A stretch of DNA of 35,047 nt, from NCBI GenBank assembly GCA_019239875.1, contig JAFAZI010000179.1, positions 1 to 35,047 of the forward strand, read 5' to 3'. This document shows positions 1-35,047 of the stretch, piece after piece. How positions within the stretch are numbered: position 1 is the first letter of the stretch; every line of letters begins with the position of its first letter. A program made the position numbers and the translations under genes. The DNA is from Frankiaceae bacterium. Lineage in GTDB: Bacteria > Actinomycetota > Actinomycetes > JAFAQI01. The notes beneath the pieces were generated by a model. That model was not told the origin of the DNA. It made no database searches and saw only the letters and a list, made by a program, of their open reading frames with translations.

Positions 1-645
1 AATCAGGTCCTCGTCGGACTTGAACGTGCCGTCCTCGTTCGCGGACTTGGCCCACGGGATGTTCACCGCCGACGTGACGTGACCTGCGCGCTGCGACTGC
101 TCCTGCGGCAGGTGCGCCGGCGCGAGCAGCTTGCCCGAGAACTCATCCGGAGAGCGGACATCGATCAGGTTCTTCGAACCGATCGATGCGACGACCTCGT
201 CGCGGAAGGCGCGGATGTCGTTGTTGGGCTCGGCGGCCTGGTACGTCGTCGCGGCCCGCTCGGGCTGCTCCGCAACGAGCTCGCGCCCGTCGAGCTCCCA
301 CTTCTTGCGGCCGCCGTCGAGGAGCTTCACGTCCTGGTGGCCATAGAGCTTGAAGTACCAGTAGGCGTAGGACGCGAACCAGTTGTTGTTGCCGCCGTAC
401 AGGACGATCGTGTCGTCGTTCGCGATTCCCTTCGCGGACAGCAGCGCCTCGAACTGCTCCTTGCTGACGAAGTCGCGCCGGACCGCGTCCTGGAGGTCCC
501 GCTTCCAGTCCAGGCGCAGCGCGCCCTTGATGTGGTTCCGGTCGTATGCGGCCGTGTCCTCGTCCACCTCGACGAGCACGACTTTCTCGTCGTCGAGGTG
601 CTCCTCGACCCAGTCCGCGTCGACCAGTACGTCGCTTCGTGCCAT
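1..645 (-). CDS. sseA: Sulfurtransferase (rhodanese; thiosulfate/3-mercaptopyruvate type), partial
   Basis: This is the N-terminal 215 residues of a two-domain rhodanese; the C-terminal part, including the expected catalytic Cys loop, lies beyond the left edge. The start is ATG at 645, with a strong Shine-Dalgarno GAGGAG at 655-660. Visible motifs are a first domain with LYGGNNNWFA, WYFKLYGHQDVKLLDGGRKK and the linker into a second domain (LIDVRSPDEFSGK, then GHVTSAVNIPW). This matches the actinobacterial CysA/SseA family, which moves sulfane sulfur from thiosulfate or 3-mercaptopyruvate to acceptors in the cytoplasm. The gene lies behind a Cys-rich leader peptide, which suggests control by cysteine. 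Family assignment is secure; the preferred substrate cannot be told from this fragment. Confidence 0.93.
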   Translation of the reverse strand, partial: MARSDVLVDADWVEEHLDDEKVVLVEVDEDTAAYDRNHIKGALRLDWKRDLQDAVRRDFVSKEQFEALLSAKGIANDDTIVLYGGNNNWFASYAYWYFKLYGHQDVKLLDGGRKKWELDGRELVAEQPERAATTYQAAEPNNDIRAFRDEVVASIGSKNLIDVRSPDEFSGKLLAPAHLPQEQSQRAGHVTSAVNIPWAKSANEDGTFKSDEDLI

Positions 646-748
646 TACGTTGCTCTCCTCAGAGTCTCGCCATCACGGTCATGTGCGCCGTCGTCCGGCG
701 CGGTCCTTCGCACCGCGGCGCATCCGCGGTCGACGGGAAGATCAGTCG

Positions 749-755
749 GGAAAGG
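749..755 (-). promoter_or_regulatory. CU-rich anti-Shine-Dalgarno candidate after the leader peptide
   Basis: On the minus strand the seven bases two to eight after the leader stop codon read CCTTTCC. The six bases CUUUCC are complementary to GGAGAG (658 to 653) in the sulfurtransferase ribosome-binding site, with a single G-U pair. This arrangement would let the leader RNA mask the downstream start when the leader is fully translated. Six base pairs is short, so this is only a candidate. Confidence 0.4.
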
Positions 756-756
756 G

Positions 757-834
757 TCAGCCCTGACACAGACAGGTCGCGACGCGGCACAGGTCGACCG
801 GTCGCCGGCTCCAGAGCACGGGGGTGTCCCACAT
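757..834 (-). CDS. Cysteine-rich leader peptide (25 aa), putative cysteine attenuator
   Basis: A 25-codon reading frame starts at ATG 834, with GAGGG just upstream, and ends at TGA 757-759. The peptide ends DLCRVATCLCQG, with Cys at positions 16, 21 and 23 close to the stop. It matches the actinobacterial leader-peptide pattern R-x-x-VDLCR-x-A-x-C-x-C that precedes sulfur-assimilation genes; in mycobacteria such peptides are known to make downstream expression cysteine-responsive. It sits 111 bp before the sulfurtransferase start on the same strand. Directly after its stop, the RNA complement of 749-755 reads CCUUUCC. CUUUCC can pair fully, with one G-U, with GGAGAG at 653-658 in the downstream ribosome-binding site. 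Cys-starved ribosomes stalling at the Cys codons could change that pairing. The peptide is seen in the sequence; the mechanism is inferred. Confidence 0.85.
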   Translation of the reverse strand: MWDTPVLWSRRPVDLCRVATCLCQG

Positions 835-901
835 CGCGCCCTCGGAGTTGATCACGGCCAAGAGCCTACGTGGCGACCCCAGCGGCATCAACCAGGGAGA
901 A

Positions 902-980
902 AGCAATGTCACATTGCTCCCGTGAAACGCTAGGCAATGTGACATCGCCCCCGCATTTCGCAGGGCAATGTCACATTGCT
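902..980. repeat. Three 17-bp palindromes at exact 31-bp spacing (operator-like)
   Basis: The copies are AGCAATGTCACATTGCT (902-918), GGCAATGTGACATCGCC (933-949) and GGCAATGTCACATTGCT (964-980). Each is two 8-bp arms around one central base: copy 1 is perfect, copy 2 has one mismatch between arms and copy 3 differs only at its outermost pair. The two 14-bp spacers both begin CCCG and contain CGC, so the 31-bp unit as a whole looks tandemly repeated. Centre spacing of 31 bp is close to three helical turns, so bound dimers would lie on one face of DNA. The array fills the gap between the divergent leader peptide and the membrane protein gene, and copy 3 ends 5 bp before the chosen start at 986. 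A regulator binding cooperatively is the simplest reading. Confidence 0.8.
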
Positions 981-985
981 TCGTG

Positions 986-2977
986 ATGACGATCCATCTG
1001 GCGATGCTGGGGCTCGCGCTGACAGCGCTCGTCGGCGCGGGGGTGCGGATCGCGAGCGCGCTCGTCGACTCGCTCGCCACACGGGTGCTGGGTGCGATGA
1101 CCCTCGTCGCAGGCTTCGCCATCGCCGAGCCGCTGTTGATCGGACTGACCGGCCAGGGAGCGAACTCCACCCTCCTCACCGGCGCTGCTGTCCTCACCTG
1201 GCTGGCCGCCCGGCTGTCGATCGAGACCGCACCAGTGCCGGTTCGCCAGCAGCTGGCCGACGAGTGGACGGCAGCCAGTGCGGTCACACGTGCCGCCGTA
1301 GGGGCATTCGCCGGCTTCGTCGTCGGTACGACGATCTGGCAGACGAACCGGCCGCGGATCGGCTGGGACGGCACGGTCTACCACGCCGCCCAGCCCGCGG
1401 TCTGGATCGGCACCGGGCACCCCGGTGCGTTGCATCAGACGCTGGCGAACTTCCCGACCCAGGCCTACCCGAAATCGTTCGAGATGCTGGAGTTCTGGAC
1501 GATGGCGATCGGCCGGTCGCTGATCGTGCTGACGCCGTTGATGATGACGTTCTACGTGGTGCTCGTCGCGGCGATGCTGATCGGCCTCCGCCGGGCCCGC
1601 GTGCCGGCTCCCCTCGCGGCGCTCGCCGTCGCCGCCGCCGTACTCATCCCTTGGAACCTAATCGAGTTCGACCAGGTCTACAACGACGTCGCGGCTCTCG
1701 CCTTCCTCGCGGTCACCGTTGCGCTGTGCCAGGGCGCGGACCGGGAGCCGCGCGCGGCCGGACTGGCGGTCGTCGCCGCCGGACTAGCGATCGGCGTCAA
1801 GACCACCACGGTGCCGATCGCTCTCGTCGCGCTTCTGTGGCTCGCGTGGCGGATCCGTGCCGACCTGCGGCGCCAGCTCAGGACGCTGCTCCCACTCGGT
1901 TCCTTCGGCATCGGGCTCGGGGTGCTCTGGTACGTCGAGAACGCCGTGACCTACCACGCGCCGTTCTGGCCGTTCTCGCGGTTTCCCGCCGGCCCGCAGG
2001 AGCCGTATCTCTGGCGGGAATTCGGCAACCGGCTGCTCGCGGAGCCCGCGGCCACCTACCGGGCGGTCGGCTTTCACAACTATCTGCACTACCTGGGAGG
2101 CGTGCCGATCCTGATCGTGGGCGCGGTCGTGGTGGCTGGGATCGGGCTCGCCATCGCGGATCGGGCCGATCGGCGGTTCCTGGTCGTCGGCGCCGCCGTC
2201 GTCGTCCTGCAGACGCTGCTCTGGTCGGCCGCGCAGTTCACCGGCATCGCTCACGGCGTCGTGATCCTCGTGCTGTCCGCGCAGCGCTATCTCGACGCGG
2301 CGCCGTTCGCCGCCACGATCGTCCTTGCGGTCGCGGCTCGACGGCCGGGGGCGCTGCGATGGATCGCCACAGCCCTCCTAGGCGCGGCGCTCGTGGTCGA
2401 CCTGTACGTCGGCGGCCACGAACACTTGGCCGCGGGACGGGTACCACCGGCGGCCATCTGGGTCGCGCTGCTCGCCGCCGGTGCGGTCGGTGGGGTGCTC
2501 TCGACCTATTCGGCGCGCACGATCGCGGCCGGACGCAGCGCCGTGGCGCTCCCGATCGCCGCGGTCGGCGGCGCGTGCCTGCTGGCGATTCCGGCGTCGT
2601 CGTACCTCGACCACTACCTGGCCCAACCGACCAAGCTGCTCGACGGGCCGGTGCTCCGGTACCTCCAGACGCAACCGGGCTGGGTTCATGGCGATGCCCC
2701 GGTGGCGGCGGGGTCGGGAGCACACGTGACCTGGGCGGGGCCGCAGCTCACGCATCCGCTCACCTACGTGCCCGCAACGGAGCCGTGCACTCAGCTGCGC
2801 GCTCAAGCCACGAGCGGCTGGTTGATCCTGCTGCCGCAGCGCGGCGGCGCGTTCAGCCCGCTGTCCTACCCGCTGCGACTCGATTGCCTGGCCGGCCTCA
2901 CCCCGGTCAAGACGCTGCCCGGGAAACCAGGCGAGGAGCCCACGTTGATCTACGCACCACCGGCGTTGGTAGGATAG
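986..2977 (+). CDS. GT-C-like polytopic membrane protein (glycosyltransferase candidate), copy 1
   Basis: A 663-residue protein with about eleven or more hydrophobic segments and a soluble C-terminal domain of about 110 residues. I chose ATG 986 rather than the in-frame ATG 968 because the protein then begins MTIHLAML, aligning with the paralogue at 4801-6780, and because 968 lies inside a palindrome. After an early membrane segment comes GWDGTVYH (126-133) followed by QPAVW and a YPKSFEMLEFW stretch. This is the loop layout of GT-C enzymes that use polyprenyl-phosphate sugars, with Asp128 as catalytic candidate. The C-terminal domain has two Cys shared with the paralogue and ends IYAPPALV. 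Function is inferred from fold pattern and context; no specific family name was recognised. Confidence 0.75.
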   Translation: MTIHLAMLGLALTALVGAGVRIASALVDSLATRVLGAMTLVAGFAIAEPLLIGLTGQGANSTLLTGAAVLTWLAARLSIETAPVPVRQQLADEWTAASAVTRAAVGAFAGFVVGTTIWQTNRPRIGWDGTVYHAAQPAVWIGTGHPGALHQTLANFPTQAYPKSFEMLEFWTMAIGRSLIVLTPLMMTFYVVLVAAMLIGLRRARVPAPLAALAVAAAVLIPWNLIEFDQVYNDVAALAFLAVTVALCQGADREPRAAGLAVVAAGLAIGVKTTTVPIALVALLWLAWRIRADLRRQLRTLLPLGSFGIGLGVLWYVENAVTYHAPFWPFSRFPAGPQEPYLWREFGNRLLAEPAATYRAVGFHNYLHYLGGVPILIVGAVVVAGIGLAIADRADRRFLVVGAAVVVLQTLLWSAAQFTGIAHGVVILVLSAQRYLDAAPFAATIVLAVAARRPGALRWIATALLGAALVVDLYVGGHEHLAAGRVPPAAIWVALLAAGAVGGVLSTYSARTIAAGRSAVALPIAAVGGACLLAIPASSYLDHYLAQPTKLLDGPVLRYLQTQPGWVHGDAPVAAGSGAHVTWAGPQLTHPLTYVPATEPCTQLRAQATSGWLILLPQRGGAFSPLSYPLRLDCLAGLTPVKTLPGKPGEEPTLIYAPPALVG

Positions 2978-2994
2978 TTGCAATATGCAAGTAT
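2974..2994. promoter_or_regulatory. Inverted repeat overlapping the exporter start codon
   Basis: Arms ATAGTTGCA (2974-2982) and TGCAAGTAT (2986-2994) flank a 3-bp centre and match at eight of nine positions. The element covers the last codon of the upstream gene (TAG 2975-2977), the end of the AGGA ribosome-binding site and the ATG at 2985. Its size suits a dimeric MarR-, TetR- or PadR-type repressor, which often control drug exporters. No such regulator gene lies next to it here. It could also act as a small RNA hairpin masking the start. Confidence 0.45.
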
Positions 2995-4778
2995 CGCTTG
3001 GGTCCGATGCCGTTCGTACCGCTCGGCTGGACTACAAGTGGATTGCGCTGTCGAACACGACCCTCGGCATCCTCATGGCCACGGTCAACAGCTCGATTCT
3101 GCTGATCGCCCTGCCAGACATCTTCCGCGGCATCGCGCTCAACCCGCTGGCACCGGCGAACACGCCGTACTTCTTGTGGATCCTGATGGGATTCCTGCTC
3201 GTCACCAGCGTGCTCGTGGTGAGCCTCGGCCGGATCGGTGACATCTACGGCCGGGTGCGGATGTTCAACCTCGGCTTCGCGATCTTCACGGTGTTCTCGA
3301 TCTTGCTCGCTGTGACGTGGCTCCCAGGGACCAGCGGCGCGCTGTGGATCGTGATCATGCGGCTCGGGCAGGGGGTCGGCGGGGCGTTCCTGTTCGCGAA
3401 CTCCTCGGCGATCCTGACCGACGCGTTCCCGGAGAACGAGCGCGGCATGGCGATGGGCGTGCAGGGCGTCGCGGCGATCGGTGGATCGTTCCTCGGCCTG
3501 ATCCTCGGCGGCGTGCTGGCGCCCGTCGAGTGGCACTTGGTCTTCTGGCTGTCGGTGCCGCTCGGCTTGTTCGGCACCGTCTGGTCGTACACGAAGCTCG
3601 TCGACAACGGCGTCCGGACGCCCGCACACATCGACTGGACCGGCAACCTGCTGTTCGCCGTCGGGCTGATCGGTGTACTCACGGGGATCGTGTACGGGCT
3701 GCAGCCCTACGGCGGCCACACGATGGGGTGGACCAAGCCGTTCGTGCTCGTCTGCGTCCTCGGTGGCCTCGCCGTACTCGCCCTCTTCGTCATCGTCGAG
3801 ACGCGGGTCACCGACCCGATGTTCCGGTTGCACCTGTTCAAGGTGCGGGCATTCACGATGGGCAACATCACCGGCCTGCTCGCGGCACTGTCGCGGGGCG
3901 GCCTGCAGTTCATCCTGATCATCTGGCTGCAGGGGATCTGGCTGCCGGAACACGGCTACAGCTTCGAACGCACGCCGCTGTGGGCGGGCATCTACATGAT
4001 CCCGCTGACGGTCGGCTTCCTGATCGTGGGGCCGCTGTCCGGCCGGCTGGCCGACCGGTACGGCGCGCGTCCCTTCGCGACCGCGGGGATCACCCTGTCG
4101 GGCGTCGTCTTCCTGCTGTTCAACCTGCTGCCGATGACCTTCAACTACGTGCTGTTCGCAATCCTGCTGCTGCTCGTCGGGATCTCGATGGGTCTGTTCT
4201 TCGCCCCGAACGTCGCCAGCGTCATGAACTCGCTGCCGGCGGACCAGCGCGGTGCCGGGGCGGGGATGCTCAACACCTTCCAGAACAGCGCACAGGTCTT
4301 CTCGATCGGCATCTTCTTCACGGTGATCACCCTCGGCCTCGCCGCCCGGTTGCCGTCGGCGCTCGACAACGGGCTGGTGGCCCAGGGAGTGCCGGCGGCT
4401 CAGGCACATCAGATCGCCCAGCTGCCGCCGATCGGGTCGCTGTTCGCAGCGTTCCTCGGCTACAACCCGATCAAGCAGGTGCTGCCCTCCGCGTCTGCAG
4501 CTCACGTGTCACAGGCGCACTACCAGTACCTGACGGGGAGAGGCTTCTTCCCGGACCTCATCGCCGGACCGTTCGGCCACGGCTTGCATCTCGCGTTCTA
4601 CATGGCGGCCGCCGTCTGCTTCGTCGGCACGGTGTTCTCGATGCTGCGCGGCGGTGCCAAGTCCGTTCCGTTCGGGCGCAACCGCACCGAGTCCACCGAC
4701 CTGGCACTGTCCGGAGCCGGCGACGTCGCGATGGCCGAAGCCGGCGCCGGCAGCGAGACATCTCCCCTCGGCGACTGA
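2985..4778 (+). CDS. MFS transporter, DHA2 family (14-TM drug/metabolite exporter)
   Basis: A 597-residue major-facilitator protein of the DHA2 (EmrB/QacA-like) type with 14 predicted membrane segments, probably a proton-driven exporter. Motif A is GRIGDIYGR at about 82-90, LGGVLAP follows the fifth segment, and the opening IALSNTTLGILMAT is typical of an actinobacterial DHA2 subgroup. The acidic residue that many DHA2 proteins carry in the first helix (D in the L-D-x-T/S motif) is Asn35 here (ATVNSSI). The start ATG 2985 has AGGA at 2971-2974 and follows the GT-C gene by 7 bp, so the two are likely cotranscribed. Between two glycan-type membrane proteins, its cargo may be a lipid- or sugar-containing product, but this is only context. 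Confidence 0.88.
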   Translation: MQVSLGSDAVRTARLDYKWIALSNTTLGILMATVNSSILLIALPDIFRGIALNPLAPANTPYFLWILMGFLLVTSVLVVSLGRIGDIYGRVRMFNLGFAIFTVFSILLAVTWLPGTSGALWIVIMRLGQGVGGAFLFANSSAILTDAFPENERGMAMGVQGVAAIGGSFLGLILGGVLAPVEWHLVFWLSVPLGLFGTVWSYTKLVDNGVRTPAHIDWTGNLLFAVGLIGVLTGIVYGLQPYGGHTMGWTKPFVLVCVLGGLAVLALFVIVETRVTDPMFRLHLFKVRAFTMGNITGLLAALSRGGLQFILIIWLQGIWLPEHGYSFERTPLWAGIYMIPLTVGFLIVGPLSGRLADRYGARPFATAGITLSGVVFLLFNLLPMTFNYVLFAILLLLVGISMGLFFAPNVASVMNSLPADQRGAGAGMLNTFQNSAQVFSIGIFFTVITLGLAARLPSALDNGLVAQGVPAAQAHQIAQLPPIGSLFAAFLGYNPIKQVLPSASAAHVSQAHYQYLTGRGFFPDLIAGPFGHGLHLAFYMAAAVCFVGTVFSMLRGGAKSVPFGRNRTESTDLALSGAGDVAMAEAGAGSETSPLGD

Positions 4779-4800
4779 CCCGCCCACCCGCATTCGGAAG

Positions 4801-6780
4801 TCAGCGCGAGACGAGACCGGGCGGGGCGTAGATCTTGGTCGTGCCGTGCCGGTAGACGGGGGTCAGGTCGGACAGGCACGTCAGCGGCCGCTCGTAGTTC
4901 AACGACGGGTACGTCGGATTCACGTACGGAGTGAGCACCACCCAGCCGCGCTGCGCCGCCGCACGAACCTGGTCACACGGCTCGTTGACCGGGATGTAGG
5001 ACAGCGGATGCCGGAACCGCGGCCCGGCCAGCGACGCGTACAGCGCCTGGCCCGCGGCGACCGGTGCCGAGCCGTCGCGCCAGGCCGGCTGGCCGCTGAG
5101 ATAGGAGATGACCGAGACGTCGGGGAACGGGTGCCGCTGCTCGACCAGCACGTAGTTGTCGATCCACCCCGATGCCGGTGTGATCATCACCGCGCCGAAT
5201 GCCACCGTTGCGCTCGGCATCAACCACCGGGCGCGGAGGTGCCGGCGCAGCACCCCGAGATGCATCACGAGCAGCCCGGCGACCGCCCCCGCCAAACCGA
5301 TCGCGACGACCCGCGGGAGATTCGGCCGATAGGGGAACGAGTAGGCGGCGCCGTGCACCTCGATGATGTCGACGACCAGCGCAGCAACGAGCACGAGGAA
5401 CGCCGGAATCCGGAAGACCGACTTCTCGCGAGACAGCAACGCCAGCACGCACGCTGCGACCAGCGGCGCGGGCACGAGGTACCGGAGCGCGGTGAACACC
5501 AGCGTGACGTTGCCGTTCACGATCCCGGTGAACTCCGAGCTCGCCCACAGCAGGAACACGACTGCGGTGACCAGGCTGCCGACGACCGCCGTACGACGGA
5601 CCGACCGCGCCACCGGGAGCAAGGAAACCAGCGCAACCGCGAGGATCGCTGGCAACAAGATGACGGTCCCGCCGAGGTTCGACACGATGGAGTGCCAACC
5701 CAAGGCGTTCACCGTCGTGACCGGATCGTGCAGGAACCGCACGCCGTACACGCGCCAGATCAGCGGCACCGGGTGACCGGACGGGAACGTCGAGAACGGC
5801 CACAGCGGGGAGCCGTACGTGTGCCAGTCCACGACGTACCAGACGCCGCCGAGGCCCAGCGCCAGCAACCCGGCGGGCAGCAGCCCGCTGAGGTGCGACC
5901 GGATCCAGTCGCGGTTGACCCAGGCGGAGTAGGCCAACCCGCCGAGGACGAGCGGCGCCGCGGTCGGCTTGGTCCCGATCGCGAGTCCGCCGGCGATCGC
6001 CGCGAGCCCGAACGCGCCTGGCTCCTCCTCGGACATCGCGGCAAGCGCGACCGAGCAGGCCAGCCACGCCAGGGCCGGCACGTCGGTGAAGACCCCGGAC
6101 AGCTCCCGCACGTTGGCGGGCAGCATGAGACCTGCCACCGCGGCAAGCACTGCAACGAGCGACGCCACGCCGAGCCGCCGCAAACCGACGACCACCGCAC
6201 CGACGGCGAGCGCGACCAGGCCGAAGGTGATCGGCACGGCGGCAATCGGGGTGTGGCCGATCGAGTAGGCCCAGCCGGCCAGGACCTCCATCGTCTTCGG
6301 GTATGCCTGTGTAGGAATGTCCGCGAGCGTCTGGTGCAGCCGTCCCGGATGTCCCTCGTGCAGCCAGATCGCGGGCTGGGACGAGTGGTAGATCAGCCCA
6401 TCGCCGCCGTACGTCGGACGCCACATCTGGTACGCCGTGACGAAAATTCCCAGCGTGGTGACCGCGCCGATGCATGCCCGCGACAGCCCGCCGTACGACG
6501 CCCACCGGTCCGCGAGCTGATGGCGCATCGGGTGGATGGGCGCGGGCAGCACGATCATCGCGACCAGCCAGCTCAGCAGCGCCGCGACCGTCAGCACCCA
6601 TTCGGACGTGCCCCGACCGAGCAGACCGAGCAGCAGCGACTCGGCGACCGCAAGGCCGGCAGCGACCGCGCTCGTTCCGAGCACCCGCGCCGACAGGCTG
6701 TCCGCCAGTGCACACGCCGACCGTGCGCCCGCAGCGGCGAGCGCCAGGACGCTGACGGTCAGCAGCGCGAGGTGCAGCAA
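4801..6780 (-). CDS. GT-C-like polytopic membrane protein, copy 2
   Basis: A 659-residue multi-pass protein clearly paralogous to the product of 986-2977 along its whole length. Shared landmarks are the N-terminal HLA-rich helix, ADSL/VDSL then RVLG, GGDGLIYH (125-132) against GWDGTVYH, the GHPG-x-LHQTLA block followed by PTQAYPK, LRRLGV, and a C-terminal soluble domain with two conserved Cys ending IYAPPGLV. The start is TTG at 6780, four bases after the stop of the upstream methyltransferase gene; no better start is visible. It is the last gene of a four-gene operon with a GT2 enzyme that may make its polyprenyl-phosphate sugar donor. The GT-C role is inferred. Its stop faces that of the exporter across 22 bp. 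Confidence 0.75.
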   Translation of the reverse strand: MLHLALLTVSVLALAAAGARSACALADSLSARVLGTSAVAAGLAVAESLLLGLLGRGTSEWVLTVAALLSWLVAMIVLPAPIHPMRHQLADRWASYGGLSRACIGAVTTLGIFVTAYQMWRPTYGGDGLIYHSSQPAIWLHEGHPGRLHQTLADIPTQAYPKTMEVLAGWAYSIGHTPIAAVPITFGLVALAVGAVVVGLRRLGVASLVAVLAAVAGLMLPANVRELSGVFTDVPALAWLACSVALAAMSEEEPGAFGLAAIAGGLAIGTKPTAAPLVLGGLAYSAWVNRDWIRSHLSGLLPAGLLALGLGGVWYVVDWHTYGSPLWPFSTFPSGHPVPLIWRVYGVRFLHDPVTTVNALGWHSIVSNLGGTVILLPAILAVALVSLLPVARSVRRTAVVGSLVTAVVFLLWASSEFTGIVNGNVTLVFTALRYLVPAPLVAACVLALLSREKSVFRIPAFLVLVAALVVDIIEVHGAAYSFPYRPNLPRVVAIGLAGAVAGLLVMHLGVLRRHLRARWLMPSATVAFGAVMITPASGWIDNYVLVEQRHPFPDVSVISYLSGQPAWRDGSAPVAAGQALYASLAGPRFRHPLSYIPVNEPCDQVRAAAQRGWVVLTPYVNPTYPSLNYERPLTCLSDLTPVYRHGTTKIYAPPGLVSR

Positions 6781-6784
6781 CGAG

Positions 6785-7558
6785 CTACCGCTTCACCGGC
6801 TCGCGGCACACCGCGATCAGGTCGAGGCAGTCGTCGATCGTGTCCTGGCCAAGGAAGAAGTCGTCCGGAGTGATCGTCGACGCGAGCGGGTGCACCGGCT
6901 TGCCCTCTCCGCGGGATCGCTCGAGCATGAAGCTGTAGCCCCACTGCCAGCCTCGTCGAGGCAAGAAGCGCCGCAGCCGCAACGGGTCCAGCCGCAGGAT
7001 CCGCTCGAGCTTCGCGAGCTCGCCGTTCTGGAACTCGAGGTAGTTCTTCGATCCGAACAGGCCCCAGATCTCCACGGTGCCGAACTCCGGCTGGCACAGC
7101 GCACGCAACTGCGCCGCGTCGAACTCCACGAAGTGCCAGGGGTCGATGATCTCGTCGGGGCGGCCGAACGTGAGCCGGTTCGGGGTGACGAACACTGCGA
7201 CGCCGTCGGCGGTCAGCACGCGCGCGACCTCGGCGACGGTGCGCTCCGGGTCAGGGACGTGTTCGAGCGACTGCACTGACGACACCGATCGGATCGAGTC
7301 AGCGGCCAAAGGGATGCGGCGCATGTCCGCTCGTACGACGGGGCGTGGCTGCCCACGCAGGGCGTCGAGGTCGAAGTCCAGCCCGATCGTCTGCTTGCGA
7401 CCGAGCAACGTGAAGCTGTGCCCGACGCCGCAGCCGAGATCGAGCAGCGGCTCGCCGCCCATGAAGGTCGCGATCTGCTGATACGCCGCGACGTGGCGTT
7501 GCCAGGTCGGGTTGAAGCCACCCTCGGGCGTGGTGACGCGCTCTCCGGTGAGCTTCAC
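6785..7558 (-). CDS. Class I SAM-dependent methyltransferase
   Basis: A 257-residue methyltransferase with motif I LLDLGCGVGHS, an acidic loop GLDFDLDAL, the SLEHVPDPERTVAEVARVL segment and a TPNRLTFG stretch. This is the methyltransferase-11 type often seen in glycan and lipid modification. I place the start at GTG 7558, which overlaps the upstream stop codon (GTGA) and has GGAGG eight bases before it. The alternative GTG 7576 would put that GGAGG inside the coding region. It lies third in a four-gene operon and four bases before the GT-C gene. A methyl acceptor on a sugar or lipid-linked glycan is plausible; the substrate is unknown. Confidence 0.87.
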   Translation of the reverse strand: MKLTGERVTTPEGGFNPTWQRHVAAYQQIATFMGGEPLLDLGCGVGHSFTLLGRKQTIGLDFDLDALRGQPRPVVRADMRRIPLAADSIRSVSSVQSLEHVPDPERTVAEVARVLTADGVAVFVTPNRLTFGRPDEIIDPWHFVEFDAAQLRALCQPEFGTVEIWGLFGSKNYLEFQNGELAKLERILRLDPLRLRRFLPRRGWQWGYSFMLERSRGEGKPVHPLASTITPDDFFLGQDTIDDCLDLIAVCREPVKR

Positions 7559-8310
7559 GGCTGGAACCTCCGACACGACACGATCTTGTTGCGGTGCAAC
7601 AACAATCTCCCAGCAACACCGAGCGTCTTGAGCCCATAGACGGTCGAGTCGCGGAAGCTGATCGACGAGACGTCACCGGAGTACGTGGTCCAGGCCGGCA
7701 CCTCGGCGATCCGGAATCCGAAGTGCGATGCCTGCATGATCAGCTCCGAGTCGAAGACGAATCCGTTGTTGTTGCGCATGAAGGGCACCGTCATCAGGAG
7801 CTCGCGCGAGTAGGCGCGGTAGCCCGTGTGCAGCTCGGTGAACTTCCGCTTGAGCACCCAGTTCTCGATTGTCGTGAGCCCTCGGTTGGCGATGATCTTG
7901 TAGCGGGGCATGCCACTCGACCGCACGGCGCCGGCTTCGGCGAACCGTGAGCCGAGGACGCAGTCGGCGTCACCCGCGATGATGGGCTCGATCATGCGCG
8001 GGATCAGCTCCGGCTCGTACTGGCCGTCCGGGTGGAGCATCACGACGATGTCAGCGCCGCGTTGCAGGGCTTCGAGGTAACAGGTCCGCTGATTCCCGCC
8101 GTACCCGACGTTGTGCGGGTGCCAGATCAAGGTGACGTCTAGCTTTCGGGCGACCTCGACGGTCGCGTCGGAGGAGTGATCGTCGACCACGATGATCTCG
8201 TCGACGACGTCCCGGGGGATCGACTCGACGATTCGCGACAGCGTGGCGGCCGCGTTGTACGCCGGCATGATCACGATGACTTTCGGCTTCGCGGCTGACG
8301 CCTCGGTCAT
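7555..8310 (-). CDS. GT2 family glycosyltransferase, polyprenyl-phosphate-sugar synthase-like
   Basis: A 251-residue soluble GT-A-fold enzyme resembling dolichyl/polyprenyl-phosphate mannose or glucose synthases. It shows the N-terminal nucleotide-sugar motif VIVIMPAYNAAATL, DEIIVVDDHSSDAT, a metal-site-like HPDGQY (93-98), the acceptor-side GSRF and TGYRAYSREL. No C-terminal membrane segments are visible, unlike two-domain DPMS proteins. The start ATG 8310 overlaps the upstream stop (ATGA) and is preceded by GGAGG. Inferred role: load a sugar onto a polyprenyl phosphate on the cytoplasmic face to feed the GT-C-like proteins nearby. Confidence 0.87.
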   Translation of the reverse strand: MTEASAAKPKVIVIMPAYNAAATLSRIVESIPRDVVDEIIVVDDHSSDATVEVARKLDVTLIWHPHNVGYGGNQRTCYLEALQRGADIVVMLHPDGQYEPELIPRMIEPIIAGDADCVLGSRFAEAGAVRSSGMPRYKIIANRGLTTIENWVLKRKFTELHTGYRAYSRELLMTVPFMRNNNGFVFDSELIMQASHFGFRIAEVPAWTTYSGDVSSISFRDSTVYGLKTLGVAGRLLLHRNKIVSCRRFQP

Positions 8311-9260
8311 CGCCGCGCCTCCACGTACACCGACCCGCCGCGGCGCGTGACCACCTCGACCGCCGCCATCAGCATCGCCACTGGTGAGAGCACCGCGGCC
8401 GCCGCGATCGCGTACAGCCGTGCCGCGTTGGACATCGGCGCCGACCGCGCCTGCGGGGCGCGGATGGCGTCGTACAGGTCGGGATGTCCGGGCAGCCGGC
8501 CGACCAAGCCGTGTGCCCACCCGAAGGCCACCTGCCCACCGCGCAGATGGCTGACCCGACCGACGTGCAGGCCGACCCCGGTGAGCTTTGCGGTCAACGC
8601 GGCGGCGGGGACATGCACCAGGTGACGCGGAAGGTCGAGCGCGAACCACCGGTCGCCGAAGCGGGCGGCCTGCCGGCTCGCGATGTTGGGTAGCGCGACG
8701 ACGAGCAACCCACCGGGAGCGAGCAGCCGGGCCGCGTGAGCGAGGGCCGCACCGGGTTCGCGAAGGTGCTCGAGCGAGTGCCAGAAGACGATGGCCGCCC
8801 AGGTCCCGGTGACGTCGGCGATCTCGCCGCCCTGCATGTGCTCGCCCGTCGCATGCCGCTCGAGGCCGATCGCGTCCCTGCCGCGGTCTCGAAGCGCCGA
8901 GACGAGCGTGCCGTCACCGGCACCGACGTCGAGGACCCGGCCGGCCGGTGCCGTCCGGTCGATCCGCCGTGCCAGCGTGGACCGCGCGCGCCGCAGCAGC
9001 GCATCACCGACGCCACCGAAGCGACCGCTCTCCGGCCGGTACCAGTCGCCGTAGGCCGCCTCGAGCTGGGCGTCGGTCGGCCACGGTGACGTCGTCGCGA
9101 CGCCGCACTGCCCGCACCACACCTTCCCGGCGTCGCGCGGCGCGTCGTCGCCGAGCGCAGATCCGCACCAGGCACAGGCAGGGGTCCGCGGGCCAGACGT
9201 GGAACACCACGACGTGGTCTGGTTCGGCTCCGGCGCCGTACGGGACTGCGCCGCGTTCAC
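8307..9260 (-). CDS. Methyltransferase with N-terminal zinc ribbon
   Basis: A 317-residue protein. Cys29, Cys32, Cys49 and Cys52 form a zinc-ribbon-like N-terminus, followed by TDAQLEAAYGDWYRP, a class I SAM-binding motif RVLDVGAGDG (109-118), FWHSLEHLREPG and LLVVALPN. Near the C-terminus are two hydrophobic stretches that may contact the membrane. This arrangement is common for methyltransferases in polysaccharide and lipid clusters. The start is uncertain: GTG 9260 has GGAG nine bases upstream, while GTG 9278 and ATG 9317 and 9332 lack a well-spaced site. It is first in the four-gene operon and divergent from a sigma factor gene. Confidence 0.83.
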   Translation of the reverse strand: MNAAQSRTAPEPNQTTSWCSTSGPRTPACAWCGSALGDDAPRDAGKVWCGQCGVATTSPWPTDAQLEAAYGDWYRPESGRFGGVGDALLRRARSTLARRIDRTAPAGRVLDVGAGDGTLVSALRDRGRDAIGLERHATGEHMQGGEIADVTGTWAAIVFWHSLEHLREPGAALAHAARLLAPGGLLVVALPNIASRQAARFGDRWFALDLPRHLVHVPAAALTAKLTGVGLHVGRVSHLRGGQVAFGWAHGLVGRLPGHPDLYDAIRAPQARSAPMSNAARLYAIAAAAVLSPVAMLMAAVEVVTRRGGSVYVEARR

Positions 9261-9419
9261 GGGCGCGGGCTCCAGCACGAGCCGAGAGTACCGGTGCGAT
9301 CGCGGACCTCGTGTCATGCTCCGTTTCGGCATCGCTGTCCGTATTTTGGCGGTGCCAGGTTTTGCCGAGGCGATGTCAACCCCGGTCGCCCTTCGGACGT
9401 TGAGCAGGAGATGGCAGCC

Positions 9420-9917
9420 GTGACTTTCGAGGAGGCAGCGGCTGTCGCGTCATCCATCCCGACGTTCGAGGAGGTGTTTCCGGTCCTGATTCGCGATGCC
9501 TATCGCGTCGCGTATCGCTTGCTCGGCGACCGCACGGAAGCCGAGGACGTGGCCCAGGAAGCCTGCGCCCGCACCTACAGCAGATGGGGTTCGGTGCGTG
9601 ACCACGCCGAACCATGGTGTGTGCGTGTGGCGAGCAACCTGGCCCTCGACATCCTGCGGGCACGAACACGTGCGTTCAAGCGGAACGAGCGGCTGAAGGC
9701 CAACGAGACCATTGCAACACCTGCGCTCGACGACAGGCTCGATCTGTACGCCGCGCTGGAGCGCCTTCCCCGGCGCCAGCGCGAGACGGTCGTCCTTCGC
9801 TACCTCGGCGATCTGTCCGAAGCGCAAACCGCTGACCTGATCGGAATCTCGGTCGGGTCCGTCAAGACCCACGCGAGCCGAGGACTCGCCGCACTGAAGG
9901 AGGTGATCACCCGATGA
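9420..9917 (+). CDS. ECF RNA polymerase sigma factor (SigE-like, actinobacterial)
   Basis: A 165-residue ECF sigma factor. Region 2 includes AYRVAYRLLGDRTEAEDVAQEAC and the WCVRVASNLALDILR helix; region 4 includes LPRRQRETVVLRYLGDLSEAQTADLIG and SVGSVKTHASRGLAAL, the helix-turn-helix for the -35 element. The start is taken as GTG 9420, nine bases after AGGAG (9406-9410); ATG 9411 would touch that site. The next gene overlaps its stop codon, which suggests translational coupling to a membrane partner. It diverges from the glycan operon and may control it, but no clear ECF promoter could be picked out. Confidence 0.9.
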   Translation: MTFEEAAAVASSIPTFEEVFPVLIRDAYRVAYRLLGDRTEAEDVAQEACARTYSRWGSVRDHAEPWCVRVASNLALDILRARTRAFKRNERLKANETIATPALDDRLDLYAALERLPRRQRETVVLRYLGDLSEAQTADLIGISVGSVKTHASRGLAALKEVITR

Positions 9918-10519
9918 CGTTCGACGACGACGACATCTTCGGTCACCTCGACGACCCCGCACCCCCTCGGTACGGCGGTGGCGACGCGCTGGCGTGCGTC
10001 GTCGCGCGGGGCAACGAGATCAAGCGACGACGGCGGTCGGCCTACATGATCAGCTCCGCGGCCGCCGCCGTGCTGATCGCGGGCTCCGCCGTTGCGGTCG
10101 CCGCATCGAGCGGACCGCACAGCGGCACGGTGATCTCTGGGGACCACACGAGCTCCCCAACCCCGACCGTGTCGAGATCACCGCACGGGTCCGACAAGCC
10201 GAATGGCAAAAAGGGCCACAAGGGAAACCGATCGACACCGCCTGTCACCCAGACGTCGGCGCGCTCCGGCACTGGCGGTGGCAATCCGTCCGGCGGCCGC
10301 AAGCATCACCACCCGACCGGCGGCAAAAGCACTCCGCCGACCGGTGGCGGAGTCACCGAGGCCTGTTCGACGCCAACGCCGACCGCCACCGCAACGCCGA
10401 CTCCCGACCCGACGGACACCTCGGTCCCGGTCGTGCCGCCCGGCAACCCGGGCTCGCCGACCTGCACACCGTCGCCGAACCCCTCGAGCTCGGAAGGGCT
10501 CGGAGTCGGCGGGCTCTGA
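9914..10519 (+). CDS. Single-pass membrane protein coupled to the sigma factor (putative anti-sigma or sensor)
   Basis: A 201-residue protein starting at ATG 9914, overlapping the sigma-factor stop (ATGA). A short acidic N-terminus (FDDDDIFGHLDD) and a basic stretch RGNEIKRRRR lead into one membrane segment at about 44-67. A long outer region follows that is rich in Pro, Thr, Ser, Gly and Lys and has no recognisable fold. The gene order and single-pass layout fit an anti-sigma factor or sigma-associated sensor; the zinc-binding HxxxCxxC of ZAS-type anti-sigma factors is absent. The low-complexity tail may span the cell wall. Function is inferred from position only. Confidence 0.75.
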   Translation: MTFDDDDIFGHLDDPAPPRYGGGDALACVVARGNEIKRRRRSAYMISSAAAAVLIAGSAVAVAASSGPHSGTVISGDHTSSPTPTVSRSPHGSDKPNGKKGHKGNRSTPPVTQTSARSGTGGGNPSGGRKHHHPTGGKSTPPTGGGVTEACSTPTPTATATPTPDPTDTSVPVVPPGNPGSPTCTPSPNPSSSEGLGVGGL

Positions 10520-10542
10520 CGCCCGCTCAGTAGAGTCAGCGG

Positions 10543-11538
10543 GTGCCTCGTGCGCTGATCACCGGTATCACCGGCCAGGATGGCCTCTACCTCGCCGAGC
10601 TGTTGCTCGACAAGGGGTACGAGGTCTTCGGCCTGATTCGCGGCGAGTCGAATCGCCAGCGCACCGTCGTCGAGCACACCGTCCCGGCGGTGAAGCTGGT
10701 CGAAGGGGATCTCACCGACCTGCCATCTCTGATCGCGGCGATCGAGACCGCGGCACCCGATGAGATCTACAACCTCGGCGCCGTGTCAGTGGTCGGGCAG
10801 TCGTGGCAGCAGGCCGAGTTGACGGGTGAGGTCACCGGCATGGGCGTGCTTCGTCTCCTCGAGGCGTTGCGCACCGTGACCGGCGATGACATGAGTCGGA
10901 TCCGCTACTACCAGGCGTCGAGCAGTGAGATGTTCGGCAAGGCGCGGCAGGTGCCGCAGACCGAAGAGACGCCGTTCCACCCCCGGTCGCCGTACGGCGT
11001 CGCGAAGACGTTCGGTCACTACATGACGGTCAACTATCGCGAGTCCTACGGTGCCTTCGCCTGCTCGGGGATCCTGTTCAACCACGAGTCGCCGCGACGA
11101 GGCCACGAGTTCGTGACTCGCAAGATCACACGCGCGGCGGCGCGCATCTCACTCGGCCTGCAGGACTCGCTTGCGTTGGGCAACCTCGACGTACGCCGCG
11201 ACTGGGGGTTCGCCGGCGACTACGTGGAAGCGATGTGGCTGATGCTGCAGCAGGACGAGCCAGGCGACTATGTCGTGGCGACGGGTGAGACCTGGTCCAT
11301 CCGTGAGCTGCTCGACCGAGCGTTTGCGCGGGTCGGGATCGCGGACTGGCGGCCGCTGGTCACCCAGGACGACCGCTACCTTCGCCCGGCCGAGGTGGAC
11401 TGCTCGATCGGCGACGCCAGCAAGGCGCGAGCGGTCCTCGGGTGGAAGCCAACGGTGAACTTCGATCAGCTGGTGCAGATGATGGTCGACAGCGACCTGG
11501 AGATCGAGCGACTGTCGGCTGGCAACAACACGCGCTAG
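10543..11538 (+). CDS. gmd: GDP-mannose 4,6-dehydratase
   Basis: A 331-residue extended SDR that turns GDP-mannose into GDP-4-keto-6-deoxymannose. It has the NAD(P)-binding GITGQDG at 7-13, [15 protein letters not shown], the catalytic SSSEMFG with [14 protein letters not shown], and [21 protein letters not shown], all typical of Gmd. The start is GTG 10543; the Shine-Dalgarno is weak. No GDP-fucose synthase, reductase or aminotransferase gene follows, so the deoxysugar branch must be completed elsewhere. It follows the sigma/membrane pair by 23 bp and is convergent with the lmeA-like gene, their stop codons overlapping in CTAG (11535-11538). Confidence 0.95.
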
Positions 11539-12260
11539 TCGCCGGTCGGGCCGCCGAGGGTGATGTCGTGCGCAGACGCCGTGCCGCTGAAGCCGGCCGA
11601 CGTCACGGCCACTGAGTCAACGGTCATCCGGAACGGCAGTCCCTGGAGCGGCACCAAGATCTTGACGTTGCTCAGCACCTGGTTGACCGGGTGGTTAGCC
11701 CGGGTCGCCGGGCCGGACAGCCCACTCACGTCGACCGAGATGACGTTGCCCGAGACCGAAGCGGCTCCGACGCCGTGCAGGGCGAAGGTGTGACCAGCGA
11801 CAGTGACCGAGCCGACGATGTTCGCCTTGCCGCCACCCGCGGCACTGAGCCGGATCGTCTGGCCGGCGATCTTGTGCTTCGCGAGATAGCTGTTCGCGTC
11901 GGCGAAGGAGACGAACGCCGAGCCGTCGACGCGATCGACCGGGACCGTCTTCACGCTGTTACCGATGATCTTGCTGGCGGGGATGTGCACGCCGTGCAGG
12001 TTCGCCTTGAGCGTCGTCACATTGACGCCTGATACCGGGACATCGTTGGCGGTGATCTTGACGTCGGAGTACTTGCCGCCGATCGCCTGGGTCAAGAACG
12101 GGATGCCACCGATTGAGGCGGACGGCTTGTTCGGCAGATGCTCGTCGTCCTGCACCTTCGACGCGAGGACATGGGCACCGAGAACGGCTCCCACGCGGTC
12201 CGCCGCGATGAGGATCGCAACGAGAAAGATCAGGATCGCGATCAGGAACCGCTTGAACAC
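11535..12260 (-). CDS. lmeA: DUF2993 (LmeA-like) phospholipid-binding envelope protein
   Basis: A 241-residue protein with an N-terminal hydrophobic anchor or signal ([15 protein letters not shown], about 5-20) and a DUF2993 domain filling the rest. LmeA of mycobacteria (Rv0817c/MSMEG_5785) is a periplasmic lipid-binding protein needed for normal lipomannan elongation. The position next to glnR here agrees with the mycobacterial order. The start is GTG 12260, with GGAGG seven bases upstream and two bases after the stop of the MoaD-like gene. It is third in an operon with the hydrolase and MoaD-like genes. The symbol rests on domain plus synteny. Confidence 0.85.
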
Positions 12261-12262
12261 CC

Positions 12263-12517
12263 TCAGCCTCCAGCAAACGGGGGCAGCACCTCGATGGTGT
12301 TGCCGTCGGATAGTTCGACGGTGCTGTGGTCACGTCCTCCCACCGGGGCATCGTCCACGAGAAAGCTGCAGCGAGCGAGGACCGTGGTGAACGCCGTGTC
12401 GTGGGTCGCACGGGCGAAGTCGAGCGCGTCGGCGAGCGTGGCTGCGTCGTACGGTTCCTCGACGACACCGGCGGCGTCGCGCGCCGCCGCCCAGTAGCGG
12501 ATCAGCCCGCGAGCCAT
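12263..12517 (-). CDS. MoaD/ThiS-family ubiquitin-like sulfur carrier
   Basis: An 84-residue beta-grasp protein ending PPFAGG. The C-terminal Gly-Gly is the thiocarboxylation site of MoaD/ThiS sulfur carriers. RYWAAARDAAG near the start and VELSDGNTIEVLPP at the end fit MoaD. The ATG at 12517 overlaps the upstream hydrolase stop as TGATG, so translation is likely coupled. A sulfur carrier fits a locus that also holds a sulfurtransferase; whether it serves molybdopterin or another thio-compound is not visible. An internal Cys (ARCSF) is not part of the known chemistry. Confidence 0.87.
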   Translation of the reverse strand: MARGLIRYWAAARDAAGVVEEPYDAATLADALDFARATHDTAFTTVLARCSFLVDDAPVGGRDHSTVELSDGNTIEVLPPFAGG

Positions 12518-13308
12518 CAGCGGCGGTGACCGCGCGCGAGCAGAGCCGGCAGGTGACGGCCGATCCGGTCGAGCAGCTCCGGCGTCGCCGCGCTCTCGGC
12601 GTGGCCGAAGCCCTCGATCAGCCACAGCTCTTTGGGTTCGTTGGCCGCGGCGTACAGCGCATTCGGGTGCTCCACCGGGAAGTAGTGATCCCGATCCCCG
12701 TGCACGATCAGCAGCGGCGTCGGGCTGATTCGCGGGACCACGTCGACGGGCGCCTCCGGCAGGTCGTCCACCGGCCACCCATCGGGGTGAATCCGGGTGC
12801 GCAGGCCGAGCTTCGCGACCAGCCGACCGAGTCGCGTCTCGATCGCCCAATGCACCCGTTGCATCGGCTTGGTGTCCTTGTAGTACCAGCGCGACAGCGC
12901 AGAGATGCTGATCACCGCGTCCACGTCACCGTGCAGGGCGGCATGACGCAGAACGACGCTGCCGCCCATCGACCAGCCGCAGGTGACGACCTGCTGATAG
13001 CCGAGCCGGCGCGCCGCAACGACCGCGGCGTCGAGATCGAGCACCTCACGGTGACCGACCGTCGACTTCCCTGAGGAACGCCCGTGACCGCGAAAGTCGA
13101 AGGCGATCACCCCGACGTGTTGCGCGAACGCCGCAACGACGGCACGCACGGTCGGACGCGCGATCGACAACGTGAAGCCATGCGCCATGACGAGGCAGAT
13201 CGGCCGCGCCGAGTCGGGCCCGACGACATGAACCGCCTCGAGTCGTTCGCCGTCGATCGTGCGCAGCCCGAGCTGATCCCAGGTCGGGTCTGACGGGGCT
13301 GCTTGCAC
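12517..13308 (-). CDS. Alpha/beta hydrolase
   Basis: A 263-residue alpha/beta-hydrolase. The oxyanion segment is MAHGFTLS, the nucleophile elbow GWSMGG, the acid DRDHYF and the catalytic His GFGHAES, so a complete Ser-Asp-His triad is present. [11 protein letters not shown] is typical of esterase/lipase-like members. The start is GTG 13308, with AAGGA seven bases before it. It heads the operon with the MoaD-like and lmeA-like genes and diverges from glnR. The substrate is unknown. In mycobacteria a thioredoxin-like gene occupies the place next to lmeA, so this gene may be a local replacement. Confidence 0.88.
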
Positions 13309-13433
13309 TCCGCTATCCTTCCCTAGTCGGGCCTGGGCAGCGCCGCCCCCCGGAGGAATTGGCGCTGTGCGGGCCGTTTTCCTTTCCCGGGTCGGCTGGC
13401 CAGGCCCCGTACGACGGCGAGAGAGGACCCAGC

Positions 13434-14198
13434 GTGGCGAACCTGTTGCTCCTGACGAGCGCGCCCGGCACGTCCGCCGACGTGCTGCCGAGCCTCGCGC
13501 TGCTCGGGCACGTCGTCCGCGTGATGCCGCTCGACGCAGCGCCGCTGATCGACGCCCCGCCGAGCGACATCATCCTCGTTGACGCTCGTCGCGAGCTCGC
13601 GGCCGCTCGCCAGACCTGCCGGGTCATCCGCACCACCGGGAGCTCGAGTCCGCTGATCGCCGTTGTCACCGAGGGCGGCCTCACGGCTATTGCGGCGGTG
13701 TGGGGACTCGACGACGTGGTCCTCGAGACCGCCGGGCCGGCTGAGGTCGAAGCGCGGATCCGGCTAGCGCTGGGGCGCGCACTCGCCGCCGATGAGTCGA
13801 TGGCGCGCCCGAGCGAGGAGATCCGCTCCGGTGACCTGTCGATCGACGAGCTGACCTATCAGGCCAGGCTCGGCAGCGAGTCACTCGACCTGACCTTCAA
13901 GGAGTTCGAGCTGCTGAAGTTCCTGGCGCAGCACCCAGGCCGCGTCTTCACCCGCGCCCAGCTGCTGCAGGAGGTGTGGGGCTACGACTACTTCGGGGGT
14001 ACACGCACGGTCGACGTCCACGTCCGTCGGCTGCGCGCAAAGCTCGGCCCCGAGCGGGAGGCGCTGATCGGCACCGTGCGCAACGTCGGCTACAAGTTCG
14101 TGGCGCAGCCGTTGCAGGCGCTTCCCACGCTGCCCGGCGACGAGATCGACGAGCGCGGATCGCTGACGCCGTACGAGGTGCCGACCCACCGCAGCTGA
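13434..14198 (+). CDS. glnR: GlnR-type winged-helix response regulator
   Basis: A 254-residue OmpR-family regulator whose sequence and neighbours match actinobacterial GlnR, the nitrogen-metabolism regulator. The receiver is atypical: Asp50 is kept in ILVDAR, but the acidic pair near the N-terminus and the usual Lys are not evident, as in known GlnR proteins that work without a classical kinase. The DNA-binding domain contains [33 protein letters not shown] and [16 protein letters not shown], ending [11 protein letters not shown]. The start is GTG 13434 with AGAGGA 6-7 bases upstream. mshD follows at 22 bp. The glutamine-synthetase-like operon elsewhere in the window is a conceivable target. 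Confidence 0.9.
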
Positions 14199-14220
14199 TC
14201 CGGGCACTAGGGTCACCGCA

Positions 14221-15099
14221 ATGGGCGACCGGCAAATCGAGCACGCCGCTCAGCTCGACGGCGAGCAGACAGCTGCGGTCGTCGGGCTCGTGAAGCAGGT
14301 CATGGTCGCCGAGGGCGTGAAGCCGGTCTCCGAGCAGTCGCTGCTGGACCTCAAGTACGGCGCCGGCACCGACACTGAGCACCTGCTGGTCCACGCCGGG
14401 TCGAACCTGGTCGGGTACGCGCACATTGACGGTGGGTCGGTCGCCGAGATCGTGTCACTGGACCCTGATGTGCTGCGCTCGCTGGTCACCGAGATCACCC
14501 GCACTGCAACCGACGGGCTCCGAATCTGGGCGCACGGCGAGACCTCCGGCGCGGCGACCGTGCTGCGCGAGCTGCAACTGCGGGCGGACCGCGTCCTGCT
14601 CCAGATGCGACGCTCGCTGGCCGAACCGATCCCCGACCCCGTGTGGCCGGACGGCGTCACCGTGCGGACCTTCGTCGTCGGGCAGGACGAGGCCGCCTGG
14701 CTCGAGGTCAACAACGCCGCGTTCGCGTCTCACCCGGAGCAGTCCGGCTGGACGGTCGCCGACATCGAGAACCGCGAGCGGGAGGACTGGTTCGACGCAG
14801 CGGGCTTCTTCCTGGCCGAACGCGACGACGAGGTCGTCGGCTTCCATTGGACCAAGATCCATCAGGCGAGCCACGGCCACGGTCCGATCGGTGAGGTGTA
14901 CGTCGTCGGGGTCTCGCCGGTGATGCAGGGACAGCACCTGGGCTCGGCGCTGACCCTCGTCGGGCTGCACCACCTCCGCGACGCCGGGCTTCCGGACGTA
15001 ATGCTCTACGTCGACGAGTCGAACAGCGCCGCGGTGCGGGTCTACGAGCGACTCGGCTTCACCAAGTGGGACGCCGACATCTCCTTCGCGCCGGCATGA
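14221..15099 (+). CDS. mshD: Mycothiol synthase
   Basis: A 292-residue protein with two GNAT domains, about 1-130 and 145-292, which acetylates Cys-GlcN-Ins in the last step of mycothiol synthesis. The C-terminal active domain has [47 protein letters not shown] (acetyl-CoA site) and LYVDESN-x-AAV then YERLGF, all hallmarks of MshD. The start is ATG 14221. The gene follows glnR directly, the same order as in mycobacteria (Rv0818-Rv0819). It marks the host as a mycothiol producer. Confidence 0.95.
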
Positions 15100-15120
15100 G
15101 GCACTCCTAGACTCGATCGC

Positions 15121-15576
15121 GTGAGTCGTCAGGTGAGTGCCGAGATCGTCATCGACGCTGACGCCACAACGATTTTCGACGTCCTCGCCGACCCTGCGCA
15201 GCATGCGCTCTTCGATGGTTCTGACAGCGTCAAAGCCAAGATTGCCGGGCCGCCCCGGCTGTACCTCGGCGCGAAGTTCTCGATGCGGATGCGCCTGGTC
15301 GCGCCGTATCTCACTCGCAACATCTGCGTCGAGTTCGACGAGGACCGGCGCATCGCCTGGCGCCACCTGGCCGGTCACGTCTGGCGCTACGAACTGGCGC
15401 CGGTCGACGACCAGACGGCGCGGACGAGGGTGACGGAGACCTTCGACTACGCGCCCGCGCCGATCGGCGCGGTGTACGAGCGCATCGGCATCCCCGGCCG
15501 GAATCGCCGGTCGATCGAGGCAACGCTGCAGCGCTTGAAGGTGCTGGTCGAAAGCCGAGTGAAGACGGGAAGCTGA
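15121..15576 (+). CDS. SRPBCC family protein (polyketide-cyclase/START-like fold)
   Basis: A 151-residue single-domain protein with the layout of SRPBCC proteins: an N-terminal strand VSAEIVIDADATTIFDVLADPAQH, a central RIAWRHLAGH and a late helix RNRRSIEATLQRLKVLVE. These proteins hold hydrophobic ligands or act as ring cyclases and hydratases, but no catalytic residues can be named here. The start is GTG 15121, 21 bp after mshD, and the two may be cotranscribed. No neighbour suggests a substrate. Confidence 0.82.
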   Translation: MSRQVSAEIVIDADATTIFDVLADPAQHALFDGSDSVKAKIAGPPRLYLGAKFSMRMRLVAPYLTRNICVEFDEDRRIAWRHLAGHVWRYELAPVDDQTARTRVTETFDYAPAPIGAVYERIGIPGRNRRSIEATLQRLKVLVESRVKTGS

Positions 15577-15580
15577 GCGG

Positions 15581-15772
15581 TTACTGTCCGGATGCGCGGG
15601 CCAACTCGGGCAGAGAGTCGTCCGCAGCGTCGGGCGCCTCCGACTCGAACCTCCAACGCTGTGGGACGAGCGGCGAGCACGGCTCTTGCGCCGCACGCGC
15701 CGCGGCCCGGCGCAGTGGTGCACGCGCTGCGGCCGACTCCGCGCTTCGGTCGATGTCGTAAGCCGCCGGCAT
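15581..15772 (-). CDS. Small hypothetical protein (63 aa), coupled to DoxX-like gene
   Basis: This 63-residue frame starts at ATG 15772, overlapping the DoxX-like stop as TGATG, and ends four bases from the convergent SRPBCC stop. It is rich in Ala and Arg with an acidic tail (SEAPDAADDSLPEL). No family was recognised. Its support is the start-stop coupling, G/C-rich third positions and the tight fit between neighbours. It could still be an untranslated tail region. Confidence 0.4.
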   Translation of the reverse strand: MPAAYDIDRSAESAAARAPLRRAAARAAQEPCSPLVPQRWRFESEAPDAADDSLPELARASGQ

Positions 15773-16215
15773 CAGTCGCCGACCGGGACCTTCTCGGCGG
15801 CCGCCTTCGCCGCCTGGCGCGAGGCGCGCACGGCACGGTGCGGGACCGACTCCCGGCCGCCGGTCTCGACAGCGGTGACGATCGAGCCGCCGAGCAACCC
15901 GAGATCGCGCGCGAACATCGACCGTTGCGCCTTCTTCGTGTCGGGATCCTTCTCGGTCCAGAAGTCGTGTCCGGTGACCGCCTCGGGGATCACGGCCAGC
16001 GCGGCAACGACCGCCGTGAGGCGTGGCGCGCGATTGAGGACGAGCAGAACGCCCGCACCGATCTGCGCGCCGGCGACCGCACGAGCGGTGGTGACCGGCT
16101 CCGGTACGCCGTACCCCTCGGCGCGGCTGACTCTCCGGTCGATGTCCTTCAGCGCGTCGACGCCGGTGCTGATGAAGGCTCCGCCGAGCAGCGCCCTGGC
16201 AATTCGTCGAATCAT
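15772..16215 (-). CDS. DoxX-like membrane protein
   Basis: A 147-residue protein with about four hydrophobic helices and the DoxX-family pattern: ALLGGAFISTGVDAL at the start, AGAQIGAGVLLVLNRAPRL, VIPEAVTGHDFW, and DLGLLGGSIVTAV. DoxX relatives are small membrane proteins of poorly known role, linked in mycobacteria to redox stress. The start ATG 16215 has AGAGGA six bases before it. The C-terminal tail is basic and cytoplasmic in style (RASRQAAKAAAEK). A 61-bp gap separates it from the upstream gene. Confidence 0.85.
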   Translation of the reverse strand: MIRRIARALLGGAFISTGVDALKDIDRRVSRAEGYGVPEPVTTARAVAGAQIGAGVLLVLNRAPRLTAVVAALAVIPEAVTGHDFWTEKDPDTKKAQRSMFARDLGLLGGSIVTAVETGGRESVPHRAVRASRQAAKAAAEKVPVGD

Positions 16216-16276
16216 GAGGTGTCCTCTCGCTCGGGAGAGGCCTACCCAGCCAGACGGCTTCCGATGCGCGCGTCGG

Positions 16277-16669
16277 TCAGTGCTTACGCCGGAGTCTGCT
16301 CGCCCACCGTTTCGCGGCCGGGACCGCCGTTGCCGGCGTCGGGAGCTGGCGCGGCCCGCTCGTGGGGTTCGAAGGCTTCGACGGAGGCGGCGGCGCGTCG
16401 TAGTCGGTCGAGGCGATCACGTTGGCGATCGCCGCGGCGTCGAAGTCGTCACTGTCCGGGATCTGCGGCACGAACCCGACGAGGACACCGTCGCGCAGGA
16501 CCATCGCCTCGAGGCCCGCGGCGCCGTCGTTGTCCCAGATCGCTTCGCGGCCGTCCGGGATCACCACCCGCACACCCACGTTGTAGACACCGACGCGGCG
16601 ATTGACGTGGGCAAAGATCGACCGGCCTCGCAACCGCTCCACCACGTCGTTCGCCAAGGATTCCTCCAT
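16277..16669 (-). CDS. Hypothetical protein with basic, proline-rich tail
   Basis: A 130-residue protein of unrecognised family. The first 90 residues look like a small folded domain (AHVNRRVGVYNVGVRVVIPDGREAIWDNDGAA in segments, GLEAMVLRDGVLVGFVP). It is followed by a Pro/Ser/Thr-rich linker and an Arg/Lys-rich end. The start is unsure: ATG 16669 has no Shine-Dalgarno before it, whereas TTG 16657 follows GGAGG by five bases. It lies 34 bp after the preceding minus-strand gene and may belong to the same transcript. Confidence 0.6.
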   Translation of the reverse strand: MEESLANDVVERLRGRSIFAHVNRRVGVYNVGVRVVIPDGREAIWDNDGAAGLEAMVLRDGVLVGFVPQIPDSDDFDAAAIANVIASTDYDAPPPPSKPSNPTSGPRQLPTPATAVPAAKRWASRLRRKH

Positions 16670-16703
16670 GCCGTCACGCTACGACGCGATCCTGTGGGAG
16701 CTC

Positions 16704-17141
16704 TCAGGCGGGATCCGGATCCTCACCGGGCTCGCGGCGCGGCTGAGATCTGGGCAGCCGGTCCACCCAGCGGCCGAACACTTCGCTGGCGCCCTGCAGC
16801 GGTGTCACCGTGGTCGACAGCGCGGCGGCGGCGGTGTTCAGCTGCCGGACCGCGTCGCCGAGCGGGCCGATCGTCGTGGCGGCCTCCCCGAGCCGGATGA
16901 TCGCGTTGATCGCCGCGATCAGCTCCTCGTACCTCGCCGGGTCGCCGAGCAGGCGCTTCGCCTCGCTGGCAAGCGCGCCGATCGCCTCGATTGCTGGGGT
17001 GAGGTCCGCGAGCCGTCGTACGTCGTCGGCGGCGTCGGCGATCCGCTCCAGTGCGAGCGCGATGCGCGGCAAGGCGAGTGCCACGTCGACGGTGCGGGTC
17101 GCGGCGGTGACCGCGCCGCGGATCAGATCGCGAATACCCAT
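16704..17141 (-). CDS. Helical hypothetical protein
   Basis: A 145-residue, almost wholly alpha-helical protein with Ala/Leu-rich amphipathic stretches (ALALPRIALALERIADAADDVRRLADL in parts) ending in a PLQGASEVFGRWVDRLP segment. That ending resembles a group of small actinobacterial proteins of unknown function. There is no signal peptide or clear membrane span. The start ATG 17141 overlaps the upstream lipoprotein stop as TGATG, so the two are translationally coupled. Confidence 0.7.
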   Translation of the reverse strand: MGIRDLIRGAVTAATRTVDVALALPRIALALERIADAADDVRRLADLTPAIEAIGALASEAKRLLGDPARYEELIAAINAIIRLGEAATTIGPLGDAVRQLNTAAAALSTTVTPLQGASEVFGRWVDRLPRSQPRREPGEDPDPA

Positions 17142-17719
17142 CAGAACCGCCAGGCCAGAGACTTGTCGTGATGCGGGGCGTAGAAGAAGGTCCCGCTGGT
17201 GTGGGCGACGTCGAACGTCAGGTAGTTGGTGAGGTGCTCGCCGCGGGAGAGCTGAGTGCTGTCGAGCTGGCTCTCGCTGCCTGACACCGGTGAGTTGCCG
17301 TCATCCGTCGTCGTGTGCGAGGCACCTTGGGTGTCGACATAGAAGTCGAGCCGGGAGATCAGGACCGGCACCTTTCCGATGTTGCGGATCGTGAGCTTGA
17401 ACGTCACGAACGAGCCGTGCTGCGGCGGGTAGCCGTGGGTCGTCGACAACCGGTCATGGGAGACCGCGGGCTGGCCGACGTTGATGTCGAGGCCGGCGTG
17501 CTGCGACCTGGAGAACAGCTCACCGGTCTGCCCGGCCTGCAACGTCTGGTAGTTGCGGACGATGGTCTTGGTCGGGCCGGGCGTGGGATGGCGCACGACG
17601 GTAGTTGTCGTGGTCGACCGCTCGACCGCCGTGGTGTGCGAGCCGAGCTGGCAGCCCGGGACCACCGTGGCGGTGGCGAGAGCTGCCGTCGTACGACAGA
17701 GAAGTCGCACGCGGGTCAT
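17141..17719 (-). CDS. Putative lipoprotein with DUF4352-like domain
   Basis: A 192-residue exported protein. An N-terminal signal (RVRLLCRTTAALATATVVPGC) ends in a lipobox-like VPGC, a weaker match than L-A-G-C. After a Thr-rich linker comes an immunoglobulin-like beta domain with FVTFKLTIRNIGKVPVLIS, the pattern of DUF4352/telokin-like extracellular domains, and a late LTNYLTFDVAH strand. The start ATG 17719 has GAGG close before it. Function unknown; likely anchored on the outside of the cell membrane. Confidence 0.75.
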   Translation of the reverse strand: MTRVRLLCRTTAALATATVVPGCQLGSHTTAVERSTTTTTVVRHPTPGPTKTIVRNYQTLQAGQTGELFSRSQHAGLDINVGQPAVSHDRLSTTHGYPPQHGSFVTFKLTIRNIGKVPVLISRLDFYVDTQGASHTTTDDGNSPVSGSESQLDSTQLSRGEHLTNYLTFDVAHTSGTFFYAPHHDKSLAWRF

Positions 17720-17754
17720 GACCTCAGATTAGAGGTCGGGCAACGACTTTCCGG

Positions 17755-17934
17755 TCAGACACATGCGCGGCAGCGACCCAGCGCGACGCGCGATCGCTCG
17801 GTGATCGGAAACTCTCGCCGACACTTCTCGCAGCTGAAGATCGGCTCCGTCGGTGCCTCCACGACCACAGTCAGCGGTTCCTTGCCGCGGCGTCCGCGAA
17901 ATCGTCGCGACGGAATTGCGCTGTCCGAGCCCAT
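17755..17934 (-). CDS. Small zinc-ribbon protein (59 aa)
   Basis: A short frame starting at ATG 17934 and ending at TGA 17755-17757. Its second half reads SCEKCRREFPIT followed by GRCRACV, so two CxxC pairs about 17 residues apart form a compact zinc ribbon. The N-terminus is basic (SRRFRGRRGKE), suiting nucleic-acid contact. AGAGGG lies about ten bases upstream. A longer frame in another register covers the same DNA but has no such motif. Small actinobacterial zinc-ribbon proteins of this kind are common and uncharacterised. Confidence 0.7.
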   Translation of the reverse strand: MGSDSAIPSRRFRGRRGKEPLTVVVEAPTEPIFSCEKCRREFPITERSRVALGRCRACV

Positions 17935-18080
17935 GTCTGCCGGTCACCCTCTGATCGAAGCGGTGGGGAAGTCGCCTGATATTTCAAGGATCGACCGGGT
18001 TCGGGGGGATGTGTTGCGCCATTCGGATCATGATCTTGGTCCGGGGGCTGTAATCCCGGTCACAGTGGAAGCACTGAGGT

Positions 18081-18104
18081 TGCGCACTAAGGTGCGTAGC
18101 GCCA
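18081..18104 (+). promoter_or_regulatory. Hairpin holding the ribosome-binding site of the first fluC gene
   Basis: TGCGCAC (18081-18087) pairs with GTGCGTA (18092-18098) through seven pairs, one of them G-U, around the loop TAAG. The only Shine-Dalgarno-like sequence before ATG 18104, AAGGTG (18089-18094), lies in the loop and the right arm. The stem would limit initiation unless opened. No fluoride riboswitch consensus was found upstream. Confidence 0.4.
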
Positions 18105-18529
18105 TGTCCGAACCCGTCGACCCTGAGCCGGGACCGCTGTCAGCGGGCTTCATCGCCTTGGCGTTCCTTGGCGGGGTGGCCGGCACCGCCGCGCGCTACG
18201 GACTGGGCCGCTGGCTGCCGACGGGCTCGGGCTTCCCGTGGGGCACCTTCACCGCGAACCTGCTCGGATCGTTCATCCTCGGTGCGCTGCTCCAGCAGCT
18301 GAGTCGCCGCGGCGCCGACACCGGTGGTCGGCACCGGATCCGGCTGCTTGTCGGCACCGGCTTCTGTGGCGGCCTCACCACCTACAGCACATATGCGGTC
18401 GAGACCGACCTGCTGTTCCGCGACCACCGGGCGGGGCTGGCACTCGTCTATCTCCTTGCCACGGTCTGGGCCGGGCTGATCGTCGTCGCGGCAGGCATCG
18501 CCGCGAGCGACCGCGTGCTCCGGCCGTGA
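18104..18529 (+). CDS. crcB: Fluoride channel subunit FluC/CrcB, copy 1
   Basis: A 141-residue protein with four membrane helices of the Fluc family, which exports fluoride passively. Family motifs are GGVAGTAARYGLGRW, GTFTANLLGSFILG (pore Asn) and GTGFCGGLTTYSTYAVE, where the usual TTFSTF is TTYSTY. The start ATG 18104 has AAGGTG upstream; the first 20 residues are a hydrophilic Pro/Glu-rich extension. The second copy overlaps its stop codon (GTGA at 18526-18529). Paired fluC genes in Gram-positive bacteria typically encode two halves of a heterodimeric channel. Confidence 0.94.
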   Translation: MSEPVDPEPGPLSAGFIALAFLGGVAGTAARYGLGRWLPTGSGFPWGTFTANLLGSFILGALLQQLSRRGADTGGRHRIRLLVGTGFCGGLTTYSTYAVETDLLFRDHRAGLALVYLLATVWAGLIVVAAGIAASDRVLRP

Positions 18530-18891
18530 TCACGGTCTGGATCGCGCTGGCGGGCGGTGCAGGGGCGGGTGTCCGGTACGTCATCGACTCGCTCGTGACC
18601 GCCAGGTGGCGACATGACTTCCCGCTCGGCACTCTGCTGATCAACGTCAGCGGCTCGCTGCTTCTCGGCGTCCTCACCGGGCTCGTCATCGCGCACGATG
18701 CCTCGAGCAGTTGGACGAAGGTGGCCGGCACGGGGTTCTGCGGCGGCTACACGACGTTCAGTGCCGCGACGGTCGAGTCCATCGCGTTGGCCTACCGCGG
18801 CCGACTGCTCGCGTCATACCTGAACACCGTCGGTTCGGTCGGCCTGACGATCTTCGCCGCCGCCGTCGGGTTGTGGCTCACCGGAGCCTGA
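18526..18891 (+). CDS. crcB: Fluoride channel subunit FluC/CrcB, copy 2
   Basis: A 121-residue partner of the preceding subunit, with AGGAGAGVRYVIDSL, GTLLINVSGSLLLGVLTG and GTGFCGGYTTFSAATVES. The start GTG 18526 overlaps the previous stop, implying coupled translation and balanced amounts of the two subunits. It is shorter than copy 1 because it lacks the N-terminal extension. Its signature loop (TTFSAAT) differs from TTYSTYA in copy 1, which fits two non-identical halves. Confidence 0.94.
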   Translation: MITVWIALAGGAGAGVRYVIDSLVTARWRHDFPLGTLLINVSGSLLLGVLTGLVIAHDASSSWTKVAGTGFCGGYTTFSAATVESIALAYRGRLLASYLNTVGSVGLTIFAAAVGLWLTGA

Positions 18892-18913
18892 CGTCGCCGC
18901 AGTCGCGCGGATG

Positions 18914-19282
18914 TCAGGCGCGGTCCCAGGGGATGGTGGCCTGCAGGACCGCCTCCTCGAGCGCCTGGGTGCGCAGGTGCGTGATCTTCTGGTACTCGGC
19001 GTCCGCGACCATGTCACAGAACGCGCGACGGCTGGGATAGCGAACCAGCAGAACGGCGTCCCACGCCTGGCCGTCCGCCGCGACCAGCGCTGTTGAGCCG
19101 TCGCCGGCGTACACCACCTCGCCGCCGACCTTCGCGAGGAACTCCTGGGTCCGCGCCCCGTATTCGCGGTACGACGCCTCGCCGCCGTCCTTGAAGCGCA
19201 GCAGGTTCAGCATCACGACCGGGCCGCCCGGGTCGTCGGCGAGGTACTGCTTGAGGTCGGCCCCCGTCGGATCGATCGCCAT
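18914..19282 (-). CDS. DUF1330-family protein
   Basis: A 122-residue protein with the ferredoxin-like alpha/beta-barrel layout of DUF1330: PVVMLNLLRFKDGGEASYREYGART, an EVVYAGDG strand, WDAVLLVRYPSRRAFCDM, and DAEYQKITHLRTQALE. The DUF1330 fold is related to small dimeric alpha/beta-barrel proteins. No function is known. The start ATG 19282 has AGGGG six to seven bases before it. It follows the MBL hydrolase by ten bases, third in the ceramidase transcript. Confidence 0.85.
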   Translation of the reverse strand: MAIDPTGADLKQYLADDPGGPVVMLNLLRFKDGGEASYREYGARTQEFLAKVGGEVVYAGDGSTALVAADGQAWDAVLLVRYPSRRAFCDMVADAEYQKITHLRTQALEEAVLQATIPWDRA

Positions 19283-19292
19283 GTGCGTACCC

Positions 19293-20312
19293 CTAGTCGC
19301 CGGTGAGTGAGTAGCAACGAACCCCGTCGCGGAGCGTCATCGTCGCGCGACCCTGTGCGACGAGCAAGGTCAGGTGCGCGCCGGTCTCACAGACCGCGAG
19401 GAACTTGTTGAACAGGTCCAGCTCGTCGAGGGTCCGCTCGCGTTTCGTCCACGTCGTCTTGGCAGCGACCTCGGCGGCGGTCTGCGCGCCCCAGCCGACA
19501 ACCGCGGCCATTGCGTCGAGCCGCAACCGATGGTGCTCGACCAGCTCGTCCACCCGGTCGTGGGAGCTCGGCGCCACCGGTCCGTGTGCGGGCAGCAGCA
19601 TCGTGTCAGGCCGCGACCGGACGATGGCGAGTGATTCGAGGAAGGCGCCGAGCGGGTTCGCCGCCAGGGCGGGCTCGAAGCCGATCGACGGCGTGATCGT
19701 CGGCAGGACATGGTCACCGGAGAACAGCAGCGCGTTCGGGGTGTCGAAGAACACGACGTGGCCCCGGGTGTGCCCGGGGGTTTCGACCGCCTCGAGGCTC
19801 CGCCCGTTGGCCTCGATCACCTCGTTGGGCGTGAACCAGTCGGTGGGCAGGTCCCACTCCTCCATGCGGTGCTTCGGCCGGTTGGCGGCGAGCGCATCAG
19901 CGATGTCAGGCGCGCCGAGCTCGCGGAGGAACTCGCCCTGCTCCTGGGCGCCGACCCGTCCCGGCCGCATCGCGATCTCGAGCGACCACCGCTCCTCGGC
20001 GCCGAGGGTCACGCGCGTGCCGAACTTCGCCTTGACCTCGATCGCCTGGCTGTAGTGATCGCGATGCATGTGCGTGATCAGGAACCGGGCGATGTCGGCG
20101 AACTCCGCACCGAGCTCGGCCAGTCCCTTCTCGAGCAGCTCCAGGCCGATCGGGATCGCCCAGCCCGAGTCCACGAGTACCGGCCCGTCCGGACCGGTGA
20201 TGGCGTAGACGTTGACCGCGCGCAGGCCGTCGTTGGGCAGCGGCAGGGGGATCCGGTGCACGCCCGGCACGACCTCGTAGACACCGGGCTCGGTCCAGTC
20301 GTCTTTCGCCAC
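19293..20312 (-). CDS. MBL-fold metallo-hydrolase (LACTB2-like)
   Basis: A 339-residue metallo-beta-lactamase-fold enzyme with the metal motif HMHRDH (81-86), a third ligand region ETPGHTRGH, FSGDHVLP, and MLLPAHGP near the end of the core. A C-terminal segment (about 265-330) resembles the winged-helix tail of LACTB2-like proteins. Likely a cytoplasmic zinc hydrolase of an ester or thioester. The start GTG 20312 has no clear Shine-Dalgarno. It lies 27 bp after the ceramidase stop and may act on a product of that enzyme; this is a context guess. Confidence 0.87.
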   Translation of the reverse strand: MAKDDWTEPGVYEVVPGVHRIPLPLPNDGLRAVNVYAITGPDGPVLVDSGWAIPIGLELLEKGLAELGAEFADIARFLITHMHRDHYSQAIEVKAKFGTRVTLGAEERWSLEIAMRPGRVGAQEQGEFLRELGAPDIADALAANRPKHRMEEWDLPTDWFTPNEVIEANGRSLEAVETPGHTRGHVVFFDTPNALLFSGDHVLPTITPSIGFEPALAANPLGAFLESLAIVRSRPDTMLLPAHGPVAPSSHDRVDELVEHHRLRLDAMAAVVGWGAQTAAEVAAKTTWTKRERTLDELDLFNKFLAVCETGAHLTLLVAQGRATMTLRDGVRCYSLTGD

Positions 20313-20339
20313 CCAATCTGTTTACACGCCGCAGCGCGA

Positions 20340-22301
20340 CTAGCGGGCCACCGCCCCGGCTCGCGTCACGGCGAACGGCGCCGTCGTACCGCCGAACTCC
20401 GTCAGCCTGCCCTGGAAGTCAGCCGCGTCACCGAGATACCGCAACCGGTATATCCCCGGCTCGACGTCGGCGGGGATGTCCCACGTGATCGTGATTCGTG
20501 ACCGTCCCCTCGGCAGCTTCTGCCAGGCGAACTTGGTCGCCCAGTCGCCGTCATCGATGACGCGCTCCCATGATGCCGCACGCTGGATCTCGATCTCGAC
20601 GAACGTCGAGTTCCGTCGCTGGTCGTTGCTCGGCTTGGCGCCGGAGAAGACGACGCGGACCTGTTCGCCCGGCCGGTAGGTGCCGATCGGCGCGCTCACG
20701 ATGTCGCCGAACCGAGTGCCCTCGATCGGGTGATCCATCTGGGCCGGCTCGACGCGAGGTCGGGTGTGTGACAGGTCCGGCGGCGGGGTGCCGCGATCCA
20801 CGGGTACGCCGTCACGCATCGCCGCGGCGAGGGACACCGCGATCTGTGTCAAAGCCGGTGCCTCCCACCGGCCGAACAGCGTGCTGCCGCCTTCGTACCG
20901 CTGCTCGTCGTACTCCTCCGGCGTCGTGACGTAGTGGATGTAGGCGTTGCTGTAGCCCGCGACCAGCACGTCGTGCAGGTCGGCGCCGACCACGTCGGCG
21001 ACCGCTCGACGCATGCGGAGTCCGGCGACGATCGTCACCTCGCCGGGGATCCCGATCAGGTGGAGCTGACCGATCCGGAACAGCTGGACGGGCACGACGT
21101 GCTGGACGAACGGTGCCATGCGATTGAGCGTCGCGCCGGGGATGACGAGCGACTTGGGATATTGCGAGTCCCGCTGCCGGGCCGCGACGGGGTAGATGAC
21201 GCGCCGCGAGATCGCGTCGAGCACCGGGTTACGGCCCTGCTTGAAACCAGGAAAGCCTTTGCCCTCGTCGGTGCCGGCGATTGCGGCGGCACCGGCCGCC
21301 GGGCCGCTCGTGCTATGGGTCTTGCCGTCACCGGTGAACTCCGGGCTGACCTCGACGTCCGCGAGATCGACGTACGTCATCCGTACGTCGAGGCCACCGG
21401 TCACCGGCTGGCCGGCCTCGGCCGCGAGCGCCGCGGCGGCGTGCGCCTGCCGGGCGCCGATGAGGCGAGTGTTCTCGAACTCGTCGTCGGTCGGACCGCT
21501 GCCCGGCCCGCGGTTGAGGTTCGGCGACATGTCACCGGCATTGGTCTGCGCGAACGCGCCGATGAACTCAGGCTGGCCCGGCGCGAGGTAGTCGACACCG
21601 TGGACCAGTCGCTCCCAGTGGTATCCGGCGTACCCCTTGTTGTCCCCGCTGATCAGGCAGTTGCGGTTCGTCATGCTCGTGCCGTGGGTGGCGAACCAGT
21701 TGATGGCGCCGACGGTCGAGCCGTCGCGATCGATCCGTAGCAGCGTCGTCTGCGGGTCGACACCGTCAGGAAAGGCGTCGCGATCCGACCGCGGGTTGCG
21801 GGCGAAGGACTGCGGTGACCGGTTGACGCTGGCGTCCCGCAGCTCACCGTGGCTCAGCGTCAGGTCGGCCGGCGCGATGTCGGCGTGTGCGTGGTCGATC
21901 GCCTCGACGATGCCGTCGACGATTGCGCGGAACGTCCTCGGGTGAAAGCCGTGAGTGGTCGCGTTGTAGAGCCGGTGGTCCGAGTAGCCGCCGGGACCGC
22001 AGTGCGTGTGCGTGACCGTGAGCATCACGTTGCGGTCGGTGTAGAGCTCGCCGTAGGAGTCCGCCAGCCGTTGGAGCACCGCGCGGTGCACGCTGTCGAA
22101 CATCAGCGGCAGGTCACTGACCGACAGCAGCAGCCGGTCGCCGGACGCTTCGTCGACGAAGATGAAGGCGCGGGTCCGCAGCCGCTGGTGGATGCCGGCG
22201 CTGACCTGGTCGGCCTTGCCGTACCCGAGCATTCCGCACCCGGAGGCCTCACCTGTCACGTCGGAGATGCCTCGTCCTACCCGGTAGGCGTGCGACGTCA
22301 C
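20340..22301 (-). CDS. Neutral/alkaline ceramidase
   Basis: A 653-residue member of the neutral ceramidase family, which cuts the amide bond of ceramides. Signatures are VGRGISDVTGEASGCGMLGYG at the start in pieces, THTHCGPGG (97-105), NWFATHGTSM (201-210), NAGDMSPN (254-261, nucleophile Ser259), PGEVT and YSNAYIHYVTTPEEYD for further zinc and active-site residues. A C-terminal beta domain (about 500-645) completes the family length. Two oddities: no signal peptide is visible although bacterial relatives are often secreted, and THTHSGPGG has Cys in place of Ser. The start is GTG 22301. It heads an operon with the MBL and DUF1330 genes. Confidence 0.92.
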   Translation of the reverse strand: MTSHAYRVGRGISDVTGEASGCGMLGYGKADQVSAGIHQRLRTRAFIFVDEASGDRLLLSVSDLPLMFDSVHRAVLQRLADSYGELYTDRNVMLTVTHTHCGPGGYSDHRLYNATTHGFHPRTFRAIVDGIVEAIDHAHADIAPADLTLSHGELRDASVNRSPQSFARNPRSDRDAFPDGVDPQTTLLRIDRDGSTVGAINWFATHGTSMTNRNCLISGDNKGYAGYHWERLVHGVDYLAPGQPEFIGAFAQTNAGDMSPNLNRGPGSGPTDDEFENTRLIGARQAHAAAALAAEAGQPVTGGLDVRMTYVDLADVEVSPEFTGDGKTHSTSGPAAGAAAIAGTDEGKGFPGFKQGRNPVLDAISRRVIYPVAARQRDSQYPKSLVIPGATLNRMAPFVQHVVPVQLFRIGQLHLIGIPGEVTIVAGLRMRRAVADVVGADLHDVLVAGYSNAYIHYVTTPEEYDEQRYEGGSTLFGRWEAPALTQIAVSLAAAMRDGVPVDRGTPPPDLSHTRPRVEPAQMDHPIEGTRFGDIVSAPIGTYRPGEQVRVVFSGAKPSNDQRRNSTFVEIEIQRAASWERVIDDGDWATKFAWQKLPRGRSRITITWDIPADVEPGIYRLRYLGDAADFQGRLTEFGGTTAPFAVTRAGAVAR

Positions 22302-22369
22302 GCCGCGATGCTCTCAGAGCCCTACCGGCCGATGCGGACTTGATTTCGCGTAGCGGCGAAAATTGTCAC

Positions 22370-22894
22370 GTGATCTTTCGTGAGGCGGCGACCTCCGACG
22401 TGCCGGCCATCGTGGCGTTGGTCGAGTCGGCGTACCGCGGTGAGGCGAGCCGGGCCGGCTGGACGACCGAGGCCGACCTGCTCGACGGTCAGCGGACCGA
22501 CGCCGACGCGGTTGCCGGAATCGTGGCTTCGACGGCGTCGACGTTGTTGCTGGCCTTCGACGACGGCGACAACCTGGTCGGTTGTTGCCAGCTCGAGCCG
22601 AAGGACGGCGGCGTCTGCTACTTCGGGATGTTCGCGGTCTCTCCGGTGCGCCAAGGCGGCGGTATCGGCCGGATCGTGCTGGCCGAGGCCGAGCGGGTCG
22701 CGGCGCAGACGCTCGGCGCGACAACGATGGAAATGACGGTGATCGCGCAGCGCCGCGACCTGATCGAGTGGTACCTGCGGCGTGGCTATACCGAGACCGG
22801 CGAGCAGCGGCCGTTCCCCCACGGTGACGAGCGCTTCGGCGTACCCCGCCGCGACGACCTGGTCTTCACCGTGCTCGCGAAGTCCCTCACCTAG
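22370..22894 (+). CDS. GNAT family N-acetyltransferase
   Basis: A 174-residue single GNAT domain: IFREAATSDVPAIVALVESAYRG at the start, CYFGMFAVSPVRQGGGIGRIVLAEAE (acetyl-CoA binding Q/R-x-x-G-x-G/A in RQGGGIG), and IEWYLRRGYTETG at the end. The start GTG 22370 is preferred because the domain begins directly after it; TTG 22340 in the same frame is possible. The substrate is unknown. An imperfect repeat TTTCGC/GCGAAA lies just upstream, at about 22345-22362. Confidence 0.87.
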   Translation: MIFREAATSDVPAIVALVESAYRGEASRAGWTTEADLLDGQRTDADAVAGIVASTASTLLLAFDDGDNLVGCCQLEPKDGGVCYFGMFAVSPVRQGGGIGRIVLAEAERVAAQTLGATTMEMTVIAQRRDLIEWYLRRGYTETGEQRPFPHGDERFGVPRRDDLVFTVLAKSLT

Positions 22895-22915
22895 CCCACG
22901 CGGCCCCCCTGCCTT

Positions 22916-22983
22916 ATCGCCGAAGCGTCTCAAATCGTTGGTTCGAGGCGCATCAAACCAACCATTCGCGCCGCTTTGGCGAT
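22916..22983. terminator. 68-bp imperfect palindrome between convergent genes
   Basis: Outer arms ATCGCCGAAGCG (22916-22927) and CGCTTTGGCGAT (22972-22983) match at 11 of 12 positions. Inner arms AATCGTTGGTT (22933-22943) and AACCAACCATT (22956-22966) match at 10 of 11. The element lies between the GNAT stop and the gamma carbonic anhydrase stop, where a two-way terminator is expected. It lacks a clear T-run. Its size and nested layout resemble the palindromes at 24154 and 25145, with little shared sequence beyond a GCCGA box and a central AAATCG. Confidence 0.6.
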
Positions 22984-23033
22984 CACTTTCGGCGCTTGCG
23001 CGGATAGTCGTCGAGCGCGGACACGGTGGGTGC

Positions 23034-23555
23034 TCAGCGGCCGAGCTGGGTGACGCCGGCGATGTGGCGGTTGGCGAGGTCGCGGTAGGCCTGCGGGTTG
23101 GTCTCCACCCAGAACCGTGCGCCGGTGGACAGCGGCCCGGCGGTGTTCGCGGCTGCGCCGCGGTAGAGGGTCTCGGCCTCGATGACAGTGTTCGGCGGCA
23201 CGAGGGTGCCGGCAGCGACCATGGCCCTGTCGCCGATCGGCACGCCGTCCTGGACGACGGCGCCGTTCCCGATGAGCGCCTCTGTCCCGATGTGAGCACC
23301 GTGTACGACGCAAAGGTGGGCGATCGTCGTACCGGGACCGATCACGACATCACCCGCGCCGTGGACGATCGAGCCGTCCTGGATGTTGGCGCCGGCCTGG
23401 ATCAGGACGGGGCCGAAGTCGGCACGGACGACGGCATTGTACCAGACCGACGCGCCTTCCTCGATCGTCACGTCGCCGACGATCGTGGCGGTCTCGGCGA
23501 TGAAGGCGCTCGGGTGGATCGACGGGTGCTTGCCCTCGAAGGAAAACAGCGGCAT
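23034..23555 (-). CDS. Gamma carbonic anhydrase-family protein
   Basis: A 173-residue left-handed beta-helix protein built from hexapeptide repeats. The three zinc-ligand His of the family appear as His65 (GSIVHG), His80 and His85 (IAHLCVVHG), and ANIQDGS precedes the first. This suggests either reversible CO2 hydration or a related metal-dependent transferase role; many family members have no proven activity. The N-terminus PLFSFEGKHPSIHPSAFIA is usual. The start ATG 23555 has no Shine-Dalgarno and may be leaderless. It diverges from the DinB gene. Confidence 0.9.
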   Translation of the reverse strand: MPLFSFEGKHPSIHPSAFIAETATIVGDVTIEEGASVWYNAVVRADFGPVLIQAGANIQDGSIVHGAGDVVIGPGTTIAHLCVVHGAHIGTEALIGNGAVVQDGVPIGDRAMVAAGTLVPPNTVIEAETLYRGAAANTAGPLSTGARFWVETNPQAYRDLANRHIAGVTQLGR

Positions 23556-23625
23556 TCGGCGAGCGTATTGCGCGACGCCACAGGGCTCGCCATAGGCTCA
23601 GCAGACCTACGTGTCGGAGGTCGCC

Positions 23626-24135
23626 ATGCCGGTCGCGAACCTGCTCGTCGATGCCTTCAGTCGAGTCCGCGACGCGGTCCATGAAGTGGTCGAGGGGCTC
23701 GAGCCCGATGACCTGCTCCTGCGCGTCGACCGTGCGGCGAACCCAATCGGCTGGCTGGTCTGGCACCTGGCTCGAGTGGAGGACGACCACATCGCCGACG
23801 CCGCTGGGTCGGAGCAGGTCTGGACCTCGCAGGGCTACTACGAGCGGTTCGGCCTGCCGTACCCGGTCGAGGCACACGGCTACGGCCAGGGCAGCGACGA
23901 GGTCGGCCAGTTCGACGTACGCTCCCCCGACCTGCTGCTGTCGTACTACGACGCGGTCAACGACCAGACCCGTCGGTACGTCGCGGGCCTGTCGGACGAG
24001 GACCTCGAGCGGGTGGTCGACACGAGGTGGAACCCGCCGGTGACCCTCGGCGTACGCCTCGTCTCGGTGATCAGCGACGGCCTGCAGCACGCCGGCCAAG
24101 CCGCCTACGTCAAAGGCCTAGCCCGCCGCGACTGA
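23626..24135 (+). CDS. DinB-superfamily protein (mycothiol-dependent transferase-like, DUF664)
   Basis: A 169-residue four-helix-bundle protein of the DinB/DUF664 group. IGWLVWHLARVEDDHIAD holds His47 and His55, and LQHAGQAAYVKG supplies the third His of the metal site. In actinobacteria such proteins act as mycothiol S-transferases in detoxification, and this host makes mycothiol. The start ATG 23626 has GGAGG five bases upstream; GTG 23611 in frame would place that site inside the gene. Confidence 0.87.
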   Translation: MPVANLLVDAFSRVRDAVHEVVEGLEPDDLLLRVDRAANPIGWLVWHLARVEDDHIADAAGSEQVWTSQGYYERFGLPYPVEAHGYGQGSDEVGQFDVRSPDLLLSYYDAVNDQTRRYVAGLSDEDLERVVDTRWNPPVTLGVRLVSVISDGLQHAGQAAYVKGLARRD

Positions 24136-24153
24136 CCCCTACCGCCCCCCGCC

Positions 24154-24208
24154 GAGCCGCGCGAAGTGGGCCTAAATCGTCGACATTTGGGCCCGTTTCG
24201 CGTGGCTC
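24154..24208. repeat. Long palindrome, upstream copy, before the DUF559-like gene
   Basis: The left half reads GAGCCGCGCGAAGTGGGCCT then AAATCG, and the right half is its imperfect complement (CATTTGGGCCC, then GTTTCGCG, TGGCTC). Mismatches fall at isolated positions: a G/A after GAGCC, GT against AC after GCGAA, and T/C after GGGCC. It lies between the DinB stop (24135) and the DUF559-like start. The left-arm pattern GCCGAGCCnnGCGAAnnGGGCCTAAA recurs in the same orientation at 25147, directly after the gene. Confidence 0.75.
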
Positions 24209-24264
24209 GCTGCGCTGTGGACGGCGTGCAGCGCGATTTCGCTAGGCGCGGCATCCTGCCGCTC

Positions 24265-25170
24265 GTGCCAGCGAGTCAACCCATCCCAGCCGAGTTACGC
24301 CGCGCGCCGTTCACGACTAGCCGCGCCGCGCAGCTGGGGGTCTCGCGATACGTCGTGCGCGGGCCGGAGTTCCGGAAATTGTTTCGCGGAGTGTGGGCAC
24401 ATGTGGACCTGCCGGACACGCTGGCCCACCGGCTCGCGGCAGTGCGTCTGGTCCTTCCGGACGGCGCGTTCATCTGCGGCCTGACGGCCGCGTGGGTCTA
24501 CGGCATCGACGTGCAGGATCGCCGAGCCGACCTGGTGTGGATGGGGACCCGCACTGGACGCCGACTCAGAGACCGAGCGGGCTGCATGTCGCGTGAGATC
24601 ACGGTTGCCGCTGGTGACCTGCAAGTCCTCGACGGGGCTTACATCACGACGCCGTTGCGAACCGTCTTCGACTGCGGCCGATGGCTCTCCCTCGTCGAGG
24701 GAACCGTGGTGGCGGACGCCCTGTCACATGCCGGCCTGGTCACCGCCGAAGAACTGACGGCGTACGCCGCATCGCATCGAGGCCTTCGCGGCATTCGGAC
24801 CCTCGACCGCGTGATCGACCTGATGGAACCGAAAGCTGAATCACCCATGGAGACGCGGGTCCGTCTGTTGCTTGTCCTGTCGGGCCTGCCCAGACCTGAG
24901 GCGCAGATCGTGCTCGAAGACGACTTCGGGTTCGCCGCCCGCGGCGACATGGGATACCGCGCCGAGAAGCTGATGATCGAGTACGACGGCTCCGGCCACT
25001 GGGGCCAGCTCGCGGCGGACGAGCGCCGGCGATCACGGATGCGTGATCTCGGCTGGGAGGTGATCGTCGTAACCCGGGACGACTACTACAAATGGCCGGA
25101 CGAGCTCGTTGCTCGCGTCGCCGCGAAACTTCGCGAGCGTCGCGCGCCGAGCCCTGCGAACCGGGCCTAA
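24265..25170 (+). CDS. DUF559/Vsr-like nuclease-fold protein with AbiEi-type winged helix
   Basis: A 301-residue protein. The N-terminal part (about 10-60) looks like the winged helix of AbiEi-type proteins (FTTSRAAQLGVSRYVVRGPEFRKLF, RGVWAH). A middle region includes ITTPLRTVFDCGRWLS. The C-terminal 100 residues have the DUF559 PD-(D/E)xK layout: Glu196 in SPMETRVR, Asp228 in ARGDMGY, Glu239 in LMIEYDG, then H and DERRRSRMRDLGWEVIVVT. Whether it cuts DNA is unknown; relatives are labelled type IV toxin-antitoxin or endonuclease-like. The start is uncertain: GTG 24265 is chosen, GTG 24217 is possible; neither has a good Shine-Dalgarno. Copies of a long palindrome stand on both sides, the second overlapping the last codons. 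Confidence 0.8.
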   Translation: MPASQPIPAELRRAPFTTSRAAQLGVSRYVVRGPEFRKLFRGVWAHVDLPDTLAHRLAAVRLVLPDGAFICGLTAAWVYGIDVQDRRADLVWMGTRTGRRLRDRAGCMSREITVAAGDLQVLDGAYITTPLRTVFDCGRWLSLVEGTVVADALSHAGLVTAEELTAYAASHRGLRGIRTLDRVIDLMEPKAESPMETRVRLLLVLSGLPRPEAQIVLEDDFGFAARGDMGYRAEKLMIEYDGSGHWGQLAADERRRSRMRDLGWEVIVVTRDDYYKWPDELVARVAAKLRERRAPSPANRA

Positions 25171-25207
25171 ACCGGCCCTTCGAAGGCCCGGTTCGCGCGG
25201 CTCGGCG
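25145..25207. repeat. Long palindrome, downstream copy, overlapping the DUF559-like stop
   Basis: The left arm (25145-25169, CGCCGAGCCCTGCGAACCGG and on) and the right arm (25183-25207) match at all but two or three of 25 positions, around a 13-bp centre. The TAA stop of the nuclease-fold gene (25168-25170) lies at the end of the left arm, so the last seven or so residues (SPANRA region) are encoded by the repeat. The core GCCGAGCCnnGCGAAnnGGGCCTAAA is shared with 24152. It could serve as a terminator for both this gene and the convergent DUF1272 gene. Confidence 0.75.
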
Positions 25208-25220
25208 GAAGATGCCAGGG

Positions 25221-25463
25221 TCAGACGCAGGCGGGGTTGGTGCCTATCACCCGCTCCGTGGACGGCGGGTTGAGGGCGAGCAACGCCTCGGGCCGCGTCG
25301 GTCTCGGCGTGAAGTTGCCGCCGCAGTTGGGACACGTGTTGTCGAGGCGGTGCTCAACGCACTCGGCGCAGAAGGTGCACTCGTAGGTGCAGATCCGAGC
25401 CAGCGGGTCGCCATTCGGCAGGTCGCGGTCGCAGCACTCACAGTTCGGGCGAAGTTCGAGCAT
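25221..25463 (-). CDS. DUF1272 zinc-ribbon protein
   Basis: An 80-residue protein rich in Cys: MLELRPNCECCDRDL, ICTYECTFCAECVEH and NTCPNCGG form several CxxC pairs that should bind two zinc ions. This is the DUF1272 family signature. The start ATG 25463 is chosen because family members begin MLELRPNC; TTG 25469 is in frame. No role is known. It follows the dCTP deaminase stop by 17 bp on the same strand. Confidence 0.92.
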   Translation of the reverse strand: MLELRPNCECCDRDLPNGDPLARICTYECTFCAECVEHRLDNTCPNCGGNFTPRPTRPEALLALNPPSTERVIGTNPACV

Positions 25464-25480
25464 GACCAAACTGTGGCTGA

Positions 25481-26632
25481 TCAGCCGGTGTGCGACAACC
25501 CGGTTTTGCGAAAGTGCTTGCCGAGGGTCTCGGTCTGGCGCTGGTAGTTCGACCCGATCCCCTGCCCGTAGAGCAGCGTCGGCGCCTCGAGCATCCGCTC
25601 GAAGGTCAGCTTGCAGACCCGCTGGCGGTGCTCGACCATGAACGGTACGTCGTGGGCCCGCACCTCGAGCGCCGCGGTGGAGCCCTGGAACCGGCCCTGC
25701 GAGTCGTAGCCGAACCCTGGGTCGAAGAACCCGGCGTAGTGGGTGCGCAGCTCACCGCTGGTGGGGTCGTACGCCGTCATCTCGGCGGCGAGCGTCGGCG
25801 GGATGCTGACCGCCTCGTTGGACATCAGTAGGTAGAACTGCTTCGGCGAGAGCACGATGCGGTTGCCGTCCTCGCGGCGTACCCGCTCCCAGTAGTACTC
25901 GGGATCGGCCTCGCCGATCTGGGTGAGGTCCAGCAGCCGCGCACTCTCGCGGGCCCGGTACCCGACCTCGCCGGCCGCATTGCCACGCAGGTCGAGATCG
26001 AGGAACAGCCCGTCGGACAGCGCCAGCTCGTCGGCGGGGACGGGCGCGCCGTCGGCAAACAAGATCGGCTCGCGGCGGTGATGATCGCGGACCTCATCAT
26101 CGGTGAGGCCGACCCGGCCGACCGACAGACGCAGCTGGTTGAGTGACAGGTCCTCGCGCACCCGGATCGGGAAGGACAGCGGGACCACCTCGAGGTAGAG
26201 GCCGCCGCGATAGCCCGAGGCGATCTCGTCGAAGCGGTAGCTGCCGTCGGTGATGACGCGCGTGAACACATCGGCCCGGCCGGTCGAGCTCTTGGGATTC
26301 GCTTTGGCCCGCACATTGCCGGGCAGGTCGAGGCTCTCCTTGAGCGGGATCAGGTACGGCCGGTTCGTCTCGAGCACCGAGCCCTCGCGGTGGAGGTCGA
26401 TCTCGTCGACGATGAACTCCTTGAGCCGCGCTTCGACCGTGTCGCTGGCCGGCAGGAAGCTGCACCGGATCCGATAGGCGACCTCACCGAGCCGAAGGTC
26501 GAGGCTGGCCGGCTGGACGTTGTCCTGCGGGATCTTGAAGGCGCCTGCGTCGATGACACCCGCCGCGATCGCGGCGTCGAGGTACTGGTTGGGCAGGACG
26601 CCTTCCTTGCCCTCCGGCAGCCCGAACTCCAT
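25481..26632 (-). CDS. dcd: dCTP deaminase, long two-domain form
   Basis: A 383-residue protein with two successive dUTPase-like domains. The first (about 1-180) has NVQPASLDLRLGEVAYRIRC, ANPKSSTGRADVFTRVITDG and GGLYLEVVPLSFPIRV; the second (about 215-383) has LSPKQFYLLMSN, YAGFFDPGFGYD and AALEVRAHDVPF. This is the long 2'-deoxycytidine 5'-triphosphate deaminase family, which turns dCTP into dUTP for thymidylate synthesis. It is about twice the length of the usual actinobacterial Dcd. The start is ATG 26632 with AGGA seven bases before it. Confidence 0.88.
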   Translation of the reverse strand: MEFGLPEGKEGVLPNQYLDAAIAAGVIDAGAFKIPQDNVQPASLDLRLGEVAYRIRCSFLPASDTVEARLKEFIVDEIDLHREGSVLETNRPYLIPLKESLDLPGNVRAKANPKSSTGRADVFTRVITDGSYRFDEIASGYRGGLYLEVVPLSFPIRVREDLSLNQLRLSVGRVGLTDDEVRDHHRREPILFADGAPVPADELALSDGLFLDLDLRGNAAGEVGYRARESARLLDLTQIGEADPEYYWERVRREDGNRIVLSPKQFYLLMSNEAVSIPPTLAAEMTAYDPTSGELRTHYAGFFDPGFGYDSQGRFQGSTAALEVRAHDVPFMVEHRQRVCKLTFERMLEAPTLLYGQGIGSNYQRQTETLGKHFRKTGLSHTG

Positions 26633-26661
26633 CACGGAATCCTAGACGTCCCGGACACGCA

Positions 26662-26719
26662 AAACTGCGGGCCACGCACCCTCGGCCGGCTGGCGGCTTC
26701 GGGGCGCGGCCCGCAGTTT
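26662..26719 (-). terminator. Strong hairpin terminator after the secreted TIG protein gene
   Basis: AAACTGCGGGCC (26662-26673) and GGCCCGCAGTTT (26708-26719) are perfect complements. The stem extends inward as ACGCACCC against GGGGCGC with two mismatches, giving about 17 pairs. Read on the minus strand, the stem ends in TTTT at 26661-26664, 13 or more bases after the stop at 26732, a fair intrinsic terminator. It also separates the upstream gene from the dCTP deaminase start. Confidence 0.7.
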
Positions 26720-26731
26720 GTCAGTCGCGCG

Positions 26732-28168
26732 TCAGGAGTACTTGTAGTGATCGACGCCGACCACTGCGCTGTCGCCCTGAGCGTTGTGCACGATCACGTC
26801 CACCTGGCCGGCCGCATGTGCCGGGACCGTCACCTTGAGGTGGGTCGGGTCGATGAGCGTGAACGTCGCCGGCACGGTGCCGAACTTCACCGAGTCGGTG
26901 CCGCCGTACGTCGTGCCGATGATGGTGATCGTCGCGCCGCCCGCGGTGCTACCGGCGTGCGAGCTCATCGAATGGATCGTCGGCTTCGCGTTCGGGTAGT
27001 AACCCTGCAGGCAGCCACCCCGGCCCGCGCCGAAGTCGTAGTTGCTGAACTCCTCCTGGGTCAGGTAGTGGTGTCCGTTGATGGTCTGGTTGTAGAGGGC
27101 TCCCGCCGTACCGGACGCCGCGCCGTACGCGTAGGCGCACTCGTCACCGTTCTCGTAACCGGAGCTGTCGTACCAGCCGGCGCTCACGTCCGGGTCGGTG
27201 ATGGCCTCGGCTATCTCGTGGCTGAGCGGGCTGATCTCGACATCGGCGTCAGTGTCGCCGTTCGGCGCCTCGTTGGTCGGGAACGACGCCTCACTGCCAC
27301 AGGTGAACGGGATCACCGACGAGTAGACCGGGAACGGCATGTTCGCGTACACAGTCTTGTTGTCGCCCATCATGCTGTGGTACGCGCAGTACGTCGCGCT
27401 CGGTGAGGCGTTGAGGGTGCACGCCTGGCCGACCGGGTTGCCCGGGTAGAAGCACGACTCGACGTGCTTGGGCAGGAACATGACGTACATGTGGCCGTTG
27501 TCGCGAGGCAGGCCGCGGGCCGCAACGACCCGGTCGATCTCCGCGCTGACCTGGTCATCATCGAGACAGGTCGAGTATCCCGAGTTGTCGGAGTAGACCG
27601 GTCCGGTGTTGGTCGTGCAGCCAGCTGCCGGGTATGGCTGGGTGTCGTTGATGATCGCCCAGCGCTGCATCCGGTAGTTGATGTAACCGGTGCTGCCGTA
27701 GTACTCCCACAGCGTCGAGAAGACGTTCGTCGCCTTGTCGCTGTCGGCCGCCGCGTCGGCGAGGTACCGGTTGATGAGCGACTTGTACGACGCGGTGAAG
27801 CTGTAGCCCGACGGCGCCCAGTAGATCGGCGTGATCGAGACCTTGTCACCTGTCGAACGCGTCGACATCATCTTGCCGCCGTGGAACAGCAGCGGCGGCG
27901 TGCCACCGCCACCGTTCGGGTCCTTGCCGATCGTGCCGTTGGCGCACGGGCCCGACGACCCCTTGCTGGCCGCCCGGCTGATGCCGCCGAACTTACCCAC
28001 CCGGGTGACACCGGGTTTGACATTGCTGCTGCTGCAGCTGCTGCTGGTGCCGGACGCCGAGGCGATGCCGGGCGCGAACGACGTCGCGATTCCCGCCACC
28101 AGCAGCGACGCGGCCGCGACACCGACGGTCGCGGTGCGACGCCGGTGTCGAACGATTGATTCGAACAT
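26732..28168 (-). CDS. Secreted EXORDIUM/phi-1-like protein with C-terminal IPT/TIG domain
   Basis: A 478-residue exported protein. Arg-rich residues 7-12 and a hydrophobic stretch to about 38 (ending ASA-SG) form a signal peptide. After a Ser/Gly-rich linker, the core contains SITPIYWAPSGYSF and LSHEIAEAITDPD (316-328) followed by GWYDSSGYENGDECAYAYG. These match plant phosphate-induced/EXORDIUM proteins and fungal or bacterial relatives, whose HExxE-like motif hints at a metalloprotease-type site. Residues about 395-478 form a TIG/Ig-like domain (GGATITIIGTTYGGTDSVKFG). Several Cys suggest disulfides. The start ATG 28168 follows AAGGGGG. Substrate unknown. Confidence 0.85.
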   Translation of the reverse strand: MFESIVRHRRRTATVGVAAASLLVAGIATSFAPGIASASGTSSSCSSSNVKPGVTRVGKFGGISRAASKGSSGPCANGTIGKDPNGGGGTPPLLFHGGKMMSTRSTGDKVSITPIYWAPSGYSFTASYKSLINRYLADAAADSDKATNVFSTLWEYYGSTGYINYRMQRWAIINDTQPYPAAGCTTNTGPVYSDNSGYSTCLDDDQVSAEIDRVVAARGLPRDNGHMYVMFLPKHVESCFYPGNPVGQACTLNASPSATYCAYHSMMGDNKTVYANMPFPVYSSVIPFTCGSEASFPTNEAPNGDTDADVEISPLSHEIAEAITDPDVSAGWYDSSGYENGDECAYAYGAASGTAGALYNQTINGHHYLTQEEFSNYDFGAGRGGCLQGYYPNAKPTIHSMSSHAGSTAGGATITIIGTTYGGTDSVKFGTVPATFTLIDPTHLKVTVPAHAAGQVDVIVHNAQGDSAVVGVDHYKYS

Positions 28169-28331
28169 GCAGATTGCCCCCTTATGGCAACGATTCCACC
28201 CGTGTTGGACCCTCAGTCATTACGACTTCCGAGTCGCAGGGGTCTGGGGCGCCCGCACAATTCTGCCTGACGGAAGGCCGCTGTCAATCGAAGTTGAGAA
28301 AATCGGTTTGCCGGCGCCTGACGCCGGCCGG
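28169..28331. promoter_or_regulatory. 163-bp intergenic region upstream of the secreted protein gene
   Basis: This gap lies between the start of the secreted protein gene and the end of the SDR operon, both on the minus strand. It holds the AAGGGGG ribosome-binding site (about 28177-28183), a small perfect repeat CGACT-TCCG-AGTCG at about 28219-28232, and a hairpin GCCGGCG/CGCCGGC (about 28312-28330) right after the SDR stop that may end the upstream operon. No confident -35/-10 pair was identified. Confidence 0.45.
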
Positions 28332-29129
28332 CTACGGACGGTCAGGCAGGTTCGTCCAGCCGGCGCCCGAGGCGCGCCGGTACCAACCGGACGCCGCGAG
28401 CGTGCCGCCGTCGACCGGGATCGTGTGACCGGTCACGAACCGGGACTGGTCAGAGGCAAGAAACAACGCGACCTCGGCGTAATCGGACACGTGGCCGAAC
28501 CGCCCGAGCGGCACCCACGACTCGATCAGCGCCGGGTCGCGATCACGGAGCATCGACGCGGCCGGCGTCTGCGGGGTGTCGGCGAGATCCGGCGCGATGC
28601 CGTTGACCCGGATGCCGAGGCCGCCGACCTCGACGGCGAGACTGCGGGTGAAGGCCACCACGGCCGCTTTGAACGCCGAGTAGACGGTGTTGTGCGGGAT
28701 GCCGCGATAGGCCTCAACGGTCGACAGGCTGATGATCGATCCGGCGCCGTTGTCGATCATCGACGGCAGCACCGCCCGCGTCATGCGGAAGACGTGCTTG
28801 AGATTGATCTCGAAGTGGGCGTCCCACTCTGTCTCGCCGGTGTTCACGAATCGACCAGGCGGGCGGTAGTCGCCAACGTTGTTGACCAGTACGTCGATCC
28901 GGCCGTCGCCTGCTGTCATCGCGGCCTCGCACACCCGCTCGACCGCCTCTGGGTCACGCACGTCGCCGACGATCGCTGCCACCTCGTCGGGCAGGTCGCG
29001 ACAGGCGGCCTCGTCGACGTCGAGGCACACGACCGTCGCGCCCGCCTCGACGAAGCGGCGCGTGATGCCGCCACCGATCCCGCCCGCGCCGCCGGTGACG
29101 ATCGCGGTCTTGCCGTCAAGCTCCGCCAT
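28332..29129 (-). CDS. SDR family oxidoreductase, copy 2
   Basis: A 265-residue classical short-chain dehydrogenase: cofactor motif TGGAGGIGGG, Asp in CLDVDEAAC favouring NAD, NNVG in place of the common NNAG, catalytic Ser in SLSTVEAY and YSAFK (Tyr-x-x-x-Lys), and C-terminal TGHTIPVDGGTLA. The ATG at 29129 overlaps the stop of the other SDR by one base (TAATG). It is the last gene of the amine-catabolism operon, probably reducing or oxidising an alcohol or aldehyde intermediate; the substrate is not evident. Confidence 0.9.
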   Translation of the reverse strand: MAELDGKTAIVTGGAGGIGGGITRRFVEAGATVVCLDVDEAACRDLPDEVAAIVGDVRDPEAVERVCEAAMTAGDGRIDVLVNNVGDYRPPGRFVNTGETEWDAHFEINLKHVFRMTRAVLPSMIDNGAGSIISLSTVEAYRGIPHNTVYSAFKAAVVAFTRSLAVEVGGLGIRVNGIAPDLADTPQTPAASMLRDRDPALIESWVPLGRFGHVSDYAEVALFLASDQSRFVTGHTIPVDGGTLAASGWYRRASGAGWTNLPDRP

Positions 29130-29902
29130 TACAGCGGCGTGACGTACGCGCCGGAGATGCCGCCGTCGACCAGGAACGTCGACGCGGTGATGAATGACGA
29201 GTCGTCACTCGCGAGGAATGCCACCGCTCCTGCGATCTCCTCCGGCTCACCGAACCGTCCCATCGGCACGTGCACCAACCGGCGGGCCGCGCGCTCAGGG
29301 TCCTTGGCGAACAGCTCCTTGAGCAACGGGGTGTTGATCGGCCCTGGGCACAGCGCGTTCACGCGCACGCCTTCGCGGGCGAACTGCACGCCGAGCTCGC
29401 GCGTCATCGCGAGCACCCCGCCCTTGCTGGCCGTGTAGGAGATCTGCGACGTCGCTGAGCCGAGCACCGCGACGAAGGACGCTGTGTTGATGATCGACCC
29501 GCCGCCGTTCTCCCGCATGTGGGCGATCGCGTACTTCGAGCACAGGTAGACGGACTTCAGGTTGACGTCCTGCACCCGCTGCCACGCGTCGACGTCGGTC
29601 GTGAGGATCGAGTCGTCCTCTGGCGGCGAGATCCCCGCGTTGTTGAACGCCACGTGCAGCCCGCCGTACTTCGACACCGCGAGATCGACCATCGCCTGCA
29701 CGTCTGACTCGGACGTCACGTCGACCTTGACGAACTCGCCGCCGACCTCGTCGGCCGCCGCCCTGCCTGCGGCCTCGTCGATGTCGGCGCACACGACCTT
29801 CGCGCCCTCGGACGTGAACCGCCGCACGGTCGCGAGACCGATGCCGCCGCCCGCCCCCGTGACGACAGCGACCTTGCCGGCCAGCCGCCCTCCCTCTGTC
29901 AT
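29129..29902 (-). CDS. SDR family oxidoreductase, copy 1
   Basis: A 257-residue classical SDR: TGAGGGIG, CADIDEAAG (NAD-type Asp), FNNAGIS, catalytic NTASF with YTASK, and ITASTFLVDGGISGAY. The start ATG 29902 has AGAGGGG seven bases upstream and lies 19 bp after the aldehyde dehydrogenase stop. In the comparable mycobacterial cluster (Rv2857c-Rv2860c) a single SDR follows the aldehyde dehydrogenase; here there are two, clearly distinct from each other. Confidence 0.92.
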   Translation of the reverse strand: MTEGGRLAGKVAVVTGAGGGIGLATVRRFTSEGAKVVCADIDEAAGRAAADEVGGEFVKVDVTSESDVQAMVDLAVSKYGGLHVAFNNAGISPPEDDSILTTDVDAWQRVQDVNLKSVYLCSKYAIAHMRENGGGSIINTASFVAVLGSATSQISYTASKGGVLAMTRELGVQFAREGVRVNALCPGPINTPLLKELFAKDPERAARRLVHVPMGRFGEPEEIAGAVAFLASDDSSFITASTFLVDGGISGAYVTPL

Positions 29903-29921
29903 GTCGCAGCCCCTCTGGTCA

Positions 29922-31286
29922 CTAGCTGGTGGAGATGAACACGTTCTTGGTCTCGGTGAAGGCGAACGGCGCGTCCGGGCCGAGCTCGCGGCCGAGGCCG
30001 CTGGACTTGAAGCCCCCGAATGGCGTCCAGTAGCGGACCGACGAGTGCGAGTTGACGGAGAGGTTGCCGGACTCGATCCCGCGCGCGACCCGAATGGCGC
30101 GTCCGACATCGCGCGTCCAGATCGAGCCCGACAACCCGAATTCGCTGTCGTTGGCGATCCGGATCGCGTCGGCCTCGTCGTCGAACGGAACAACGGCGAC
30201 CACGGGACCGAAGATCTCCTCGTGCAGCACACGATCACTCAGATCTGTCGGAGCGAGAACCGTCGGCGGATACCAGAACCCGGGACCGTTGGGCGCCGAC
30301 CCGCGGAACGCGACGATCGAGTCGTCCGGCACGTACGACGCGACGGTCTCGCGCTGCTTGGCCGTGATGAGCGGCCCCATCTCCGCCTTCTCGTCACCCG
30401 GATCCGTGACGACGACGTTCTTCACCGCGGTCTCGAACGCGGCCATGAACTCCTCGTACGCCGTCCGCTCGACGAGGATCCGCGACCGCGCGCAGCAGTC
30501 CTGACCCGCATTGTCGAAGACGGCGTACGGCGCGGTGGCCGCGGCCTGCGCGAGGTCGGAGTCGGCGAAGACGACATTGGCGCTCTTGCCGCCGAGCTCG
30601 AGGGTGACCGCCTTGATCTGCTTCGCGCAGCCGGCCATCACCTGCTGCCCGACCTCCGTCGAGCCGGTGAAGACGATCTTCGCGACGTCGGGGTGGTCGA
30701 TGAAGCGCTGCCCGACGACGGAACCCTTGCCCGGCAGGACCTGGAAGACGTCCTCGGGAAGGCCCGCGTCGAGGGCGAGCTCGGCCAGGCGCATGGCGGT
30801 CATCGGCGTGACCTCGGCCGGCTTGAGCACCACACAGTTCCCGGCGGCAAGCGCCGGCGCGAAACCCCACGACGCGATCGGCATCGGGAAGTTCCAGGGG
30901 ACGATCACCCCGACGACGCCGAGCGGCTCGTGGAAGGTGACGTCGATGCCGTCGGCGACGGGGATCTGCTGCCCGATCAGCCGCTCCGGTGCCGCGGAGT
31001 AGTAGGCGATGACGTCACGGACGTTGCCTGCCTCCCACCGCGCGTTGGCGATCGTGTGTCCCGAGTTGCGCACCTCGAGCTCCGCAAGCTCCTCGCGATG
31101 CGTGTCGACGACCTCCGCGAACCGTCTCAGCAGCCTGGCGCGGTCGCCGGGGCTGACCGCCCGCCACGCCGGAGATGCGGCGCGGGCACGGGCGATCGCT
31201 TCGTCGGTCTGCTCGGCGTCGAGCAACGACACGGTGGTGACGACCTGTTCGGTCGCGGGATTGATGACGTCGTACGTCGCGGTCAC
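29922..31286 (-). CDS. Aldehyde dehydrogenase (AldC/PuuC-like)
   Basis: A 454-residue NAD(P)-dependent aldehyde dehydrogenase. It contains VIVPWNFPMPI (cofactor entry), KPAEVTPMTA, FTGSTEVGQQV, catalytic Glu in LELGGKSAN, catalytic Cys in NAGQDCCARSR and EEIFGPVVAVVPF. In gamma-glutamylated polyamine routes this step oxidises a gamma-glutamyl-aminoaldehyde to the acid. The start GTG 31286 is preceded by AAGGAA overlapping the upstream stop. It sits between the ligase-like glutamine synthetase homologue and the SDRs. Confidence 0.92.
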   Translation of the reverse strand: MTATYDVINPATEQVVTTVSLLDAEQTDEAIARARAASPAWRAVSPGDRARLLRRFAEVVDTHREELAELEVRNSGHTIANARWEAGNVRDVIAYYSAAPERLIGQQIPVADGIDVTFHEPLGVVGVIVPWNFPMPIASWGFAPALAAGNCVVLKPAEVTPMTAMRLAELALDAGLPEDVFQVLPGKGSVVGQRFIDHPDVAKIVFTGSTEVGQQVMAGCAKQIKAVTLELGGKSANVVFADSDLAQAAATAPYAVFDNAGQDCCARSRILVERTAYEEFMAAFETAVKNVVVTDPGDEKAEMGPLITAKQRETVASYVPDDSIVAFRGSAPNGPGFWYPPTVLAPTDLSDRVLHEEIFGPVVAVVPFDDEADAIRIANDSEFGLSGSIWTRDVGRAIRVARGIESGNLSVNSHSSVRYWTPFGGFKSSGLGRELGPDAPFAFTETKNVFISTS

Positions 31287-31300
31287 GGCTCGGTCGTTCC

Positions 31301-32659
31301 TTACATGCGCTCGAAGCTACGGAAGCGTTCCCAGTCGGTGACCGCGGCGTTGAACGCCGTCACCTCGACGTGGGCGGCATTCGCGTAGTGGTCGACGACC
31401 TCGTCACCCATCGCGGCGCGCGCGATCTTGCTGCTTGAGAGCAGCTCGCCCGCCTCGGCCAAGGTGGTCGGCACTCGCTCGGCGTCGGAGGTGTACGCGT
31501 TTCCGTCGTACGGCCCCTCGAGCGGTAGCTCGTTCTCGATGCCGTGCAGTCCGGCGGCGATCATCGCGGCGACCGCAAGGTAGGGGTTCACGTCGCCACC
31601 GGGCACACGGTTCTCGAACCGCAGGCTCGGGCCGTGACCGACCACCCGCAGCGAGCACGTGCGGTTGTCCAGGCCCCACTTCACGGCGGTCGGCGCGAAC
31701 GAGCCCGCTTGGTAACGCTTGTAGGAGTTGATGTTCGGCGCGAAGAAGTAGGAGAGCTCGCGCAGCCCGGCGAGCTGGCCGGCGAGGAACTGGTCGAAGA
31801 CCGGCGAGGTGCCGTGCTCGCTGTCGCCCGCGAACACGGGTTCGCCATCGGCGGTCCGCAGCGACAGGTGGATGTGGCACGAGTTGCCCTCGCGCTCGTT
31901 GTACTTCGCCATGAAGGTCAGCGCCGAGCCGTGCTGCGCCGCGATCTCCTTGGCGCCGTTCTTGTAGATCACATGGTTGTCGCACGTGGTCAGCGCGTCG
32001 GCGTACTTGAACGCGATCTCATGCTGTCCGGGGTTGCACTCACCCTTCGCGGACTCCACCTGCATGCCGGCCTCGCGCATGGCGAGACGGATCGCGCGAA
32101 GCAGCGGCTCGACCCGCGAGGTGCCCAGTACCGAGTAGTCGATGTTGTATTGATTCGCGGGGATCAGATCTGCATACCGCTTGTCCCAGGCCTGTTCGTA
32201 GCTGTCGTTGAACACGATGAACTCGAGCTCCGTGCCGACCATCGCGGTCCAGCCGCGCTCGGCCAGCCGCTCGAGCTGGCGGGCGAGGATCTGGCGCGGC
32301 GACTGCGCGACGGGCGCGCCGTCGAGCCACTGGACATCCGCGATCAGCATCGCGGTCCCGGGCTGCCACGGCACCCGTCGCAACGTGGCGAAGTCCGGGA
32401 CCATGACGAGGTCGCCGTAGCCGCGATCCCACGACGAGATGTCGTAGCCGCCGACGGTGTTCATCTCGATGTCGACCGCGAGCAGGTAGTTGCAACCCTC
32501 AGTGCCGTGTCCCACGACGTCTTCGAGGAAGTACTCCGCGTCGCAGCGTTTGCCTTGCAGCCGGCCCTGCATGTCGACGATGGCGATGATCACCGTGTCC
32601 ACCGCGCCGGCATGGACATCGGCCCGCAACTGCTCGAGTGTCAGCGGATCAGCCGGCAT
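31301..32659 (-). CDS. Glutamine synthetase-like gamma-glutamyl-amine ligase (GlnA4-type)
   Basis: A 452-residue homologue of glutamine synthetase. It keeps the metal-binding Glu in GTELEFIVF, ESAKGECNPGQHEI, the His in NSCHIHLSL and RFENRVPGGDVNPYLA. The divergent DNRTCSLRVVGHG segment and the absence of a normal adenylylation site separate it from true GlnA. Relatives (GlnA3/GlnA4 in Streptomyces, PuuA) join glutamate to amines such as putrescine or ethanolamine. The start is ATG 32659 with GGAGG eight bases before it; ATG 32674 would contain that site. The gene order ligase, amidase, aldehyde dehydrogenase and SDR matches the mycobacterial glnA4 region. The amine cannot be told. Confidence 0.88.
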   Translation of the reverse strand: MPADPLTLEQLRADVHAGAVDTVIIAIVDMQGRLQGKRCDAEYFLEDVVGHGTEGCNYLLAVDIEMNTVGGYDISSWDRGYGDLVMVPDFATLRRVPWQPGTAMLIADVQWLDGAPVAQSPRQILARQLERLAERGWTAMVGTELEFIVFNDSYEQAWDKRYADLIPANQYNIDYSVLGTSRVEPLLRAIRLAMREAGMQVESAKGECNPGQHEIAFKYADALTTCDNHVIYKNGAKEIAAQHGSALTFMAKYNEREGNSCHIHLSLRTADGEPVFAGDSEHGTSPVFDQFLAGQLAGLRELSYFFAPNINSYKRYQAGSFAPTAVKWGLDNRTCSLRVVGHGPSLRFENRVPGGDVNPYLAVAAMIAAGLHGIENELPLEGPYDGNAYTSDAERVPTTLAEAGELLSSSKIARAAMGDEVVDHYANAAHVEVTAFNAAVTDWERFRSFERM

Positions 32660-32688
32660 CCCCGTTCCCTCCATGAAGGTCTGCCGAC

Positions 32689-32711
32689 CGTACCTCTTGG
32701 ACCCCGGTACG
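32689..32711. promoter_or_regulatory. Inverted repeat between regulator and ligase genes (operator candidate)
   Basis: CGTACC (32689-32694) and GGTACG (32706-32711) are perfect inverted arms separated by 11 bp. They lie in the 66-bp gap between the FadR-type regulator stop and the ligase start, about 30 bp before the ligase start. A GntR-family dimer could bind here to control an internal promoter of the operon. A weak RNA hairpin is the alternative. Confidence 0.4.
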
Positions 32712-32725
32712 TCGATCCGGGCCCG

Positions 32726-33451
32726 TCAGGACAGCAGGCCGCGGAGAAGTGCGGCGGTGCCGTCGCAGTGCTCCTCCATCTCGGTGCGGGCGAGGTCGGG
32801 CTGGCCGGACAGGATCGCTGCGACGATCGCGGCGTGCTGGCGGTCGGAGTGGTGAATGTTCGCCGGGATGACGGGGATCGCGCGCAGCAGCTCGGTCAGC
32901 CGCATCTGCACATCGGCGACGACGGCCGCCACCGACGCGCTCTCGCCGGCCGCCGCGATCGCCATGTGCAGCCGCGAGTCGGCGAGCCGCCGGCTCTCTG
33001 GCGGGGCGTCGGTCGCCTCGCGCAGACACCGCGACAGCGTCGAGCGGTCGGCCGCCGACAGCGACCGCGTAGCGGCTAGCGCTGCCGCTCCGGGCTCGAC
33101 GATCCGGCGCAGGTCCAGCGTGTCGCTGAGTGCCGGCCGAGCCGCCTCGTCGAGACGTTTCGCCGTCGACGGGTCAGCCGGCGCCACGACGAAGGTGCCG
33201 CCGCCGCGGCCGCGCCGGGACTCGACGAGGGCTGCGTCACGCAACGCGGCGATTGCTTCCCGCAACGTGACACGTGAGACGCCGAGGGTCTCAGCCAGCT
33301 CGCGCTCTGGTGGCAGTCGTTCACCGCCGACCAGGACACCGAGCCGGATGCTCTGCGCAAGCCGCTCGACGGTGACCTCGAAGGCGTTGCGGACCGGCAC
33401 CGGCGAGAACACCGACTTCGCCCAGAGCGCTTCGACGCTGCCAGCTGTCAC
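32726..33451 (-). CDS. FadR-subfamily GntR transcriptional regulator
   Basis: A 241-residue regulator. The N-terminal winged helix has LAQSIRLGVLVGGERLPPERELAETLGVSRVTLREAIAAL in adjoining pieces, the typical GntR signature, and GRGGGTFVV closes the wing. The C-terminal FCD all-helical domain includes DLRRIVEPGAAALAA, a metal/ligand-type His in RLHMAIAAAGES and HHSDRQHAAIVAAI. It probably senses an amine-derived acid and controls this operon. The start GTG 33451 lacks a good Shine-Dalgarno and is a best guess, 29 bp after the amidase stop. Confidence 0.9.
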   Translation of the reverse strand: MTAGSVEALWAKSVFSPVPVRNAFEVTVERLAQSIRLGVLVGGERLPPERELAETLGVSRVTLREAIAALRDAALVESRRGRGGGTFVVAPADPSTAKRLDEAARPALSDTLDLRRIVEPGAAALAATRSLSAADRSTLSRCLREATDAPPESRRLADSRLHMAIAAAGESASVAAVVADVQMRLTELLRAIPVIPANIHHSDRQHAAIVAAILSGQPDLARTEMEEHCDGTAALLRGLLS

Positions 33452-33480
33452 CGCGTGGAGTCTAGGAGCGCGCCCGCGGC

Positions 33481-34257
33481 TCACTGCGGCTCCCCGATCC
33501 CGTAGTCGACCCGCGCTGCGGTCTTGGGGTGAGCCGAGAACTCCTTGCTGGCCTTGACGAACTCGCGAAACAGCGCGGTGCCGCTGTCCACCTCCGGGTG
33601 CCACTGCACGCCGATCGCCCACGTCTTGTCGCACACCTCGAACGCCTCGACGGTGCCGTCGTCCGCCCACCCCTGCGCGACGGTGGAGACCGGCAATGTT
33701 GCGACGGCCTGATGGTGGTACGTCGCGACGTCACACGCGTCCCCGAGCCAGCCAGCCAGTCGCGTGCCGCCAGCAAGCGCCACGTCATGCCGGCCGTGCT
33801 TGCCGACGACCGGGCGGTGTGACTCGTTGGCGACGACGTCCGGCAGATGCTGCACGAGAGTTCCGCCGAGGGCGACCGACAGGACCTGCATGCCACGACA
33901 CACGCCGAGCACGGGCATGTCGCGCGCGAGCGCATCGCGGACCAGCGCGATCTCCCAGTCGTCGCGGTCGCGGCGGGGCGGTCCGGTCTCCGGATGGCGC
34001 TCGGCATCGCCGTAGCTGGTCGGATCGACGTCGGCACCGCCGCTGAGCAACAGGCCATGAACACCGTTGAGCGCGGACGCCGCCGCGAGGTGCGGATCGG
34101 CGGCGGCCGGAGGCAGCAGCATCGGCACGCCGCCGACGGCGGCGATCGCATCGGCGTACGTGGTCGGAAGGAGGTCGGCGGGCTCGTCCCACACGCCGAA
34201 GGCCGCTGCCTCCCGGTAGGTCGTCAGGCCGATCCGTGGTGGCAGGTTGCCGGTCAT
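33481..34257 (-). CDS. Gamma-glutamyl-gamma-aminobutyrate hydrolase-like amidase (class I GATase, C26)
   Basis: A 258-residue class I amidotransferase-fold hydrolase of the PuuD type: IGLTTYREAAAFGVWD, LLLSGGADVDPTSYG, the nucleophile Cys120 in GVCRGMQVLSVALGG, and the His-x-Glu of the triad in GVQWHPEVD. It should remove glutamate from a gamma-glutamylated acid at the end of the pathway. The ATG at 34257 overlaps the stop of the upstream oxidoreductase (ATGA) and has GGGAAGG seven bases before it. Confidence 0.93.
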   Translation of the reverse strand: MTGNLPPRIGLTTYREAAAFGVWDEPADLLPTTYADAIAAVGGVPMLLPPAAADPHLAAASALNGVHGLLLSGGADVDPTSYGDAERHPETGPPRRDRDDWEIALVRDALARDMPVLGVCRGMQVLSVALGGTLVQHLPDVVANESHRPVVGKHGRHDVALAGGTRLAGWLGDACDVATYHHQAVATLPVSTVAQGWADDGTVEAFEVCDKTWAIGVQWHPEVDSGTALFREFVKASKEFSAHPKTAARVDYGIGEPQ

Positions 34258-35047
34258 GGCGCGGCCTTCCCCAGCACGGGCTCGGCCACGACGCGGCCCG
34301 GTACCAGGTCGCCGAAGAGGTCGAGGGCGACGGGAGTGCCTGGTTCCGTGTCACCGATGTCCAGATAGGCATACGCGATCGACGCGGCGACGGTGTAGCC
34401 GAACCCCGCAGAGGTGACGCGGCCACTCACCCGGCCGTCGACCAGCACCGGCTCACTGCCCAACGCAACCCGCGCTGGATCGTCGAGCACGATCGCGCAG
34501 AGCTTGCGCGTCAGGCCCCGATCCTTCGCGGCGAGCAATGCGTCCCGGCCCTCGAAGCCGCCGGCCTTGTCCAGCTTCACGCAGAAGCCCAGCTTCGCCT
34601 CGTACGGCGAGGTCTCCGGCGTGATGTCCGTCCCCCACACCCGGTATCCCTTCTCGAGTCGCATCGACTCGATCGCGCGGTAACCGCCGGCCACGAGCCC
34701 GCACCCCTCCCCGGCCTGCCACAGCGAGGACCACAACCGCGCACCGAACTCCGACGGCGCATACAGCTCCCACCCGTGTTCGCCGACGAAGGTGACCTGA
34801 AGCGCTCGGACCGGTACGTCGCCGACGCTCAGCTCTTGCGACGTCATGAACGGGAAAGCGTCGCTCGACAGGTCGGCGGACGTGAGCCGGCCGAGGATGT
34901 CGCGCGCCGCTGGGCCCCACAACGCGTACGTGCAGTACAGACCGGTGACGTCCGCGACGCGCACGCGGTCCATGCGTCGCCGGGCCTGCTTGCGAAGCCA
35001 CGCGGCATCGTGCGTCCCGTACGCCGTACCGGTGACGATCAGGAAGG
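34254..35047 (-). CDS. FAD-dependent oxidoreductase with GcvT domain (sarcosine/dimethylglycine dehydrogenase-like), partial
   Basis: The open frame reaches the right edge, so only the last 263 residues are visible. They form the aminomethyltransferase (GcvT-like) region: FLIVTGTAYGTHDAAWLRKQ, DVTGLYCTYALWGPAARDIL, FVGEHGWELYAP, ESMRLEKGYRVWGTDI and TSPYEAKLGF, ending with a beta-barrel GRVTSAGFGYTV. This is the C-terminal half of dimethylglycine/sarcosine dehydrogenase-like enzymes, in which the domain passes formaldehyde to tetrahydrofolate after FAD-dependent N-demethylation. The FAD domain should lie to the right. It is the first visible gene of the amine operon. Confidence 0.88.
   Translation of the reverse strand, partial: FLIVTGTAYGTHDAAWLRKQARRRMDRVRVADVTGLYCTYALWGPAARDILGRLTSADLSSDAFPFMTSQELSVGDVPVRALQVTFVGEHGWELYAPSEFGARLWSSLWQAGEGCGLVAGGYRAIESMRLEKGYRVWGTDITPETSPYEAKLGFCVKLDKAGGFEGRDALLAAKDRGLTRKLCAIVLDDPARVALGSEPVLVDGRVSGRVTSAGFGYTVAASIAYAYLDIGDTEPGTPVALDLFGDLVPGRVVAEPVLGKAAP

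Follow-up and report, generated by a model that had tools for sequence, protein, structure and literature searches.

The window analysed here, 35,047 nucleotides that make up the whole of contig C204 in the 4.15-Mb draft genome of a Frankiaceae bacterium whose closest named relatives are Frankiaceae/Frankiales MAGs, contains a unit of about 1.07 kb in which a nuclease gene stands between two copies of one long palindrome. Gene and palindromes probably form a system that resembles the REPIN/RAYT pairs but is built on an unrelated enzyme, with putative nicking or cutting and subsequent host repair spreading the palindromes. We give about even chances to the wider proposal that such units represent a hitherto unknown class of selfish element with a wide distribution among Actinomycetota and Dormibacterota. 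In this class, an AbiEi-EDxHD nuclease would spread its own REPIN-like palindromes with no transposase of a known type taking part, and protein and palindrome would continuously evolve new specificities independent of one another. If true, the way of life of REP/RAYT systems would have evolved twice, the second time around an enzyme of different origin, and a function could be given to the common, uncharacterised DUF559/AbiEi-like family of Actinomycetota, whose genes number up to 12 per genome. Such units would offer numerous naturally matched sets of a nuclease and its long DNA site (about 60 bp), which would make the AbiEi-type specificity code and the transposase-free spread of repeats directly testable.

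The unit in the window and its protein

The features of interest in the window are as follows.

24151–24211, no strand: upstream 61-bp palindrome, GCCGAGCC-n2-GCGAA-n2-GGGCC, a 17-bp spacer and the inverted arm; member of a genome family of 21
24265–25170, plus strand: AbiEi-EDxHD/Vsr nuclease gene (DUF559/MTES_1575), 301 aa, GTG start at 24265
25146–25206, no strand: downstream 61-bp palindrome, which takes in the 3' end of the nuclease gene with its final codons and TAA stop (25168–25170)
22917–22982, no strand: copy of a different, 66-bp palindrome family, that of the C162 paralogue (54 genome sites), profile E 1.2e-16

The first-pass annotation had described a gene between two copies of one palindrome of 55–63 bp, with a shared left-arm pattern in the same orientation and with the downstream copy supplying the end of the gene. 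All of this agrees with the window sequence. The pattern GCCGAGCCnnGCGAAnnGGGCCTAAA occurs at 24151 and 25146 in identical orientation. Each occurrence forms the left arm of an imperfect palindrome 61 bp long, and in both palindromes this arm reads GCCGAGCC-nn-GCGAA-nn-GGGCCTAAA. The final codons and the TAA stop of the gene lie inside the second palindrome. As single strands, both fold far better than shuffled sequences (z −6.9 for the upstream and z −5.2 for the downstream copy). A third palindrome, which the same annotation had placed at 22916–22983, is real as well (z −3.2), but its family is a different one, namely that of the C162 paralogue.

The GTG at 24265 was taken as the start codon from the alignment of homologues; further in-frame GTG codons are found at 24166, 24217 and 24226. 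The AlphaFold2 model of the protein, with 37 homologues in the alignment, has a pLDDT of 95. Model comparison identifies residues 3–187 as an AbiEi fold (6y8q, Z 11.6, 174 residues aligned), and the high rmsd of 9.3 is probably due to a different orientation of the two domains. Residues 193–294 adopt a nuclease fold, which superposes over 94 residues, with an rmsd of 2.2, on the catalytic domain of I-Bth0305I, a homing endonuclease (3r3p, Z 11.9), and which also matches Vsr (1cw0, Z 9.8). The Vsr-like C-terminus proposed earlier is thus upheld by Pfam DUF559 and by the predicted structure, and the model shows a protein in which an AbiEi-type DNA-binding fold is joined to a nuclease fold of the EDxHD homing/Vsr type. 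Its only Pfam matches are DUF559, MTES_1575, AbiEi_1 and AbiEi_4, and the PADLOC AbiEi profiles match it with E 2e-10. An HUH/Y1 tyrosine transposase was found neither by Pfam nor among the fold matches, which cover nearly the whole model. Residues E196, D228, H245 and D252, whose individual catalytic roles are assigned putatively, are retained in 35–37 of the 37 proteins. Together with dN/dS values of 0.14–0.43 in orthologue pairs, this retention indicates that the nuclease is under purifying selection. No AbiEii toxin gene lies next to the window gene, the neighbours being a mycothiol S-transferase (MST)/DinB gene, a DUF1272 gene and a dCTP deaminase (DCD) gene. Elsewhere in the window, a tandem pair of CrcB-family genes (Pfam PF02537) occupies 18104–18891.

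Palindrome families in this genome and in other bacteria

Across the whole genome, the arm pattern yields 47 matches at up to two mismatches, compared with 5 for the reversed control, and a profile search for the element finds 21 sites of the window family. The arm-to-arm distance is exactly 39 bp in all 21 copies. The conserved blocks CGAGCC, GCGAA and GGG, with their complements, are separated by variable and often non-pairing positions, and the blocks themselves include positions without pairing. Arm complementarity is no better within one copy (0.78) than between copies (0.80). Fixed spacing, conservation in blocks and the lack of better pairing within copies are the signature of a protein-binding site of fixed geometry and not of an RNA stem. 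There is no T tract, and a search of Rfam returned only a chance match as its best hit (E 0.39). As to the suggestion that copies might cluster at DUF559 genes, the two flanking copies do recur at homologues, but most members of the window family do not lie near DUF559 genes, which is the expected pattern for a dispersed non-autonomous repeat. At some loci, palindromes of this family cluster with many copies of a second repeat, approximately GCGCATGGCCCATCGGTG, which is absent from the window (L045 2296–2875 on contig C51, L039 1237–1396 on C3 and L043 507–700 on C9).

The genome encodes four further homologues of the window protein. The paralogue on contig C36 (57% identical) is bracketed by palindromes of its own, beginning with TGAYCTTGACGCTTGT and present at about 8 sites in all; that on C162 (38% identical) is likewise bracketed by its own 66-bp palindromes, beginning with TCGCCMAACCGTCTCGAATCGTTGG and present at 54 sites. 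One genome therefore holds three gene/palindrome families, each with a single gene and dispersed copies. No clear palindromes were found at the two most distant homologues, on C6 and C9.

In the C162 family, information content drops sharply beyond 66 bp, which marks these 66 bp as the unit of dispersal. The spacing is fixed and the arms are 91–93% alike, while the 10-bp loops are only 37% alike, compared with 30% expected from composition. Two accounts are possible: selection or conversion acts site by site to preserve the arms, or each new copy receives a new loop; a simple recent copy-and-paste process is disfavoured, since the loop should then have been copied too. The copies are intergenic and mostly follow directly after stop codons. 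According to a simple codon-bias gene finder, 16 lie between convergent and 21 between tandem genes and none of the 37 between divergent ones; for comparison, 6 of 36 neighbouring gene pairs in the window are divergent. The genome has 54 copies, but not one was found in any of 39 relatives, among them 11 of the same bacterial family, so the expansion is recent on that scale. Insertion into the loops of pre-existing hairpins had been suspected by eye and was discarded, as flank complementarity is 7.73, against 7.81 in shuffled partners.

The arrangement recurs in other bacteria. In another genus of the same family (G001), the DUF559 orthologue is flanked by two recognisable relatives of the window palindrome. 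In further genera the palindrome sequences are unrelated, yet nearly every intact homologue has one palindrome before its start and one at or just past its stop. Flanking palindromes were not detectable at the DUF559 genes of L124 and L128; the L124 homologue (G004:C36:23300–27800, 1796–2667) is split into two overlapping frames and is perhaps a decaying unit.

A survey covered 80 loci from named genomes that range from Frankiaceae to Pseudonocardia, Phytohabitans, Actinoplanes and Dormibacterota. The collection was scanned with a closer set of homologues, the alignment of 37 diverse proteins being too variable, and a palindrome was counted when at least 20 of 25 arm positions paired. An upstream palindrome is present in 30 of 78 loci (38%) and a downstream one in 27 of 77 (35%), compared in each case with 23 of 4004 background windows (0.6%) taken elsewhere in the same loci. 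The corresponding Fisher p-values of about 1e-40 and 1e-35 are overstated because some of the 80 loci are closely related; the effect size is nonetheless large. Units measure 1.05–1.27 kb (median 1.07 kb, n = 30). Good palindromes stand at both ends of 30 units. In 28 of these, the left and right copies agree at 14 or more of 16 bases, compared with 5 of 360 mismatched pairings; the orientation of the two copies is direct in 11 units, inverted in 6 and undecidable in 13.

Palindrome and protein also diverge jointly. All units whose proteins are more than 80% identical have a 16-base word common to their palindromes, and below 60% identity the palindromes are mostly unrelated (Mantel r 0.33, 0 of 2000 permutations). 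Cognate matching makes recognition of the palindrome by its protein a well-supported, if still putative, property of the system. A pair of orthologous units in Phytohabitans (L212/L337 and L223/L338) occupies the same place and encodes proteins that are 78% identical, with clearly different palindromes; a recent change of specificity is possible there.

Independent replication comes from Tsukamurella tyrosinosolvens and Arthrobacter sp. StoSoilB13, which carry such units. Their palindromes are scattered on their own replicons and occur in no other of the 72,556 records of the plasmid collection. The Tsukamurella units were not accepted as plasmid-borne, since the records carry gatA/gatC and purB and so are apparently pieces of the chromosome. 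The PLSDB "plasmids" concerned, from T. tyrosinosolvens NCTC13231 (L409 NZ_LR134454, L410 NZ_LR134451 and L411 NZ_LR134464), bear gatA/gatC and purB/purD and look chromosomal.

Mobility and possible modes of action

Orthologous units hold the same place in syntenic pairs, which suggests that the gene is mostly inherited vertically. At the level of the dispersed repeats, one copy cognate to its unit (L240, 4136–4200) has no counterpart in the orthologous intergenic regions of L244 and L245. Orthologues of Dcd occur in three relatives without the window unit, where the remaining neighbours differ too; since relatives do not share the neighbourhood, no clean empty site was obtained for the window copies. 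Nor did the comparison of Phytohabitans maris with P. suffuscus provide a clean single-element site for the DUF559-cognate families. Several indels of 40–126 bp between orthologous loci were considered as palindrome insertions and set aside as coding or non-palindromic.

P. maris (G060; e.g. L306–L335) also harbours a 50-bp palindrome, GATCGAnGCTCCCCTCA-n16-inverse, in about 240 copies; it is absent from P. suffuscus, and three clean empty sites exist for it (contig C12, 8117, 85262 and 202778). None of the detected DUF559 genes carries this palindrome, so its insertion polymorphism is not counted for the DUF559 system.

Palindromes also bracket other segments. In a relative (G003, C5:24500–28500; L132, 946–1923), two near-identical palindromes 918 bp apart surround a Phd/RelE-like toxin–antitoxin pair, named by eye, and a 3' fragment of a tRNA, as if the segment had entered between the palindromes or by recombination at them. 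In Pseudonocardia sp. N23, two cognate palindromes enclose a 2-kb gene segment that follows the DUF559 unit (L214, 10848–12937); at the place of this segment, P. sulfidoxydans has a single palindrome (L221, 10845–10906).

Of the roles suggested in the first-pass annotation, which were target, mobile unit and self-regulatory site, the data favour two putative ones for the palindromes, recognition site and mobile unit. The two 22-bp inverted arms of the 61-bp site would fit a dimer of the AbiEi–nuclease fusion. The AbiEi parts of two protein molecules would bind the two inverted arms of about 22 bp, in the manner of AbiEi on its 23-bp inverted repeats, which would bring both nuclease domains to the 17-bp spacer or to the ends of the arms. 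There the nuclease may nick or cut the palindrome, or a hairpin formed by it in single-stranded DNA at the replication fork, and host repair of the damage would copy the palindrome to new places. In this way the small palindromes, themselves non-autonomous, would multiply in the company of a nuclease gene that is passed on mostly by vertical inheritance, and the flanking copies may also allow the protein to autoregulate its gene. The unlike loops of the C162 family, the failure to find a clean empty site for the window copies and the DUF559 genes without detectable palindromes (C6, C9, L124 and L128) speak against this reading.

Two other explanations are unlikely, to a similar degree. According to the first, a dimeric EDxHD homing endonuclease cleaves at the palindrome, and repair of the double-strand break copies the gene into unoccupied palindromes; the solo palindromes would mainly be empty targets. 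The closest fold to the nuclease domain is indeed that of the homing endonuclease I-Bth0305I. This enzyme forms a dimer on its target, which at nearly 60 bp (PMC3943268) has the size of the palindrome, and the gene of the window lies exactly between two target copies. However, each family has a single gene despite 6 to 54 available targets, cutting 20 to 50 sites of the own chromosome would be costly, and the arrival of palindromes at new, non-homologous sites is left unexplained.

According to the second, the protein is an AbiEi-like, DNA-binding autoregulator with an anti-invader nuclease. The flanking palindromes would be its operators, and the scattered copies would have been spread by another transposase or be kept as chromosome-organising sites that co-evolve with the protein. 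The AbiEi fold and profile matches suit this explanation, as do the autoregulation of AbiEi via inverted repeats (PMC7319586) and the conserved arms, random loops and fixed spacing, which resemble selected protein-binding sites. On the other hand, a further cognate copy is usually found at the 3' end of the gene, where it has no use as an operator; the C162 family never occurs in divergent (promoter) regions; and entire families are present in one genus and missing from its sister genera.

That the palindromes are ordinary bidirectional terminators, beside the gene by chance, is very improbable and was rejected, since their stable hairpins and their sites just past stop codons and between convergent genes are outweighed by the conserved non-pairing positions, the window arms pairing no better within than between copies, the missing T tract, the gene-specific identity of the two flanking copies and their co-variation with the protein.

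Comparison with known systems

The pairing with REP/RAYT proposed in the first-pass annotation is strongly supported as far as the architecture is concerned, with one gene per family, cognate flanks, dispersed intergenic copies, co-variation, and occurrence in many genera and in a second phylum; it fails for the enzyme, which is not of the HUH/Y1 type. REP/REPIN sequences are dispersed extragenic copies with two conserved inverted arms at a fixed distance and a poorly conserved spacer (PMC3116915). The families described here share with them a single-copy gene per repeat family flanked by cognate palindromes, dispersed extragenic inverted doublets at fixed spacing, several independent families per genome, joint divergence of repeat and gene, and mainly vertical inheritance. 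They differ in having an AbiEi-EDxHD nuclease instead of an HUH/Y1 tyrosine transposase (TnpA_REP) and one complete doublet on each side of the gene at a nearly constant distance. A GTAG (or CGTC) tetranucleotide at one end is a criterion for REP/RAYT (PMC3733652), and this tag is absent from the consensus ends, GCCGAGCC/GGCTCGGC and TCGCC/GGCGA. With neither an HUH/Y1 transposase in the gene nor a GTAG tag, the system would work like REP/RAYT without being a member of it. A literature search, with most subscription journals and preprints outside its scope, found no prior link of DUF559, EDxHD or AbiEi to dispersed palindromes; given that no earlier description was found, the system is, judged by its architecture, putatively new in kind.

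The likeness to the EDxHD homing endonuclease I-Bth0305I and to Vsr concerns the C-terminal nuclease fold with its conserved acidic and histidine residues and, for I-Bth0305I, a target length near 60 bp. In contrast to these enzymes, the window protein carries an AbiEi-type DNA-binding domain instead of phage intron modules, and its gene lies outside any intron or intein, has its own palindrome on both sides and has its presumed target dispersed in the same genome.

Residues 3–187 have their two-domain fold in common with the AbiEi antitoxins of type IV toxin–antitoxin systems (S. agalactiae AbiEi, M. tuberculosis Rv2827c). The DNA site of AbiEi is a pair of 23-bp inverted repeats with 3 bp between them (PMC7319586), comparable to the two 22-bp arms here. 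The present system differs from these antitoxins in the missing adjacent AbiEii gene, in the nuclease fusion and in repeats that stand at both ends of the gene and are also dispersed.

MITEs and insertion sequences with terminal inverted repeats resemble it in that small non-autonomous repeats are related to the ends of a one-gene element. Here, however, each end is a palindrome complete in itself, dispersal is that of solo palindromes, and the gene encodes neither a DDE nor an HUH transposase.
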